Origin: Mariprofundaceae bacterium
GTDB taxonomy: Bacteria > Pseudomonadota > Zetaproteobacteria > Mariprofundales > Mariprofundaceae
Assembly: GCA_030950585.1 (NCBI GenBank)
Contig: JAUZRG010000134.1
Span: forward strand, 1-64,000
Reading direction: 5' to 3'
Length of the DNA stretch: 64,000 nt
How positions within the stretch are numbered: position 1 is the first letter of the stretch; each line of letters starts with the position of its first letter. The notes under the pieces were generated by a model that saw only the letters and a program-made list of their open reading frames with translations, was not told the DNA's origin and did no database searches. Both the position numbers and the translations under genes were made by a program. Of this stretch, positions 1-64,000 are shown piece after piece.

Positions 1-25
1 ACTAAACTATTTTAAATTCCCAAGA

Positions 26-1233
26 ATGAGCATTGCTTATAGAAAAGCGAGTATAGAAGAACAAGAGCTATGGAAAAGCACAGCCTTACTTTTAAAGGGT
101 AGTGAGCGTCGCTGTTTCATGGGACGCATAGTTAAGCTCCTGGGGTGGGCAAGTCTTTGCAGAGAAAACGCTTGGGTGGAACGGCTGCACAATTCGCAAA
201 GGTCAGCAAGAGCATAGCAGAGGTAAATCTTTTGAAGATCTATTTACCCTACGTGGTCGACGGCGAATTGAAGAGAAGTTACCTAATTTTCTTGATGATA
301 TTCGTTTAATTGTTGAGCCAGTTAGTCAAACTGACCCAACCTTTAGAAGCACACGTATTTACTCCCCACTTAGTTCTGGTGAAGTACGTTTGAGACTAAT
401 CAAGGAATACAAATACAAGAAAAGTGAATTGCTATGCTTACGAATAATTCGCACAAAACTTAACGATCTATTTGAAAAAAGTTAGGAAGTGTTTACCTCT
501 GAAGAAAATATCGGAAACGGATGATATTTTTAATGAAATCCACAGGCTCAACAAAGAAGCAGATGAGAACGATGGCGTGTTGAGAATATCCTTAGATACC
601 AAGGCAACAGTGCTTATTGGGATGTTATCGCGAGGTGGTCACAATCGGCAAGGTACTAACGCCTGTGATCACGACTTTCAAGCTGATGCAAAGCTCGTCC
701 CTTTCGGCATTCTTCTGCCCCACAATGGCAAAAGCCACCTGTGGTTTAGCGAAAGCAAAGTAACGGCAGATTTTATGATTGATCAGATTGCAGCGATGAT
801 ACCGCGCTGGAAATCAGATTATGATATTCACACCTTAGTAATCAACGTAGATAATGGCCCTGAATATAGCGGACGCCGCACTCAGTGGTTAAAACGAATG
901 GTGGAGCTTTCTGATGCTAATCAGGTGAGCATTCAACTGGCCTACTATCCTCCATATCATAGTAAATATAATCCAGTAGAACGACTTTGAGGTCTGTTGG
1001 AAAACCATTGGAAAGGCGAAATAATTGACTCAATTGACTCAATTGACAAGGCTCTAGGTTTGGCTCGAAGCATGACGTACTGCAATTTAAAGCCAACTGT
1101 TTGAAAAATTTCAAAAACTTACCTATCAGGTATTACAGTGGCTAAAAGTATCATGAAAAATATCGAGAGTCGCCTTGATCGTAAGCCTGGATTGGAGAAG
1201 TGGTTTATCAAGATAGTACCCAAAATCGGATGA
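26..1233 (+). pseudogene. Decayed ISAzo13-family transposase
   Basis: This is a DDE transposase of the ISAzo13 (Rhodopirellula-type) family, broken at several points. The N-terminal part lies in frame 2 (26 to about 145) and the coding then shifts to frame 3 (about 150-480). It shifts again at a run of six A at 475-480 into frame 1, which runs to a stop at 1231-1233. Frame 1 carries the motifs SIDTK-like (ISLDTKATV), DNGPEYSGRRTQ and YYPPYHSKYNPVERL. TGA at 988-990 replaces the expected Trp after VERL, and a second TGA lies at 1102-1104. The end LEKWFIKI matches the family C-terminus. Two shifts plus two nonsense codons mean it is dead. The element may start left of the window, and no terminal repeats or target duplication were recognised. 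Confidence 0.85.
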
Positions 1234-1335
1234 TTTATTGTTGCCGTGACCCTTACTTGTTGGGAAGATGTCATGCCCACACTCTAACAATCATGAGCCT
1301 TTGGTGAATACGGGGAATCACTGAAGCCCAGTACC

Positions 1336-1534
1336 AACTACTCAGCCATACAAAAAAACAAAAAGTTTCTTTAATATCAATAAGATAAGTAAGAACCATT
1401 ATTTTGATGGTCAAGCTAAGAGAAAAGCTAAGTCATTGAAATATATAGCTATTAATTTTAACCGTCAATCTTCAATGTGTTTTTAAAAAGGAGTCTTTCC
1501 TTTAAAAACAATGACTTAGTATGGCTGAGTAGTT
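1336..1534. repeat. Small element bounded by 16-bp inverted repeats
   Basis: The sequence AACTACTCAGCCATAC at 1336-1351 returns as its exact reverse complement at 1519-1534. A second, inner inverted pair (TAAGTCATTG at 1429-1438 and CAATGACTTA at 1509-1518) and an imperfect hairpin at 1479-1509 lie between. About 200 bp, no ORF and no clear target-site duplication. This could be a MITE or a solo IS remnant next to the dead transposase. The surrounding gap 1234-1711 otherwise shows no gene. Confidence 0.5.
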
Positions 1535-1711
1535 ACAAGGAATGATCTAAAACAATTTGAGTATGAAAGATCGGGCTTTAAGATTATCGTGCGAAGTTCG
1601 GCGTGTTGTTTAGATTTTATATGCAAAATGGGCTTTTTAGTCACTCCCAAAACCGATATGTTATCTTTTAGGATAGATTCAGCTTCTATGAGAGTGACTA
1701 TTTTTCAAATG

Positions 1712-2458
1712 TTAAAAGCGGAAAAAAGCACCTGCGAATGGGCCTGCAAATGTGGTGTCAACTTTAAGACCAACTTTATCAACTTTTAATGCAATGTGAC
1801 GGTAGCCTGCATAAACACCGAGTGTGGGCAGTGGTGAGAATTCAACTTGAGCTTGTGCATCTAAGAAGCTATTGCCGCCATAACCAAGATAACCAACATT
1901 GGCAGTCACACCGACAAAGTCAGCCAACGCAACACGGCCACGTAGACCAATGGTTGGGATAGGAACATTGGCAGAAACAGCTTTGGATAAGCCAGTGCTG
2001 CTTAACATGGCTTTGGAACTCACAAATTTTAAGCTGCTTTCAATACCAAGTTGAAGGCGTGATGGCATATCATCCATGTTTAGAAGATAATAGGTATAAC
2101 TTAAATCAATGATACTACTATCTAGTGTAGACGTGACATTGTTTTTGAAGCTTTGACCATTGAAACTTACAGGTGCGGTAACTGTTTTGGTTCCACTAAA
2201 TTTTAGTGGCATATAAGAAAGGCCAAAACGTGAATCACCTAGTTGAATTGCGGCTTCTAAGGTTACATTACTACTTTTGGTCATGGCTAATGTGTTATCT
2301 AGGTTTAGGGTGCTACCAAGAACGCCTGCACCTGTAGAAGAAATGCTACCTGTAGAGCTGATGCTTGCATAGCCAGCTTTGAGCATGATGGTTTCATCTG
2401 CATACGCTGGTGTGAGCATGCAAGTTAGTAGGGGAATGGCCCATAGTTTTTTAAACAT
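1712..2458 (-). CDS. Outer-membrane beta-barrel protein, unknown family
   Basis: A 248-aa secreted protein. It starts MFKKLW with a signal peptide (cleavage probably after AYA, about residue 20), followed by alternating short amphipathic strands and a C-terminal Phe (FAGAFFRF), the usual barrel-assembly signal. I chose the ATG at 2458 because AAGGAG sits just upstream; the longer frame beginning MAQKEL lacks this. It is transcribed divergently from rplS. The barrel resembles OmpW/OprF-like small porins in general style only, and no specific family motif was recognised. Its substrate is unknown. Confidence 0.7.
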   Translation of the reverse strand: MFKKLWAIPLLTCMLTPAYADETIMLKAGYASISSTGSISSTGAGVLGSTLNLDNTLAMTKSSNVTLEAAIQLGDSRFGLSYMPLKFSGTKTVTAPVSFNGQSFKNNVTSTLDSSIIDLSYTYYLLNMDDMPSRLQLGIESSLKFVSSKAMLSSTGLSKAVSANVPIPTIGLRGRVALADFVGVTANVGYLGYGGNSFLDAQAQVEFSPLPTLGVYAGYRHIALKVDKVGLKVDTTFAGPFAGAFFRF

Positions 2459-2574
2459 TTTTAACTCCTTTTGAGCCAAAGATGACGAAGTCCATTGTCA
2501 AAGGCAAATACTATCGCTAAGGTTCGCCACCTTTTGCAGGGCATGGGCTCTGTTTGGTAGTAATGGAGGGTACA

Positions 2575-2946
2575 ATGCGTGCTTTAGATTCAGTAACTCA
2601 GGAACAGTTACGTGACGATATTCCGACTTTTCGTGAAGGCGATACAGTCCGTATCAATGTCCGTGTGGTGGACTTTAAAGATGCTAAGGGTGGCAAGGTA
2701 GAACGTCGTGAGCGTATTCAAGCTTACGAAGGCCTTGTGATCGCAAGACATAATAATGGAATTTCAAGTTCATTTACTGTTCGTAAAATTTCTAACGGTA
2801 TTGGTGTTGAACGTATTTTTCCTTTGCATTCACCAATGTTAGAAAGCATCAATGTTGTTCGTAAGGGCGTGGTACGTCGTGCTAAACTTTATTATATGCG
2901 TGAGCGTCGTGGTAAAGCAGCTCGTATCCGTGAACGTCGTAGTTAA
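2575..2946 (+). CDS. rplS: 50S ribosomal protein L19
   Basis: A structural protein of the large ribosomal subunit at the 30S-50S interface. The 123-aa product has the L19 core: [34 protein letters not shown] and a basic tail [17 protein letters not shown]. The start ATG at 2575 follows GGAGGG with good spacing; the longer frame from 2554 has no ribosome site. In most proteobacteria rplS ends an rpsP-rimM-trmD-rplS operon. Here its upstream neighbour is a divergent outer-membrane gene, so it must have its own promoter. A terminator follows at once. Confidence 0.97.
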
Positions 2947-2978
2947 TCTTTAATATATAATCTTTACTTTTTAATCTA

Positions 2979-3006
2979 AAGGCTTCCATTTGGAAGCCTT
3001 TTTTGT
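2979..3006 (+). terminator. Rho-independent terminator of rplS
   Basis: Perfect stem AAGGCTTCC/GGAAGCCTT with a four-base loop, followed by six T, 32 bp after the rplS stop. Confidence 0.9.
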
Positions 3007-3096
3007 TGCTTGTGTGTTGGCTTTTGCCAATAATTGCGCCTTGTAACTATTTAGCACTATTAATAAAATGATTGTTCGTGTTTTCTAGGAGAGTTT

Positions 3097-4356
3097 ATGA
3101 CCAAGCGTACTGACTTTTTTCAGGCTCCGCTATCTGATGAGCCTGTATTGCAGGCTATCGAAGAAGAATTGGGTAGACAGCGTCATACCTTAGAGTTGAT
3201 TGCCAGTGAGAATATTGTGTCGCGTGCTGTCATGCAGGCACAAGGTTCGGTATTTACGAACAAGTATGCTGAAGGTTATCCTGGAAAGCGCTATTACGGT
3301 GGCTGTGAATATGCGGATAAGATTGAGTCTTTAGCTCAAGACCGTGCCAAAGAAATCTTTGGTGTGAAGCATGCCAACGTTCAACCTCACTCAGGCTCTC
3401 AAGCCAATATGGCTGTTTACATGGCTTGCCTTAAAACAGGCGATACCGTCATGGGCATGGATTTATCGCATGGTGGTCACTTGACGCATGGTAGCCCGGT
3501 GAACTTTTCAGGTCGTCTTTATAATGTTGTGGCTTATGGTGTGCGTGAAGACAATCAATTGATTGATTATGATGAGATGGAAGCCTTGGCACAAGAACAC
3601 AAGCCAGCCATGATTATCGGCGGTGCTTCTGCTTACGAACGTGAGATTGATTTTGCCAGAATGCGTCAAATTGCAGATAGCATTGGTGCGATCTTGATGG
3701 TTGATATGGCGCATTATGCAGGTTTAATTGCTGCTGGTGAGTACCCCTCTCCTGTTGGACATGCACATGTGATCACGACCACAACCCATAAAACATTGCG
3801 TGGACCTCGTGGTGGTTTGATTTTAACAGATAGCGATGACTTAGCGAAGAAAATCAATAGCCGCATTTTCCCAGGCATTCAGGGCGGTCCTTTGGTGCAT
3901 GTGATTGCTGCCAAAGCAGTTGCTTTCGGTGAAGCTTTAGCTGACCTCTTTAAAGAAGATCAAAAACAAATTATCAAAAATGCGCGTGCAATGGCGCGTG
4001 TGATGACCGAAAATGGCGCGAAAATTATTAGTGGTGGCACGGATTGTCATATGTTCCGTGTGGATGTTCGTCCTCAAGGCCTAACGGGTAAAGATGCTGA
4101 AGCTGCATTAGAAGCCGCTGGTATCACAACCAATAAAAACACCATTCCTTATGATCCAGCTTCACCTTTTGTGACCAGTGGTGTGCGTCTTGGCACTGCC
4201 GCGATCACAAGTCGTGGCATGGGTACAGCCGAAGCAGAAGCGATTGGTGCAATGATCATGAACGTGCTTAATAACCCAACGGATTCAGATGTGTGTGCGC
4301 GTGTTGCAGCAGAAGTTCGCACCATGACTGATCGTTTCCCGATTTACGAAGCTTAG
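3097..4356 (+). CDS. glyA: Serine hydroxymethyltransferase
   Basis: A PLP enzyme that converts serine and tetrahydrofolate to glycine and methylene-THF, the main one-carbon source; cytoplasmic. At 419 aa it has the usual bacterial length. Visible are ELIASENI and [14 protein letters not shown] near the N-terminus and the PLP-lysine motif [14 protein letters not shown] with Lys at about residue 232. ATG at 3097 follows AGGAGAG. nrdR starts 8 bp after the stop, so the two are probably co-transcribed, a pairing common in proteobacteria. Confidence 0.98.
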
Positions 4357-4364
4357 TACTAAAG

Positions 4365-4823
4365 GTGCATTGCCCATTTTGTCACCATGAAGATACGCGT
4401 GTGATTGATTCTCGCGTGGTGGAAGATGGGCATGCGGTGCGTCGTCGTCGTAAATGTGAAAATTGTAAAAAACGTTTCTCTAGTCTTGAGCGTATCCAAT
4501 TACGCTTACCATTGGTTATTAAGCGCGGTGGTCTGCGGCAGCCCTTTGATGTGGAGAAGATTCGCCTAGGCATGCAAAAGGCGTTGGAAAAAAGAGCAAT
4601 CACAGCTCAGCAGCTCGATCAAGCTGTGGAAAAAGTGTTATATGAAATTGAAGAAACGGCTGAGCAAGAAATGTTGTCTTCTCAGCTTGCCTTGTGTGTG
4701 ATGGGTGTTTTACAGGCGCTGGATGGCGTGGCCTATGTGCGATTTGTGTCTGTGTATCAAAAGTTTGAAAGTGTAGAAGAATTTATTACAGTGGTTCGCC
4801 AAACCATGCAGATTAAAGATTGA
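4365..4823 (+). CDS. nrdR: Transcriptional repressor NrdR
   Basis: An ATP/dATP-sensing repressor of ribonucleotide reductase genes. The 152-aa product has the N-terminal zinc ribbon (MHCPFC...CENC, Cys at about 3, 6, 31, 34) followed by basic residues and an ATP-cone domain ([10 protein letters not shown] through [13 protein letters not shown]). The start is GTG at 4365; no ATG fits, and the family begins MHCPFC. It is preceded closely by glyA. leuB begins 13 bp downstream, so this may be one transcript through asd. Confidence 0.97.
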
Positions 4824-4836
4824 GTCGGGGTTTAAC

Positions 4837-5913
4837 ATGAAAATAGCCGTATTAGCAGGTGATGGAATCGGACCAGAAATTGTGCAGGAAGCTGTCAATG
4901 TCTTGGATACCTTAGCAAAAATTCATGCTTTAGATGTTCAGTATGATTATGCTGATGTGGGTGGTGCTGGTTACGAAAGCGCAGGCACACCTTTACCTGC
5001 TGAATCTCTTGCTTTAGCAAAAAAAGCGGATGCTGTTTTACTTGGTGCGGTTGGTGGCCCTCAGTGGGAAAGCTTAGATAAGCCGCTTCGTCCTGAGGCT
5101 GGTCTGTTGAGTTTACGCTATGAATTAGGGCTTTTTGCCAATTATCGTCCTGCAAAAGTGCATGAGCAACTCATTGATGCCTCCACATTAAAAGCTGATG
5201 TGGTACGTGGTGTTGATATTTTAGTGGTACGTGAACTTGTCGGTGGCATTTATTTTGGCCAACCTAGAGGTATCAAAACCCTTGATGATGGGCAACAGCA
5301 GGGTAGTAATACTCTTGTTTATACGACTTCTGAAATTGAACGCATTGCTCATATTGCCTTTCAAGCTGCACGCAAACGCAGCGGTCGTGTTTGTTCTATT
5401 GATAAAGCGAATGTGCTTGAAAGCACAGAGCTTTGGCGGCAGGTTGTCTGCCGTGTGCATTCAGAAGAATATAGCGACGTGGAATTGAGTCATATGTATG
5501 TTGATAATGCAGCGATGCAATTGATTCGTAACCCTAAGCAATTTGACGTGATGTTAACGACGAATATGTTCGGTGATATTTTATCCGATGAAGCGTCAAT
5601 GTTAACTGGGTCAATCGGTCTTTTACCTTCTGCATCCTTAGGGAAAGAACATGCCATGTATGAACCTATTCACGGTTCAGCTCCTGATATTGCAGGTCAA
5701 GATAAGGCTAATCCTTTGGCTACGATTTTATCGGTTGCGATGATGTTGCGTTATTCATTGGGAAGAGAAGATATGGCTGATAAGATAGAACAAGCTGTTG
5801 AACAAGTGTTGGCAAATGGTGTGCGTACGGCGGATATTGCGGTGTCTGGTGAATATTTTATTGGCTGTGCAGCGATGGGTCATGCTGTTTGTGCGCAATT
5901 AGAGGCGATGTGA
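4837..5913 (+). CDS. leuB: 3-isopropylmalate dehydrogenase
   Basis: Oxidises and decarboxylates 3-isopropylmalate to 2-oxoisocaproate with NAD, the third step of leucine synthesis. The 358-aa length is typical. Motifs: GDGIGPEIV at the N-terminus, [10 protein letters not shown], the substrate-binding [32 protein letters not shown] with metal-binding Asp residues, and the NAD-binding [15 protein letters not shown] at 4837. The stop TGA overlaps the asd start (TGATG), implying translational coupling. leuA and leuCD are not in the window. Confidence 0.97.
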
Positions 5914-6941
5914 TGAGCGATTTTCTTCCTAAAAAAGATGGTTATAATGTTGCTGTTCTGGGTGCAACAGGAGCGGTTGGTCAAACCATGCTGGATATTC
6001 TGGCAGAAAAAGACTTTCCTATTGCTGAGTTAGTGCTTATTGCATCTTCGCGGAGTGCTGGCAGTAGTATTTCTTTTAAAAAGAAAGATTATATTGTTCA
6101 AGATATTGAAAAATTTGATCCTCTAGGTTTAGATATTGCCTTGTTTTCAGCAGGTGGTGGTACTTCTTTGAAGTATGCCCAATTATTTGCTGATGCTGGG
6201 TGTTATGTGGTGGATAATTCAAGCGCGTGGCGTATGGATGATGAAGTTGCGCTAGTCGTGCCTGAAGTGAATCCAGAAGCCTTGGAAATGGCAAAAGACA
6301 ACCGCATTATTGCCAACCCTAACTGCTCAACCATTCAAATGGTTGTGGCATTGAAACCATTGCATGATGAGGTGCCAATTCAACGTGTGGTGGTCTCAAC
6401 TTATCAAGCGGTAAGCGGTGCTGGTGGCAAGGGTATTAAAGAGCTATCAGAACAAACACAAGCATTATTAGCATGTCAGGAAGCAAAAACGGATATTTTT
6501 TCAAGTCGTATCGCTTTTAATGTGATTCCACATATTGATGTGTTTATGGATGATGGTTACACCAAAGAAGAACAGAAAATGATTTTAGAAACGAAAAAAA
6601 TCATGGGATCAGACATTGCTGTGACGGCGACCACTGTTCGTGTGCCTGTTTTCTACGGTCATTCGGAATCTATTAACATCACATTTAAAGATGCTTTGAA
6701 CGCAGAAAAAGCAAGAAGTATTTTGGCAGATGCTTCAGGCATTGCTGTGGTGGATGATCCAAGTGGTGAAGATTACCCTACAGCTGTCGATGCTGCGGGT
6801 AATGACAGTGTTTGGGTAGGACGTATTCGTGACGATGCGTCATGTGAGAACAGTTTGCACCTATGGGTAGTGGCCGATAACGTGCGTAAAGGTGCAGCCT
6901 TAAATGCTGTGCAAATTGCAGAGATTTTGATCGCGTCTTAA
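5913..6941 (+). CDS. asd: Aspartate-semialdehyde dehydrogenase
   Basis: Reduces aspartyl phosphate to aspartate semialdehyde with NADPH, the branch point to lysine/diaminopimelate, threonine and methionine. 342 aa from the ATG at 5913, which overlaps the leuB stop by one base. The nucleotide-binding motif GATGAVGQ is at residues 17-24, the catalytic Cys in NPNCSTIQM at residue 138, and the active-site His region is TVRVPVFYGHSESI. It is the leuB-linked type, as in many proteobacteria. fimV begins 39 bp later. Confidence 0.97.
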   Translation: MSDFLPKKDGYNVAVLGATGAVGQTMLDILAEKDFPIAELVLIASSRSAGSSISFKKKDYIVQDIEKFDPLGLDIALFSAGGGTSLKYAQLFADAGCYVVDNSSAWRMDDEVALVVPEVNPEALEMAKDNRIIANPNCSTIQMVVALKPLHDEVPIQRVVVSTYQAVSGAGGKGIKELSEQTQALLACQEAKTDIFSSRIAFNVIPHIDVFMDDGYTKEEQKMILETKKIMGSDIAVTATTVRVPVFYGHSESINITFKDALNAEKARSILADASGIAVVDDPSGEDYPTAVDAAGNDSVWVGRIRDDASCENSLHLWVVADNVRKGAALNAVQIAEILIAS

Positions 6942-6980
6942 GTATTAATGGTTGAGTTATTGAGATAATGGAGAAGGTTT

Positions 6981-9900
6981 ATGCAGCATAAATTGCAGGT
7001 TTTTCTGATACAGTTGTGTGCACTTTGCATGTTTGTAGGAAGTAGTTATGCTGTTTCTTTGGGTGACATCAAAATTAAAAGTCACTTAGGGGAATACTTC
7101 GATGCTGAAGTTCCGCTACGTTTAAGCGCGAATGAAAGTGTCTCTGATGTGCAAGTAGAAATGGCTTCTCCTGCCGACTATCGCATTTTAGAAGTCTATC
7201 GAGAGGCGGGCTTGAACGCTATTCGCTTGGATGTGAAAGGCGATCAGCAAGATGGAAAGATTGTTTTAAATTCAACCTCTATCCTTAACTCTCCTTTTTT
7301 TAATATTATTCTAAAAGTTCAGTTGGGTCGTGCAACACACTTTAAAACATACGGTGTGTTTTTAGACCCAGCCAGCACGAAGTCAGCAGCTCCCGTAAAA
7401 CCCAGAGTGGAATCTGGTTCTGCATGGGTAGAAGCCTCCAAGAATAAAGTTGAAGATTCAGTCCCAACGCCAGCACCACTAAGCCCAAGCTTAGCAGCTC
7501 CTTCTCTTGCTGTGCCTCCTATTAGTTTACCAGCTCTTCCTGTTGCGACAGCACCTAAAAACATATTGGTTAAACCGACCAAAACAGCAGCTGTGATGGC
7601 AGACGAAAAAAACAATATGACCAATGCGCAAGAAGTAGAAGCGGCCGCAGAGGAAGTTTTACCAACACCAGTACCTAAAGTAGATCCTCAGATTCAACCC
7701 ATAGAAAAACAAGCTTTATTCCCGCCCGCAGAAAAACCAGTGGCAAAAGCAATATTACCTCATGAGGAACGTCTTCAACGTTCTGAAGAAGAGCTTGAGA
7801 TGAGTGATCCCTTTTCGCGTCTCTTTGATGAAGATTTTGTACGTAAAAAAGAAGTTTATAATGATAGCCTTTTATCTATAGATGATGACCCACTTCTCAA
7901 AGCAGATGTAAATGAACCTGTGATTGTGGCTGAAAATGTCATGCCTACGCCAAAGGTTGAAAAACTGACTTTCAAAGCACAAAATCGCCAACCGATTACC
8001 ACTCCAGTTCCTCGCCAACCTATCGCTGCTGCCCCAGCACCAAATTATACACCACGTGCCGGTGGTGAGACTTATGGTCCGATTCGTAAAGGTGAAACAC
8101 TCTTTACGGTTGCACGCGCTGTTCAACATCGTTTTTCACAACCAACACGGCAAGTCATGGCTGCCATTTATAAACGTAACTTAGCTGCGTTTGAGCAGTC
8201 TAATATGAACTTTATGAATGTCGGTATTGTTCTTCAGATACCAACAAAATCGGAAGTTGCTGCGACCACGTTAAGTGAAGCAAAACAAATGTTTGAGCAA
8301 CACAGTCGTCATTTTTCTGCACCTGCAAGTGGCGCTGCAAGCTTTAGTAAGAAAGTCATGACCTTAAGTGGTAGTGCAAATAGAAATGTCGATACTCAAG
8401 CGAATGTCGGTATGCCGCATGGCGCGAATAACGTGCTTGTGGAAGAAAATAAATTTTTAAAAACTGAGTTGGCGCAAGCAAATGAAACGATTAAATCGTT
8501 GCATGATACGCCTGAAAACATTGCTTTAAGAGCGACAATTGAGCAACTCACGATTGAAGTAGATAGCTTACAATTTAAAATAAAGCAGTTACGTGCTGAA
8601 ATAGATAAGGCAAAAGCCGAGCCTCAAAGCGAAATAGTTATTTCAGATACCATGTGGTACATAGCTGGCGGTATTGTCTTGTTCTTATTGCTTTTAGCGA
8701 TAGGTGTCTTTGTTTTTATGAAGAGATCCTCTTCTTCACCAGCACACCCAGCCACCACAGATCATGAAGCTGTGGCACCATCTCCAGCTGCTCCCAGCAC
8801 ACCGCATGCGCAAGAAGCTTTTGCAGGTTTGCCTAAAGATTCAGATTCTTCAGATGATGTCCCTGAAATTAGTGATTTTGATTTTCCAACGGAAGTTGAG
8901 TCAGACAATTTAGAAACAGGTGACTTTGATAATATAGATACGGCTAGTTTTGAGGGTGAGACAGCGACTAGTGACATGTCTAATTTAGATTTTGAAAACT
9001 TTGACCATAGTAATGATGGTCAAATGCCTGACATTACAGATGAGGATACGTCTGAAATTGAAGCCTTTCAGGATGAAGTTGAAGATGAGCCAGATCCAGA
9101 TGTTGACTATTTAGCAGAAGCCGATGTTTATCAACGCTATGGTATGGATGATGAAGCGATTCATCAGATTAATATGGCTATACGCCAACGTGCTAATAAT
9201 GTGGAAGCTCATATAAAACTCGTGCAATACCTAAGTGGTGCAGATCATGCCGATGAATTAGGCAATGCAACAGATGCTGCTCGTAAAGTTCTGATGGGTG
9301 CAGATCTTATCAAGTTTGAATCATCGTTAGGTGATGTTGATGTCGTTGAATCGGCAGCTTCCAATGATATAGGCACATCCACAGGCTCTTTTGATTCAGA
9401 TGATTCTTTTGATGATCTCACTGCAACTGTGGCTATGAATCTAAGTGACATTCAAGAAAATACAGATTTATTAACAGAAAAAGCAGCAGAAGAAAATGTA
9501 AACTTATCTGACTATGGCTTTGACTCAATGTCTATGGATGAGATGGATGTTGATTTTGATGACTCAGGTTCAGACTTAACAGATGCTTTGGATGCAGAAG
9601 ATGATGGCCTTAGTTTTGATAGCTTAGATTTAGGTGACAGCATCACAGGTAGTAATGAATTAGACTTTTCATCTGATATGAATATGGATTCATTTGAAGA
9701 TGCAACAGAAGAGTCGACAGAAAGTGGATCAGCCAGTTTAGATTTTGATGAAAAAACATTATCTATAGAGACACTTTCTGAAAGTTCCATTGATTTTTCT
9801 GGTGATCTAAGTTCAGAAAATGATGTGAATGTAGGCGATCCAAAGAGTGGCGATGTTGTCGATAGTATTTCATCACTTGAGTTCGACTTTGGCTCATTGT

Positions 9901-11942
9901 CAGATGCCGACAACGATGATGATGATGTCGATAAATCTTTTGATGGGATGAGTGATTCGCTCTCTTTATCCATTGGTGATGATAGTCAGATGGATACCGC
10001 TGGTTTTTCAATAACCACTGACGCTTCTGATGATTCAGAAGAAGATAGCTTCGACTTTCAAGGACTAGATGACACAAGCGACGACAGTGATGATTTAGGC
10101 CTTTCTATTGATAGTGACTTTGATACATCTGATGATGACGATGGCTTTGGACTAAGCGAAGTCGATTTATCTGAAAATGATGGTACTGAATCAGTAGGTA
10201 ACTTTGATCTAGGTGACTTATCTTCTGATGATAGTGACGATGATTTTGGACTAAGTGAAATGGACTTGTCTGAAGATGATGGTGTTGAAGAAGCTAGTGA
10301 TTTTGACTTTGGTGACCTATCTTCTGATCAGGCTGACGATGGTTTTTCATTAAGTGAAGTGGACTTGTCTGAAGACGATACTACTGAATCAGCGGGTGAC
10401 TTCGATCTAGGTAGTTTGTCTCCTAACGATAGCGATGATGATTTTGGACTAAGTGAAATGGACTTGTCTAAAGATGATGGTGTTGAAGAAGCCAGTGATT
10501 TTGACTTTAGTGACCTATCTTCTGATCAGGCTGACGATGGTTTTTCATTAAGTGAAGTTGACTTGTCTGAAGACGATGCTACTGAATCAACGGGTGACTT
10601 TGATCTAGGTGTTTTGTCTTCTGATCATAGTGACGATGGTTTTGGACTAAGTGAAATGGACTTGTCTAAAGGTGATGGTGCTAAAGAGGCCAGTGACTTT
10701 GATTTTGGTGATTTTGATGAGACTGACGATTTTAATGTGGCTCAAGTTGAAGAAAGTGTCGTTGAAAGTTTAGAGGCCAGTACTTTAGTTGAAAGCTCAG
10801 ACAATGCGATGATGCAAACCAGTGAATCAAGTGATTTTGATTTATCCAGCTTATTGGTATCAGAGGAAGAAGAAACAACAGTAGATTCTAATGCTGGTTT
10901 TGATGATTTAGGTTTTGATACTTTGGATGATGTACCTAAAGCCACGGCTAATGAAAGCAGTACACTTGATTCGGTTGATGATGATCTTGACAGTATTAAT
11001 AGTTTACTTGGCTTTCAAGATGACGTTAACACAGGCGCTACTCAGGATTTAAAACCTACAGCAATAGATGCTTTAGATAGTCTGATGAATAAGAAAGAGG
11101 ATGATTTCTCTTTTGATAGTGATGCTATTCGTGATGAAGTGAACAAAGATTTTGATTTAAGCTCACTGGGTTTAGATGAGTTAGAAAGCATGTTGGAAGA
11201 TGATCAGTTGGACATATCTTCTGAAATTGTGGATGAAGAACCCTTAGTGCACGAAGAAGAAATGGAAAATGAGGATATTTATAACCTTTTAGGTACGCTC
11301 AGTGGCGGCATTGTTGAGCAAGAAGACTTTGGCAAGGCACGTGATGCAAGTGAAAAAATGGCTGAGGAAAAAGCTTTATCTAAAATGGGTTTGGATTCTC
11401 TTTCTGTTAACGAAAGCTTAACGGAAACACAGAGCGAGCAAGATAGTTTCTCATTAACACAAGAGTTAGATGATTTATTACATTCATTTGGCGATAGCTC
11501 TGGACAGGCAAGCCCAGAGGCTGCTTATGATCAAATCCTTTCTGATAGTTCTTTGCACTTAGATAGTGCTAGAAGTTATTTGGCTCAAGCTGATTTTGAT
11601 GAAGCGAAAAAAGAATTTGTACTTGCTTCAGACGATCCAGAGACACGACAAGAAGCTTTGTTGGGTCTAGCTGATATTGCACGTCTTGAAGGAGATAGTG
11701 ATCAGGCCGATGCTTTGTTGGGGGGCATTAATCCTTTACAAGCGGCAGAAGATCATGTCACCGAGTTACAAATGAAGATAGATATGATTCTTGCGGGTCA
11801 ACCACAAGGTGAAAACCTTGAAAGTTTGGCTGTTGCATCAACAGAGGCTGGTGATCATATGAAGGCTGAAGAGTATAATACTTTATCTGAAAACCTAATG
11901 AAGGCTATTCATATTTATGAAGAGATGAAGTTCACTTCTTAA
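6981..11942 (+). CDS. fimV: FimV-like polar hub protein with TPR C-terminus
   Basis: A large inner-membrane protein of the FimV family, which anchors polar type IV pilus and chemotactic functions through a periplasmic LysM domain and a cytoplasmic TPR domain. 1653 aa. In order: signal peptide (cleavage near residue 24, SSYA), FimV N-terminal domain (LGDIKIKSHLGE...), proline-rich linker, LysM-like segment (YGPIRKGETLFTVA, near 365), coiled coil (about 485-545), one membrane helix (about 559-580), a very long Asp/Ser-rich acidic region, and C-terminal TPR-like helices (about 1515-1650). The acidic part contains six 33-residue repeats. ATG at 6981 follows GGAGAAGG. The asd-fimV-truA order supports the name. 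It is longer than typical FimV proteins, mostly through the acidic region. Confidence 0.9.
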   Translation: MQHKLQVFLIQLCALCMFVGSSYAVSLGDIKIKSHLGEYFDAEVPLRLSANESVSDVQVEMASPADYRILEVYREAGLNAIRLDVKGDQQDGKIVLNSTSILNSPFFNIILKVQLGRATHFKTYGVFLDPASTKSAAPVKPRVESGSAWVEASKNKVEDSVPTPAPLSPSLAAPSLAVPPISLPALPVATAPKNILVKPTKTAAVMADEKNNMTNAQEVEAAAEEVLPTPVPKVDPQIQPIEKQALFPPAEKPVAKAILPHEERLQRSEEELEMSDPFSRLFDEDFVRKKEVYNDSLLSIDDDPLLKADVNEPVIVAENVMPTPKVEKLTFKAQNRQPITTPVPRQPIAAAPAPNYTPRAGGETYGPIRKGETLFTVARAVQHRFSQPTRQVMAAIYKRNLAAFEQSNMNFMNVGIVLQIPTKSEVAATTLSEAKQMFEQHSRHFSAPASGAASFSKKVMTLSGSANRNVDTQANVGMPHGANNVLVEENKFLKTELAQANETIKSLHDTPENIALRATIEQLTIEVDSLQFKIKQLRAEIDKAKAEPQSEIVISDTMWYIAGGIVLFLLLLAIGVFVFMKRSSSSPAHPATTDHEAVAPSPAAPSTPHAQEAFAGLPKDSDSSDDVPEISDFDFPTEVESDNLETGDFDNIDTASFEGETATSDMSNLDFENFDHSNDGQMPDITDEDTSEIEAFQDEVEDEPDPDVDYLAEADVYQRYGMDDEAIHQINMAIRQRANNVEAHIKLVQYLSGADHADELGNATDAARKVLMGADLIKFESSLGDVDVVESAASNDIGTSTGSFDSDDSFDDLTATVAMNLSDIQENTDLLTEKAAEENVNLSDYGFDSMSMDEMDVDFDDSGSDLTDALDAEDDGLSFDSLDLGDSITGSNELDFSSDMNMDSFEDATEESTESGSASLDFDEKTLSIETLSESSIDFSGDLSSENDVNVGDPKSGDVVDSISSLEFDFGSLSDADNDDDDVDKSFDGMSDSLSLSIGDDSQMDTAGFSITTDASDDSEEDSFDFQGLDDTSDDSDDLGLSIDSDFDTSDDDDGFGLSEVDLSENDGTESVGNFDLGDLSSDDSDDDFGLSEMDLSEDDGVEEASDFDFGDLSSDQADDGFSLSEVDLSEDDTTESAGDFDLGSLSPNDSDDDFGLSEMDLSKDDGVEEASDFDFSDLSSDQADDGFSLSEVDLSEDDATESTGDFDLGVLSSDHSDDGFGLSEMDLSKGDGAKEASDFDFGDFDETDDFNVAQVEESVVESLEASTLVESSDNAMMQTSESSDFDLSSLLVSEEEETTVDSNAGFDDLGFDTLDDVPKATANESSTLDSVDDDLDSINSLLGFQDDVNTGATQDLKPTAIDALDSLMNKKEDDFSFDSDAIRDEVNKDFDLSSLGLDELESMLEDDQLDISSEIVDEEPLVHEEEMENEDIYNLLGTLSGGIVEQEDFGKARDASEKMAEEKALSKMGLDSLSVNESLTETQSEQDSFSLTQELDDLLHSFGDSSGQASPEAAYDQILSDSSLHLDSARSYLAQADFDEAKKEFVLASDDPETRQEALLGLADIARLEGDSDQADALLGGINPLQAAEDHVTELQMKIDMILAGQPQGENLESLAVASTEAGDHMKAEEYNTLSENLMKAIHIYEEMKFTS
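10125..10718 (+). repeat. Six 33-residue tandem repeats inside fimV
   Basis: Six consecutive 99-bp units encode variants of the pattern (D)DGFGLSEVDLSEDD...FDLGDLS. Units alternate between two types, one with SEVDLS and TES, the other with SEMDLS and EEASDFDF, so the higher-order period is 198 bp. DNA identity between same-type units is high, for example CATTAAGTGAAGT at 10347 and 10545. This suggests recent expansion by unequal recombination of a two-unit block. Confidence 0.9.
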
Positions 11943-11950
11943 ACTTAGAT

Positions 11951-11984
11951 AAAAAGGCAAGTACATCGCGACTTGCCTTTTTTT
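11951..11984 (+). terminator. Rho-independent terminator of fimV
   Basis: Stem AAAGGCAAGT/ACTTGCCTTT with an eight-base loop, then a T run, directly after the fimV stop and just before the next start at 11989. Confidence 0.88.
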
Positions 11985-11988
11985 ATAT

Positions 11989-12684
11989 ATGAAGCCCTTT
12001 TCGTTCACCCATCCTTACCCATCTTTGAGTTTTTTAGGTAGATTTTTAAGTTCGACTTGTTTGTTTTTAGCAGCGGTTGTGGCTTCAAATATAAGTTTAA
12101 TGCTATTACATTTAGTCTTATTGTGTTTGTTATTACGCATTCGTTCGGGTTCATGGCAGTTAATCATTCGATCATGGCTTTTATTGCGCTGGTTTATTTT
12201 ACCTGTTTTAGTGTTGCACCTTTTTTTTACACCAGGTGAATTTTTGTTTGCAGGTGGGCCCACAAAAGAAGGTCTGCATGCTGCGATATGGTATAGTCTA
12301 CATTTATTTATTTTATTCTTATCAGGTTTATTATTGAGTCGATCCCTCAGTTTTAAGGAGTGGTCAGCTGTGTGTGCATGCAGTCCTTTTATCGGAAAAA
12401 CGCTGCATCTTCTCTTGAGCTTAATGTGGCCCATGTATCATGATTTTAAACAACGAATGCAGCTTTATTATCAGCAGTGGTTGCTAAGAAAGCGTTGGCG
12501 GCAGCTTCCTACTTTGCTATTGGCGATTCTCATTCAGATGCTACATCAAGGGCAAGTACATGCAGGGCATGTGTGGTTGCGTTGGGATGGACAGGTGAGG
12601 TGGCCTAGCATGATATTGAACGGTTATGCGATACAATGCATTTTATTTTCATTTTTATGGTGTGTGTTTTTATGGATAAATTAA
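11989..12684 (+). CDS. EcfT/CbiQ-like transmembrane protein
   Basis: A 231-aa polytopic membrane protein with about four or five helices. The segment LFFTPGEFLFAGG...EGLHAAIW, then LLSRSLSFKEW, resembles the core of the EcfT/CbiQ family, the transmembrane coupling subunit of energy-coupling-factor vitamin and metal transporters. The end of the protein is more basic (LLRKRWRQL). No ATPase or substrate-binding subunit lies next to it, so a transport role is uncertain. Its last 13 bases overlap truA, which suggests coupled translation. No strong ribosome site is visible before the ATG at 11989, which sits right behind a terminator. Confidence 0.55.
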   Translation: MKPFSFTHPYPSLSFLGRFLSSTCLFLAAVVASNISLMLLHLVLLCLLLRIRSGSWQLIIRSWLLLRWFILPVLVLHLFFTPGEFLFAGGPTKEGLHAAIWYSLHLFILFLSGLLLSRSLSFKEWSAVCACSPFIGKTLHLLLSLMWPMYHDFKQRMQLYYQQWLLRKRWRQLPTLLLAILIQMLHQGQVHAGHVWLRWDGQVRWPSMILNGYAIQCILFSFLWCVFLWIN

Positions 12685-13472
12685 GTCGAGTTTTACTCAT
12701 TGTTGAATTTGATGGTCATGCATATTCAGGGTGGCAACGACAAAAGAATGCTTATGCCGTTCAACAAGCCCTTGAAGAGGCTATTTCAAAAATTGAACAG
12801 CACGAGGTTCAATGTTTTGGTGCAGGTCGAACCGATAAAGGGGTACATGCACAAGCGATGCCTGTGCATGTTGATGTGAGTACAGAGCGTCTCCTCCGAT
12901 CCAAACGTGCGTATGTTCATGGCGTGAATCAGTTATTACCTTTGAGTATTCGAGTGCTGGCTTGTGTGCAGGTTGAAGATGATTTTCATGCGCGTTTTGA
13001 CTGCTTGGAACGGGCTTATTGTTATCGTATTTGGTGTCGAAACACATCTTCTTCTTTGGATAGTTGGCGGCATTGGTGGATGCCACGCGAGCTTGATGTG
13101 GTTCAAATGGAATTAGCATCCCAAGTGTTTATGGGTAGGCAAGACTTCAGTTCCGTGCGTGCCAGTGGCTGCCAAGCAGCATCTGCGGTGCGTGAAATTC
13201 GCGAGTTAAGTTTGCAAAAACAGGGTTATGTGTTGGAAATTCATGTGAGAGCAGATGCTTTTTTATATCATATGGTTAGAAATATTGTGGGAAGCTTGGT
13301 GCAGGTTGGTTTAGCTCAATGCTCTGTCGATCAGTTAAGTGAGATTATGAAAAAGAAAGATAGAAGCTTATCAGCTGCAACAGCTCCAGCGCATGGGCTA
13401 TATTTTTCAGATGCTAGGTATGAAAAATACCTTGTGTCTTCAATCTTAGAAAATACAAATAACGATGCTTAA
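12672..13472 (+). CDS. truA: tRNA pseudouridine(38-40) synthase
   Basis: Isomerises uridines 38, 39 and 40 in the anticodon stem-loop of many tRNAs. 266 aa from ATG 12672 (MDKLSRVLLIVEFDG); the frame is open upstream, but family members begin near this Met. The catalytic Asp lies in GAGRTDKGVHA, with supporting YHMVRNIVGSLVQVG near the C-terminus. It overlaps the end of the EcfT-like gene. In many proteobacteria trpF follows truA; here a suhB-like gene follows instead. Confidence 0.96.
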   Translation: MDKLSRVLLIVEFDGHAYSGWQRQKNAYAVQQALEEAISKIEQHEVQCFGAGRTDKGVHAQAMPVHVDVSTERLLRSKRAYVHGVNQLLPLSIRVLACVQVEDDFHARFDCLERAYCYRIWCRNTSSSLDSWRHWWMPRELDVVQMELASQVFMGRQDFSSVRASGCQAASAVREIRELSLQKQGYVLEIHVRADAFLYHMVRNIVGSLVQVGLAQCSVDQLSEIMKKKDRSLSAATAPAHGLYFSDARYEKYLVSSILENTNNDA

Positions 13473-13601
13473 AAAATATTTTTTTAAACTTTAATGCTGG
13501 TGGTTGAGCCTCTAAATTGAGCATGAATGTAACTCAAGCTTGCTTTGTTAAAGATGGATTGCGTAGCCTTCGGTTTTTTGTTCATTATCAGGAGAATAAT
13601 T

Positions 13602-14369
13602 TTGCTTTACATTGCTATTCGTGCAGCTCGCCGTGCTGGCGAACTCATTTCACGTTCATTTGAACGTCGTGACTCACTATCTATTATGGAAAAAAATGAT
13701 CGTGACTTTGTCACTGAAGTTGATCGCAAAGCAGAGCAAATTATTATTGCTGAGATTCGTAAGCATTACCCATCTCACGGTATTGTTGCTGAAGAATCGG
13801 AAATTATTAATCCTGATGCTGAAACAAAGTGGTATATTGATCCACTGGATGGCACGACAAACTTCATTCATGGCTTTCCTCATTTTGCCGTTTCGATTGC
13901 AGCATGGCGCAATGGTCAACCTATCGTTGCCGTGGTTCACAATCCAATCACAGGCGAAACCTTTGAAGCTCAAAATGGCAACGGTGCGTTTTTAAATCGC
14001 CATCGCTTGCGTGTTTCTAATGTTAAAAAGATCTCTCACAGTCTTTTTGCTTCAGGCCTAGCCCCTTACCGTCGGGGTGAGATCGACACATTTCAAAAAC
14101 GCATGGATGTCTGCATGCGCTCTGCTGATGGCTATCGCCGTGGTGGCTCTGCTGCACTTGATCTGGCTTATGTGGCTTGTGGTCGCTTAGATGCCTATTG
14201 GGAAGCTGGTTTGCGTCCTTGGGATATTGCTGCGGGTGTGATCTTGGTTCAAGAAGCGGGTGGTATGGCCACAGATTTAATCGGCGCTTCCGTTGATTTG
14301 AATAAAGGCAACGTATTGGTGGCGAATTCAACCTTGCACCGTGAATACCGTATGCTCTTAGATATCTAA
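13602..14369 (+). CDS. suhB: Inositol-1-monophosphatase family protein
   Basis: A Mg-dependent phosphatase of the IMPase/SuhB family; in E. coli SuhB also helps ribosome assembly through the Nus antitermination complex. 255 aa. Metal-binding motifs are all present: VAEESE, WYIDPLDGTTNFIHG and the C-terminal RPWDIAAG. I chose the TTG start at 13602 because AGGAGA precedes it by a normal distance and the family starts at ML.IAIRAARRAG; the longer frame from 13545 has no support. Single gene with its own terminator. Confidence 0.93.
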   Translation: MLYIAIRAARRAGELISRSFERRDSLSIMEKNDRDFVTEVDRKAEQIIIAEIRKHYPSHGIVAEESEIINPDAETKWYIDPLDGTTNFIHGFPHFAVSIAAWRNGQPIVAVVHNPITGETFEAQNGNGAFLNRHRLRVSNVKKISHSLFASGLAPYRRGEIDTFQKRMDVCMRSADGYRRGGSAALDLAYVACGRLDAYWEAGLRPWDIAAGVILVQEAGGMATDLIGASVDLNKGNVLVANSTLHREYRMLLDI

Positions 14370-14402
14370 TCTCGCTTTTTAAAGCGTCATCTTGTTTTTG
14401 CT

Positions 14403-14435
14403 AATCCCCGAAGTTTTCTTCGGGGATTTTTTTGT
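14403..14435 (+). terminator. Rho-independent terminator of suhB
   Basis: Eleven-bp stem AATCCCCGAAG/CTTCGGGGATT with a TTTT loop, then a T run. Confidence 0.92.
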
Positions 14436-14624
14436 TTGTAGTGGATATTAGGCGGAGTTTATCCTAAGTTTTTTGTGGGTGTCCGTATCATTATTTTTGA
14501 TTTCTAAATTTCTTCATGTGATCTTATTCTTTGAGATTTTTTGTTTAGGGTAAGCAGCCATGATAAGTAGGTTTGTGATTAGTTAATAGACATATTCTGC
14601 TTGTTATACTGTTAGGGGTATAAT

Positions 14625-15176
14625 ATGAGATTATTAATAGCAATAATAGCACTCTTTGTTATAGGGATATGGGTTTTTCTTGCATACTTTCTTATGGGTG
14701 AAATAAATATACCACATATTTCCTTAGCTCTTCCAAAGAGTACGGAATCATTTAGTAATTCGACTACATTTTTAACGGGACTATTATCATCTTTCTCTGT
14801 AATATTGGGATTAATAGCTGTTTTATTACAGGGTAAAGAATTAAAAGAGTCAACCAGCGCACAGAGAGCACAGGCAACGGCTCTTGAAAAGCAATCAGAA
14901 TCGCAACAGAAGGTATTAGCTTCTCAACTGGATCGGTCGGAAGCAATGGTGAAGCAGTTAGAACAACAAGCTACTGCTAATAGAATACTGATTCTACAAG
15001 CAAAACAACAGTATGATTCTAGTGAAGTTTCCAGAATGGATAGTATACTTAATCAACTTAAAGTTAAAGATATAAAAACAACAAACAACTTATTATTTGA
15101 GAATTGCGTTGCTAAGAAAAAGGTACATATAAAGTCTTTAAAAGACATACAAAATGAAATGGATAAGTTTCAATAG
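14625..15176 (+). CDS. Hypothetical membrane protein with coiled coil
   Basis: No known family recognised. The 183-aa protein begins with one membrane helix (LIAIIALFVIGIWVFLAYF), has a second after residue 45 (FLTGLLSSFSVILGLIAVLL), then a charged coiled coil rich in Gln, Glu and Lys to about residue 135. The gene and the 190 bp before it are more AT-rich than neighbouring housekeeping genes, and the gene stands alone between a terminator and a repeat. That is consistent with acquisition. It resembles in layout small two-helix anchor proteins with cytoplasmic coiled coils, but no function can be assigned. Confidence 0.6.
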   Translation: MRLLIAIIALFVIGIWVFLAYFLMGEINIPHISLALPKSTESFSNSTTFLTGLLSSFSVILGLIAVLLQGKELKESTSAQRAQATALEKQSESQQKVLASQLDRSEAMVKQLEQQATANRILILQAKQQYDSSEVSRMDSILNQLKVKDIKTTNNLLFENCVAKKKVHIKSLKDIQNEMDKFQ

Positions 15177-15321
15177 CTAGGTGGTGTTAAATAAATCGTT
15201 CCTCGATCCTGCATGAAAACGCCCACGACAACCAGCAAATACTACGCTGTGTGGAATCAAAAAAGTCAGACGTAAGTTGCGGTTGACGAAGACACGGTTG
15301 ATTCAGTGATAACGGTATGTT

Positions 15322-15366
15322 TTGTTGGGGTTCGTTCCTCACCCGCAACCTACGATTTCTCATTTT
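15322..15366 (-). repeat. REP-like palindromic repeat, copy 1
   Basis: Read on the minus strand this contains AATCGTAGGTTG, then GGGTGAGG, then CGAACCC, an imperfect palindrome with a GAGGAACGA centre. A second copy with about three differences over 36 bp is at 60041-60080 on the plus strand. It lies in the gap between convergent genes, the usual place for REP elements. The rest of the gap 15177-15412 shows no gene. Confidence 0.7.
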
Positions 15367-15412
15367 AGGTATGCATTTCAACGCAGAAACGATAAGCCCA
15401 CACCACCTTGTT

Positions 15413-15976
15413 TTATGCCTTAGGAACCCCAAAGCGTTGATGCAGTGCATCAATAAAATGTCGATCCATTTTTTTCGAGAATAGAGCCAAGGGCGAGTAA
15501 GCACGTTTCCAAGCAAGGTAGAGGGTTAAGCTGATGCAAAAGACTGCAAAGAGCATGTTTGGCCACGCATTGAGTTCCCATTGACCATGCCATAACCACT
15601 GTTGCTTTGAAAAAGGGTAGAGATAACTGATTCCCCATAGTTGATCTTGGTGTCGCCCACTGATTAAGTCTTCTAATAAATGGCTGTGAAAGGCACAAAA
15701 TACCAGCAAAGCGATGAGTTTTTGACGTGTGATCCATAACGTTAATAGTGCCAAAATGCTACCAAATAAAAGGTTGTGCGCTAAGACATGGTGATAGGTT
15801 GACCACCATAGCAGCGGGTTTTCTGTGTGTGCTGTTAATAGTTCTGCCACAACACCCAAACCATCAATATCAGCAATGACTGCTGCAAGCGTAATATAAG
15901 CACGTTCACGCATGCTGATATGGCTGGCGGTATTGGCCAAAAGCCAGCCTGTGAGGGCGTGGTTGATCGGACTCAT
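15413..15976 (-). CDS. YdjM/DUF457-like membrane hydrolase
   Basis: A 187-aa polytopic membrane protein of the family annotated as membrane-bound metal-dependent hydrolases (YdjM/DUF457). Supporting residues are the N-terminal NHALTGW with its His, ADIDGLG with acidic residues, and HHVLAHNLLFG followed by HSHLLEDLISG, the histidine-rich set of the family. The start at 15976 overlaps the stop of the upstream minus-strand gene (ATGA), so the two are translated together. A second member of the same family lies at 31623-32297. Biochemical activity is unproven for the family. Confidence 0.75.
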   Translation of the reverse strand: MSPINHALTGWLLANTASHISMRERAYITLAAVIADIDGLGVVAELLTAHTENPLLWWSTYHHVLAHNLLFGSILALLTLWITRQKLIALLVFCAFHSHLLEDLISGRHQDQLWGISYLYPFSKQQWLWHGQWELNAWPNMLFAVFCISLTLYLAWKRAYSPLALFSKKMDRHFIDALHQRFGVPKA

Positions 15977-16350
15977 GACGGTGAGGCCATGTCTTTGATC
16001 ACATGCATGATTCTTGAAAGGCTGTATTCTTCACCATACAATTGATAATGCTGATACTGTACCTGATAACCATAAGCCTGAAATTGCGCTGCAATATAAT
16101 CACGTGCTGCATCAAGACTTTCTTTTTCAAGGTAGCTGCGGCCTTTGGGGTTGATGCATAAGGCTTGCACATGTTGTTGGGTATTGTGAACCAGCTGCTG
16201 TTCGCTTTCCGACAAGGGAAGAAGTGTCTGTTGCCATGATTGTTGGGGCATATAAAGCATGTACAGAAAAAAAGAGCTGAGCATGACGGTGCTAAAAGCT
16301 ACGGCATAAAAAAACAGGCGTATGAATTCTAATATCATTTTTTTGATCAT
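15973..16350 (-). CDS. Membrane-anchored, truncated M28-peptidase-like protein
   Basis: A 125-aa protein with one N-terminal helix (FIRLFFYAVAFSTVMLSSFF) followed by a segment resembling the start of M28 aminopeptidases: SYLEKESLDAARDYIAAQF, then AYGYQVQYQHYQLYGEEY. Full M28 enzymes have about 200 more residues with the zinc ligands, and these are absent. Either the gene is truncated, with the YdjM-like gene abutting the break, or it is a short independent protein. ATG at 16350 gives the shortest sensible signal anchor; the ribosome site is weak. The four-base overlap with the next gene argues that it is still expressed. Confidence 0.5.
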   Translation of the reverse strand: MIKKMILEFIRLFFYAVAFSTVMLSSFFLYMLYMPQQSWQQTLLPLSESEQQLVHNTQQHVQALCINPKGRSYLEKESLDAARDYIAAQFQAYGYQVQYQHYQLYGEEYSLSRIMHVIKDMASPS

Positions 16351-16440
16351 CAGCAAAAGGTTTGCATCTTTTAGCGCAGGCTGCAAATGATTTGATTGCC
16401 CATATTGTCAAGCTCCATGTTGGCATGCCATGCTTCGCGG

Positions 16441-17106
16441 ATGAGCAATAATATAATTACAGAACAAATGACCCAAGCGGGTAAAAAAATAGAACACAGT
16501 TCTTTTCAGATTGTCGATCAAGAGGTTGGTTCTCATGATTATACGCAATCAGAATGGCAAGTTGTTCGGCGGATGATTCATGCCACAGCAGACTTTGAAT
16601 TTAATGGTTTAACCGCTTTTCATACCGATGCCATTAATGCTGGCGTGCAAGCGATTTTAGCAGGCACAGCGATTGTTGCTGATGTTGAGATGATTTGTGT
16701 GGGCTTGTCTAAGCCTAGGTTAACTCATTTTGGTGTGCAAACACATCAGTTTATTAGTGATGAAGATGTGATTGCAGTCGCAAAGGCAGAAAATACCACG
16801 CGTGCCGTACAAGCCATGCGCAAAGCGCAGAAAAAAGGTTTGTTAGAAGGTGCGATTATTGCTGTAGGCAATGCCCCTACAGCATTACTTGAAGTGGTAC
16901 GTATGATCCATGAAGAAGGTTTAAAGCCAGCGTTGATTGTGGGTATGCCTGTTGGTTTTGTGTCTGCAAAAGAATCCAAAGATGAGGTCGCTTTGTTGGA
17001 GAATGTACCTTGGATCATTAGTCGTGGTCGCAAAGGTGGTTCAACATTGGTTGTGGCTGCGATTCATGCGATGTTGGCTTTGGCTGAACAACAGCAGCAA
17101 TCATGA
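16441..17106 (+). CDS. cbiC: Precorrin-8X / cobalt-precorrin-8 methylmutase
   Basis: Moves the methyl group from C-11 to C-12 to make (cobalt-)hydrogenobyrinate in corrin synthesis. 221 aa from ATG 16441. Family motifs are VVRRMIHATADFEFNG with the catalytic His at about residue 47, AINAGVQAILAG, AVGNAPTAL and SRGRKGGSTLV. The open frame extends to 16396, but homologues begin close to this Met, before MTQAGKKIEHSSFQI. Its stop overlaps the cbiD start (ATGA). No cobalamin riboswitch was recognised upstream. Confidence 0.93.
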   Translation: MSNNIITEQMTQAGKKIEHSSFQIVDQEVGSHDYTQSEWQVVRRMIHATADFEFNGLTAFHTDAINAGVQAILAGTAIVADVEMICVGLSKPRLTHFGVQTHQFISDEDVIAVAKAENTTRAVQAMRKAQKKGLLEGAIIAVGNAPTALLEVVRMIHEEGLKPALIVGMPVGFVSAKESKDEVALLENVPWIISRGRKGGSTLVVAAIHAMLALAEQQQQS

Positions 17107-18194
17107 AGAAAAAAGAGCGTGGCACACGCACGGGTTTTAGCACAGGTGCATGCAGTGCAGCCGCCACACGAGCAGCCGTAGAAAGTTTATTGCAAGGTGA
17201 AGTGGTGGCAAGTACATCTTGTTTGTTGCCTAACCGTGACCTTGTTGATTTCGTGGTGCATGAAGCTTGGCTAGATGGTGATTGTGCCCATGCAGTGATC
17301 ATAAAAGATGCTGGTGATGATCCTGACTGTACGCATGGTGCACATCTGACTGCTGACGTGACCTTATTGCGGGGGCAAGCAGGTCACCTTGTGTTGGAAG
17401 GCGGTGAAGGTGTTGGCATTGTCACGATGGCAGGGCTTGGTCTTGAACTCAATAAGGCAGCCATTAATCCTGTACCGCGTAAAAACATCTTAGAAAACAT
17501 ACGGCTTGTCGCTGAAGAGTTATTACATGAGCATGGTCTTGAGATTGTGATTTCTGTTCCCAATGGCGCGGAAATGGCAAAAAAAACATTGAATGATCGT
17601 TTGGGTATTATTGGTGGTATTTCTATTCTGGGTACTACAGGCATTGTGCGTCCTTATTCGACCGCAGCCTTTCGTGCATCGGTGGTGCAAGGTATTGAGG
17701 TTGCAGCAAGGCAAGGTCAACATAGCGTTGTTCTAACCACTGGTGGCCGCACAGAAAAATTTGTCATGCGTGAATTACCTCAATTGGAGTCCTCTTGCTT
17801 TGTACAAATGGGCGATTTTTTAGGACCCGCCTTGGATACAGCCCAAGCTCAAGGCCTTAAACAGATTATCATTGGTGGCATGGTCGGTAAGCTGACTAAA
17901 ATAGCCCAAGGTGAAATCATCACCCATGCAAGGCGCAACCCTGTGAATATGGCTTTGTTGGCGGATATGGCAAAGACGATTGGTGCTTCAACAAAAAGTG
18001 TGCAGCAAATCAGTGCAGCCCAAACAGCGCGTTTTGCTGCTGAGTGCATGGCAGAAGAAGGGCTTGTCGAAGTGTTTCATATGGAAATTGCGAAAAGAGC
18101 CGTAGATACGCTGCAATCTCGTTATCCTTCTGTTTTTCATATTCGTGTTTTGGTGTGTGATTTTGATGGTGTGAAATTGGCTGAATTTGGTTAA
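17103..18194 (+). CDS. cbiD: Cobalt-precorrin-5B C1-methyltransferase
   Basis: Methylates C-1 of cobalt-precorrin-5B with S-adenosylmethionine, a step of the anaerobic (early cobalt) cobalamin route. 363 aa, typical length. Motifs: RTGFSTGACSAAATRAA at the N-terminus, GEGVGIVTMAGLGL, NPVPRKNI, GIIGGISILGTTGIV and TTGGRTEKF. Translationally coupled to cbiC. Its presence implies the anaerobic pathway, with the remaining cbi genes elsewhere in the genome. The next gene starts 10 bp later behind AAGGAGA. Confidence 0.95.
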   Translation: MKKKERGTRTGFSTGACSAAATRAAVESLLQGEVVASTSCLLPNRDLVDFVVHEAWLDGDCAHAVIIKDAGDDPDCTHGAHLTADVTLLRGQAGHLVLEGGEGVGIVTMAGLGLELNKAAINPVPRKNILENIRLVAEELLHEHGLEIVISVPNGAEMAKKTLNDRLGIIGGISILGTTGIVRPYSTAAFRASVVQGIEVAARQGQHSVVLTTGGRTEKFVMRELPQLESSCFVQMGDFLGPALDTAQAQGLKQIIIGGMVGKLTKIAQGEIITHARRNPVNMALLADMAKTIGASTKSVQQISAAQTARFAAECMAEEGLVEVFHMEIAKRAVDTLQSRYPSVFHIRVLVCDFDGVKLAEFG

Positions 18195-18204
18195 AGGAGA
18201 TCTT

Positions 18205-18792
18205 ATGAAGCGCTATTTAGCTGTGAGTGACTATATTGATTGGCAACATCCCGACGTTTTGGCCAAGGCGCGTGTTTTATCTCAAGGCCTGAGCACGCCA
18301 GAAGCGATTGCAAAACAGTGCTTTGAATTTGTGCGTGATGAGATTAAACACAGTATTGATTATGCGTTAAACCCAGTCACCTGCAAAGCCTCAGACGTGT
18401 TAAAGCATCAAACAGGCTATTGTTATGCCAAAAGTCATTTATTGGCCGCTTTATTGCGCGCCAACGGCATAGCCACGGGGCTTTGTTATCAACGTTTGAC
18501 CCTTCAAAATGATGAACCGCCTTTTACGCTACATGGTTTAAATGCTGTTTTTTTGGCTGATATCGGTTGGTATCGCATAGATGCAAGGGGAAATAAGCAG
18601 GGAGTCGATGCACAATTTAATCCACCTGTGGAGCAATTGGCTTTTGCTATAAAGACGCAAGGCGAAGCTGATTTTTTAGAAATTTGGCCAGAACCTTTGC
18701 CTTTGATTGTGGATGTGCTCACACAATCTGACAGTGTGGAAGAAGTCTTACATCACTTGCCTGATATTGAAGTGGTGCAACGATTGGTATGA
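18205..18792 (+). CDS. Transglutaminase-like cysteine protease-fold protein
   Basis: A 195-aa cytoplasmic protein of the transglutaminase-like superfamily. A Cys-His-Asp triad is visible: TGYCYAKSHLL with Cys at about 73, LHGLNAVFL with His at about 110, and YRIDARG with Asp at about 126. ATG at 18205 follows AAGGAGA. Proteins of this type act as proteases or amidases; the substrate here is unknown. It is probably co-transcribed with cbiC-cbiD, but nothing ties it to cobalamin chemistry apart from position. Confidence 0.8.
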   Translation: MKRYLAVSDYIDWQHPDVLAKARVLSQGLSTPEAIAKQCFEFVRDEIKHSIDYALNPVTCKASDVLKHQTGYCYAKSHLLAALLRANGIATGLCYQRLTLQNDEPPFTLHGLNAVFLADIGWYRIDARGNKQGVDAQFNPPVEQLAFAIKTQGEADFLEIWPEPLPLIVDVLTQSDSVEEVLHHLPDIEVVQRLV

Positions 18793-18939
18793 GCACTTGT
18801 TCATATTTCTTATTGCAAACGTCATGAAAAATACTGAATGATGATGGTTAGACTGTTGTTTTTTGGTTACGCTTCCCATAGTGAGTCATGGCATCTTGAG
18901 GTGTGATAGGTATATATTCACAAAAAGAGGGGAAAGACG

Positions 18940-19323
18940 ATGTATCATGTGGTTCAGACAGAAAAAACATTTGAGCAAGCTTCGCATGACCTTGAAGTTG
19001 AAGTTAAAAACTTGGATTTTGGTGTCTTGCATATTCATGACTTAGGTAAAACATTGCGCAGTAAAGGGATTGATTTTAAAGAAGAGTGCCGTGTGTTTGA
19101 AGTCTGTAATCCACAGCAAGCTGCGATTGTGTTGGCGATTGATATGAAATTAAATATGGCTTTGCCTTGTCGTATCTCTGTGTTTAGTGATCAAGGTGTG
19201 GTGAAGCTAGGTTTAATTAAACCTGCACAAATGCTTTCAGCTTTATCAGATGATCCTGCCTTGTTAAAGATTGCTAATGAAGTCGAGGCGCAGTTGATTC
19301 AAATGATTCATCAAGCACAATAA
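18940..19323 (+). CDS. DUF302 family protein
   Basis: A 127-aa small soluble protein. VFEVCNPQQAAIVLAID followed by MALPCRISVFSDQG is the DUF302 signature. DUF302 proteins have a compact alpha/beta fold and no proven function. ATG at 18940 is preceded by GAGGGGAAAG. No signal peptide. It stands alone, followed by a MITE-like element. Confidence 0.85.
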   Translation: MYHVVQTEKTFEQASHDLEVEVKNLDFGVLHIHDLGKTLRSKGIDFKEECRVFEVCNPQQAAIVLAIDMKLNMALPCRISVFSDQGVVKLGLIKPAQMLSALSDDPALLKIANEVEAQLIQMIHQAQ

Positions 19324-19339
19324 AGTTTTTCGTTTTGTA

Positions 19340-19607
19340 TATACCCATCCCACCTCAAGATGCAGGATTTCAGCAAGTCGAGAAGCGTTCATATTCGAGG
19401 CTTAAAAGCGCAGTGTTAGTCGGTTCTAAGCCAAGCTTTTGTAACGAAGAAGATGGATGCTTCTCGGCTTGCCCTACGGGAGTTTAGGAGGAAAATCAGC
19501 ACTGCGTTACAAGGCTTGAAAAGGATTAGCCATTCTCTACACCTTGTGCCTTGTTCTGAATTCCCTCCTAAGCTCTGAAACCTGCATCTTGAAGTGGGGT
19601 GGGTATA
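19340..19607. mobile_element. MITE-like element with 34-bp imperfect inverted ends
   Basis: The left end (19340-19373, beginning TATACCCATCCCACC) and the right end (19575-19607, ending GGTGGGTATA) are inverted copies with about three differences including one indel. Between them are nested inverted segments: CAAGTCGAGAAGC against GCTTCTCGGCTTG, TTTAGGAGG against CCTCCTAAG, and a GTAAC/GTTAC pair. There is no convincing ORF. TA dinucleotides flank both ends, compatible with a TA target. It could be folded RNA-like DNA moved by a transposase elsewhere. Confidence 0.75.
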
Positions 19608-19667
19608 AAAGGCTAACTCTAAATTGGTGTGTGGCATCATTAGAAGGCATCGAGAGGGAAGTATCAC

Positions 19668-20006
19668 ATGACAGATGAGATGAAAGTGGTAGAAAAGCCA
19701 AGTGAGTCACCTAATAGCAAGCAAAGCACACGCATGTGGTCTTTTGTTTTAATCGTGTATTTATTTCTTTTTGTATGCACAGGCTATTTGGCTTTTTTGT
19801 CACCTGATTCAGGCCCAAGTTATGATAGTTTGATGCAAATAGTCGATCCAGAGCTAAAAGCTTTTGCCATTGAATCTTTAAAACAAGAAGATGTTGAACA
19901 CATTAAAAGGCAAAGTTTGGCCATGCAGTCTTTTAATGTCATTTTAGGTGCATTACTTGGTTTTATGTCGGCAACTGCGACGGGATTGTTTCAGCGTAAA
20001 GCATGA
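19668..20006 (+). CDS. Hypothetical two-helix membrane protein
   Basis: No family recognised. 112 aa, with a short polar N-terminus, a membrane helix (FVLIVYLFLFVCTGYLAFL), an extracytoplasmic stretch with PSYDSLMQIVDPELK, and a second helix near the C-terminus (NVILGALLGFMSATATGLF). ATG at 19668 follows a purine-rich GAGAGGGAAG site. The alpha-2-macroglobulin gene begins 44 bp after its stop, so they may share a transcript. Confidence 0.65.
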   Translation: MTDEMKVVEKPSESPNSKQSTRMWSFVLIVYLFLFVCTGYLAFLSPDSGPSYDSLMQIVDPELKAFAIESLKQEDVEHIKRQSLAMQSFNVILGALLGFMSATATGLFQRKA

Positions 20007-20049
20007 TTTTTATAAAGTTATTAAATCGTTATACCCAGTGAGGAACATC

Positions 20050-23000
20050 ATGATCCGTTTTTTATTCGTTTTGTTTTTATGTTTTTATATTTATCACCCT
20101 GTTTTTGCGGCCATGTTTGTTCCAAATTGGAGCCAACATATTCAAAGCCATACGGCGAATGAAGTCTCTAAAGATGCTGAGCTACATATTCGTTTTGTGC
20201 ATGATGTGGTGAATGAAGAAGCTTTGAGCCAAGACGCTGCTTTGTTTTTAAGTATTAAACCTAAGCTGGCGGGTAAAGCTGAGTTTTTGAATCGTCGTGA
20301 ATTGGTGTTTAAGCCCCAAGAGCTTTTAAAGTCGGGTCAATCTTATGACGTTCAATTGGATACGAGCAAATTATCAGGTTTTGATGCTGAGCTAGGTATG
20401 TATCACTTTAAATTTCATGTGATGAAACAACATTTTTCCATTTTACTTGACCAATTAAAATTAGAACCACAAGGCAAAAGCTTATTTCATCTCAGTGGCA
20501 CATTAGAAACCGCTGATGTGGTTGAAAATGAAAAGGTCGAGCAGCTTTTACAAGCGAGTATGTCTTCTAAAAAGTTAAGCCTGACATGGCAACATGCCAA
20601 AGATCAAAAGCGGCATCGTTTTTTTATTGAAGGTATTCAACGTCAGGCACAGGTTCAGCGTTTGCTTTTAGCGTGGCATGGACAAGCTATTGCTGTGGAT
20701 AACAAAGGTGAACACCCTGTTGAGATTCCTGCTTTATTAAAATTTAAAGTGGTTAACGTCAAAGCGGTACAAAACAAACAACGCTATACTTTGATTCAAT
20801 TTTCAAGTGATTTGGATACAAAACAAGATCTCACAGGTTTGATTCAAATGAATCAAACCGATTATCCGATGCGCGTGGAAGGCAATGTGGTTAAAGTTTT
20901 TCATAGTTTATTGGGCGATGTGTCGGTTGAATTGAGTGCAGGTATTAAAAACAAGCAAGGCATCGCTTTAACTGAAAAGGAAGTGAAGGTTGTGAACTTT
21001 GTGCGTGTGCATCCACAGGTTCATTTTGTGGGCAAGGGTGTGATTCTACCTGCAAACAAACATTTGAGTATTCCTTTTGAAGCCATTAATGTGAAGTCTG
21101 TACAGGTGACCGCTTTTCAAGTGTATGATGATAATATGGGTCAGTTTTTTCAAGGAAATAGCTTGGCACAACACAATAACTTGCGTCGTTTAGGACGGTT
21201 TATCTGGCGTAAAACCATTGATTTAAAAGATATGAAGACAGAAACTTGGAACCGTTATGAATTGGATGCGAGCAGCTTACTTAAAAAGCATGCTGGAGCG
21301 ATGTTTCGTTTAAAACTATCTATTAATCGCAGTAACGCCTCTTATCAGTGTTCGGATGCTGAAAATGCAGTTCCAGTGGTCAAAGAGAAACCATTGCAAA
21401 ATGCTGTGGAAGCGCATTACTCAGAAGCGAGCGCATGGGATAATACAGAAGAGTATTTTGGTTTAAATGATAACAGCAGTTGGGAAGATCGCCGAGACCC
21501 TTGTAAGGATGCTTATTATTATTATTCAAATAAAACAAAGAGTGAACGTAACTTCCTAGCTTCTAATATTGGTCTGATTATTAAGGCCAGTGATCAAAAG
21601 AAACAACATATTGTGACCACAAACTTGGCAACAGCAAAAGCAATGCCACGAGTCAAAATTCAGTTCTTTAATTTTCAAAACCAATTGATTGGTAGAGCGC
21701 AAACAGATGCTTATGGCTTTGCACGTAAGCAACTATCACAAACACCTTTTTATGCCGTTGCTCAAAAGGGCAAACAAAAAGGTTATTTAAAGTTGAGCAA
21801 AGGGTCTGCCTTACCCATCAGTCATTTTGATGTGAGTGGAGAAAAGGTTAAACAAGGTGTCAAAGGTCATATTTATGCTGAGCGGGGCGTATGGCGACCC
21901 GGTGATGATATGCATTTAACCTTTGTGTTGTTGGATAAAGAGAATAAAATTCCACAAAAACACCCTGTGACCATGCGTTTGTATAGTCCGCGTGGTCAGC
22001 TCATGCAAACCGTGAGCAATACCGCACCTATAGGGCGTTTTTATTCTTTTACCATGAAAACAGCAGATAATGCTAAAACAGGAAACTGGATGGTGAAAGC
22101 GCATCTTGGTGGCATGGTTTTTCATAAAAAAATTCGCATTGAAACGGTGCGCCCAAACCGTTTGAAAGTGACTTTGGATTTTGGCACAGAAGTTTTGCGT
22201 CGGACGCAAGGGGATATTGATGTGTCTTTATCGTCGCAATGGTTGCATGGCGCATCTGCATCTGGTTTGAAGGCGGATGTGAAAGTGGCTTTGTCGGCCA
22301 GTCGCACATCCTTTAAATCGTTTCAGGATTATCGTTTTGATGATGCCACAAGACCTTTCTCCGCCACATCAAAGGCATGGTTTAAAGGAAAGTTAAATGC
22401 TGAGGGTAAAGTGCTGTTTAAAAAGGCATTACCTGAAGTAAAAAATTCACCGGGTATGTTGATGGCGACCTTTCATAGCCGTGTGTTTGAAAAAGGTGGC
22501 ATGTTTAGCGTTGATTATCTAAGCGTGCCGTATCACCCCTATAAAAATTATGTGGGTTTAAAATTACCGAAGGGTGATGCCATACGAGGCATGCTGTTAA
22601 CCGATGAAAAGCATCCCATCTATATTGCCACAGTCGATTCTTATGGTGAGCCTGTTTCTTTGAATAAGGTCAAAGTGAGTGTGTATAAAATTCATTGGAA
22701 ATGGTGGTGGGATAAAACAGGTGATTCCTTGGCGCAATATGCTTCGTCATCGTATCAAAGCAGCATTATGCAGGAAGAAATTAGTACCACGAATGGTGAT
22801 GGTGTGGCTCACTTTGAAATTAAGTACCCTGATTGGGGACGTTATCTTGTGCGCGCTTGTGATGAGCAAGGTGGTCATTGTAGCTCAAAAGTGATTTATG
22901 TGGATTGGCCTGGTTGGGCTGGTCGTGCGCAAGAAAGCTCAGGCACAGGCGCGACACGCTTGAGTTTGAATAGTGATAAAACCCAGTATCAAGTTGGGGA

Positions 23001-25521
23001 TGTGGCTGCTATTCGCTTGCCTGATGCCACACAAGGCCGTGCTTTGCTTAGCATTGAAAGTAGTAGTCAGGTCTTGCAACAAAAGTGGATCTTACTGGAT
23101 GGAAAACGTAAAAACATTAAAGTGAAAATCACAAAAGCGATGGCTCCAAATGCTTATGTGCATATTAGCTTGATTCAGCCCCATCAAGGTAAAAATAATG
23201 ATTTGCCAATTCGTTTGTATGGTATTGTGCCCATTCAAGTGAGCAACCCTGAGACGGTACTTCAGCCTATGTTAGATGTGGAGGATGAAGTTCGACCAGA
23301 GCGTGCCATGCAAGTGGATGTGAGTGAAAAAACGGGTCGTGCCATGACCTATACGCTTGCCATTGTTGATGAAGGTTTATTGAGTTTAACGCGCTATAAA
23401 ACCCCTGATTTACACAAAGCTTTTTACAAAAAAGAAGCCTTGGGTGTGTCAACATGGGATCTATTTGATGAAGTGGTGGGTGCTTATGGTGGTAAACTGG
23501 AACGGTTACTTGCCTTGGGTGGTGGTGATGCCGCTAAAAATAAAAAGTTAAAAAACAAGAAAAAACGCTTTCCACCTGTGGTGCAGTTTTTAGGCCCCTT
23601 TCAGTTAAAGGCAGGCGAAACAGCCGAACATGACATCTTGTTGCCCCAGTATATTGGTGCAGTTCGGGTGATGTTGGTGGCTGGTGGCAAGCAAGCTTAT
23701 GGTAAAGCAGATAAAACGGTGTTGGTACGCGATCCTTTGAGTATGCTGGTGACCATGCCGCGTGTGCTTGGTCCTGATGAAATACTGACTGTACCTGTGT
23801 CTCTTTTTGCAATGAATGATGATATTCATGATGTTCGTTTGAAAGTAAAAGTTGATGAGCATCTTGAAGTGGTTGGCGATGCCACGCAAACCGTTCATTT
23901 TGATAAAGTCGGTGAGCAAATGGGCTTTATTCAATTGAAGGTGAAATCCAAAGCAGCTAAAACAACGATTCACTTTAGTGCGGACAGTAAAGATCATCAT
24001 GCGAGTTCGACCTTACATCTTGATATTCGTTTGCCAAATGCGCCCACACAACACCGTTATCAGCAGGCTATTGAAGCGGGCAAGTCGTGGTCTACGCAAA
24101 TCGTACCTCATGGTGTTGAAGGTAGTAACCGTGTCAGTTTAGAGGTTTCGACATTGCCACCTATGAATTTAAATGCTCGCTTGAACTACTTAATCACTTA
24201 TCCCCACGGCTGTGTGGAGCAAACGACATCTTCTGTTTTTCCACAGGTGTTTTTACCAGACTTGATTCATGTCGATGAAGAAAAAGCTTCTGAAATGGAA
24301 AAAAATGTTAAAGCTGGTGTGAATCGCTTACAACGTTTTCAACAAAATAATGGTAGTTTTTCTTATTGGCCAGGCACAAGTGATAGCCATGATTGGGCTA
24401 GTAGCTATGTCGGGCACTTTTTATTGCATGCCAAGCAACAGGGTTATGCTATCCCAAGTGGGATGCTTGAAAGATGGTTGAGTTATCAACAAAAAGCGGC
24501 CAATAGTTGGGTTGCCAATTCTCAAAACATCTTAAACCAAAGTTATCGTCTTTATACCTTGGCTTTGGCTGCCAAGCCTGAGTTGGGTGCGATGAATCGC
24601 TTGCGTGAATCCAAACAGTTAAATTCACTGGCTCGTTGGCAATTGTCGTCCGCTTACTACTTATCTGGCTTAAAAGATGCAGCCCAATCGTTGATTAAAG
24701 ATGATTTATTGCAAGTGGATAAAAACATTGTCAAAAATCAACATTTTTCATCGTATGTACGCAACCAAGCTTTGCTTTTATATGCCTTGGCACTTAAAAA
24801 TGATCCCAGAGGTGTTGCGTTGGCAAAAGAAGTCGCGGCTGTCTTATCATCCGAGCGTTCTTTAAATACACAAGAAGTGGTTTTTTCATTATTGGCATTG
24901 ACGACTTATGCTAATCATCAAGATAAACCGAAGACTTTTCGTTTTGAACAAATTGTGGGGGTTAATAGTGAACCCGTGCAATTATCAAATGCGGTTTATA
25001 TGACAGAGTTAGGTGGTTTTTCTGACAAAGGGGATGTGGTTGGTGTCTTAAATCACTCTAATCAGACCTTATATACAACTGTCATTGTGGATGGTGTACC
25101 CAAAGCAGGGCATGAAAAGGCATCATCAGAAGGTTTATCCATGCAAGTGTTATACCAAGGTAGTAATCACAAGGCTGTGGATATTCGTCGTTTAAAACAA
25201 GGTCAAGATATCACGGTGGTGATTAAAGTGAGAAATAGAACCCATCATGCGATTGAGCACCTTGCCTTAAGCCATATTCTACCTTCAGGTTGGGAAATAA
25301 CGCATGCTGGTAAAGAAGGTGTTACACATCAAGATATTCGGGATGATCGTATCTATCGCTATTTTTCTTTGGCCAGAGGTGAAGAAAAAATATTTAAGTT
25401 GCAATTAAATGCATCTTATCTTGGTAAATCTTATATGCCTGCGATCTCTGTTGAAGATATGTATGATGCCAAAATTCATGCAAGAGGCGTGGGTGAATGG
25501 GTTGAAGTGGTAAAAGAGTAA
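20050..25521 (+). CDS. Bacterial alpha-2-macroglobulin, thioester type
   Basis: A periplasmic protease trap of the YfhM/ECAM class: cleavage of its bait region exposes a thioester that captures the protease. 1823 aa from ATG 20050, with signal peptide MIRFLFVLFL...PVFA. The thioester motif CVEQ lies in YPHGCVEQTTSSVFP with Cys at about residue 1388, followed by the alpha-helical thioester domain. MG-domain signatures include GHIYAERGVWRPGDDMHL and TYTLAIVDEGLLSLT. Unlike E. coli YfhM, no lipobox Cys follows the signal peptide, so it is probably soluble. Its usual partner pbpC lies 3.6 kb downstream. Confidence 0.93.
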   Translation: MIRFLFVLFLCFYIYHPVFAAMFVPNWSQHIQSHTANEVSKDAELHIRFVHDVVNEEALSQDAALFLSIKPKLAGKAEFLNRRELVFKPQELLKSGQSYDVQLDTSKLSGFDAELGMYHFKFHVMKQHFSILLDQLKLEPQGKSLFHLSGTLETADVVENEKVEQLLQASMSSKKLSLTWQHAKDQKRHRFFIEGIQRQAQVQRLLLAWHGQAIAVDNKGEHPVEIPALLKFKVVNVKAVQNKQRYTLIQFSSDLDTKQDLTGLIQMNQTDYPMRVEGNVVKVFHSLLGDVSVELSAGIKNKQGIALTEKEVKVVNFVRVHPQVHFVGKGVILPANKHLSIPFEAINVKSVQVTAFQVYDDNMGQFFQGNSLAQHNNLRRLGRFIWRKTIDLKDMKTETWNRYELDASSLLKKHAGAMFRLKLSINRSNASYQCSDAENAVPVVKEKPLQNAVEAHYSEASAWDNTEEYFGLNDNSSWEDRRDPCKDAYYYYSNKTKSERNFLASNIGLIIKASDQKKQHIVTTNLATAKAMPRVKIQFFNFQNQLIGRAQTDAYGFARKQLSQTPFYAVAQKGKQKGYLKLSKGSALPISHFDVSGEKVKQGVKGHIYAERGVWRPGDDMHLTFVLLDKENKIPQKHPVTMRLYSPRGQLMQTVSNTAPIGRFYSFTMKTADNAKTGNWMVKAHLGGMVFHKKIRIETVRPNRLKVTLDFGTEVLRRTQGDIDVSLSSQWLHGASASGLKADVKVALSASRTSFKSFQDYRFDDATRPFSATSKAWFKGKLNAEGKVLFKKALPEVKNSPGMLMATFHSRVFEKGGMFSVDYLSVPYHPYKNYVGLKLPKGDAIRGMLLTDEKHPIYIATVDSYGEPVSLNKVKVSVYKIHWKWWWDKTGDSLAQYASSSYQSSIMQEEISTTNGDGVAHFEIKYPDWGRYLVRACDEQGGHCSSKVIYVDWPGWAGRAQESSGTGATRLSLNSDKTQYQVGDVAAIRLPDATQGRALLSIESSSQVLQQKWILLDGKRKNIKVKITKAMAPNAYVHISLIQPHQGKNNDLPIRLYGIVPIQVSNPETVLQPMLDVEDEVRPERAMQVDVSEKTGRAMTYTLAIVDEGLLSLTRYKTPDLHKAFYKKEALGVSTWDLFDEVVGAYGGKLERLLALGGGDAAKNKKLKNKKKRFPPVVQFLGPFQLKAGETAEHDILLPQYIGAVRVMLVAGGKQAYGKADKTVLVRDPLSMLVTMPRVLGPDEILTVPVSLFAMNDDIHDVRLKVKVDEHLEVVGDATQTVHFDKVGEQMGFIQLKVKSKAAKTTIHFSADSKDHHASSTLHLDIRLPNAPTQHRYQQAIEAGKSWSTQIVPHGVEGSNRVSLEVSTLPPMNLNARLNYLITYPHGCVEQTTSSVFPQVFLPDLIHVDEEKASEMEKNVKAGVNRLQRFQQNNGSFSYWPGTSDSHDWASSYVGHFLLHAKQQGYAIPSGMLERWLSYQQKAANSWVANSQNILNQSYRLYTLALAAKPELGAMNRLRESKQLNSLARWQLSSAYYLSGLKDAAQSLIKDDLLQVDKNIVKNQHFSSYVRNQALLLYALALKNDPRGVALAKEVAAVLSSERSLNTQEVVFSLLALTTYANHQDKPKTFRFEQIVGVNSEPVQLSNAVYMTELGGFSDKGDVVGVLNHSNQTLYTTVIVDGVPKAGHEKASSEGLSMQVLYQGSNHKAVDIRRLKQGQDITVVIKVRNRTHHAIEHLALSHILPSGWEITHAGKEGVTHQDIRDDRIYRYFSLARGEEKIFKLQLNASYLGKSYMPAISVEDMYDAKIHARGVGEWVEVVKE

Positions 25522-25534
25522 TTTTTTCATGAAG

Positions 25535-25563
25535 TAAAGGGTGATTAAAAAGCCCTTTATTTT
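25535..25563 (+). terminator. Terminator of the macroglobulin gene
   Basis: Stem AAAGGG/CCCTTT with an eleven-base loop, followed by ATTTTT. Confidence 0.65.
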
Positions 25564-25581
25564 TAAACAGGGGGAGGTGAA

Positions 25582-26361
25582 ATGAATAAAATGATGATTT
25601 CGTTGTTCATGTGTTTCACGTATGTTGGAAGTGCGACTTGTGAAAGCGTGCCTTTAAACACATTGGTAAAAAGCTATCAATACGCGGTTGAGGATGCATC
25701 AAAGGTCCACGCAACTGAAATATCAAGGCATCTTTTTTCTGTAAGCCATGACAATAAAAAGCTTATCTGGGAAAATCCCGAAGACGAAGATTCACGTATA
25801 TTGGTATTAACATGGAAGTCTCAGTCAGACTATGAGCAATATGTAAAGTCATCGGATCAAACGTCGGATCAAGAAAATTATGTTACTTGGGTCACGTTAG
25901 CACCACAAGTGCGTCAATTATGCCAAAGCTTTCAACAAAAGAATCCAGAAGCCACAAAAGAAGATATTGATTTAAGGCTTAAGCAATACTTGGGTTTAAG
26001 TCATACATGGAATTATGATGTGTTTATTGAAATGTGGGTATCACCAGAAGATCTAGTTCGTCCTTGTGTTGACCCTGAGGTTTCAGATACGCAGTGTAAT
26101 TTGAAATTTACAAGTAATATTCCTAATGTAAAAAATATCAATAATTATGAAATTTTTTTTAAGAATTTATATTATAAAAGCTATCGTTTTGGTGTTGGTG
26201 TGCCTTGGACAGGCTTAGGTTATGCGTATGATTGGGGAAGCTCTGGATCAGAGGTGGGTGCAAGTGAATATGTGTTGTCACCGAAGTCTGACTATGAAAT
26301 TAAAAAAGTTACGAAAACAATGGATTACTGTACAGGTAAAGTTGATCGTGTTTTGAAGTGA
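25582..26361 (+). CDS. Secreted protein of unknown function
   Basis: No family recognised. 259 aa with a signal peptide (MISLFMCFTYVGSATCES; cleavage near residue 20). The mature part is acidic to neutral, with several cysteines (QLCQSF, RPCVDP, TQCNL, DYCTGK) that could form disulfides in the periplasm, and a Gly/Tyr-rich stretch (GVGVPWTGLGYAYDWGSSGS). ATG at 25582 follows GGGGGAGGTGA, a strong ribosome site. It ends against a convergent minus-strand gene at a shared hairpin. Confidence 0.65.
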   Translation: MNKMMISLFMCFTYVGSATCESVPLNTLVKSYQYAVEDASKVHATEISRHLFSVSHDNKKLIWENPEDEDSRILVLTWKSQSDYEQYVKSSDQTSDQENYVTWVTLAPQVRQLCQSFQQKNPEATKEDIDLRLKQYLGLSHTWNYDVFIEMWVSPEDLVRPCVDPEVSDTQCNLKFTSNIPNVKNINNYEIFFKNLYYKSYRFGVGVPWTGLGYAYDWGSSGSEVGASEYVLSPKSDYEIKKVTKTMDYCTGKVDRVLK

Positions 26362-26371
26362 AGGTGAAAAG

Positions 26372-26402
26372 AATCGTGCATGCTAATCCAGCATGCACGA
26401 TT
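26372..26402. terminator. Bidirectional hairpin between convergent genes
   Basis: Perfect 13-bp stem AATCGTGCATGCT/AGCATGCACGATT with a five-base loop, 10 bp after one stop and 4 bp before the other. It lacks long T runs, so termination is inferred from position. Confidence 0.65.
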
Positions 26403-26406
26403 GGCA

Positions 26407-26901
26407 TTACAGGTTTTGACCAATTTCCTTCATGACATAGGCAACAACCAGATGTTCTTTATCAACAAAGATAGGATACCATGTGATTTCTTTAGCAAGT
26501 GCTACGTGCTTAATGATATGGCTTTCTGTGTGATCTTTGCCATTTAAGAAAATTTTACACAGACCACTGACAGACCAGCCAGTATCGGCTTTCATACTTA
26601 AGCTACAGTTCACACCAAAGTCTTCCATTTCATCTTTATCGTTAAAACGTAAAGTATCATTTTGAATGTTTTGCACATCGCCATCTTTGATATTGGCGGA
26701 ATGCACAAAGGTCATTAGTTCTGCTTTTCCTTTTAAAGCTGCCTCAATATCTGCACCTGCAATACTTTTTGAAAAATCAGTGCTTAAGGCATTGTCATGA
26801 ATAAAGAATATAGCCACATGCATGTGGGTGCCTTGTTCTGCCCAAGCATTGCTGAAGGTTCCGAATAGCATGATGATGCTTAAAAATAATATTTTTTTCA
26901 T
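26407..26901 (-). CDS. Small secreted protein of unknown function
   Basis: No family recognised. 164 aa starting MKKILFLSIIMLFG with a signal peptide ending at SNAWA. The mature part has two Cys (NCSLS and GLCKI) that could be a disulfide, and a His-rich beginning (GTHMHVAIFFIHD). I chose the Met at 26901 because it gives a standard signal peptide; frames from 26913 or 26982 are open but less likely. Upstream, at 26939-27009, nested inverted repeats could carry regulatory sites. Confidence 0.6.
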   Translation of the reverse strand: MKKILFLSIIMLFGTFSNAWAEQGTHMHVAIFFIHDNALSTDFSKSIAGADIEAALKGKAELMTFVHSANIKDGDVQNIQNDTLRFNDKDEMEDFGVNCSLSMKADTGWSVSGLCKIFLNGKDHTESHIIKHVALAKEITWYPIFVDKEHLVVAYVMKEIGQNL

Positions 26902-26938
26902 TGGTTTGATCCCCATTTTTGTATTCAAAGTAAAGTTA

Positions 26939-27009
26939 AAAAAACACAAGGTAACCGACCTTGATTTTATGAAATAAATCAATTTGGTAGATCATCACTT
27001 GTGTTTTTT
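26939..27009. repeat. Nested inverted repeats upstream of the 26407-26901 gene
   Basis: AAAAAACACAAG at 26939-26950 returns inverted at 26998-27009, enclosing AAGGT/ACCTT at 26948-26962 and an AT-rich dyad near 26965-26980. It may be an operator region or a folded leader of the minus-strand gene. The remaining gap to 27341 is AT-rich; apart from the short ORF below I see only a weak promoter-like pair (TTGACC at 27097, TAAAAG at 27121). Confidence 0.4.
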
Positions 27010-27173
27010 GGAGTATGTTTGAATATCTATTTATGCGGCAGAGTTTAAAGGAATGATAAGTGAACATATACTTATTATTTTATAAGGACTTATGCATTGA
27101 CCTTGTTTATAAGTAAGGGGTAAAAGATGTATTTTTTATACTTCTTTTATATGGTTTTTATGAGGAGATTCAG

Positions 27174-27269
27174 ATGCTATGGGGAGGTGAGCGCCTGATG
27201 ATACGAATCATAGACGTTTTGGGTTTAAGGAAGCGTGGTTTTTCGATAAAAGAAAGTTGCTTGCCTTAA
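27174..27269 (+). CDS. Possible 31-aa small ORF
   Basis: ATG at 27174 is preceded by GAGGAGATTC, one of the better ribosome sites in the region, and opens 31 codons (MLWGGERLMIRIIDVLGLRK then 11 more residues) to TAA at 27267. It lies 72 bp before the DUF188 gene, so it could be a leader peptide or chance. No known relative recognised. Confidence 0.25.
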   Translation: MLWGGERLMIRIIDVLGLRKRGFSIKESCLP

Positions 27270-27341
27270 CCTTTTTTGGACATCACTATGATTTGTGATT
27301 GTATGTCCGCCCTCAGTGAATGATTGCAAAAGGAATATGAT

Positions 27342-27788
27342 ATGAAAATATGGGTGGATGCCGATGCATGCCCAGTGGCTGTGAAAGAAATCTTGTTTCG
27401 TGTGGCAACCCGTCGTCAAGTTGATGTCACCTTTGTTGCAAATCAAAAAATACGTATGCCAAGCTCGGTTTACCTTAAAAGCATTCAAGTCAGTGCAGGT
27501 TTTGATGTTGCCGATGATGAAATTGTACAACAGCTTGATCAAGGTGATTTGGTCATTACTGCTGATATTCCTTTGGCTGCGGATGTCTTAGCTAAAGAGG
27601 CGCATGCTTTAAGCCCTAGGGGTGATATGTTTTCAACAGAAACCATTAAGGGCTTATTGATGATGCGTGACTTTAAAGATTTATTGCGTGGTAGTGGTGA
27701 GTTTAGTGGTGGGCCTGCGGCTTTTGCTGCGCGTGATAAACAAGCTTTTGCCAATCAACTGGATCGTTTCTTAACAAAATACCTTTAA
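27342..27788 (+). CDS. DUF188 / YaiI-YqxD family protein
   Basis: A 148-aa soluble protein of the YaiI/YqxD (DUF188) family, which has a PIN-like nuclease fold but no proven substrate. Motifs: MKIWVDADACPVAVKEI at the N-terminus, GDLVITADIPLAADVL, and the C-terminal GSGEFSGGPAAFAARDK. ATG at 27342 follows AAAGGA. The longer frame from 27324 uses TTG and is not needed. A PhnA-type gene follows after 36 bp and may be co-transcribed. Confidence 0.9.
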   Translation: MKIWVDADACPVAVKEILFRVATRRQVDVTFVANQKIRMPSSVYLKSIQVSAGFDVADDEIVQQLDQGDLVITADIPLAADVLAKEAHALSPRGDMFSTETIKGLLMMRDFKDLLRGSGEFSGGPAAFAARDKQAFANQLDRFLTKYL

Positions 27789-27824
27789 AGAGAAAAATTT
27801 TAATCAATATAGGAATGAGTAACC

Positions 27825-28403
27825 ATGACAATACAAGAATTACAAGTACGCAGTGAAGGCAAATGCGAATTATGTGCCAATACTGAAGGTTTAGAGGCAT
27901 ATGATGTGCCTGCTAGTCCTAGCAACGGTGTGGATGCCAGCGTATTCCTATGCCCAAGCTGTCGTGGGCAGCTTGAAGATCCTGAAAGCATTGATGTGAA
28001 TCACTGGCGTTGCCTCAATGATAGTATGTGGAGCCAAATACCAGCAGTACAAGTGATGGCATGGCGGATGTTAACGCGTCTTTCTTCAGAAGGTTGGACT
28101 CAAGATTTATTGGATGTGCTTTATCTTGAAGAAGATGTGCTTGCTTGGGCGCAAGCTGGAGATGAAGGCAATGATCCTGTGGATACTGTCATTCATCGCG
28201 ATAGCAATGGCGTAACATTAGAAGCTGGCGATACTGTCACCTTAATTAAAGATTTAGGTGTGAAGGGTGCAAACTTTACGGCCAAACGCGGTACAGCCGT
28301 GAGAGGTATTAGTTTAGTTGCTGATAATGCAGAACATATTGAGGGTCGGGTGAGTGGTCAGCGTATTGTGATTTTAACGAAGTTTGTGAAAAAATCTAGT
28401 TAA
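27825..28403 (+). CDS. PhnA domain protein with zinc ribbon
   Basis: A 192-aa protein of the PhnA/YjdM family. The N-terminus has a Cys-rich zinc ribbon (CELCANTEG ... LCPSCRG), and the C-terminus has the PhnA domain (GVTLEAGDTVTLIKDLGVKG through HIEGRVSGQRIVILTKFVKK). Despite the name, the family is not shown to hydrolyse phosphonoacetate and its role is unclear. It is longer than E. coli YjdM because of a middle segment. ATG at 27825 follows AGGAATGAG. Confidence 0.88.
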   Translation: MTIQELQVRSEGKCELCANTEGLEAYDVPASPSNGVDASVFLCPSCRGQLEDPESIDVNHWRCLNDSMWSQIPAVQVMAWRMLTRLSSEGWTQDLLDVLYLEEDVLAWAQAGDEGNDPVDTVIHRDSNGVTLEAGDTVTLIKDLGVKGANFTAKRGTAVRGISLVADNAEHIEGRVSGQRIVILTKFVKKSS

Positions 28404-28419
28404 CGTTCGTTTAGACTAA

Positions 28420-28453
28420 AACGTATCAGCTCAAAGATTTGAGCTGATACGTT
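28420..28453. terminator. Strong bidirectional hairpin
   Basis: Two perfect 16-base arms (28420-28435 and 28438-28453) separated by two bases. It lies between the convergent PhnA-type and roadblock genes and is flanked by A- and T-rich DNA, so it can serve both. Confidence 0.75.
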
Positions 28454-28464
28454 CATTTATGGTT

Positions 28465-28872
28465 TTATGACGGACATTTTGGTGAAATTTCTGGCAAGCT
28501 TCTGCGTAAAGAAGCCCAGCCCATGCCTAAGTTTGTGCTGGTAGAAGTGACTAACACAAGCAAAGAGTTGGGACGGTCAGGTATAATAGTCATAAAATGA
28601 TAACAATTCTTAGATGTCATTTGCATTTCATAAGTATGGTAATCTGGCGCTTCACCACGTTGAGAAGCGAGCATTCGTTCAACTGCTGTGACATTTCTGC
28701 CACGAAAAATATCAACACCTGCTGCCCCAGCAGCGTCGATAAAAGACTGGGTGAAGTAAGGAACATTATGATGCACAGCAAGCACCATTCCTGATGTCAA
28801 ATCAACAACACTACAGCCTAAAGCACCATCAATATCATTAACCAAATCTCTTAAAATATCATTTAAAGACAT
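28465..28872 (-). CDS. Roadblock/LC7 domain protein
   Basis: A 135-aa cytoplasmic protein with a roadblock/LC7 fold, as in MglB-type regulators of small Ras-like GTPases. Family features are the N-terminal LNDILRDLVNDIDGALGCSVVDL and the strand pattern GMVLAVHH ... PNSLLVLVTST. No GTPase partner is adjacent. ATG at 28872 follows AGGGG. The promoter region carries a palindrome (next entry), so it is likely regulated. Confidence 0.75.
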   Translation of the reverse strand: MSLNDILRDLVNDIDGALGCSVVDLTSGMVLAVHHNVPYFTQSFIDAAGAAGVDIFRGRNVTAVERMLASQRGEAPDYHTYEMQMTSKNCYHFMTIIPDRPNSLLVLVTSTSTNLGMGWASLRRSLPEISPKCPS

Positions 28873-28893
28873 TCATTTACCCCTATTGTAAAT

Positions 28894-28929
28894 ATTATAT
28901 ATGTTCAAATAATCTAAATTTATTTGAAC
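28894..28929 (-). promoter_or_regulatory. Promoter and palindromic operator candidate of roadblock gene
   Basis: A -10 hexamer TATAAT (minus strand, 28894-28899) lies 22 bp from the start codon. Just upstream, GTTCAAATAA at 28903-28912 and TTATTTGAAC at 28920-28929 form a 10-bp perfect inverted repeat with seven bases between, overlapping the expected -35 position. This geometry suits a dimeric repressor. Confidence 0.5.
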
Positions 28930-29093
28930 TGTGTCAAGAGAAAGAGAATAGAATGATAACCATGCTTTTTTTATGGTACGCCGTATTTGGAAGTGTATCC
29001 TTATCATAGATGACTTGCTTACAAAATAAATGATGAGCATGATGGTTTCATGACTGATGATTCAATTATAATAATAATGTATAGCACAATTAG

Positions 29094-31424
29094 ATGAAGA
29101 TTTTTATTAAAATAACGCTTATCTTCTTACTCCTTATGGTGTTTTTTGCATTTTGGACACGTTTAGAGACTCCTCTTTTTTCAAAGCCACTGTCATCCCT
29201 TTTATTGAGTCGAGAGGGTGAGCTATTGGGTGCAAAGATAGCCAGCGATGAGCAATGGCGTTTTCCACCACAAAAGAGTGTGCCTTTGAAGTTTCAGAAA
29301 GCGATTACTTGCTTTGAAGATAAACGTTTTTTTAGCCATAACGGTGTTGATCCTTTGGCTACTATGCGAGCTTTGTGGTTAAATCTTTCACAGGGGCATG
29401 TGGTGAGTGGGGGTAGTACCTTAAGCATGCAAGTCATTCGTTTGTCACGCCATAATCCAGCTCGAACTTATGTCGAAAAGTTGCATGAAATGTTGATGGC
29501 AATGCGTTTGGAATGGTCATATTCTAAGCAGGATATTTTGGCCTTGTATGCAAGCCATGCACCTTTTGGTGGTAATGTGGTCGGGTTAGAAACAGCGGCA
29601 TGGCGTTATTTTCATCGTGGGTCTGAGAAATTATCATGGGCGGAAAGTTGTTTGTTGGCAGTGTTGCCCAATAGCCCAGCCTTGATTCATCCTGGGAGAA
29701 ATCGTGATGTCTTAAAAAAGAAACGAGATCGTTTGTTAAAACAACTTTTGCAAGCTGGTGTACTCTCTGATTTAGATTATCAGTTGGCGATGCTGGAAGC
29801 TTTGCCTGAAAAACCACATGCAATGCCGCGAGCCGCACCTCATTTCTTTGAAACACTGATGAAACAAGATCCGAATAAGGCTTTTTTTAAAAGTACGTTG
29901 GATGTGAAGATGCAAGCCCAACTGACCTCATTGGTGAGGCATCATGCCAAGCAACTTGAATTGCAATCGATTGCCAATGTTGCAGCCATAGTGATTGATC
30001 ATCAGACGTTTGAAGTGATGGCTTATGCGGGCAATAATGATACCCACTATAGTCTTATTGAAGGTGCGGCACTCGATTTAATTCGACGACCACGCAGCAC
30101 AGGCAGTATTTTAAAACCATTGTTGTTTTCTATCATGTTGCAAGAAGGTGAATTATTACCCGATATGTTGGTGAAGGATGTGCCAACGCATTATGCGGGC
30201 TATAAACCTCAAAACTATGATCGCCAATACCGTGGTGCTGTACCTGCACGCGATGTCATTCGCTATTCATTGAATATTCCATCGGTCAGAATGCTTCACC
30301 GTTATGGCTTAGGTCGTTTTTATAATGTCTTGGAAAACATGGGTATGACCACGTTGCATCGTCCACCACAGCAGTATGGCTTATCGCTTATTTTGGGTGG
30401 TGCTGAAACCACACTTTGGGATATGGCAGGTATTTACGCTAACCTTGCTAAGATCACAGCCACAAATGCGGCAAAAGAAAGCATGACATATCAAAAACTA
30501 AAAGTGTTACAGCATCAAAATACGCAGACAGATCGGCATGTGGATGTGGGTTCAGCAGCGGCTTGGTTAACCCTCGATGCCTTGCTGGCTGTGAATCGCC
30601 CTGATGGCGAAGGTGACTGGAAACAGTTTGATAGTGCGCAAAAAATAGCTTGGAAAACAGGCACAAGTTATGGCTTGCGTGATGCGTGGGCGATTGGTAA
30701 TAGCTCTCGCTACACGGTGGCAGTGTGGGCGGGCAATGCCAGTGGTGAAGGTCGATCTGGTTTGGTGGGAGTCAAGGTGGCTGCCCCCATCATGTTTGAT
30801 GTTTTTAGTGCCCTAAAATCCGAAGCTTGGTTTGCACAACCTTTAGAGCACATGAAAGCGGTGCAAGTCTGTGTGGACGATGGTTATCTTGCTAATGATC
30901 AATGTGAATCACGCAGCCAATTGATTCCTACGGCCAGTCATTTTTCAGAACTAAGCCCTTATCACCATTGGCTACATTTGGATCAAAGTGGGCGTTGGCA
31001 AGTCAATGAACAATGTGAATCGGTTAGTCGTATGCAGCATGTTTCTTGGTTTAATTTACCGCCGTCGCAGGCTTTCTTTTATCGCCAACAGCATGCATCT
31101 TATCAAGACTTACCCCCTTTTCGCCAAGACTGTGTGGCAAGTACCCACGAAAGTTCACCATTGGAAATCGTTTACCCTAGTTTGGCGACAAAAATTTATA
31201 TTCCCATTGACCTTGATGGTAAACGCAGCAAAACCGTTTTTAAGGCTGTGCATCGTGACTCGGATGCATTGTTATATTGGCATTTAGATGGTCATTACCT
31301 TGCACAGACCCAAGGTTTTCATCAGCAAGCTCTTTTGATTGGTGCAGGCCAACACCGTTTAACCATTGTGGATGCCCAAGGTTATAGTCGATCTCGATCT
31401 TTTGAGGTTTTGAGTAAAGAGTAA
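29094..31424 (+). CDS. pbpC: Penicillin-binding protein 1C
   Basis: A bifunctional peptidoglycan glycosyltransferase/transpeptidase of the PBP1C class, anchored by one N-terminal helix. 776 aa. The transglycosylase domain shows FEDKRFFSHNGVDPLA and SGGSTLSMQVIRL. The transpeptidase has SxxK in STGSILKP, SLN, and KTGTSYG. The C-terminal BiPBP_C segment is present (ASHFSELSPYHHW through to IPIDLDG). PBP1C genes usually sit beside an alpha-2-macroglobulin gene; here that gene is at 20050-25521. ATG at 29094 has a poor ribosome site. Confidence 0.93.
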   Translation: MKIFIKITLIFLLLMVFFAFWTRLETPLFSKPLSSLLLSREGELLGAKIASDEQWRFPPQKSVPLKFQKAITCFEDKRFFSHNGVDPLATMRALWLNLSQGHVVSGGSTLSMQVIRLSRHNPARTYVEKLHEMLMAMRLEWSYSKQDILALYASHAPFGGNVVGLETAAWRYFHRGSEKLSWAESCLLAVLPNSPALIHPGRNRDVLKKKRDRLLKQLLQAGVLSDLDYQLAMLEALPEKPHAMPRAAPHFFETLMKQDPNKAFFKSTLDVKMQAQLTSLVRHHAKQLELQSIANVAAIVIDHQTFEVMAYAGNNDTHYSLIEGAALDLIRRPRSTGSILKPLLFSIMLQEGELLPDMLVKDVPTHYAGYKPQNYDRQYRGAVPARDVIRYSLNIPSVRMLHRYGLGRFYNVLENMGMTTLHRPPQQYGLSLILGGAETTLWDMAGIYANLAKITATNAAKESMTYQKLKVLQHQNTQTDRHVDVGSAAAWLTLDALLAVNRPDGEGDWKQFDSAQKIAWKTGTSYGLRDAWAIGNSSRYTVAVWAGNASGEGRSGLVGVKVAAPIMFDVFSALKSEAWFAQPLEHMKAVQVCVDDGYLANDQCESRSQLIPTASHFSELSPYHHWLHLDQSGRWQVNEQCESVSRMQHVSWFNLPPSQAFFYRQQHASYQDLPPFRQDCVASTHESSPLEIVYPSLATKIYIPIDLDGKRSKTVFKAVHRDSDALLYWHLDGHYLAQTQGFHQQALLIGAGQHRLTIVDAQGYSRSRSFEVLSKE

Positions 31425-31580
31425 GGTATCGTTCCAGATTCTTTTTTCTTTCAAGAAGGTCATGCTAAGTTTCATGAAAAAGCAAGCTATGGCGTGTTTA
31501 AATTTGATAGTTCAGGTAAGCCTGTATTGGTCTCGCTAGCAGATAAGAATCGCCTTGTGATTGAGGTACCTACGCAATAA
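31425..31580 (+). pseudogene. C-terminal remnant of a GDYXXLXY-like protein
   Basis: Fifty-one codons follow the pbpC stop directly and in the same frame, ending at TAA 31578. They read GIVPDSFFFQEGHAKFHEKA, then SYGVFKFDSSGKPVLVSLAD. This resembles the C-terminal part of periplasmic GDYXXLXY-domain proteins. No start codon or ribosome site is present, so it is probably what remains after a deletion that joined pbpC to the end of another gene. Confidence 0.5.
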
Positions 31581-31622
31581 GATGATGGTGAGATTATTTG
31601 AAGGCGTTAGGATGCTGCACCT

Positions 31623-32297
31623 ATGGCTAATTTTAATACTCATTTAAGCGTGGCAGCTGCGGGTTCATGCTGTGCAACGGTGGTTTGCACCTCTTATTTT
31701 AATCTGAATATTTTAGATGCTTTTATCTTGTTGGTATTGGGTACGATTGCAGGTTTATTGCCTGATATTGATTCGGATCACTCAACGCCAGCCAAGTGGT
31801 TATTTCGGTTTGTGATGCTTGGCGGATGTCTTTTGGTGGTCGTGTTCACCTACCAACGTGTTCCACCCTTGTATGTGTTGGCTTATGTGCTTGCTGCTGC
31901 CTTGGTCATGCACTTTATTCTTTTTAAATTGTTTAAAAAAGTAACATCTCACCGTGGCCTTTTTCATTCTGTACCAGCCGCCTTGCTATTTGGCTTGGTG
32001 ACTCATGCCTTGGGTATGCATGTTTTGGCATGGTCACTGTCTTTTTCTAGTTTAGCAGCGTCTTTTGTGGCGGGGGGCTACCTCTTGCATTTGTTATTGG
32101 ATGAAGTGTTTAGTGTTGATCTGGCAGGAGGAAGGCTAAAGAAATCCTTTGGCAGTGCGCTAACCTTGATCACAAGCAAAGCTTGGGGCTCTTATTGCAT
32201 GCTTTATGCGTTGATTATTGTTGGTGTTTTTCTTTTGCCGATGCCAGAGCCCTTCACTGCTTGGATCGATATAGCGAAGGGCTTTGTTTCCGTATAG
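31623..32297 (+). CDS. YdjM/DUF457 family membrane hydrolase
   Basis: A 224-aa polytopic membrane protein with the YdjM-family motif set: NFNTHLSVAAAG with His, GLLPDIDSDHSTP, SHRGLFHSVPAAL and LLHLLLDEVF. These His/Asp residues are the proposed metal ligands; the reaction is unproven. It is the clearest family member in the window and a second, more distant one is at 15413-15976. The next gene is convergent, and no strong terminator was seen in the 50-bp gap. Confidence 0.88.
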   Translation: MANFNTHLSVAAAGSCCATVVCTSYFNLNILDAFILLVLGTIAGLLPDIDSDHSTPAKWLFRFVMLGGCLLVVVFTYQRVPPLYVLAYVLAAALVMHFILFKLFKKVTSHRGLFHSVPAALLFGLVTHALGMHVLAWSLSFSSLAASFVAGGYLLHLLLDEVFSVDLAGGRLKKSFGSALTLITSKAWGSYCMLYALIIVGVFLLPMPEPFTAWIDIAKGFVSV

Positions 32298-32347
32298 TCG
32301 TCAGTTTTTGTATTAAAATGAATCCTTAGGTATTCATAATCGCTTGA

Positions 32348-33715
32348 TTAGCCTCGCCAAACGTCACCTTCACCTAAGTTACGAGCTAATAAGTCTAAAC
32401 TAGAGGCGGCCACAGGCATGGGAATTCTAACATGATGCCCGCTTCCGGGTGCTTCTTTCATGTCACGGCCATAGCGGGAATCGCACATACTTTGAATCAC
32501 AAAGGTGTGATTGCCTTTAGGGGAGATGAGTTCAACAGAATCTCCAACGGCAAACTTGTTTTTCACTTCAACTTCAGCCATGCCTGTTTCTGCATCGTAG
32601 CTGGTGATTTCTCCAACAAAGCGTTGTTGATTGAGTTGAGAGCTACCAAATTGATAATTTTGATGATCTTCACTGTGATGACGTTGATAAAAACCATCGG
32701 TGTAGCCACGGTTGGCCAAAGATTCTAATTTTCCTGATAAGGACCAGTCAAAAGGCTTGCCTTGTTGCGCATCTTCAATGGCTTGACGGTAAATTTGGGC
32801 GGTGCGAGCCACATAATAATGAGACTTGGTGCGACCTTCGATCTTAAGGGAGTCAATGCCCATTTTGACCAAGCGATCCACATGTTCAATGGCTCTTAAA
32901 TCTTTGGAGTTCATGATATAGGTGCCATGCTCATCTTCAAATACAGGCATTTCTTCACCGGGGCGTTGCTTCTCTTCCAGTAAATACATGCCATCAGCCA
33001 TTGGGTGACGTTTCATATCGCCACAGCTTGATAGTGCAGCATCGGGGGCTTCTTTGAGGGCATCCATGCTGAGAACATCACCACTGACATCTTCAGCACC
33101 TTTTTTCATGCCGTATTCCCAACGGCAAGCATTGGTGCAAGTGCCTTGGTTGGCATCACGGCGGTTAAAATAACCTGAAAGTAAACAACGGCCTGAGTAA
33201 GCAATGCACAATGCACCATGAACAAAAACTTCAAGCTCAATGTCTGGGCATAACTGACGAATTTCTGCAATGTCGTTTAAAGACAGTTCACGGGAAAGAA
33301 TAATGCGAGAAACACCCACAGACTGCCAAAATTTCACAGCTGCAAAGTTCATGGTGTTGGCTTGCACAGACAAATGAATGGGCATGTCTGGCCAGCGTTC
33401 ACGCACCATCATGATTAAACCAGGGTCAGCCATAATCAGTGCGTCAGGCTTCATCTCAATCACAGGTTCCATGTGTTTCATATAGGTGTGTACTTTGCGA
33501 TTATGTGGCAGTAAATTACTGGCAACAAAAAACTTTTTACCTTGATTGTGAGCTTCTTCAATGCCAAGACGAAGATTTTCTGTTAAGAAATCATTGTTGC
33601 GAACACGCAAGCTATAGCGGGGTTGGCCTGCATAAACGGCATCAGCACCATAGGCAAAGGCATAACGCATATTGCGAATGGTTCCTGCTGGGGCAAGTAG
33701 TTCAATGTTTTTCAT
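32348..33715 (-). CDS. trhP: U32 family tRNA hydroxylation protein
   Basis: A U32 'peptidase' family protein of the YegQ/TrhP type, which in E. coli is needed for 5-hydroxyuridine formation at tRNA position 34. 455 aa. Visible are ELLAPAGTIRNMRYAFAYGADAVYAG at the start (N-terminal barrel) and a Cys-rich cluster (LCIAYSGRCLLSGY, GTCTNACRW) that likely holds an Fe-S cluster. SLKIEGRTKSHYYVA is also typical. I chose ATG 33715; an upstream frame exists but lies inside ybiB. It overlaps the ybiB end by 14 bp and is last in the long minus-strand block. Confidence 0.9.
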   Translation of the reverse strand: MKNIELLAPAGTIRNMRYAFAYGADAVYAGQPRYSLRVRNNDFLTENLRLGIEEAHNQGKKFFVASNLLPHNRKVHTYMKHMEPVIEMKPDALIMADPGLIMMVRERWPDMPIHLSVQANTMNFAAVKFWQSVGVSRIILSRELSLNDIAEIRQLCPDIELEVFVHGALCIAYSGRCLLSGYFNRRDANQGTCTNACRWEYGMKKGAEDVSGDVLSMDALKEAPDAALSSCGDMKRHPMADGMYLLEEKQRPGEEMPVFEDEHGTYIMNSKDLRAIEHVDRLVKMGIDSLKIEGRTKSHYYVARTAQIYRQAIEDAQQGKPFDWSLSGKLESLANRGYTDGFYQRHHSEDHQNYQFGSSQLNQQRFVGEITSYDAETGMAEVEVKNKFAVGDSVELISPKGNHTFVIQSMCDSRYGRDMKEAPGSGHHVRIPMPVAASSLDLLARNLGEGDVWRG

Positions 33716-34682
33716 TTGTTCTCTCTTTTTCATCTTGTTGCCAGTCATGCGCAGACTCTTGTTGAAAAACAAGTTTAAAAGCTTGCTGCATGCGGTTTAA
33801 GACGATGTTATCTTTTTCTGTGCGTTGGCCATGCCATGTGGCTAGAAATTGTTGTGTTAATTGGCTTGGTTTGATGTGTTCACGTGGGTAAGGTTCAACA
33901 TCTGCTGAAGGGTAACGCCAGCGTGTGATCTTGCTACCTTGTTGGCTTAACAATAAGCGTTGTCGGCTTGCATAAAGCTCAGGTTCGCCTTCTGCACCCA
34001 TAAATAGCAAACTATTTTGTTGATCTAAAAGTTGATTGCTCTTTGCCATTAATGTGCCGTAAGGGTGATGAAAAAAACCATTGATTTGTGCTGTGCAGCG
34101 CAAAGGGTTTAAAAGTCTGGCCACGGTATTGGCACAACTTCGTACACCCAAGCGTTCGCGCAGTTGTAGCATTTGATACAGGGGTGGGCAAATATCTGTT
34201 AAATCCATGTAAACAATATTATTTTTAGCGAGAATGGGCTGAGCTTCTTGTAGAGATCCAGCTCGTTGCACACCTGCACGCGATAAAGCCTGCCATGCTG
34301 AAAGACGGCCTGCGATATCAGCGATACCATGAATGACAATGGGTATGCCTTGCTGGCTGGCTTCTAAGGCTGCGACCAAATGCAAAGGTGTGTCGCGACG
34401 TTTGCCCGCATAACAGGGCATATCAATGGCATGATGAAGTTGGTTAGCATTGAAATCATGGATAGCATGTTGAGACGCTTGCACAAAACCTGCGATTTCC
34501 GCAGGGCTTTCACCTTTGATGCGTTGCGCAATGAGAAATGCCCCCAGTTGTAAAGGGTCTGCACTGGGATGTAGCAAGTATTGATAAGCTTCAAAGGCCT
34601 GCGCTTGATTTAAGTCACGCTTACCATGCTGCCCCCTAGCCACGGTGGATAGATGTTGCGCTAGTTCGGAAGCGTTGATCAT
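33702..34682 (-). CDS. ybiB: YbiB/TrpD2-like glycosyltransferase-family protein
   Basis: A 326-aa protein of the TrpD2/YbiB group, related to anthranilate phosphoribosyltransferase but reported to bind nucleic acid rather than make tryptophan. Visible are the helical N-terminal domain (LGAFLIAQRIKGESPAEIAG) and, where TrpD has its glycine-rich GTGGD loop, the sequence YAGKRRDTP. The phosphoribosyl-diphosphate loop is therefore altered, as in YbiB. Its start overlaps the glmM stop (ATGA). Confidence 0.8.
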   Translation of the reverse strand: MINASELAQHLSTVARGQHGKRDLNQAQAFEAYQYLLHPSADPLQLGAFLIAQRIKGESPAEIAGFVQASQHAIHDFNANQLHHAIDMPCYAGKRRDTPLHLVAALEASQQGIPIVIHGIADIAGRLSAWQALSRAGVQRAGSLQEAQPILAKNNIVYMDLTDICPPLYQMLQLRERLGVRSCANTVARLLNPLRCTAQINGFFHHPYGTLMAKSNQLLDQQNSLLFMGAEGEPELYASRQRLLLSQQGSKITRWRYPSADVEPYPREHIKPSQLTQQFLATWHGQRTEKDNIVLNRMQQAFKLVFQQESAHDWQQDEKERTNEKH

Positions 34683-36019
34683 AAGCTTTCTTGAATGCGG
34701 TCAACGAGGACTTGACCGACCTCGAGCATGAGTAATTCTTGATTGGCTTCAACCATCACCCGCAATTTAGGTTCTGTGCCTGACATGCGCACATTTAAGC
34801 GTCCATTTTCACCCAGTGCTGTGGTGGCATCGGCAATGGCAGCGTTGATGTGCTCATTTTTTGTTATGTCAATGTGCGTAGGTAAGATGATATTCCATAG
34901 CTTCTGTGGAAAAAGTGGAATGTGTTTGACCATCGAAGATAAGGTTTTGTCTTGTTTCTTCATCGCAGATAAGACTTGCAAAGCGCATAAAAGGCCATCA
35001 CCCGTTGTGTTATAATCAAGCATGATGACATGACCTGATTGTTCACCACCAAGATTGCAATGATGTTGGCGCATGCCTTCTAACACATAACGATCACCCA
35101 CATTGGCACGGTGCATGGCAATTTTATGTTGTGCCAGGTATTTCTCCACACCCATATTACTCATAATGGTTGTGACGACGGCATCACCTTGTAGCTGACC
35201 TTCGGATTGCAAGAAAAGAGCCAACAAGGCAATGAGTTGATCACCATCGACAATTTGACCTTGGGCATCGCAAGCAATTAAACGATCTGCATCGCCATCA
35301 AGGGCAAAGCCAACATCAGCACCTGTTTGAAGTACTGTTGCACACATGTTTTGCGGTGCTGTTGAACCACAATTGGCATTGATATTATAACCATCAGGTT
35401 GATTGGCGAGGGTGATAACTTCACAGCCTAGCTCTTCAAGAATGCGCGGAGCCACATCATAAGCCGCACCATTGGCGCAATCGATGACCACTTTAAAACG
35501 ATTGAGGCGCAAGCCACGCGGTAAGGAAGCTTTACAAAATTCGATATAGCGGCCACGCGCATCATCAATGCGAAAGGCTTTACCAACGTCTAAAGCTACT
35601 GGAAGTTTTGGTAAGTTGTCTAAAGCCTCTTCAATCGCCAGCTCAACATCATCATCCAATTTAAAACCATCAGCAGCAAAAAATTTAATGCCATTATCGC
35701 CCGCTGGATTATGGGATGCGGATAGCACCACGCCAGCATCCGCGCGTAAACTACGTGTCAGGTAGGCCACAGCAGGGGTGGGAAGAGGGCCAACGAGCAT
35801 CACGTTCATACCTTGGGCGGTTAAGCCTGCACAGAGAGCGGATTCGATCATATAGCCTGATAAACGTGTATCTTTACCAATTAAGATATGCGGTTGATGA
35901 CCAAGGTGTTTGGTCAATACATAACCCGCAGCACGGCCTAGGCGCAGTGCAAATTCAGCGGTCATGGGGTCAATATTAACAGTGCCACGTACACCATCTG
36001 TACCAAAATATTTTCTCAA
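34679..36019 (-). CDS. glmM: Phosphoglucosamine mutase
   Basis: Converts glucosamine-6-phosphate to glucosamine-1-phosphate on the way to UDP-GlcNAc for peptidoglycan and LPS. 446 aa, typical. N-terminal KYFGTDGVRGTVN, phosphoserine loop SASHNPAGDNG with Ser at about residue 102, metal loop DGDADR, sugar-binding GGEQSGH and phosphate-binding RMSGTEPKLR. The start is TTG at 36019, with AAGGAG about 12 bases upstream. It overlaps the cdaR stop. In Firmicutes the same trio cdaA-cdaR-glmM occurs and GlmM binds CdaA. Confidence 0.97.
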   Translation of the reverse strand: MRKYFGTDGVRGTVNIDPMTAEFALRLGRAAGYVLTKHLGHQPHILIGKDTRLSGYMIESALCAGLTAQGMNVMLVGPLPTPAVAYLTRSLRADAGVVLSASHNPAGDNGIKFFAADGFKLDDDVELAIEEALDNLPKLPVALDVGKAFRIDDARGRYIEFCKASLPRGLRLNRFKVVIDCANGAAYDVAPRILEELGCEVITLANQPDGYNINANCGSTAPQNMCATVLQTGADVGFALDGDADRLIACDAQGQIVDGDQLIALLALFLQSEGQLQGDAVVTTIMSNMGVEKYLAQHKIAMHRANVGDRYVLEGMRQHHCNLGGEQSGHVIMLDYNTTGDGLLCALQVLSAMKKQDKTLSSMVKHIPLFPQKLWNIILPTHIDITKNEHINAAIADATTALGENGRLNVRMSGTEPKLRVMVEANQELLMLEVGQVLVDRIQESL

Positions 36020-36666
36020 AGCTCTGACTCTCCTTGTGTTTTGACTAACCAGCCATGCACCCGAAAGGTGGTATTCGGGTTCTGTAAACGAATGGATTTT
36101 CCTGCCAAACTTTCCATGTTGATATTTTTTTCAAAAGGCCCTGCTTCAGCAGCTAAGCGGATGCTGACCGTTTGAATATTGGAAATATTATCCACCCAAA
36201 TTTCAGGCCCATTCAAAGTCACCTTTGCAGGCTCGATTTTAAGATCTTGTACTGTAAAGTTATCAGGAATGATTAAATTTGCATGAATGGGGAACTCACG
36301 TTCTATCAGCATATCAACTTGTAATTCTAATTGGTCAGGTTGTGCTTTTTCCACATGTAAACCCATCGGAAGTTGAATATCTTTGAGCGCAATGCTACGC
36401 ATGAGAATACCTGGTTCTCGAATATCTGCGACATTTAAGGGAACGCTTATTTTATTGTTATCGAGAGCTTGAAGGCGACTTTGTAAGCCATTAATGGTTA
36501 AATGAACTTTTTCAGGAAAATCATTAATAATCACCATATTTTGCGGTAAGCCGAGCAGCTCTAACCGAGCATCTACCGTGATAGATCCCATACCTTGACC
36601 ATGTACTTGAATCCAAAGTAACACAGCAATAATGAGGGCGAGTATTTTTAAGCCAAAGTCAGACAT
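36016..36666 (-). CDS. cdaR: CdaR-like YbbR-domain regulator of CdaA
   Basis: A membrane-anchored regulator made of YbbR domains. 216 aa: one N-terminal helix (LKILALIIAVLLWIQVHG) followed by two YbbR-like beta domains (FPEKVHLTINGLQSRL and EREFPIHANLIIPDNF as starts). Firmicute CdaR proteins usually have four domains, so this is a short form. It lies three bases after the cdaA stop and overlaps glmM, which fixes the cdaA-cdaR-glmM order. Confidence 0.85.
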   Translation of the reverse strand: MSDFGLKILALIIAVLLWIQVHGQGMGSITVDARLELLGLPQNMVIINDFPEKVHLTINGLQSRLQALDNNKISVPLNVADIREPGILMRSIALKDIQLPMGLHVEKAQPDQLELQVDMLIEREFPIHANLIIPDNFTVQDLKIEPAKVTLNGPEIWVDNISNIQTVSIRLAAEAGPFEKNINMESLAGKSIRLQNPNTTFRVHGWLVKTQGESEL

Positions 36667-36669
36667 GGT

Positions 36670-37431
36670 TTAAGCTAAATGCTCGATAAGCAATGTTCGG
36701 AGCTGAGCTTGATCAATGGCTTCGGTGAGATGGCCTGCATAGGCAAGGCGAATGTCTTGGCATTCTTCCGAAACAATCAAGACGATCGCATCACTTTCTT
36801 CACTGACACCCACAGCAGCACGGTGTCTTGTGCCAAGGTTTCCCGCAATGTGATTGCCTTGGGTTAGCGGGAGCAAGACACGGGCGGCGACGATTGAATT
36901 TTTATGCACCACAATAGCACCATCATGCAAAGGGGTTTGAGGGCAAAAAAGCGTTTGTACCAAATCTGATTGCAAAGGAGATTTCATACGCAGTGCAGAT
37001 TCATATAAATGGCGAAGGCCTGTATCTCTTTCAATCACAATCAGCCCTCCCCAGCCACGGTGGACTAAGGCAAGCGCAGATTTGACCAATTCATCGGCAA
37101 TTTGAGTTTGATCCATTGAAGAAAAGGTTAGGGGGCTTAAGGCCACTTTCATAAGGCCACGCCGTAGCTCTTGCTGAAATAATACCACAATAATGACAAT
37201 GAACACGGAGAAAAAGTGACTAAAAACCCACTCTAAGGTGAAGAGTCCAAACACACGAGCCACTTCATAGAGTAGCAAGGTAAGCGTCAGGCCTGTGAGC
37301 ACTTGCACAGCACGTGTGCCTCGAATCAGACGAAGAACCGCATAAATGACAGCTGCGACTAATAAAACATCAATTAAGTCAAGCCAGCTGAGATGCCATT
37401 CTGCAATAAGTTCTTCAGTAAGCACGTGCAA
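36670..37431 (-). CDS. cdaA: Diadenylate cyclase CdaA
   Basis: Makes the second messenger c-di-AMP from two ATP. 253 aa: three N-terminal membrane helices (residues about 18-90), then the DAC domain with the two catalytic motifs DGAIVVHKNS (DGA at about 170) and GTRHRAAVG (RHR at about 202). The first codon is TTG at 37431; GTG two codons later is an alternative. It overlaps the end of folP by 17 bp. All catalytic residues are present, so it should be active. Confidence 0.93.
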   Translation of the reverse strand: MHVLTEELIAEWHLSWLDLIDVLLVAAVIYAVLRLIRGTRAVQVLTGLTLTLLLYEVARVFGLFTLEWVFSHFFSVFIVIIVVLFQQELRRGLMKVALSPLTFSSMDQTQIADELVKSALALVHRGWGGLIVIERDTGLRHLYESALRMKSPLQSDLVQTLFCPQTPLHDGAIVVHKNSIVAARVLLPLTQGNHIAGNLGTRHRAAVGVSEESDAIVLIVSEECQDIRLAYAGHLTEAIDQAQLRTLLIEHLA

Positions 37432-38236
37432 CTCGTAGCTGATAAGCTACTTCTAAGGCTCTTTTTTGAGTAGCTATATCATGAACACGCAACATATCCA
37501 CGCCTTGCCAAACCGCAATACTCAGAGCGGCAGCCGTTTCAATTTCACGCTCGATCAATTGTGAACCACTGATTTCAGCCAGAAAAGACTTGCGTGAGAT
37601 ACCCAATAAAACGGGTGCGATTTCTTTAAACTCAGCCAAGTGGGCTTGCAATAATAGATTGTCGTTGAGTCTTTTACCAAAGCCAATGCCAGGATCGATG
37701 CTTATTTTTTCTGCTTGCATACCTGCGGTAAGGCAACATTGCATGCGTTGTTGTAAATAAGTTTTGATGTCATCAAGCGCATGTTCATAACACGGTTGAT
37801 CTTGCATGCTTTGGGGTACACCTTGTTTGTGCATCAGACACACATCAACATTTGCCTCTACGGCCACTTGAATGGCACCGTCAGCACATAAGGCATTGAC
37901 ATCATTGATCATGCGTGCACCTGCAATGCAGGCTTGGCGCATCACTTCAGGTTTTGAGCTATCAATAGATACATATAAACCATCATCACTGAGTTGTTGT
38001 ATAACGGGGATAACGCGGTCTAATTCTTGTTGGACGGAAACACCATGAGAGCTAGGACGGGTGGATTCTCCACCGACATCAATGATGCTTGCACCTTGGC
38101 GTGCCATGTCTTGGCCATGTGTAATGGCTTTGTTTGTGTCGAGGTATTTTCCACCATCTGAAAAGGAATCAGGGGTGCAATTGAGCACCCCCATCAGCAG
38201 TGGTTTATCGCTATGCAGCCAAGGTGTTGCAAGCAT
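37415..38236 (-). CDS. folP: Dihydropteroate synthase
   Basis: Joins p-aminobenzoate to dihydropterin pyrophosphate in folate synthesis and is the sulfonamide target. 273 aa. Motifs: MGVLNCTPDSFSDGGKY, DVGGESTRPS, ISIDPGIGFGKRLNDNL and GISRKSFL. Its ATG shares one base with the ftsH stop (TAATG), the standard proteobacterial ftsH-folP coupling. Confidence 0.96.
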   Translation of the reverse strand: MLATPWLHSDKPLLMGVLNCTPDSFSDGGKYLDTNKAITHGQDMARQGASIIDVGGESTRPSSHGVSVQQELDRVIPVIQQLSDDGLYVSIDSSKPEVMRQACIAGARMINDVNALCADGAIQVAVEANVDVCLMHKQGVPQSMQDQPCYEHALDDIKTYLQQRMQCCLTAGMQAEKISIDPGIGFGKRLNDNLLLQAHLAEFKEIAPVLLGISRKSFLAEISGSQLIEREIETAAALSIAVWQGVDMLRVHDIATQKRALEVAYQLRVARAY

Positions 38237-40155
38237 TAAATTTCTTGGCCTGCCCCTTTGTCATCTATCTTGTTATCAGGCGTTTTCTTTTCATGTAAAG
38301 ATTCATCTTTGTTGGATGTTGACGGTGCATCATTAGCAGGAGGCTTAGAGATATGAATGATGATCTCTTCGCCTGCAATAGCAGCATCAATATCTTTACC
38401 TTCCAAGGTTTCATGTTCCAATAATGCATTGGTTAAGGCATGCAGTTGATCCATGTGATCAACTAAAATTTGACGTGCTCTTGCGTAGTTATCATCAACA
38501 TAACGACGTACTTCAGCGTCTACCTTTGCAGCCATGCCTTCTGAAAGGTGTTTTGAACTGCCTAGAGAACGACCAAGGAACACTTCGCCCTCTGGTTCTG
38601 CATAAACCATAGAACCAAGCGTATCGCTCATGCCCCAGTTGGTGACCATGCTACGTGCAATACTGGTGGCACGTTCAAAATCATTGGAGGCACCTGTGGT
38701 TTTTTGGTTTAAAACCAATTCCTCAGCAAGACGACCACCCATTAAAATAGCGATTTGATCTTCTAAATAATCACTATCGTGGTTGAAGCGATCTTCATTG
38801 GGCAGTTGCATGGTGACACCCAATGCTCGGCCACGCGGGATGATGCTTACTTTATGCACAGGGTCAGCATGTTTGAGGTTTTTAGCCACAAGGGTATGAC
38901 CAGCTTCGTGATAAGCTGTGCTTTTCTTTTGGTCTGCTGAAATAATCATTGAGCGACGTTCTGCACCCATAATGACTTTATCTTTGGCCATTTCAAAATC
39001 ATAGTTGGATACGTTATTGGCATTTCTACGGGCGGCACTTAGTGCGGCTTCATTGACTAAATTGGCTAATTCAGCACCACTAAAGCCGGGTGTTCCTTTG
39101 GCTAAGGTATCAACCACCACATCAGAATGAAGGGGGACTTTGCGCATATGCACACGTAGAATAGCAGCACGGCCACCCAAGTCAGGATGAGGAACGGTGA
39201 CTTGGCGATCAAAACGACCAGGGCGAGTTAAGGCTGGATCCAGTACATCAGGGCGGTTGGTGGCAGAAACTAAAATCACGCCTTCGTTGGTTTCAAAACC
39301 ATCCATTTCAACCAATAATTGGTTAAGTGTTTGCTCACGTTCATCGTTACCGCCGCCAATACCAGCACCACGGTGACGACCCATTGCATCAATTTCATCC
39401 ATGAAAATAATACAAGGTGCGCTTTTTTTCGCTTGTTCAAACATATCACGAACACGAGAAGCGCCCACGCCGACAAACATTTCTACAAAGTCTGAGCCTG
39501 AAATAGAGAAAAAAGGCACATCCGCTTCACCAGCAATGGCGCGTGCCAACAGTGTTTTACCTGTACCTGGAGGGCCTACGAGTAAAATCCCTTTGGGAAT
39601 ATTGCCACCCAAACGGGTATATTTAGAAGGGTCACGTAAAAATTCAATCACTTCTGTGACTTCTTGCTTGGCTTCATCGCAACCTGCAACATCTTCAAAG
39701 GTAATCTTTTTTGCATTTTCATTAAGTAACTTGGCTTTGCTTTTCCCAAACGCCATTGGGCCGCCTTTGCCGCCACCTTGCATTTGGCGCATGAAAAAGA
39801 TCCATACACCGATGAGTAATAACATGGGGAACCATGAAATGAAAAGAGGCCAAAACAAAGATTGGTCTTTTTCTTGTGCTTTCACATCCACACCGTTGCT
39901 AATGAGAATTTGAACTAAATCTGGGTCATCGGGTGCCAAAACATTATATTCAACTTGGCCAACATTTAATTTTTGATACATACCGTGAATTTCGTCGCCA
40001 CTAATGACAGCTGTATCCACGCGTGCGTCTTCAACTAAGCCTATAAACGAGGAATAAGACATTGGTTCTACTTGTCGATTTTGTGGTTGGAACATATTAA
40101 ATAGACTAATCATGGTTACACCGATGACGAGCCACAAGATCATATTTTTACCCAT
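38236..40155 (-). CDS. ftsH: ATP-dependent zinc metalloprotease FtsH
   Basis: Membrane AAA+ protease that degrades misfolded membrane proteins and regulatory substrates. 639 aa: two N-terminal helices with a small periplasmic domain between (about 8-105), Walker A GPPGTGKT at 194-201, Walker B IIFMDEID, the second region of homology [20 protein letters not shown], and the zinc site HEAGH at 416-420. A Lys/Asp-rich tail ends the protein. The 79-bp gap to tilS is AT-rich and could hold a promoter. Confidence 0.98.
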
Positions 40156-40234
40156 TTCTTTTCTATTACCTCGTGTTTTTAACTCACATTAAATGTAAGC
40201 TTTAAATATTGCTTTCTTTAATGTAGTACAGCGA

Positions 40235-41200
40235 TCAACGAATCGCCGCGCTGCGAAGCTTGTCGATTACGCGCTGAAGATGCAAGTTATCCTCTTGATG
40301 TGATAAGCGGCTACCACATAAATCAATCCCACCTTTTCCGCCTTGCTTTAGCCACCGCTCCACAAATTCAAAATGTCGTCGGCCAGGTGTTTTCCCTTTG
40401 CCTAACAATATTTCAAACATGCGCCGTAACACATCAACACGTATCACCGCATCAAGCTGAACCCAAGCTTGCCAAGGTGTGCAAACGTGTGTGCTACTGG
40501 TTGTGATATGATGTTGGTTAGATTGCTTTGTAATATCATGGTTTAGGCGTTGCATTTGTTGACCCAAACGCGCAAATAGTTCTTTGCTTTGGCTGCTATG
40601 TTTTTCCATTTGAGGAAACAACTGATGCCGAATCTGATTGCGTAAGAAGCGTGTGTCGGTATTGCTGGCATCTTCTAACCACGGGATGTTGGCTTCTTTT
40701 AGTGCGCTCTCAAGCATTTGCTTTGAGAGACGCAGGCAAGGGCGAATGAGGGTGAGATCTTCCATCGTTCGACGATAAGGAATGCCTTGGCAGCCACGAC
40801 TACCAGAACCTTGCAATAAGCGCATGCACACGGTTTCAGCTTGATCATCAGCATGGTGAGCGGTGGCAAGAATATGAACTTGCTGTTCTTTGCTCCAGAT
40901 TGAAAATTGTTGGTAACGCAATTGGCGAGAGCGCGCTTCTTTATTGCTCTCAGAAATACCTGTTAAATGCGTTTTGAAAAAAGGAATGTGCCAATCTTTA
41001 GCCCATTCTGCTAACAACATGGCATTGTGAGTGGATTGTGGGCACCAGCCGTGGTCAATATGCCAAGCCACGACTTGGTGACCTTGCTGTTTTAAGGCTA
41101 AAAGCAGTGCGGTGGAGTCAAGACCCCCAGACCAAGCGACGGCTAAATACTTGGGGATTTGTTGATCTTGAAACCAGTGTGTATTTTTGATATTGAGCAT
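40235..41200 (-). CDS. tilS: tRNA(Ile)-lysidine synthase
   Basis: Adds lysine to C34 of the AUA-reading tRNA-Ile using ATP. 321 aa. The PP-loop SGGLDSTALLLAL lies near residue 25, with WHIDHGW and ATAHHADDQAETVCMRLLQG. It is shorter than E. coli TilS, ending soon after the first C-terminal domain, as in many bacteria. ATG at 41200 lies one base after the preceding gene's stop. tilS-ftsH is a common neighbour pair. Confidence 0.93.
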   Translation of the reverse strand: MLNIKNTHWFQDQQIPKYLAVAWSGGLDSTALLLALKQQGHQVVAWHIDHGWCPQSTHNAMLLAEWAKDWHIPFFKTHLTGISESNKEARSRQLRYQQFSIWSKEQQVHILATAHHADDQAETVCMRLLQGSGSRGCQGIPYRRTMEDLTLIRPCLRLSKQMLESALKEANIPWLEDASNTDTRFLRNQIRHQLFPQMEKHSSQSKELFARLGQQMQRLNHDITKQSNQHHITTSSTHVCTPWQAWVQLDAVIRVDVLRRMFEILLGKGKTPGRRHFEFVERWLKQGGKGGIDLCGSRLSHQEDNLHLQRVIDKLRSAAIR

Positions 41201-41201
41201 T

Positions 41202-43256
41202 TTATTTAGAAAAAGGAACCCAGCGTTGAATACCGCGTGATAAAATCAACTCTGAAATATCAGAATTAAAATCAAGCAACTCATAAAGTTCATGGGAAAC
41301 CCCTGCTAATAAAGGTTTACCGACTTTAACAAAAACAAAGGTTCGCGGGTCAATATCTACTTTTTCTTTCATGGTGACGATTTTCAACTCTGTTTCAGGT
41401 AGATGAACACCAGGCAATACTTCTTGAACTTGCTTTTTGCTTAAGTGATATTCATGGACATAAAGTTGATCCTCTAAGCTTGTGATTAATTCATATAAAA
41501 CGGTTGCTGTCAGGGCAATACCTGCATTGTATAAAACGAGTACTTTATTCTCAACTTTTTCAACACGTACTAAACCGAGAGCCTTTAATTCTAACTTTTT
41601 GTCACGCATTAGAATTAATTGACCGATGGATTCATTGCGTTGAATACCAGCCGAAGCTTGTGCCAAAGATAGGCTAAAGGTTAAACGACCTTGGCCAAAC
41701 TCTGGGTCTTTGTATTGGGTTGTTCGCCACTCGCCAATAATACAAATACACATAGAAACCGAGGGTGAACGGCGTGATCCAGCTGCGGCACGGTTCATGG
41801 CTTCATACCAACCTTGCATTTCTTGACGTAAGGAAATGCTGACCATGAGCAAGTCACGCGCAATACCGCGAATGAGGCAACCGGAAGCGGTGAATGAATC
41901 TAAAAAGATGTCTTTCACAAAAGGTTTAAGGATACGTAAAATACCGGGAACAAAAATTTGCTCAAGGAAGTTACTGATATTGGGTGCTTTTACGGCGTGT
42001 GCGCTGGATAAGTAATTACACCAATCAACTTTTAAGCAGGCTTGTTTGTGGGAAATCATTCTTCCACTGTGTAGGGGGTCTTCTCTATCCAGTTGTAGAA
42101 AGACCAACTTACCTTCATAAAAGCTTTTACGCAGTACCTCATCGACAAGACGACCACGTTTTTTGCCAACAATTTCATTTTTTCGACTTAACCAAAGCTT
42201 CTCGGATAAACGACGCATTTGTTCAATACGCAAATCTTCGGCTAAAATACGAAAGGCAACCAAGGTGCGATCATCTTTGCGCCACGGTGCTTCCATTGCA
42301 CCTTTGGATGATTTTCCCTCTATTTTAGCCAGCATCCAACGTGAGAAAATATGCTGTTCTTGTGCTTGTAGCACGGTTTTTAAGGCAACTGGTGCGCGTT
42401 GTGGTTTGGCAAGTAATTGATCCAATGCTCTTGCGTCATGCACCCATTGCATCAACATGCCTTGTTCGCTTAATTCGGCAAGTTCCCATAGGCATAAGCG
42501 TGCCCAACTGCGTTGAAGTAGGTGGTCACTCATGCGTATTTGGCCAAGTAAGCCCAACATGCCTGCTTCGTTTTTATTGCCTAATTTTTTTCGTAATTCC
42601 TGCATGCGTGGAATAAGCTCGGGCTCTAAACCATAAGATAGAATCACATGACGTGATTCCATGAGCATGACACCATCCAATTGACGATACATAAAAGCCA
42701 TTGGGGTGACAGGGATAATCATGGACTCATAGGTTGCAATACGCGTAACTTCTATTTCGCCTTGCACGGAGTTTTTAAGAAAGTTTTGCAATAACCATGA
42801 ATAAGCACCACCGATAACGCTGATCATCACATTCTCTGTCAGGTCAATGTTGGCTTCTTCAGGCTGTAAGTTGGAAATTAAACCCCTAATGATTTTCACC
42901 ATTAAGATATTTACAGCAGCGGTCCACGGAGCAACATCATGCCTGTCTTGTCGCCATGCTAGATTCCACGCTTGCATGAGGATGTTTTGAAAGGCCAGTC
43001 CACTTTCTTTTTGTGCGCACCAGTGGTGTAACATATGGGGGTGTAAGTGTGGGTAGTTGGTACGTAAGTGTTGATAAAGTGGGCGTGATTGGGGTGTTAA
43101 CTTAGGTAGCTGATAAGATGATATTTTTTCACCTTGAACGCTATAGCGCATCATATGCTCAAAGAGCAAACGAATACAGGTGCTCAAACCCTCTTCTATT
43201 TTAGATTCCAGTGCGTAAGGGATATATTCCTTGGTGTCTGCGGCGGTGATGCGCAT
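41202..43256 (-). CDS. 684-aa protein of unknown function
   Basis: I do not recognise the family. No signal peptide or membrane helix is evident, and it is rich in Leu, Arg and Glu, mostly helical up to residue about 430. The part LDSFTASGCLIRGIARDLLM, then ISLRQEMQ, then SVSMCICIIGEW, GQGRLTFSLSLAQASAG recalls the layout of class III nucleotide cyclases, but the metal-binding Asp of the usual GDG is replaced by ASG. That link is weak. It begins at ATG 43256 without a ribosome site, while the frame stays open a further 51 codons upstream with no ATG, GTG or TTG; the start is therefore uncertain. It heads the minus-strand block with tilS. Confidence 0.6.
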   Translation of the reverse strand: MRITAADTKEYIPYALESKIEEGLSTCIRLLFEHMMRYSVQGEKISSYQLPKLTPQSRPLYQHLRTNYPHLHPHMLHHWCAQKESGLAFQNILMQAWNLAWRQDRHDVAPWTAAVNILMVKIIRGLISNLQPEEANIDLTENVMISVIGGAYSWLLQNFLKNSVQGEIEVTRIATYESMIIPVTPMAFMYRQLDGVMLMESRHVILSYGLEPELIPRMQELRKKLGNKNEAGMLGLLGQIRMSDHLLQRSWARLCLWELAELSEQGMLMQWVHDARALDQLLAKPQRAPVALKTVLQAQEQHIFSRWMLAKIEGKSSKGAMEAPWRKDDRTLVAFRILAEDLRIEQMRRLSEKLWLSRKNEIVGKKRGRLVDEVLRKSFYEGKLVFLQLDREDPLHSGRMISHKQACLKVDWCNYLSSAHAVKAPNISNFLEQIFVPGILRILKPFVKDIFLDSFTASGCLIRGIARDLLMVSISLRQEMQGWYEAMNRAAAGSRRSPSVSMCICIIGEWRTTQYKDPEFGQGRLTFSLSLAQASAGIQRNESIGQLILMRDKKLELKALGLVRVEKVENKVLVLYNAGIALTATVLYELITSLEDQLYVHEYHLSKKQVQEVLPGVHLPETELKIVTMKEKVDIDPRTFVFVKVGKPLLAGVSHELYELLDFNSDISELILSRGIQRWVPFSK

Positions 43257-43408
43257 GGGAATACGACGAATATCAATTCGACTGCGATTTGCAGGTTCAT
43301 CCCCGCGTTGATAAATAGGGTTAAACCAACTCCAGCGATAGCGAAAATAATTAGATGAAAGTATTGCTCTTCTCCCTGAGATTGCAGTACAACCATGTGC
43401 CGCATACT

Positions 43409-44248
43409 ATGCGCCGCATGTTTATTCACACTCATAATACTAAAGTCCGCAAGCCTATAACTTTTCAACACAAACAAAAGACCCAAAGAAACATTTGGAT
43501 GCTTTTATTTTTATTTTTTTGCCCAGTTATATGTCATGCTGAGGTGATGGCAACCTTACCACCACTGGCATCCGTGATGCATATGCTGGATAAGAATATG
43601 CAAGTTCAGTGTATCTTAGGCAATAACAGTGACCCACATCACATGAGCATTAGCCCTCAACAGTTTGAAGCGATTAAGAAAACGTTGGTTTTACGCACAA
43701 CAGAAGATAAATATTGGAAGTTTCTCAGACCAAAATCAGCCTTTTATTTTTGGCGTGATGATCCACACGCATGGCTGCACCCTGAAAAAGTTCATAAGGT
43801 ATTGCCCGAAGTTGCCGCTTATTTTAAGCAGGAGAAAATTTTGTTTCAGGGTGATGTCATTGCCGCACAGGAACGGGTTTTGAAGATTCAGAAACAACTG
43901 GCACAAGCCTTGGATCCGTTGAAAACAAAGGGTGTGATTATGCAACACGGGGCTTGGTTATCAGTTTTTGAGGCTTATGGTGTGCCTGTTCGTTTGGTGT
44001 TGGAGAAGGGTAATCATCATGGTAAAAGGGCAAGCCCAAAGCGTTTGCAAACAGCCTTGGATTTGATCGACTTGCATCCAGATATGCTTTTAATTGGTGA
44101 TAAGCAGCATGATACAGATGCTTTGCAATGGTTGAAGTCGAAACGACCCCAAAGCCCATTGTTGATTTTAGATACGCTGGGTGATTGTCAGCAAACATGG
44201 GATGCTTTGATGCAAGAAAACATCAGTTTGATTAAAGGATCTTTGTGA
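43409..44248 (+). CDS. znuA: Zinc/metal ABC transporter substrate-binding protein
   Basis: Periplasmic metal-binding component of a ZnuABC-type importer. About 279 aa from ATG 43409; ATG 43418 or 43499 are alternatives, all weak. The hydrophobic signal segment is MLLFLFFCPVICHA. Possible ligands: His in SDPHHMSISPQQ, DPHAWLHPEKV, QHGAWLSVFEAYGVP and an acidic GDKQHDTDA. The motif order matches the family, but the sequence is divergent and lacks the long His-rich loop of some ZnuA proteins. It is coupled to znuC (GTGA overlap). Confidence 0.8.
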   Translation: MRRMFIHTHNTKVRKPITFQHKQKTQRNIWMLLFLFFCPVICHAEVMATLPPLASVMHMLDKNMQVQCILGNNSDPHHMSISPQQFEAIKKTLVLRTTEDKYWKFLRPKSAFYFWRDDPHAWLHPEKVHKVLPEVAAYFKQEKILFQGDVIAAQERVLKIQKQLAQALDPLKTKGVIMQHGAWLSVFEAYGVPVRLVLEKGNHHGKRASPKRLQTALDLIDLHPDMLLIGDKQHDTDALQWLKSKRPQSPLLILDTLGDCQQTWDALMQENISLIKGSL

Positions 44249-45030
44249 CAACACCTGTCTTGAGTGTGCAGCATGTGAGCGTGGGATCACCGCAAGCACC
44301 TATTTTAGATGACATTAGTTTTCATGTGGATGCAGGTCATTTCATGGGAATTGTTGGTCCTAATGGTGCGGGGAAAAGCAGTTTACTGGCTACCATTGTG
44401 TGTATGATGCCGCGTTTTCATGGTCATGTGGATATTTTGGGTAGCTGTTTGCGTCGTTTTAATCGTCGTAAAGTTTTGAAAAAGGTGTCTTTTCTGACAC
44501 AAATGCATCATCAACAAACGCATATGCCTATGCTTGTGCATGATTTGGTGGCTTTGGGTTTGGATGATTCTTATCGTCCTTTGTGGCATCGGGTTAAAGT
44601 AGAGAAGAAAATCGACTGGGCTTTGGATAAAGTTGGCATGTTGGCACATCGACACAAGGATTACCGTGATTTATCAGGTGGCCAAAAGCAACGCACACGC
44701 TTAGCTCGGATGTTGGTACGCCAACCCAAGTTACTGTTGCTTGATGAGCCTGCTGCTGGTTTGGATAGTCAGGCCAAGCAAGGCATGTACACGTTATTGC
44801 GCCAGCTTTGTGATGATGAACAGTTGTCGATTGTGATGGTTGAGCATGATGTGGCCGCCATTAGTCAACATGTGGATTCAGTCGCATGTTTGAATAAAAA
44901 AATTCACTATCATGCCCCTGCAACAGAAGAAATCCCTGCGCATATTTGGCAAGATATGTATGGATCACAGATGCAAGTCATGAGCCATGATGCGCATTGC
45001 ATGGGTTGTGAAAGCGAAGAGGAGTCTTAA
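44245..45030 (+). CDS. znuC: Zinc/metal ABC transporter ATP-binding protein
   Basis: ATPase of the metal importer. 261 aa. Walker A GPNGAGKSSL, Q-loop FLTQMHH, signature LSGGQKQRTRLARML, Walker B LLLLDEPAAGLD and switch His VEHD. Starts with GTG at 44245, overlapping the znuA stop. Met/His-rich tail HDAHCMGCESEEES ends the protein. Manganese or iron are possible substrates besides zinc. Confidence 0.92.
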   Translation: MTTPVLSVQHVSVGSPQAPILDDISFHVDAGHFMGIVGPNGAGKSSLLATIVCMMPRFHGHVDILGSCLRRFNRRKVLKKVSFLTQMHHQQTHMPMLVHDLVALGLDDSYRPLWHRVKVEKKIDWALDKVGMLAHRHKDYRDLSGGQKQRTRLARMLVRQPKLLLLDEPAAGLDSQAKQGMYTLLRQLCDDEQLSIVMVEHDVAAISQHVDSVACLNKKIHYHAPATEEIPAHIWQDMYGSQMQVMSHDAHCMGCESEEES

Positions 45031-45033
45031 GCT

Positions 45034-45861
45034 GTGTGGGTATCTTTTTTTGAAAGTGAGGTCATGCAGTCTGCGTTGTTCCCAGCCTTATTGACCGCAG
45101 CCGTTGCTTCTACCGTTTCGGTGATGATTGTGGCGCATCGACTTGCTTTTCTAACGGTGGGGGTGTCTCACGCCAGTATGGCTGGCTTGGGTTTAGCGTT
45201 GCTTTTGTCGTGGCCTTTGCTACCCACGGCCACCGTCTTTGCTATTTTGGTGGCTCTCTTATTGGCACCCATTCGCCAAGGCATTCATGAGGATGCGGGA
45301 ACAGGTTTGCTGTTTGCGGGTTCGATGGCCTTAGGTATTTTGCTGATTTCTTTAGCAGATTCTCAAAGTGTGGATGTGTTTGGTTTGATGTTTGGTGATA
45401 TTTTAACGGTGAGTGAGCAAGACACTGATTGGTTTATCATTAATAGTATTTGTATCTTTGTTATTTTTATTGTGGCTGCACGCACATGGTGGAGCCTTGC
45501 CTTTGATGCCACCACCTTGGTGGCTGGTGGTGTGAGTGCCACGCCGTGGCGACTTTTGTTACATGCAACGGTGGGTATGACGGTGATGTTATGCATCAAA
45601 CTTGCAGGTATTATTTTAACCACAGGTTTATTGGTCTTGCCTGCATCTTGTGCGTGGTTTTGGGGTCGGCGTTTGCTGAGTCTATGGGCATTAAGCCTTA
45701 CCTTCGCGCTCACAGGTGTGATGGGCGGCTTAATGATTTCTTATCACTATGATTGGCCAAGTGGTGCCTGTGTGGTGTTGGGTTTATGTATCTTGTTTAT
45801 AATAAGTTGGGGGAGTTCATGGCTAAGAAATCGAAAACTACGGCCACGAAAGCATCTGTAA
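45034..45861 (+). CDS. znuB: Zinc/metal ABC transporter permease
   Basis: ABC-3 family membrane permease of the same importer. 275 aa with about eight helices; SHASMAGLGLALLL and LAGIILTTGLLVLPAS are the conserved permease segments. GTG start at 45034 behind GAGGAG. Its 3' end overlaps the RDD gene start by 43 bp. Confidence 0.92.
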   Translation: MWVSFFESEVMQSALFPALLTAAVASTVSVMIVAHRLAFLTVGVSHASMAGLGLALLLSWPLLPTATVFAILVALLLAPIRQGIHEDAGTGLLFAGSMALGILLISLADSQSVDVFGLMFGDILTVSEQDTDWFIINSICIFVIFIVAARTWWSLAFDATTLVAGGVSATPWRLLLHATVGMTVMLCIKLAGIILTTGLLVLPASCAWFWGRRLLSLWALSLTFALTGVMGGLMISYHYDWPSGACVVLGLCILFIISWGSSWLRNRKLRPRKHL

Positions 45862-46325
45862 CAGCTCGGGTGGTGGCTGGTCTTTATGATTTAATTATTT
45901 TCATAGGGGTAGGGATGATTGCTTTTATTCCTATTAGCATTTTAAAAGAATTAAATGTTGAAATTCCAGATTGGATGAGCACGTTTGTTTTTTGCAGTGT
46001 TGCCTATGCCTATTTTGCAGGATTCTGGGTCAAAGGCCAAGCCACCACAGGCATGCGCCCTTGGAAGTTGCGTGTGGTGCATCAAGTCACAGGCGAAGCT
46101 TTGAGTTTCCAAATGGCAACGGTGCGTTTTATTATCTTTGGTCTTGTGTGGTTAAGTTTGGGTTATGTGATGTTGTGTATTCGGGATGCGAATATTACAG
46201 GTTGGGATTTTGCATTGGCTGCGGTCATTCCCTTTATCAGCTTGCTGTGTATGGCATTTACGCGCCAACGCCAAGCTTTGCATGATTTATTGAGTGAAAG
46301 TTGTGTGTATAAGGTTGTGGAATAA
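45819..46325 (+). CDS. RDD family membrane protein
   Basis: 168 aa with a Lys/Thr-rich N-terminus and about four membrane helices. Family features are VTARVVAGLYDLIIF with the Arg-Asp pair, GQATTGMRPWKLRVV and RQALHDLLSES with Asp. RDD proteins are a broad membrane family, and some have been proposed as Na+/H+ antiporters. The ATG at 45819 follows GGGGGAG; the longer frame lies inside znuB. The overlap with znuB suggests co-translation. Confidence 0.88.
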   Translation: MAKKSKTTATKASVTARVVAGLYDLIIFIGVGMIAFIPISILKELNVEIPDWMSTFVFCSVAYAYFAGFWVKGQATTGMRPWKLRVVHQVTGEALSFQMATVRFIIFGLVWLSLGYVMLCIRDANITGWDFALAAVIPFISLLCMAFTRQRQALHDLLSESCVYKVVE

Positions 46326-46327
46326 AT

Positions 46328-47194
46328 ATGAAAACATTTAATACTTTAAGTGTTTTATTGGCATGTTTAATTTCAATGCCTGCGCATGCTCAGCCTACAA
46401 AAGATACTAAAGCCAACGTTGCAGATGTTAAGACCCCACAATCGAAACATACCCATCATGCCAAGCCGACATGGGAATTGGGAGTTGCTGCGGGCGCTGT
46501 GACTTTACCGCATTATATGGGCAGTGATCAACGCTATTATGCAGGACTTGCAACACCTTATTTTATGTATCGGGGTCAACACTTTCAATTTGATCGGCAA
46601 GGTTTGCGTACTTCTTTGTTTAAAGATGGAAAGCTGCAAGTCAAAGCCAATATTTCTTTTGGTTTGCCTGTGAGCAACAATAACCTTGCCCGCCAAAACA
46701 TGCCTTCATTGCGTTTGAGCGGTGAAGCTGGCCCTCAGTTAATTTGGAATTTTAGGCAACGAGGTGTGTCACGCATGGGGATTCATTTACCATGGCGTGC
46801 TGCGTTCAATATTCGTGGTAAATACCTTGGCTGGGTTGCTGAGCCAACGTTGCAAATGGCGTGGTATGGTCTTGGCCAAAAAAGGCAATATGGGGTTCAT
46901 ATCAAAGCAGGTCTGCTTTTTGCCTCGCAACAGTACCAGCAACATTATTATGGTGTGGCTCCGATTTATGCTACTGTCAACCGTCCAGCTTATGAAGCAC
47001 AGCAAGGTTTACACTCCTTGGTGCTGAGTTCACGTTTTATGTATCGTTATGATGAAGATATTGATGTTGCCTTATTTATGCGTGCAAGGCATCTCAAGTT
47101 TGGGCGCAATAAAGATAGCCCTTTGGTGAAGCAGCCTTTTTATTTTGGTGTTGGTATTGGTCTGACATGGAAATTATGGAGCTCAGGCTGGTAA
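46328..47194 (+). CDS. MipA/OmpV family outer-membrane protein
   Basis: A 288-aa barrel protein with signal peptide (MKTFNTLSVLLACLISMPAHA). The MipA/OmpV signature is ELGVAAGAVTLPHYMGSDQ, followed by ATPYFMYRGQHFQFDRQGLR; it ends in a C-terminal strand with Trp. MipA scaffolds murein enzymes in E. coli; OmpV is a porin/adhesin. It starts 3 bp after the RDD stop, so it is probably in the znu transcript and may be an outer-membrane partner. Confidence 0.88.
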   Translation: MKTFNTLSVLLACLISMPAHAQPTKDTKANVADVKTPQSKHTHHAKPTWELGVAAGAVTLPHYMGSDQRYYAGLATPYFMYRGQHFQFDRQGLRTSLFKDGKLQVKANISFGLPVSNNNLARQNMPSLRLSGEAGPQLIWNFRQRGVSRMGIHLPWRAAFNIRGKYLGWVAEPTLQMAWYGLGQKRQYGVHIKAGLLFASQQYQQHYYGVAPIYATVNRPAYEAQQGLHSLVLSSRFMYRYDEDIDVALFMRARHLKFGRNKDSPLVKQPFYFGVGIGLTWKLWSSGW

Positions 47195-47227
47195 GGGTAC
47201 AAAATAGAAAAAAGAGGGAGTTAGGTT

Positions 47228-47713
47228 ATGCCAAGTTTTGATATTGTGAGTAAAACAGATTTGCAAGAGGTTGATAATGCTATCAATCAAGTTCAACGTG
47301 AAATTACGACACGTTATGACTTTAAAAATAGCAAAGCCAGCATTGAACACAAAGAAAATGAAATCACCATTGTGGGTGATGATGAATATAAAATAAATAC
47401 TGTGACAGAGATTCTACGCACCAAAATGGTTCGTCGTAAGCTCGACTGTCAGTGCCTTGATTATGGCAAAGTTGAAACCGCTGGTGGCAACACATGCAGG
47501 CAAGTCATCAAAGTGAAGCAAGGCTTGGATATTGAGCTGGCGAAAAAAATTGTGCAGCATCTCAAAAAAGAAAAGTTAAAGGTTCAAGCCAGTATTCAAG
47601 GTGATCAAGTCAGAATAACAGGTAAAAAGAGGGATGACTTACAACAAGCCATTGCCTCAGTGAAAGGCATCGAAGTAGAGCTTCCTTTGCAGTATATCAA
47701 CTTTAGAGATTAA
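47228..47713 (+). CDS. yajQ: YajQ family nucleotide-binding protein
   Basis: 161 aa, the standard length. It begins MPSFDIVSKTDLQEVDNAIN and ends KGIEVELPLQYINFRD, both family hallmarks. YajQ binds nucleotides and RNA; some members in plant pathogens are c-di-GMP effectors. ATG at 47228 follows AGAGGGAG. Confidence 0.97.
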   Translation: MPSFDIVSKTDLQEVDNAINQVQREITTRYDFKNSKASIEHKENEITIVGDDEYKINTVTEILRTKMVRRKLDCQCLDYGKVETAGGNTCRQVIKVKQGLDIELAKKIVQHLKKEKLKVQASIQGDQVRITGKKRDDLQQAIASVKGIEVELPLQYINFRD

Positions 47714-47787
47714 TTTCTAAGTATTGACTTAGCCTCTTCTATTGCTGACATTCAAGTCAAGATTCAAAGTTGGCAAGGAGGCTCGCA

Positions 47788-48333
47788 ATGGGCAATGAGT
47801 TCGTTCAGGAAAAAACGACGTTTGATCATTGTTTGCGCCCTGTTTTTAGCGAATATCTACTCAAAAAAGTGCTGAAGGGTGATGCTATTAACTTCATTGC
47901 TGAGCATGGCTTGGGAAGACGGCGCACTTTGGACGACCTTGAGCAGTGCCTTGGCGATGATATATTGGTTTTGCGCCTGAACCTAAAGTCTTACAAAGAA
48001 AGTTATTCGGCTTTTATCAAAGAGCTTTGGCGACAGTTGGGAAGCCAAGGTGACATGCCGACCGAGCTTGCAAGTGTGCTTGAACACATGGAAGCATCAA
48101 AAAAAACCATGCTTTTAATCATGCATAATTTTGATATCTTGCTGGATAATCCACAAATTGACTCGGCCTTTAACGTCAGCTTTTTTGATCATCTCAACAG
48201 CATGCGCAATCAAGAAAACATGTGCTTATTGTGTGTGACCGTCAAAGCACATGACCAATCCTTGGTGATGATTGATGGTAAACCACACAGTCATTCATGG
48301 CTGAATTTAGAATCATTGACTTTAACCGAGTGA
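47788..48333 (+). CDS. Degenerate P-loop ATPase-like protein
   Basis: A 181-aa protein with the layout of a small AAA/STAND-type ATPase: an N-terminal segment, a P-loop position reading AEHGLGRRRTLDDL (residues about 38-51) and a Walker-B-like strand KTMLLIMHNFDILLDN. The usual Lys of GxGK(T/S) is Arg and the Walker B acidic pair is lost, so ATP hydrolysis is doubtful. ATG at 47788 sits behind AAGGAGG; the longer frame from 47770 is not needed. No partner gene is evident. Function unknown. Confidence 0.6.
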   Translation: MGNEFVQEKTTFDHCLRPVFSEYLLKKVLKGDAINFIAEHGLGRRRTLDDLEQCLGDDILVLRLNLKSYKESYSAFIKELWRQLGSQGDMPTELASVLEHMEASKKTMLLIMHNFDILLDNPQIDSAFNVSFFDHLNSMRNQENMCLLCVTVKAHDQSLVMIDGKPHSHSWLNLESLTLTE

Positions 48334-48394
48334 TATAGCATCTAAGCACATGGTTAAACGATGATGCAATGACGATATAAAAAGGTAAATAAAG

Positions 48395-48694
48395 ATGAAT
48401 GAGGCACATGTAGCAAAACTTTATCATGATTTTCTAAGGTTATATGCTGAACTCGATGGTTTTGCATGCCATGACCGTTGGTATGATGTTATTTATCAAT
48501 TGTCAGAAGATTTGTGTCGTTTGGCGAATAAGGCTTATGAGCCTGCGGTATTGAGTTTTGAAGGTTCCAACGGTTATTATCCTGCGGTTTTAGAGGTTAA
48601 AGAAAAATTTGGTCGGTTGAGGGTTAGTGTGGCTGCGGTTTCTGAAGAAATGCAGGCTTTGGTTTATCAGGTTGAAGCAATAGATATGGACTGA
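48395..48694 (+). CDS. Small protein with EKFGxLR motif
   Basis: A 99-aa acidic soluble protein. It contains RWYDVIYQLSEDLCRL and VKEKFGRLRVSV; a (V/K)EKFGxLRFY motif occurs in many small uncharacterised phage and toxin-immunity-like proteins. No toxin-like gene is adjacent, so an immunity role is only a thought. The preceding P-loop-like gene is 61 bp upstream. Confidence 0.55.
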   Translation: MNEAHVAKLYHDFLRLYAELDGFACHDRWYDVIYQLSEDLCRLANKAYEPAVLSFEGSNGYYPAVLEVKEKFGRLRVSVAAVSEEMQALVYQVEAIDMD

Positions 48695-48740
48695 TAGAGG
48701 GGAGTGGGTCAGTTGTTTTCATCTTGTGTAGCTCTATAAA

Positions 48741-48777
48741 ATAAAAAAACCTTGATATCAAAATGACATCAAGGTTT
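48741..48777 (-). terminator. Terminator of the tRNA transcript
   Basis: Ten-bp perfect stem AAACCTTGAT/ATCAAGGTTT. Read on the minus strand it ends in a run of T. It is 6 bp past the last tRNA end. Confidence 0.85.
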
Positions 48778-48783
48778 AAAATT

Positions 48784-48858
<75 letters not shown>

Positions 48859-48891
48859 TTAAATGGGTAATACGACTATCAAAAAAACATT

Positions 48892-48966
<75 letters not shown>

Positions 48967-48980
48967 TTAAATGTAGGCGA

Positions 48981-49008
48981 ATTATAGCGACAGAACTTAA
49001 TCTGTCAA
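48981..49008 (-). promoter_or_regulatory. Consensus sigma-70 promoter of the tRNA-fMet pair
   Basis: Minus strand TTGACA (49003-49008), 16-base spacer, TATAAT (48981-48986), 14 bp before the first tRNA base. Both hexamers match the consensus exactly. Confidence 0.9.
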
Positions 49009-49119
49009 TGTTTTTGTTTTACGAGGACTATTGTGAGTGGGTGTGATTACTTGATAATGTTTAAAATATGTCTTTTTTCTTCTTTGTGAGGAATTGCTTA
49101 AAAAGGCTTAGATTTATAG

Positions 49120-50622
<1,503 letters not shown>

Positions 50623-50627
50623 ACAGC

Positions 50628-52172
50628 ATGAGTATGGAACGTATTTTAATCTTAGATTTTGGTTCACAGTATACGCAGTTAATTGCACGACGTATTCGTG
50701 AAGCTCATGTGTATTGTGAAGTTCACCCTTATACGGTGGATGCTGAATTTATTAAGTCTTATGATGCAAAAGGCATTGTTTTATCAGGTGGGCCTGCTTC
50801 TGTCTTGGCTGAAGATGCCTTTGGTGTCAGTGAGATCGTCTTTCAATTAGATATTCCCGTGTTGGGTATTTGTTATGGCATGCAGCTAATGACACAGATG
50901 TTGGGCGGACAAGTTGGACGTGCTGAACACCGTGAATTTGGACGTGCTCATTTGCAGTTGGATGATACCGAGAGCTTCTTTGCACCTGTGAAAGGCTTGG
51001 CTCATATTGAAGTGTGGATGAGTCATGGCGATCGCATTGAAGCGATTCCTCCCGGTTTTAAAACCATTGCTCATACCGAAAATGCACCGCATGCAGCGAT
51101 GGCCAATGATGAGAAGTCTTTTTATGCTATTCAATTTCATCCCGAAGTGGTGCACACCGCTCAGGGTGCAGAGATGTTGAGCCATTTTGCACGTCACACC
51201 TGTGGCTGTAGTGGTAAATGGACGATGCGTTCTTATATTGAAACAAGCAAAGAACAAATTCGTGCACAAGTCGGTGATAAACATGTGATCTGTGGTTTAT
51301 CGGGTGGTGTGGATTCATCGGTGGCTGCGGTCTTGATTCATGAGGCAATTGGTGAGCAATTAACCTGTGTGTTTGTGAATAATGGCTTGTTGCGACTTGG
51401 TGAAGCTGAGAAAGTTCAGCATGTGTTTAGAGATCACTTTAAAATACCATTGGTTTATGTGGATGCGGAAAGCTCTTTCTTAGATTTATTGGCAGGTGTG
51501 ACTGATCCAGAAACCAAACGTAAACGTATTGGCTATGAATTTATCAATATCTTTGATGAAGAAAGCAATAAGCTTGATCAAGTTAATTTCTTGGCACAAG
51601 GCACACTTTACCCTGATGTGATTGAATCTGTTTCTCTCAAAGGACCAAGTGCAGTGATTAAGAGCCACCACAATGTGGGTGGTTTACCCGAAAAGATGAA
51701 ACTCAAGTTAGTTGAGCCATTGCGTGAATTATTTAAAGACGAAGTGCGTGAATTGGGTCGTGAGCTTGGCATGCCCGAAGAAATTATTAACCGTCAACCC
51801 TTTCCTGGCCCGGGTCTGGCGATTCGTTGTTTGGGTGAGGTCACCAAAGAACGTCTCAATATTTTACAGCTTGCCGATGCCATTGTTTTAGAAGAAATCA
51901 AAGCTGCTGGTTTGTATTTACAAATCTGGCAAAGCTTTGCGGTCTTGCTACCTGTGAAGAGTGTGGGCGTGATGGGTGATGAACGCACTTACGAAAGCTG
52001 TATCGCACTGCGTGCCGTTGAATCTCGTGATGGGATGACCGCTGACTTTGCCCATATTCCACATGAATTATTGGGTAAGATTTCTAATCGAGTTATCAAT
52101 GAAGTCTCTGGTGTGAACCGTATGGTTTATGATATTACATCAAAACCACCGGGTACGATTGAGTGGGAGTAA
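50628..52172 (+). CDS. guaA: GMP synthase, glutamine-hydrolysing
   Basis: Aminates XMP to GMP. 514 aa: class I glutaminase domain with Cys in [10 protein letters not shown] and His/Glu in QFHPEVVH, then ATP-pyrophosphatase domain with the P-loop [12 protein letters not shown] and the dimerisation domain ending [13 protein letters not shown] 50628 or 50634 are both possible starts. A strong terminator follows. Confidence 0.98.
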
Positions 52173-52176
52173 ACTA

Positions 52177-52219
52177 AAAAGAGAACCTTGTTTTTGTAAA
52201 AAACAAGGTTCTCTTTTTG
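52177..52219 (+). terminator. Terminator of guaBA
   Basis: A long hairpin with 20-base arms (52177-52196 and 52200-52219), A-rich on one side and T-rich on the other. Confidence 0.92.
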
Positions 52220-52375
52220 TGATTTTGGTCAATGTCAAGGTACTGTTTCTACTTGAGTAGAAGTGATGCTGAAGCATTGAAAAGTAAGATATTTGTTTTT
52301 TAGTTTTATTATAATGAACAATGATTAAGGAATGACTTGAGCGTGATGTTTGGCTCGTTCATGAAATCATAAAAA

Positions 52376-52452
<77 letters not shown>

Positions 52453-52815
52453 TTATTCATCTAAAAGGTTTCGTGTTTCCAATAGGTATTCACGAAGTTG
52501 ACGCAGTTTAGCGTGTGTTTCATTTTGTGCAACATCTTCCTTTTCTTTTTGTTGTAAGTGTCGTCTTGCACCTTTGATGGTGTAACCCGCATCATAGAGA
52601 AGGTATTTAATATCAATCAGTTGCTCAATATCGTGTTTTCGATAAAGGCGGTGGTGTCCATTCTTTTTTAGAGGGCGGATATGTTTAAATTCAGTTTCCC
52701 AGTAACGAAGCACGTGAGATTCTACATTGCATAGCTTGCTTACTTCACCAATGGTGAAAAACATTTTACTTGAAGTGTCAGCGAGAGTTTTCTCTACTTT
52801 ATCTTTTAATTTCAT
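52453..52815 (-). CDS. MerR family transcriptional regulator
   Basis: 120 aa: winged-helix HTH ([25 protein letters not shown], then [13 protein letters not shown]) followed by a short helix region. No metal-binding Cys near the C-terminus, so the effector is unknown. The arrangement ihfA-merR-tRNA-Pro is recurrent in proteobacteria. ATG at 52815, 39 bp after the ihfA stop. Confidence 0.9.
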
Positions 52816-52854
52816 GACGTGACTGGCCTAATAATACTAAGGTATAGAGGGGAA

Positions 52855-53133
52855 TTATTGATCGTTCATTTTTTCTTTGAGCAAGTGACTTGCTCTAAAA
52901 GTGACGACACGGCGTGCAGTGATCGGCATGGAATCGCCAGTTTGAGGGTTTCTTCCCCGACGTTCATGTTTATCACGCAACATGAAGTTTCCAAATCCTG
53001 AAATTTTGATGTGCTCACCTTTGATCATGGTGCTGCGCATGATGTCGAGAACAGCATCAACAGTTGTGACCGCATCTTTTTGAGACGTTCCAACGTGCTT
53101 ATGAATCCATTTGGCAATATCTGCTTTGGTCAA
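52855..53133 (-). CDS. ihfA: Integration host factor subunit alpha
   Basis: A 92-aa DNA-bending protein of the HU/IHF family. KISGFGNFMLRDKHERRGRNPQTGDSM is the arm region with the RNP motif that inserts in the minor groove. It pairs with IHF-beta, which is not in the window. ATG at 53133 follows AGGAGGA. pheT, the usual upstream neighbour in gammaproteobacteria, is absent. Confidence 0.95.
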   Translation of the reverse strand: MTKADIAKWIHKHVGTSQKDAVTTVDAVLDIMRSTMIKGEHIKISGFGNFMLRDKHERRGRNPQTGDSMPITARRVVTFRASHLLKEKMNDQ

Positions 53134-53240
53134 AATGTCCTCCTGCTTGGTTTTTTTCTCTCCGAAAAGAGGAGCGGGGGAAGACTTACATGCTGCGTTA
53201 AATGAGTCAAAATATGTTTGTTATTAAGGGGTAATGAATG

Positions 53241-53672
53241 TTAGTCGAATATTTTATCGAGATAGTGAAAAAGACTTTCTTCTTGGCATGGGCTAAATGT
53301 TTTTTCACCGATATGAACAACTGGGGATTGATGACATTTTGCCTGACATTTTGTTTTCACAGTGAGTATATTTAACGCATTTTTTTTTATGTAAGTATCC
53401 GTTTTTGTAGAGATTTCATGGCTTCTGTTGTTGGTGCAGATGGGGCCTGTGCAAATATGGATTTCCTGAGCTTGAATCACTTCTTTTTTGTAGACTAAGT
53501 TTTGTAGTTTAGCCCACTCTTTTGGTGTTGTTTGAAAGTAATCACGCAGCTTAAGCATGTCTTCTGGCGGACTGTTTTTTAGCATGCTTTGTGCATCTTG
53601 TAGTGCAGCTAATGCATAAGCCTTCTTGGCGGGGTAAGTCTTTTGAATATAATGTAAAAAAGATTCTGACAT
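53241..53672 (-). CDS. Thioredoxin-like [2Fe-2S] protein, NuoE-type
   Basis: A 143-aa protein resembling the NuoE/24-kDa ferredoxin fold: a helical N-terminus, then four cluster Cys in ICTGPICTN and TKCQAKCHQSPVVHI. NuoE has the same C-x4-C ... C-x3-C pattern. No other Nuo or hydrogenase genes are near, so its redox partner is unknown. The 107-bp gap to ihfA is AT-rich. Confidence 0.75.
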   Translation of the reverse strand: MSESFLHYIQKTYPAKKAYALAALQDAQSMLKNSPPEDMLKLRDYFQTTPKEWAKLQNLVYKKEVIQAQEIHICTGPICTNNRSHEISTKTDTYIKKNALNILTVKTKCQAKCHQSPVVHIGEKTFSPCQEESLFHYLDKIFD

Positions 53673-53899
53673 ATCTATTTTGTTAAGCCTTTACTGGAAT
53701 GTTAAAAGAGGTATATTATTTGGTATATTATTTATATTAATGGGATAAGGTCAAAAGAACAATCAACTTCCAGACTGGGTTCATGCTTTAAAATGATTTT
53801 TATTGAGTAATAATAGAGTCATTGCTAGTTTTCGCCACCATTTTTTTGAGTAGGTATCTTTTATACTAACACCAGTCATTGCTATTTAGAGGTAGGTCC

Positions 53900-56800
53900 A
53901 TGAGTCAACCAGTTGTTAAACAAGGGTTATATGACCCAAAATATGAACATGATGCTTGTGGAGTTGGCTTTATAGCTCATATTAAAAACAAGAAAAGTCA
54001 TCAAATTGTTGAGAAAGGTTTAGAAATCCTTCTCAATATTACCCATCGTGGTGCAGTTGGTGCCGATCCTCGCGAAGGTGATGGCGCAGGTATCTTGTTG
54101 CAACTTCCCGATGCTTTCTTGCGTGCAGAAGTGCAAGGCTTTGGATTACCAGCAGAAGGTTCTTATGGCGTTGGTATGGTTTACTTGCCTCAAGATGGAG
54201 CTTGTCGTCAAGCATGCATTGACGTGTTGGCCACAACGATTGTCGAAGAAGGCCAGACCCTTTTAGGTTGGCGTGATGTTCCCACTGACTCAGTGAAATC
54301 AGATTTACCCGAGAGCGTTTTAGCCTGTGAGCCTGTGATGCGTCAGGTCTTTGTGGCTCGTGGTGCGTCTTGTGCGGATCAAGTTAGTTTTGAGCGTAAG
54401 TTGTTTGTGATTCGCAAAGTGGCTGAAAACCGCATCATCAAAAAAGCTTTGAATGACCCTGCTGCTTTTTATATGGCTTCTTTCTCAAGTCGTACCATTG
54501 TTTATAAAGGCATGTTTTTATCGCATCAGTTGGGTGATTATTACCCTGACCTAAGCGATTCACGCATGGTTTCTGCTTTAGCGATGGTGCATCAACGCTT
54601 TTCTACCAATACTTTCCCAGCATGGGAGCTTGCCCATCCTTTCCGCATGATTGCGCATAATGGTGAAATTAACACCGTTCAGGGCAATGTGAACTGGATG
54701 GCAGCACGTAAACATTCGATGGCTTCTGAGTTATTTGGTGATGATTTGGCTAAAATCTGGCCTTTGATTCCTGAAGATCAATCAGATTCAGCTTGTTTTG
54801 ATAATGCTTTAGAACTTTTGGTAGCAGGTGGTTATCCACTTGCCCATGCAGCCATGCTTTTGATTCCCGAAGCTTGGGGTGGCAATGATTTGATGGATGA
54901 GAAGCGTCGTGCTTTTTATGAATACCATGCTGCTTTGATGGAACCTTGGGATGGGCCTGCTGCGGTTGCCTTTACCGATGGCATTCGCATTGGTGCAACC
55001 TTGGATCGCAATGGTTTGCGTCCTGCTCGTTACTTAATTACCGATGATGATCATGTGGTTATGGCTTCAGAAATGGGTGTCTTGAACATTCCTGAAGAAA
55101 AAATTGTGAAGAAGTGGCGGTTACAACCCGGTAAAATGTTGCTGATTGCAATGGATGAAGGCTGTATCATTGATGATACTGAGCGCAAACATCAATTGGC
55201 CAGTGAAAAACCTTATCAAGAATGGTTGGCCAATACACAAATTCAGCTTGAAAACTTGCCAAACGAAGTTTCTCGCATGCCACTTGATGATGAAAGTCTA
55301 TTGAAACGTCAACAAATGTTTGGCTATAGCCAAGAAGATGTGAAGTTTATCATGGCTCCGATGGCCAGCAGTGGTCAGGAACCGACAGGCTCAATGGGCA
55401 ATGATATTCCTTTGGCTGTATTATCGGATAAATCACGCCCATTATATCATTACTTTCGCCAGTTATTTGCACAGGTAACCAATCCACCCATTGATCCTAT
55501 TCGTGAAGAAATGGTTATGAGTTTGATTTCGATTATTGGCCCGCGCCCGAATTTACTGGGTTTGAATGAAAGTAATCCACAAATGCGTTTAGAAGTTCGT
55601 CAGCCTATTTTGAGTAATGATGACTTGGAAAAAATTCGTCATATTTCAGAACACACACAAGGCAGCTTCCGTACCAAGACGCTTTCCATGTGTTATCCTA
55701 CCGCTGAATCAGCTGAAGGTATGGAAGCCGCAGTACGTACTTTGTGTGAACAAGCACAGTTGGCTGTGGAAAACCATGACAATATTATTATCTTATCGGA
55801 TCGTGATGCTGATGCCAGTTATATTCCGATTCCTGCACTATTGGCCACGTCCGCAGTGCATCAACATCTCATTAAAGCGGGTTTACGTACAGAAACTGGC
55901 CTTGTGGTTGAAACAGGTTCAGCGCGTGAAGTGCATCATTTCGCTCTTTTAGCGGGTTATGGTGCTGAAGCTGTCAACCCTTATTTGGCATTTGAAACGC
56001 TTTTAGGCTTAAATCGCTCAGGCTACTTGGGTGTTGATTTGTCGGCAGACGAAGTTGTGGGTCGTTATATTAAGGCGATTAACAAAGGTTTGTTGAAAGT
56101 GATGTCGAAAATGGGCATTTCAACGTATCAATCTTATTGTGGTGCGCAAATATTTGAAGCAGTTGGCTTGACGAGTGCCTTTGTGGATCAATATTTCACG
56201 GGTACAAGCAGTCGCATTGAAGGCATTGGTTTAGATGCTGTGGCAAAAGGTGCTTTAACTTGGCACAACTATGCTTATGGTGATGAAAATATTTACCAAG
56301 ATGCTTTGGATGTGGGTGGTCAGTATGCATGGCGTGAACGTGGCGAGCAGCATATGTGGACGGCTGAAACCATTGGTTTATTACAGCATGCTTGTCGTCA
56401 AAATGATTATGCTAAATACAAGAAGTTTGCCGATTTAATCAATGATCAAAGCCATCGTTTGATGACTTTGCGTGGTATGTTTAAAATTACAGCTGATTTA
56501 GAGCCTGTGCCTTTGGATGAAGTGGAGCCTGCATCTGAAATTGTGAAGCGTTTTGCCACGGGTGCGATGTCCTTTGGTTCTATTTCAGAAGAAGCGCATA
56601 GCACACTTGCCATTGCCATGAACCGTTTGGGTGCAAAATCCAATACAGGTGAGGGGGGTGAACGGGTTGCGCGTTTCAGGCCAATGGAAAATGGTGATTC
56701 TAAGCGTTCTGCCATCAAGCAAGTGGCATCAGGTCGTTTTGGTGTGACCACTGAGTATTTGGTTAATGCGGATGAGATCCAAATTAAAGTTTCTCAAGGT

Positions 56801-58531
56801 GCAAAACCAGGTGAAGGTGGCCAGTTACCAGGTCATAAAGTAAACCAAGTGATCGCCAGTGTTCGTTTTTCTACCCCTGGTGTGGGTCTTATTTCTCCAC
56901 CACCGCATCATGATATTTACTCGATTGAAGATTTAGCTCAGCTTATTTTTGATTTGAAAAATGTGAATCCGAAAGCTGCGATTAGTGTTAAACTTGTGTC
57001 TGAAATTGGCGTGGGAACGGTTGCCGCTGGTGTGGTGAAAGCACATGCAGATCATGTGGTGGTATCGGGTCATGATGGTGGTACGGGTGCGAGCCCATTA
57101 ACATCAATCAAACATGCAGGTAATGCATGGGAGCTTGGTCTGGCTGAAACCCAACAAACTTTGGTTTTAAACCGTTTACGCAGTCGCACACGGGTTCAAA
57201 CCGATGGGCAAATGCGCACAGGCCGTGATATTATGATTGCAGGTTTGCTGGGTGCGGATGAAGTGGTATTTGGTACCACGGCATTGGTGGTTGAAGGTTG
57301 TATCATGATGCGCAAGTGTCATCTCAATACTTGCCCAGTGGGTGTGGCGACACAAGATCCTCAATTGCGTAAGCTGTTCACAGGTAAGCCAGAAGATGTT
57401 GTGAACTACTTCATGTTTGTGGCTGAAGATGTGCGTGAACAAATGGCAGCCTTAGGTTTTAGACGCTTTGAAGACATGATTGGTCGTTCTGATTTATTGA
57501 GTCAAAACGAAGCCATCGATCATTGGAAAGCACAAGGCCTAGACCTATCGAGCATTTTTCATCGTGTTGAAAGTGATTGCACACCTTATTACAGCGAAGA
57601 GCAAGATCATGGTTTGGCAACGATTCTTGATCAGAAATTACTGAAAGAAGCCAAACCTGCTTTAGAAAATAAAACACCCGTATTGATTGAAACCGAGATT
57701 AAAAATTTAGATCGTTCTGTGGGTGCGATGCTTTCGGGCGCTGTTGCCATGCGTTACGGTCATCAAGGCTTGCCTGATAGCTGCATTCATATTCGCGCTA
57801 CGGGTACAGCAGGCCAAAGCTTGGGTGCATGGTTGGCACGCGGGATTACGTTAGAAGTGATCGGCGAAGGCAATGATTATGTGGGTAAAGGCCTATCGGG
57901 TGGACGTATTATTGTTTATCCACCAAAAACATCAAACTTAAAAGCAGAAGAAAATATTATTGTCGGTAATACCTTATTGTATGGTGCTGTGGCTGGGGAA
58001 GGTTACTTCCGTGGTGTGGCTGGTGAGCGTTTTGCTGTGCGTAACTCAGGTGCTGTGACTGTGGTTGAAGGTGTGGGTGATCATGGTTGTGAATATATGA
58101 CTGGTGGAACCGTGGTTGTTCTTGGTGAAACAGGTCGTAACTTTGCTGCGGGTATGAGTGGCGGTATTGCTTATGTGTTGGACGAAAATGATACATTCTC
58201 AGCTTGCTGTAACTTATCAATGGTTGAACTAGAGCCGATTGCCGCTGAGTCAGACGCTTTAGAAAAACGAGATCATCAAGGCACAGACCTTGAAGCACAT
58301 GGTCGCGTGGATATTAGTCATTCGTTATCTCAAGATGATATTGGTATTCTGCGTGATTTAATCATACGTCATAAACATTATACCAGTTCTAAGAAAGCAG
58401 ATCATATCTTAAATCATTGGTCTGACTATTTACCGAAGTTTGTGAAAGTAATGCCAGTGGATTACCGCCGGGCATTAGGAGAAATGCAGAGCACACAAAC
58501 AGCTTCTGCTAAGGAGTCTAGCCGTGGGTAA
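53900..58531 (+). CDS. gltB: Glutamate synthase large subunit
   Basis: Makes two glutamate from glutamine and 2-oxoglutarate with NADPH, with GltD. 1543 aa. Amidotransferase Cys in [11 protein letters not shown] (about residue 20, after a short propeptide), FMN-binding synthase domain ([22 protein letters not shown]), [3Fe-4S] Cys cluster [16 protein letters not shown], and the C-terminal GXGXG beta-helix. ATG at 53900 follows AGAGGTAGG. Its last eight bases overlap gltD. Confidence 0.98.
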
Positions 58532-59963
58532 AGCAACAGGATTTATGGAAAATGATCGCGTGAACTTAAGTTACGCGCCTGTGTCGGATCGGATCACACA
58601 TTATAAAGAATTTAGTATTCTTCCCGATGATGATACCTTAAAAAAACAAGGTTCACGTTGTATGGATTGTGGTATTCCATTTTGTCATGATGGTTGCCCT
58701 GTGAGCAATATGATTCCTGATTGGAATGATTTGGTGTATTCAGGCAAGTGGAAAGAAGCCATTACGGCGTTGCATTCCACCAATAACTTTCCTGAATTTA
58801 CAGGTTATGTTTGCCCAGCACCTTGTGAAGCATCGTGTACGCTAAATTTAACAGGCGATGCGGTCAGTATTAAAAATATTGAACGCGCTATTGTTGAGAA
58901 AGCATGGCAAGAAGGTTGGATTCAACCACAAATATCGCCAACGAAGACAGGTAAAAGAGTCGCTGTGATTGGTTCTGGCCCTGCGGGCATGGCTTGCGCG
59001 CAACAATTGGCGCGTGCGGGTCATCAAGTGGTATTGTTTGAAAAAGCCAACCGCATTGGTGGTTTATTACGCTATGGTATTCCTGATTTCAAAATGGATA
59101 AAGGTATCATTGACCGTCGTTTGGCGCAAATGCGCACAGAAGGCGTTGAATTTCGTTGTAACACCCATGTGGGCGTTGATATTTCAGCCACAGACTTGGT
59201 GGACGAATTTGATGCTGTTGCCTTAACGGGTGGATCAGAACAACCAAGAGACTTGCCGATTACTGGCCGTGAGCTTAACGGTGTTCATTTTGCGATGGAT
59301 TTATTACCACAGCAAAATAAACGCAATGCCGGTGATGAGATTCCTGCAAATGTCGCACTATCAGCAAACAACAAGCATGTGGTGGTGATTGGTGGTGGTG
59401 ATACAGGCTCTGACTGTGTGGGAACATCTATTCGTCAAGGTGCGTTGAGCGTCACCCAATTAGAGCTTATGCCTAAACCGCCTGAGCAAGAAGACAAACA
59501 ACTCACATGGCCAAACTGGCCGATGAAGCTGCGCACATCGACTTCACATGAAGAAGGTTGTCAGCGTGACTGGTCTGTGACTACAAAATTATTTGTGGGT
59601 GAAGACAATGTGCAAGAATTGCATTGTGTGCGTGTTGAATGGGTTCAAGATGATTCAGGCCGCTGGCAAATGAATGAAGTCGAAGGCAGTGAGTTTGTCC
59701 TAAAAGCTGATTTGGTCTTGTTGGCCATGGGTTTTGTTCATCCCATGTATGATGGCATGCTCGCTCAACTAAAAATTGATGTAGATGCACGCAAGAATGT
59801 TCAGGCCAATACCGATGATTATCAAACCAATGTCGCGAAGGTATTCGCTGCTGGTGATATGCGCCGTGGTCAATCCTTGGTGGTATGGGCAATTCGTGAA
59901 GGGCGACAATGTGCGCGCTCCATTGATGAATCATTGATGGGTGAAACGAACTTAGCACGCTAA
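58524..59963 (+). CDS. gltD: Glutamate synthase small subunit
   Basis: Carries NADPH electrons through FAD and [4Fe-4S] clusters to GltB. 479 aa: N-terminal Cys clusters ([30 protein letters not shown]), FAD motif [16 protein letters not shown] and NADPH motif [16 protein letters not shown] start at 58524 with AAGGAG upstream. A terminator follows. Confidence 0.98.
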
Positions 59964-59984
59964 GTTTGTTCTTCTGATAGAAAT

Positions 59985-60013
59985 AAAAAAAGGCCGAATT
60001 TTCGGCCTTTTTT
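59985..60013 (+). terminator. Terminator of gltBD
   Basis: Stem AAAAGGCCGAA/TTCGGCCTTTT followed by T, a classic intrinsic terminator. Confidence 0.93.
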
Positions 60014-60040
60014 ATGCTCTGAAAACCACTTTATCACCTA

Positions 60041-60080
60041 AAAATCGTAGGTTGTGGGTGAGGGACGAACCCTAACAAGC
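60041..60080 (+). repeat. REP-like palindromic repeat, copy 2
   Basis: AAAATCGTAGGTTGTGGGTG, then AGGGACGAACCC, then TAACAAGC: nearly the same as the minus strand of 15322-15366, about three mismatches over 36 bp. It lies in the gap after gltBD. Confidence 0.7.
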
Positions 60081-60180
60081 TCAGTGCTTTTACTGCTAAT
60101 TATTTAGTATAGGCATGGATTTTAGAGTAAATAAAGCAGGGAGAAAGCCTGATTATATTATGACCCAGAAGATTATGGGG

Positions 60181-60386
60181 CTAAACAATTAAGATATCCC
60201 AATGCATTGAATCATCATTGAGAAAACGTTCGACTGTACGATAGCTGCCACCTTTGTCTGTCCAGCGCGAAATACCAAGCATCGTCACTCGACCAACCAT
60301 GGAAAGTACGGCAACGACAATCAACGATAGTTCTTGGATTTTAACTCATTGCGTAATGGGGATAAAACTTGCAGCATATCGAACAT
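60181..60386 (-). pseudogene. N-terminal transposase fragment
   Basis: Read on the minus strand from ATG 60386, MFDMLQVLSPLRNELK shifts frame near 60330 to IQELSLIVVAVLSMVGRVTM, then LGISRWTDKGGSYRTVERFL, ending at 60181. The string GRVTMLGISRWT...GGSYRTxxRF is typical of the N-terminus of an IS4/IS701-type DDE transposase. The catalytic part is missing, so it is dead. The rest of the gap 60014-61104 holds only repeats (entries nearby) and no gene. Confidence 0.7.
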
Positions 60387-60567
60387 GGGTTCCGATCCTT
60401 TCTTTAGGTTTTTTTGTCTAAACTGAACACTAAAGGGTTCGCTTGGAACCCGCTACTTTTTGGCGAAGGTATTGTAAGTCTGGTTGAAGGTTTTATTGCG
60501 TTACAAACAGGTTTATTGGGTTTTATCGTGTATGATTAACGGATGTTACGCACCTTGTTTAATAATC

Positions 60568-60675
60568 TCGTCACCCCTGAGTTTTTTGTCGGGGATCCAT
60601 TCTTTTAAACAGATTTGCACCCTGAATATGAACTGAATGTGCCAAAATGGATGACTGCCTTCGCGGCAATGACGA
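60568..60675. repeat. 108-bp MITE-like repeat, two palindromic halves
   Basis: Both ends read TCGTCA inward to ATCCA in opposite orientation. The left half folds on CCCC/GGGG (60573-60594), and the right half on TGCC/GGCA around CGCGAA-type (60655-60670). This is the design of the widespread 'CATTCCCGCGAAGGCGGGAATCC' class of small bacterial elements, here written only partly. No ORF. Confidence 0.65.
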
Positions 60676-60891
60676 ATTCGGAGACCACTGCGTAACATCA
60701 GTGATTCATTGATATGCATTCCCATGCAGTAAGCCAAGACCATGCCTTAAACGACGACGCTATACCCGCATCTTTCAACCATCATCGAATCATCACTTTC
60801 ATGCGTTTTCCCTTTTTATTTTGCATATTTAAATGTTTTGTGTATGGTGAGTAGCATGATAAATAGAGGAATTTTCACTAAGTCTTTTTCA

Positions 60892-60945
60892 TATCATAGG
60901 TAGATCTCTGCCTAATAAAAAATAGAGATATGTCTGCCTATGATA
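60892..60945. repeat. Imperfect hairpin upstream of 61105 gene
   Basis: TATCATAGGTAGA at 60892 pairs with TCTGCCTATGATA at 60933-60945 with one mismatch, and TCTCT/AGAGA extends the stem with a small bulge. It lies about 160 bp before the start of the dehydrogenase-like gene; a mobile-element end or leader structure is possible. Confidence 0.45.
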
Positions 60946-61104
60946 CTGTTAGGCTTGATACACCGTCATTTGTACAGGGTTTTACCTTTCTGAAATTCTG
61001 TAACGGTTTTGATAGAGCATCGCATAAACAGGCCCATTTGCGAAACTGATCACTCGTTCATGAAGTCACACTCATTAAACTATTAACAACAAGGAAACGA
61101 CGAC

Positions 61105-62268
61105 ATGAACACAGCTATAATGGGAGTCATTGGGACTTCAAGAAAAGTAGATGAACGACGGTTTCCAATCCATCCAAAGCATCTTGCACGCATTCCTGAG
61201 GCACTTCGTCGCCAGCTCATCTTTGAAGAAGGTTATGGTGAACCTTTTGGTATGCCAGACTCAGAAATTGCTGCGATGACAGGTGGTGTTGCCACACGTC
61301 ACAAATTACTGGCAGAGATTGGGTCTGTTTTGATTAACAAGCCTGTCCTAGCTGATTTAGAGGAGCTTCGCGAAGGCGGCACACTTTGGGGTTATGTGCA
61401 TTGTGTTCAGCAACAGGACATCGCTCAAGCGGCGATTGATCGTAAGCAGACATTGATTGCCTTTGAGGATATGTATGTCTGGTCGACTAATGGGCATATG
61501 GGTCGTCACACTTTTTATAAGAATAACGAAATGGCTGGCTATTGTGCTGTCATCCATGCCTTGCAACTTAAAGGCATCGATGGGCATTACGGCAATCAAC
61601 GCAAGATCATCATTTTCGGTTTTGGTGCGGTGAGTCGCGGTGCGATATACGCTCTCAAGGCGCATGGCTTTAGAGATATCACCATCTGTATTCAGCGTCC
61701 TAATCATGAGGTGCGTGAAGAGGTGCTTGATTGTAATTATGTCAGAATTAGAAAAGGCGGCGAGGGCGAAGCACGCATGTTGGTGGTGGAACGCGATGGT
61801 AGCTTACGACCGCTGGTTGATTTGATCAGTGAATCAGACATTCTCGTCAATGGAACCTTTCAAGACACAAAAAATCCTACAGACTTTGTGACCGAGGAAG
61901 AAAGTGCATGCCTCAAGTCCGATAGTTTGATTATTGATGTGAGTTGCGACGAAGGCATGGGTTTCTTTTTTGCCAAGCCAACCACCTTTGAGAGTCCGAT
62001 GTTTAAATATAAAAGCATCGATTATTACGCTGTAGATCACACGCCCAGTTATCTCTGGGAAAGTGCAACACGATCCATTTCGGCCGCTCTCATTGTTTAT
62101 TTACCAACCGTATTGGCGGGTCGTGATAGTTGGCAGAAGAATGAGACGATTCGACGGGCAATTAATATTGATGATGGCATGATTCAGAATGAATCTATTC
62201 TTTCGTTTCAAAATCGTGAGCCAAATTATCCTCATGTACAGATCAATAAGGCTGAAAAGGCTGCTTAA
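61105..62268 (+). CDS. N5-(carboxyethyl)ornithine synthase-like dehydrogenase
   Basis: A 387-aa protein of the alanine dehydrogenase/PNT superfamily closest to carboxyethylornithine synthases, which condense pyruvate with the side chain of ornithine or lysine using NADPH. Visible: IGTSRKVDERRFPIHPKHLARIP at the start, EEGYGEPFG, and the dinucleotide-binding KIIIFGFGAVSRGAIYAL (FGxGxxxxG). A standard alanine dehydrogenase lacks the ISxxDERR-like start seen here. ATG at 61105 follows AAGGAAACGACG. It stands alone with a hairpin on each side. Substrate is inferred from similarity only. Confidence 0.75.
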   Translation: MNTAIMGVIGTSRKVDERRFPIHPKHLARIPEALRRQLIFEEGYGEPFGMPDSEIAAMTGGVATRHKLLAEIGSVLINKPVLADLEELREGGTLWGYVHCVQQQDIAQAAIDRKQTLIAFEDMYVWSTNGHMGRHTFYKNNEMAGYCAVIHALQLKGIDGHYGNQRKIIIFGFGAVSRGAIYALKAHGFRDITICIQRPNHEVREEVLDCNYVRIRKGGEGEARMLVVERDGSLRPLVDLISESDILVNGTFQDTKNPTDFVTEEESACLKSDSLIIDVSCDEGMGFFFAKPTTFESPMFKYKSIDYYAVDHTPSYLWESATRSISAALIVYLPTVLAGRDSWQKNETIRRAINIDDGMIQNESILSFQNREPNYPHVQINKAEKAA

Positions 62269-62278
62269 TACTTAACGA

Positions 62279-62314
62279 ATAGTTCAGATCGTGAACGTTT
62301 ACGATCTGAACTAT
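62279..62314 (+). terminator. Hairpin after the 61105 gene
   Basis: A 14-bp perfect stem (62279-62292 against 62301-62314) with an eight-base loop, 10 bp after the stop. T run is short. Confidence 0.7.
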
Positions 62315-62378
62315 CCTTATCTGCACCTGCACACGAAACATGGTGAGGTACTTTATCTTATGAAAAATATTTGTAACT

Positions 62379-62447
62379 AGAGCCTAGCCGAAAAGCATAA
62401 CATACTGATATTTAACAGAAGTATGTTATGCTTTTCGGCTAGGCTCT
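62379..62447. repeat. Perfect hairpin with 28-bp arms
   Basis: Arms 62379-62406 and 62420-62447 are perfectly complementary; the loop is 13 bases. It begins AGAGCCTAGCCG and ends CGGCTAGGCTCT. There is no ORF and no T run. Such a long perfect palindrome is unusual in bacterial chromosomes. The gap 62315-62604 otherwise shows no gene. Confidence 0.9.
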
Positions 62448-62604
62448 TGCTATGAAGGCGAGTAACACCCGTTAAATAAAATACAAGGGTGTTTTATTTG
62501 TCCTATCAGAGGGTGAAAGGCTTTGCATCGGAGATGCGGCACAATCACACCGCATCATCAGTTTAGCATAACATGATTTTTTACATGTCACACCATGATA
62601 AAAA

Positions 62605-62943
62605 TTAAGGTTGAGCGTAGAAAATATAGTTGCTCGCATAATCACTAAATTCAAAATAAACTTTCTTTTCGCCTGCATCTTTTTGCATATTTAGATTGCT
62701 ATCCAAAATGCCATAACCAAAGCGGTAAGGGCGCGGCTGTTCACCATTGGTGCTGATGGCCGTGGAAAGTTTATCAATCTGAATGAAGCGTTTGACCAGC
62801 TTATCACCTGCATAAATTTCAAGCACACCATTGGTTCCTGTATAGTTCTGCACAGCACGACTCAATTTATTTTGTTGTTCTTGGGTACAGCCATTGAGCA
62901 TCGCCAAGCATACAAGGCCAAAGCCTAGGGTGCGTATTATCAT
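62605..62943 (-). CDS. Small lipoprotein of unknown function
   Basis: A 112-aa protein with lipobox LNGC (Cys at about residue 19) after a signal segment MIIRTLGFGLVCLAM. The mature part contains VLEIYAGDKLVKRFIQIDKL and VYFEFSDYASNYIFYAQP, a beta-rich pattern. No family recognised. Likely outer-membrane lipoprotein (Thr at +2). The ATG at 62943 follows AGGAAAATC. Confidence 0.75.
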   Translation of the reverse strand: MIIRTLGFGLVCLAMLNGCTQEQQNKLSRAVQNYTGTNGVLEIYAGDKLVKRFIQIDKLSTAISTNGEQPRPYRFGYGILDSNLNMQKDAGEKKVYFEFSDYASNYIFYAQP

Positions 62944-62972
62944 GATTTTCCTCCGTGAAGTGGATGTGAACC

Positions 62973-63290
62973 TTAGCGAATTAAACGCAAGGAAAAAGGT
63001 ACTTTAAAGTTCTGGCCTTTGTATGCTGCTATCGCACCCATCACACAAAAGACAAGGTGACAAATACTAATCACAGGGTATAAAAAGACACCGATGACAA
63101 CAAAGCTTAAAATGAAGGCAATCATATAAGCGATCATCGCGGTAATGGACCAATTCAAGGCTTCTTGAACTTGTTTTTTAAAGCTGGGATCACCTATTTT
63201 TAAGAAAAAGAGAATCAAGCTTGGTACAAAACCAAAGAAAAAAGTTCCGATCCATAATAACAAAGCCATGTTTTTTGTTTCTTGTTGCAT
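62973..63290 (-). CDS. DUF4870/Tic20-like membrane protein
   Basis: A 105-aa membrane protein with three helices. ALLLWIGTFFFGFVPSLILFFL and FKKQVQEALNWSITAMIAYM are the DUF4870 signature. Function unknown. ATG at 63290 follows AAGGA; the TTG two codons upstream is an alternative. It lies 29 bp upstream of the lipoprotein gene on the same strand, possibly one transcript. Confidence 0.85.
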   Translation of the reverse strand: MQQETKNMALLLWIGTFFFGFVPSLILFFLKIGDPSFKKQVQEALNWSITAMIAYMIAFILSFVVIGVFLYPVISICHLVFCVMGAIAAYKGQNFKVPFSLRLIR

Positions 63291-63403
63291 ATACAATCCT
63301 TGTATTTTAAATATTTAGTTTAAAGAATCCGTATGCCAGCATGTTGGCTCTGTAGATGCAAAGTATAGTTAAGCTTACATTGAGCACCAAAAAAGGGGTA
63401 GTC

Positions 63404-63655
63404 ATGAGTATATTCAATAAAGCCAAAGATAAAGCCAAAGGTATGGCTGATAGTCTCACGGAAACAGTGAACGACTTTAGCAGCGACGAGTTGATTGCCA
63501 GTACCATTATGAAAGCGGTTGAGAAACAGGAAAAAGTCAACGTGATTTTAAAGCGTGAAGGCTCCATTTACCGTGTGGCCGATATTGATTTACAGGTGGG
63601 AATACCACCCACCATTAGTTTTGGCGTGCGTCGTATTCAGGACGATGGGGAATGA
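63404..63655 (+). CDS. Small hypothetical protein
   Basis: An 83-aa soluble protein with a basic helical start (MSIFNKAKDKAKGMADSLTE) and a beta-rich C-terminal half (VNVILKREGSIYRVADIDL, then ISFGVRRIQ). No family recognised. ATG at 63404 follows AAAGGGG. Its 3' end overlaps the convergent asparaginase-like gene by 19 bp. Confidence 0.65.
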   Translation: MSIFNKAKDKAKGMADSLTETVNDFSSDELIASTIMKAVEKQEKVNVILKREGSIYRVADIDLQVGIPPTISFGVRRIQDDGE

Positions 63656-64000
63656 GGCGACATGATACGAAGTTTTTCAAAGTAGATTTCAGTCTTCATA
63701 TCGAGGTGTTCACTTGCGCACTTCATGAGTAATTTTACCAGCGTGGTTTCCAAAGACACCCCGATAACAGGGATCGCACCCGCATCCATTAAATCTTTTG
63801 CACTTTGATATAAATCTTCAGTTTGGGCGATGGGTGCTGCATATACATCCACGCCTTGCTGCTTGCAATAGCTCACAAAGGTTTTGATGGAAGAAGAAAG
63901 ATCATCGCTGCTATTGGCCGTGCCTGAGTGATACAGACTATGCAAAATAGCTTTTGGCTTGTGCTCACCGAAGCGAAAATAATCATAATTCAAGCCAGTA
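63637..64000 (-). CDS. Asparaginase-like protein, C-terminal part (runs off the window)
   Basis: The frame is open to the right edge, so the start lies beyond 64000. The visible 121 codons contain YHSGTANSSDDLSSSIKTF, VDVYAAPIAQ and GAIPVIGVSLETTLVKLLM, the pattern of the C-terminal domain of bacterial L-asparaginase/GatD-type amidohydrolases. The N-terminal Thr catalytic motifs cannot be seen here. It overlaps the neighbouring plus-strand gene tail to tail. Confidence 0.6.
   Translation of the reverse strand, partial: TGLNYDYFRFGEHKPKAILHSLYHSGTANSSDDLSSSIKTFVSYCKQQGVDVYAAPIAQTEDLYQSAKDLMDAGAIPVIGVSLETTLVKLLMKCASEHLDMKTEIYFEKLRIMSPHSPSS

Follow-up and report, generated by a model that had tools for sequence, protein, structure and literature searches.

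The cdaA-cdaR-glmM gene trio is best known from Firmicutes, and c-di-AMP is usually described as missing from model Proteobacteria. In Bacillus subtilis, Listeria monocytogenes and Staphylococcus aureus, the trio (cdaA/dacA, cdaR/ybbR and glmM) forms the operon with which the locus analyzed here shares its three common genes, their order, the DAC fold of the cyclase, and YbbR domains. Another close relative is the ftsH-folP-glmM operon of Escherichia coli. It resembles our locus in its flanking genes, its gene order, and residues Arg150 and Asp153 of GlmM, but carries neither cdaA nor cdaR; in strain K-12, nothing separates folP from glmM, in agreement with the first-pass annotation of this DNA, which had credited E. 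coli with ftsH-folP-glmM only. Our locus lies within a 64,000-nucleotide stretch (hereafter the window) of contig JAUZRG010000134.1 from a zetaproteobacterium of the family Mariprofundaceae, whose genome is 2.5 Mb in size and 99% complete. The locus is of a known and widespread kind, and it is new for Zetaproteobacteria as far as the literature searched shows, in which we found no study of c-di-AMP in this class. The most useful new points concern conservation across the class, co-occurrence with a DhhP-type enzyme, and the residue pattern of GlmM.

All genes of the string are on the minus strand and are tightly packed in the order tilS, ftsH, folP, cdaA, cdaR, glmM, followed by a TrpD2/YbiB-like gene. 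ftsH (38236..40155) encodes a membrane AAA protease of 639 aa (TIGR01241, 861 bits, above cut-off), and folP (37415..38236) encodes a dihydropteroate synthase of 273 aa (TIGR01496, 287 bits, above cut-off). The 3' end of folP overlaps by 17 bases the start of cdaA (36670..37431), which encodes a membrane diadenylate cyclase of 253 aa beginning at a TTG codon at 37431 or at a nearby codon. cdaR, also called ybbR (36016..36666, 216 aa), is followed by glmM (34679..36019), encoding a phosphoglucosamine mutase of 446 aa (TIGR01455, 590 bits, above cut-off). From ftsH down to the TrpD2/YbiB-like gene, the junctions measure only a few bases, with overlaps of 1 to 17 bases and a gap of 3 bases between cdaA and cdaR. 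The placement of cdaA and cdaR between folP and glmM, with neighbors overlapping or nearly so, was therefore correctly recognized in the first-pass annotation for all five genes.

The string extends beyond what had been described. Upstream, tilS (40235..41200; TIGR02432, 173 bits) is a member of the conserved gene string, and directly upstream of tilS is a gene for a 684-aa protein of unassigned family (41202..43256, minus strand), which had no Pfam or NCBIfam match. Fourteen class loci retain tilS-ftsH-folP-cdaA-cdaR-glmM as one block, and 13 of these have a homologue of this protein at the same position; it is kept in most zetaproteobacterial loci reaching that far. Downstream, the TrpD2/YbiB-like gene (33702..34682; NF006564, 235 bits, under the cut-off of 257) shares its first 4 bases with the end of glmM. 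Promoter-like matches in the operon region equaled the shuffled expectation, and we therefore drew no operon ends from them.

The catalytic core of CdaA is intact. The DGA motif (residues 170-172, codons at 36916..36924) and the RHR motif (residues 202-204, codons at 36820..36828) are both invariant across a 15-sequence alignment. The protein matches Pfam DAC with 116 bits and CdaA_N with 36 bits, and passes the NCBIfam equivalog TIGR00159 'diadenylate cyclase CdaA' with 193.6 bits against a cut-off of 188.8. Its structural model places N-terminal transmembrane helices at residues 16-35, 41-60, and 66-84, where model confidence is lower, and matches the catalytic domains of Firmicutes CdaA/DacA with a TM-score (target) of about 0.9, mostly within 1-2 angstrom. 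Among solved structures, 9g69 chain C gave the best sequence match, which covers almost the entire protein. The sequence and the alignment confirm the intact DGA and RHR motifs reported earlier. Among the loci compared, one genome (G002) has a 605-aa frame around CdaA, which we rejected as a fusion: its upstream part looks like a GC-rich open frame of low complexity, and no homologue matched it.

CdaR matches YbbR with 43 bits, in two separate stretches that correspond to domain 1 (36394..36549) and domain 2 (36121..36270). The AlphaFold model, with a mean pLDDT of 91, consists of one N-terminal helix, predicted to lie in the membrane, and two beta domains, and Foldseek matched the protein to the YbbR structures 4qdy, 3lyw, and 5hqh. 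Unlike Bacillus CdaR, the protein has two YbbR domains and about half the length. The first-pass annotation had counted this short two-domain form as a further peculiarity of the locus, which does not hold, as comparable or shorter frames occur elsewhere: CdaR open frames are 215-256 aa in Desulfobacterota and Nitrospirota. Those of Bdellovibrionota (L079, L084, and L123) are about 140 aa and possibly hold a single YbbR domain.

We compared the residues that join CdaA and GlmM in Bacilli. In B. subtilis, Arg126 of CdaA meets Asp151, Glu154, and Asp195 of GlmM (PMC8573169). The same study proposes that Arg150 in the E. coli enzyme may impede binding to CdaA (PMC8573169), and S. aureus DacA is not inhibited by GlmM from E. 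coli or Pseudomonas aeruginosa (PMC6368335). In our alignment, the positions of the Asp151/Glu154/Asp195 patch are occupied by Arg, Asp, and Glu in the host (Arg150 and Asp153 being the first two) and in 20 of 20 class rows, whereas the first of these positions is Asp in the Bacillaceae rows. The E. coli-type Arg/Asp/Glu pattern is also found in GlmM proteins of Desulfobacterota, Myxococcota, Bdellovibrionota, Nitrospirota, Binatota, and Rokubacteria (with one Lys), even though glmM lies beside cdaA there. On the CdaA side, the equivalent of Arg126 is R125 in the host, and the 20 class rows comprise 15 Arg, two Lys, and three other residues.

These residues make it doubtful that CdaA and GlmM meet here in the form known from Bacilli, the contact that the first-pass annotation had singled out for testing. 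If GlmM inhibited CdaA through the B. subtilis contact (R126 with D151, E154, and D195), c-di-AMP would be coupled directly to wall precursor supply. That cdaA and glmM stay in a common gene string throughout the class and in many phyla speaks for such coupling, as does the Arg at the R126 position in the host and most class rows; an Arg at the D151 position, as in the E. coli and P. aeruginosa enzymes, which leave S. aureus DacA uninhibited (PMC6368335), speaks against it, and we consider this form of control unlikely. Because published alanine variants of GlmM on their own barely changed the complex, the Arg is a hint and not proof. The Bacilli-type contact is probably not conserved in its known form, and another mode of contact is possible. 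The GlmM residue pattern accordingly predicts that the known control of CdaA by GlmM does not extend unchanged beyond Bacillota.

To place the locus in its class and phylum, we searched 399 Pseudomonadota genomes, including all 78 class genomes (from one order, 39 of them good), which left 321 outside the class. The DAC domain was found in 71 of the 78 class genomes and 38 of the 39 good ones, the misses being mostly incomplete assemblies. Outside the class, a true DAC was present in only two of the 321 genomes, G078, the only genome of its class in the sample, and G234. This scarcity among the sampled Pseudomonadota bears out the earlier remark that most model proteobacteria lack c-di-AMP. 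YbbR follows DAC in this sample, being limited to the class and G078. The 0.9-Mb, 100% complete genome of G234 carries a divergent CdaA that is not encoded in a glmM operon (L060, G234:C1:240500-253500), perhaps an independent gain, together with a DHH-DHHA1 protein. Nine more Pseudomonadota (G085, G105, G144, G147, G159, G162, G168, G207, and G210) gave weak partial DAC matches of 20-29 bits in frames of 330-700 aa, which are perhaps DAC-like sensor domains.

We then compared gene order. Inside the class, the run ftsH-folP-cdaA-cdaR-glmM was found in 14 of 18 loci, and G078 has it as well. In a set of 80 named loci whose CdaA is close to that of the window, the run was found in 6/10 loci of Desulfobacterota (Thermodesulfobacteriota), 4/6 of Myxococcota, 2/2 of Nitrospirota, 1/1 of Binatota, and 1/1 of Rokubacteria; since this set was picked for its similarity and includes some short contigs, these numbers should not be taken as frequencies. 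The complete order beginning with tilS also occurs in Desulfobacterota, Myxococcota, Nitrospirota, Binatota, and Rokubacteria. By contrast, tilS-ftsH-folP does not precede cdaA in the Firmicutes operon, and folP adjoined cdaA in none of the 29 sampled Bacillota loci. Close counterparts of our locus are those of Desulfobacterota, Myxococcota, Nitrospirota, Binatota, and others, with the same gene order, a place in the same larger CdaA clade, and the GlmM Arg signature; they differ in belonging to other phyla and in their variable CdaR length.

Trees of the proteins point the same way. In quick trees built without bootstrap, zetaproteobacterial CdaA formed one clade (SH-aLRT 100). It fell inside a larger clade (98) that also holds Desulfobacterota, Myxococcota, Bdellovibrionota, Nitrospirota, and others and is separate from Bacillota. 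The GlmM tree was similar and placed E. coli GlmM next to its zetaproteobacterial counterparts with weak support (80). We hold with good confidence that, taken as a whole, these data are best explained by a c-di-AMP synthesis operon of vertical descent in Zetaproteobacteria. Because many Gram-negative phyla share the gene order, we favor an old inheritance that was lost in the branch of E. coli over an import from Firmicutes. The simplest reading is that the operon was inherited vertically and that other Pseudomonadota lost cdaA-cdaR. On this reading, in which the ancestral state is inferred, E. coli ftsH-folP-glmM would be what that loss left of the same operon.

One alternative to vertical descent is that another Gram-negative phylum donated the operon, or the cdaA-cdaR pair, to the ancestor of Zetaproteobacteria once the ancestor of Pseudomonadota had lost it. 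Such a transfer would account for the restriction of true DAC among sampled Pseudomonadota to Zetaproteobacteria, G078, and the small genome of G234, and in the CdaA tree the precise sister group of the zetaproteobacterial sequences is ambiguous. Against it, G078 has the same gene order, and glmM at least looks vertical because E. coli GlmM adjoins its zetaproteobacterial counterpart, albeit with weak support; we judge the transfer improbable. Far less credible still is the acquisition of cdaA-cdaR from Firmicutes into an existing ftsH-folP-glmM operon. It draws on the renown of the trio in Firmicutes and on the absence of the pair from nearly all other Pseudomonadota, and is strongly disfavored and in effect rejected by the grouping of CdaA with Desulfobacterota, Myxococcota, and others, by the six-gene order in several of those Gram-negative phyla, and by the lack of folP next to cdaA in the sampled Bacillota loci. 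The picture of a Firmicutes trio set in a proteobacterial operon, as first drawn for this locus, accordingly gives way to descent among Gram-negative phyla.

Considering the intact enzyme and the presence of DAC in nearly all good class genomes, the host very probably makes c-di-AMP. A catalytically dead CdaA, or one that yields another product, is highly improbable given the invariant motifs, the equivalog score, and the match to the fold of active enzymes. A chance occurrence or pseudogene is ruled out by class-wide conservation together with the intact motifs.

The first-pass annotation had looked to GdpP or PgpH for degradation of the messenger. Unlike in Firmicutes, no GdpP-type DHH protein was found in the host genome and no PgpH (7TM-HD) above cut-off in the 78 class genomes, which removes both as candidates. 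The host has only two DHH proteins, RecJ and a stand-alone 324-aa DHH-DHHA1 protein that is encoded between infB and truB and carries the catalytic motifs DGD, DHH, and GGGGH. This protein is present in 39 of the 39 good class genomes, and among the 321 Pseudomonadota outside the class it was confined to G078 and G234, which are also the two genomes with a true DAC. The probability of this coincidence by chance is about 2e-5, a value that assumes independent genomes and rests on two of them. The co-occurrence ties CdaA to a probable degradation partner. The nearest solved relatives of the protein are the DhhP/NrnA-type phosphodiesterases TmPDE (TM1595) of Thermotoga maritima and CnpB (Rv2837c) of Mycobacterium tuberculosis. 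As Orn is present in the host genome, the DHH-DHHA1 protein need not be a general short-RNA nuclease. Some NrnA-like proteins cut c-di-AMP and others do not (PMC9757072), and the substrate may therefore be c-di-AMP or pApA.

We also looked for receptors. A c-di-AMP riboswitch (RF00379) was found in none of the 78 class genomes and not in the window, which excludes it as the receptor. RCK_C domains occur in TrkA and in an Na/H-type antiporter, both of which are candidate receptors only; because the family is also present in bacteria that lack DAC, such as the E. coli control, these domains have no diagnostic value on sequence alone.

The genes, motifs, predicted folds, gene order, conservation, trees, and co-occurrence described here are best accounted for by the following scheme. 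CdaA, anchored in the inner membrane, would join two ATP molecules to form c-di-AMP. CdaR would be a periplasmic protein of two YbbR domains held by its single helix, probably sensing or regulating CdaA from outside, the direction of control being presumed. GlmM is probably co-expressed, which would tie the operon to UDP-GlcNAc and wall supply, and c-di-AMP or its product pApA would probably be removed by the single DhhP/NrnA-type enzyme as the presumptive partner. The role in osmotic or wall control suggested in the first-pass annotation is hypothetical. More tentatively, with slightly less than even confidence, we propose that the Gram-negative circuit differs from that of Firmicutes: GlmM would not bind CdaA through the Asp151 patch, one DhhP-type enzyme would serve turnover, and the familiar Proteobacteria would have lost cdaA-cdaR along with the phosphodiesterase, so that ftsH-folP-glmM would be the remnant. 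Confirmation of c-di-AMP in Zetaproteobacteria would mean that a whole class of Pseudomonadota uses the messenger and could be compared with relatives that have lost it; it would also explain why the well-known E. coli operon has the genes it has. Near the operon, on the opposite strand (29094-31424, plus), lies a gene predicted to encode a penicillin-binding protein 1C-like product.

Follow-up and report, generated by a model that had tools for sequence, protein, structure and literature searches.

A perfect palindrome in a Mariprofundaceae genome is very probably built from two left ends of a resident insertion sequence

The perfect palindrome at positions 62379–62447 of the window (the whole stretch of 64,000 nucleotides that was analysed) very probably derives from a resident insertion sequence (IS) of ISNCY type: it lacks the transposase and consists of two left ends joined head to head. 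Each arm corresponds to the left end of the IS, the loop too comes from it, and on both sides the palindrome stops exactly at the IS tip; the join itself would have been made at a short inverted repeat inside the left end. A preliminary description of this DNA had listed the end of a mobile element among several possibilities, and in this it was correct: the arm recurs in the genome as an IS left end on seven other contigs. What it had missed is that one and the same end, the left, supplies both arms, which is why the palindrome is perfect.

Positions 62379–62406 and 62420–62447 are exact reverse complements (28/28) around a 13-base loop (62407–62419), giving 69 bases in total; of the 13 inverted repeats listed for the window, none has longer arms. 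By a simple composition estimate, the chance expectation for such perfect repeats in 64 kb is about 1e-10. The 151-nt stretch around the palindrome folds at −61.5 kcal/mol, compared with −28.9 ± 3.1 in 200 shuffles (z −10.4). No T run follows on either strand; the plus strand continues with TGCTATGA and the minus strand with AGTTACAA. The features of the region are as follows.

61105–62268, plus strand: alanine-dehydrogenase-like gene (Pfam PF01262 and PF05222), left neighbour of the palindrome
62279–62314: inverted repeat with 18-bp arms, belonging to the end of that gene
62375–62378: left flanking tetramer AACT, which resembles the IS target AGCT (8-bp flank in the top 1.0% of window 8-mers)
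62379–62406, plus strand: left arm, matching the outermost 28 bp of an IS left end (28/28 identical to C26 and C107, 1–2 differences from five others)
62397–62429, plus strand: inner inverted repeat of the IS left end (10-bp arms at 62397–62406 and 62420–62429, 13-bp loop)
62407–62419, plus strand: loop, oriented as in the IS left ends and identical in six of the seven others
62420–62447, minus strand: right arm, a further IS left end in inverted orientation (exact reverse complement of 62379–62406)
62448–62451: right flanking tetramer TGCT, or AGCA towards the element (8-bp flank in the top 0.6% of window 8-mers)
62605–62943, minus strand: small lipoprotein gene, right neighbour of the palindrome (signal LAMLNGC, read by eye)

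The flanks read ...TTGTAACT on the left and TGCTATG... on the right. The preliminary description had given the 28-bp arms, the loop and the lack of a T run accurately, and its placement of the palindrome between a gene terminator and a lipoprotein gene agrees with the gene end and repeat on the left and the small gene on the right, whose open reading frame has no Pfam match. It had overlooked a terminator-like stem plus T run beyond the palindrome, at about 62464–62499, read here from the sequence; its loop of 16 exceeds the limit of 8 used in our terminator scan, which therefore did not list it.

A search of the own genome (2.52 Mb, 212 contigs) with the 181 bases around the palindrome matched the arm plus loop at seven other places: C107, C26, C205, C129, C67, C157 and, in part, C18. 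From outside to inside these left ends consist of the tip AGAGCCTAGCCGAAAAGC (1–2 differences in five of the seven copies), ATAACATACT, a 13-base loop and AGTATGTTAT. Most undeleted copies then have AATTTAAGTCATG followed by a reading frame, the variants at this position being TTATG in C205 and GCTTTAAGTCATG in C107. When the 69 positions are aligned, C26 is identical to the palindrome over its first 51 bases and C107 over its first 56, while C205, C67, C157 and C129 have 1 or 2 differences within the first 51. The left end on C18 is shortened by an internal deletion, which shows that loss of internal parts does happen in these IS copies. These matches identify the palindrome arm as the left terminus of a resident insertion sequence of the DDE type. 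A genome-wide search with the arm had been proposed in the preliminary description; the arm proved to be repeated, always as an IS end, and is not a single-copy sequence with drifting arms.

In intact left ends, ATAACATACT and AGTATGTTAT form a 10-bp inverted repeat around the loop, just before the transposase start. This inner repeat is unchanged in five of the seven other left ends (C205, C67, C26, C129 and C107), has one change in its second arm in C157, and is destroyed by the deletion in C18. The window sequence agrees with the left end up to and including the second arm of the inner repeat and there, at the point where the strand changes, does not enter the transposase gene; it exits via the reverse complement of the left end, so that the right arm stands where complete left ends have the transposase start (...AATTTAAGTCATGAATAG). 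Beside that start most intact left ends carry a TATAAT-like box, which is TATGCT in the palindrome; if the box is a promoter, the transposase promoter would have been lost in the palindrome.

The reading frame at the left end is predicted to encode a transposase. Its N-terminal part, on C107, matches positions 34–160 of NF033593 (NCBIfam, ISNCY family transposase; E 3.5e-15, 55.6 bits) and its C-terminal part, on C143, matches positions 288–443 (E 4.8e-36, 124.4 bits), both partial frames scoring below the whole-protein cut-off of 325 bits. The C-terminal part lies above the Pfam DDE_Tnp_1 cut-off (31.3 vs 23 bits), and NF033593 appears to be the closest NCBIfam model for the parent IS. Right IS ends bear a terminal repeat that matches the left ends; their tip, AGAGCTTAGCCGAAAAGG, is found on C204, C118 and C141, with variants on C143, C17 and C46, and the end sequences of the IS are AGAGCC/AGAGCT. 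Within single contigs of the 212-contig draft, neither a complete transposase gene nor an intact IS copy with both flanks was found. The seven left-flank contigs were joined to the six right-flank contigs, two of which (C17 and C46) carry nearly the same flank, in all combinations, and no reading frame settled the pairing. A second IS transposase (DDE_Tnp_1_6, DUF772 and DDE_Tnp_1) is encoded at 1407–2909 of C143 (L037), not far from where the first IS has its right end.

The sequence on either side of the palindrome was scored with a matrix built from 12 other IS flanks, seven left and five right, C46 being left out for its near identity to C17. The matrix consensus adjoining the tip is TAGCT. 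The left and right flanks in the window score 4.1 and 4.8, values reached by the percentages of window 8-mers given above, and stand at the low end of the 12 matrix flanks (4.2–9.5); both sides thus look, weakly, like IS target half-sites. A target duplication is absent, whether of 4 bp (AACT vs TGCT) or as TA (TA vs TT). Only 12 of 40 positions are identical between the right flank and a copied left flank; the right flank is therefore not a copy of the left one, and the palindrome ends at the IS tip. This bears on whether the assembly could have fused two IS left-end contigs, as a draft in 212 contigs with other IS ends near contig ends might lead one to suspect. We regard such an artefact as very unlikely: a fold-back chimera would run on into the copied left flank, which is not seen here, and a misjoin would have had no more than about 15 bp to run through (C107 compared with the inverted tip), less than the usual assembly word sizes.

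A very stable fold in an intergenic position would also be expected of a hairpin kept by selection, be it a non-coding RNA, a strong terminator, or a binding or recombination site. This we hold to be most improbable, given that the palindrome has no Rfam family and no T run, that the stem sequence is fully accounted for by the IS end, and that similar paired cores are absent from the 73 other genomes of the family. The Rfam matches in the window are three tRNAs, none at the palindrome, and a non-coding RNA or riboswitch was accordingly dismissed; an intrinsic terminator was set aside for the missing T run, the scan of 62000–63400 having listed none. A repeated regulatory palindrome of the family (REP-like) was rejected as well, since the paired-core pattern GCCGAAAAG-N20-50-CTTTTCGGC (cores 20–50 bp apart) occurs at this one place in 74 family genomes, and at no second. 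The non-coding RNA, the very strong terminator and the recombination or nuclease site put forward in the preliminary description thus find no support, the last also being single copy in such form. Its statement that the sequence must be maintained by selection or be newly arrived is better taken in its second half than in its first: the perfect arms would result from their recent descent from a single sequence and not from a hairpin kept by selection. The palindrome calls for no cellular function and is ordinary IS biology, and one candidate RNA or regulatory site can be struck off.

The parent IS is little represented in the collections searched. Apart from a 23-bp IS end in G030, which holds a relic right end, the 181-bp region had no match in the relatives searched, all of other genera. 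At the limits set, the transposase search found one genome of 74 in the family, one of 78 in the class and one of 398 in the phylum, always the window's own (the sets overlap). Searches of plasmids, phages and viral contigs at the DNA or protein level yielded no closely related element, and in plasmids and phages there was no DNA match to the IS. When named genomes were scanned for the left-end tip, six matches came from unrelated organisms (Clostridia, Gastranaerophilales, Selenomonadales, Algoriphagus and Porphyromonadaceae); they were taken as chance, about four chance hits being estimated. In a genome of a sister genus (G063), contig C75 carries at about 1126–1336 an element of about 211 bp (L083, 1121–1341) that has ends closely similar to those of the IS, lacks a transposase and is bordered by AGCT on both sides; C128 and C155 of the same genome hold parts of relatives, and a transposase of this IS kind was not found there. 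Ends of this type have thus spread without the gene, but the two-left-end form is known only from the window genome.

Two routes could lead from the IS to the palindrome, whose identity is independent of which of them holds. In the first, for which the chances are close to even, a deletion between two oppositely oriented IS copies would have used the 10-bp (or 15-bp) sequence of the inner repeat as short direct homology, removing both bodies and fusing the left ends, so that the palindrome would be a relic of the pair. This route predicts the exact product, including the orientation of the loop, as well as a target-like flank on each side that is independent of the other and does not duplicate it. 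Moreover, the genes to the left and right of the palindrome do not lie together elsewhere. Orthologues of the left gene occur in five other genomes of the 74, and in the four of these whose neighbourhoods (8–15 kb) were compared there was no match to any of seven window genes tested besides the left gene itself; the right-hand neighbour, which we take to be DUF4870-like, is in none of the other 73. This point is weak, since the neighbourhood is poorly conserved anyway. A deletion also requires two nearby inverted copies with identical left ends, and the identity of the arms is then mildly surprising, five of the seven other left ends differing from this arm.

The second route, which we consider quite possible though somewhat short of an even chance, would make the palindrome a fold-back miniature element: in one IS copy, copying of the left end would have switched strand at the inner hairpin and returned along that end to its tip, and the transposase would then have inserted the resulting 69-bp unit. 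Here the identity of the arms is directly explained, both flanks resemble the IS target, and the transposase-less elements of the sister genus described above have similar ends. The left end on C107 is also in keeping with it: two neighbouring changes, both matching the opposite arm, extend its inner repeat from 10 to 15 bp, as expected from template-directed correction. Against this route, a target duplication is absent although the arms are without any mismatch, and the palindrome is present as a single copy only. The deletion fits the flanks better, as these are not duplicates of each other, and the template switch fits the arms better; we therefore lean slightly to the deletion, and an origin in place is slightly favoured over transposition as a tiny non-autonomous element. 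By either route, any mobility of the palindrome would depend on the transposase acting in trans.

In place of the AGTATGTTATAATTT of the other undeleted copies (C157 with one further change), C107 reads AGTATGTTATGCTTT. Its 15-bp inner repeat can be an ancestral variant or may result from partial conversion towards the palindrome. It is unlikely that the inner repeat acts as a palindrome-making module at which strand switching repeatedly turns left ends into fold-back pairs, with C107 stopped part of the way and the window copy brought to completion; an IS would then have a route for making minimal two-left-end elements. As a derivative of two left ends, the palindrome is a clear example of a junction, the short inner inverted repeat, where two identical IS ends can fuse, and it shows that a perfect palindrome which stands out in raw sequence can turn out to be IS debris.

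Like other ISNCY-type IS (NF033593; e.g. ISRm17 and ISRle10, both named among the plasmid matches), the parent has a DDE transposase, both partial frames matching the model; its protein is only 31–32% identical to the listed plasmid matches, and the window feature itself is without transposase. With the MITEs described in the review PMC10969869 the palindrome has in common that it is short, AT-rich, gene-free and intergenic, forms a stable stem-loop and has the terminal inverted repeats of a resident IS, with 69 bp and no transposase gene. It differs from them in that both ends are left ends with nearly no interior, and that neither a target site duplication nor several dispersed copies are found. 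Target duplications fade with age according to the same review (PMC10969869); the arms of the palindrome show no decay despite the missing duplication. The IS1202/ISAjo2 family, as described in PMC10132070, was formerly placed under ISNCY, measures about 1.5 kb, encodes a transposase of ~440 aa, has TGT...ACA ends and inserts 5 bp from dif sites. The former grouping, the length and the size of the transposase are likenesses to the parent IS, which differs in its AGAGCY ends and TAGCT-like target, not TGT...ACA near dif (PMC10132070). A dif/Xer link, prompted by that paper, was rejected because the IS ends and the target differ.

Further observations concern the IS flanks and the surroundings of the palindrome. 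Three of the five right IS flanks share the three bases past TAGCT, inverted, with one of the seven left flanks: ATA, CTT and TCG, in the pairs C205/C204, C157/C141 and C67/C118 (L005/L039, L008/L041 and L007/L040). The flanks of C107 (AGGT) and C143 (ACCT) are likewise inverted. It looks as if these copies sat in short palindromic targets, the pairings being unproven and the comparison post hoc. The IS left end holds TTCTGTTAAAT on the minus strand (62409–62421, and at the corresponding position of the IS left ends), close to the consensus of the XerD half of dif sites; a dif-like site of the genome is at C187:4988–5013. A perfect inverted repeat at 52176–52218 has 20-bp arms and a 3-nt loop; A-rich to one side and T-rich to the other, it resembles a two-way terminator. 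The alanine-dehydrogenase/transhydrogenase-like protein of 61105–62268 (plus strand) is found in only six of the 74 family genomes and two of 14 genera, with varying neighbours, and this patchy spread suggests that its gene has moved horizontally. A possible miniature element with 19-bp inverted repeats (95%) 119 bp apart lies at 1522–1678 of C211 in genome G000 (L016); next to it stands ATTTGTAACTA, an 11-base sequence that also occurs beside the window palindrome.
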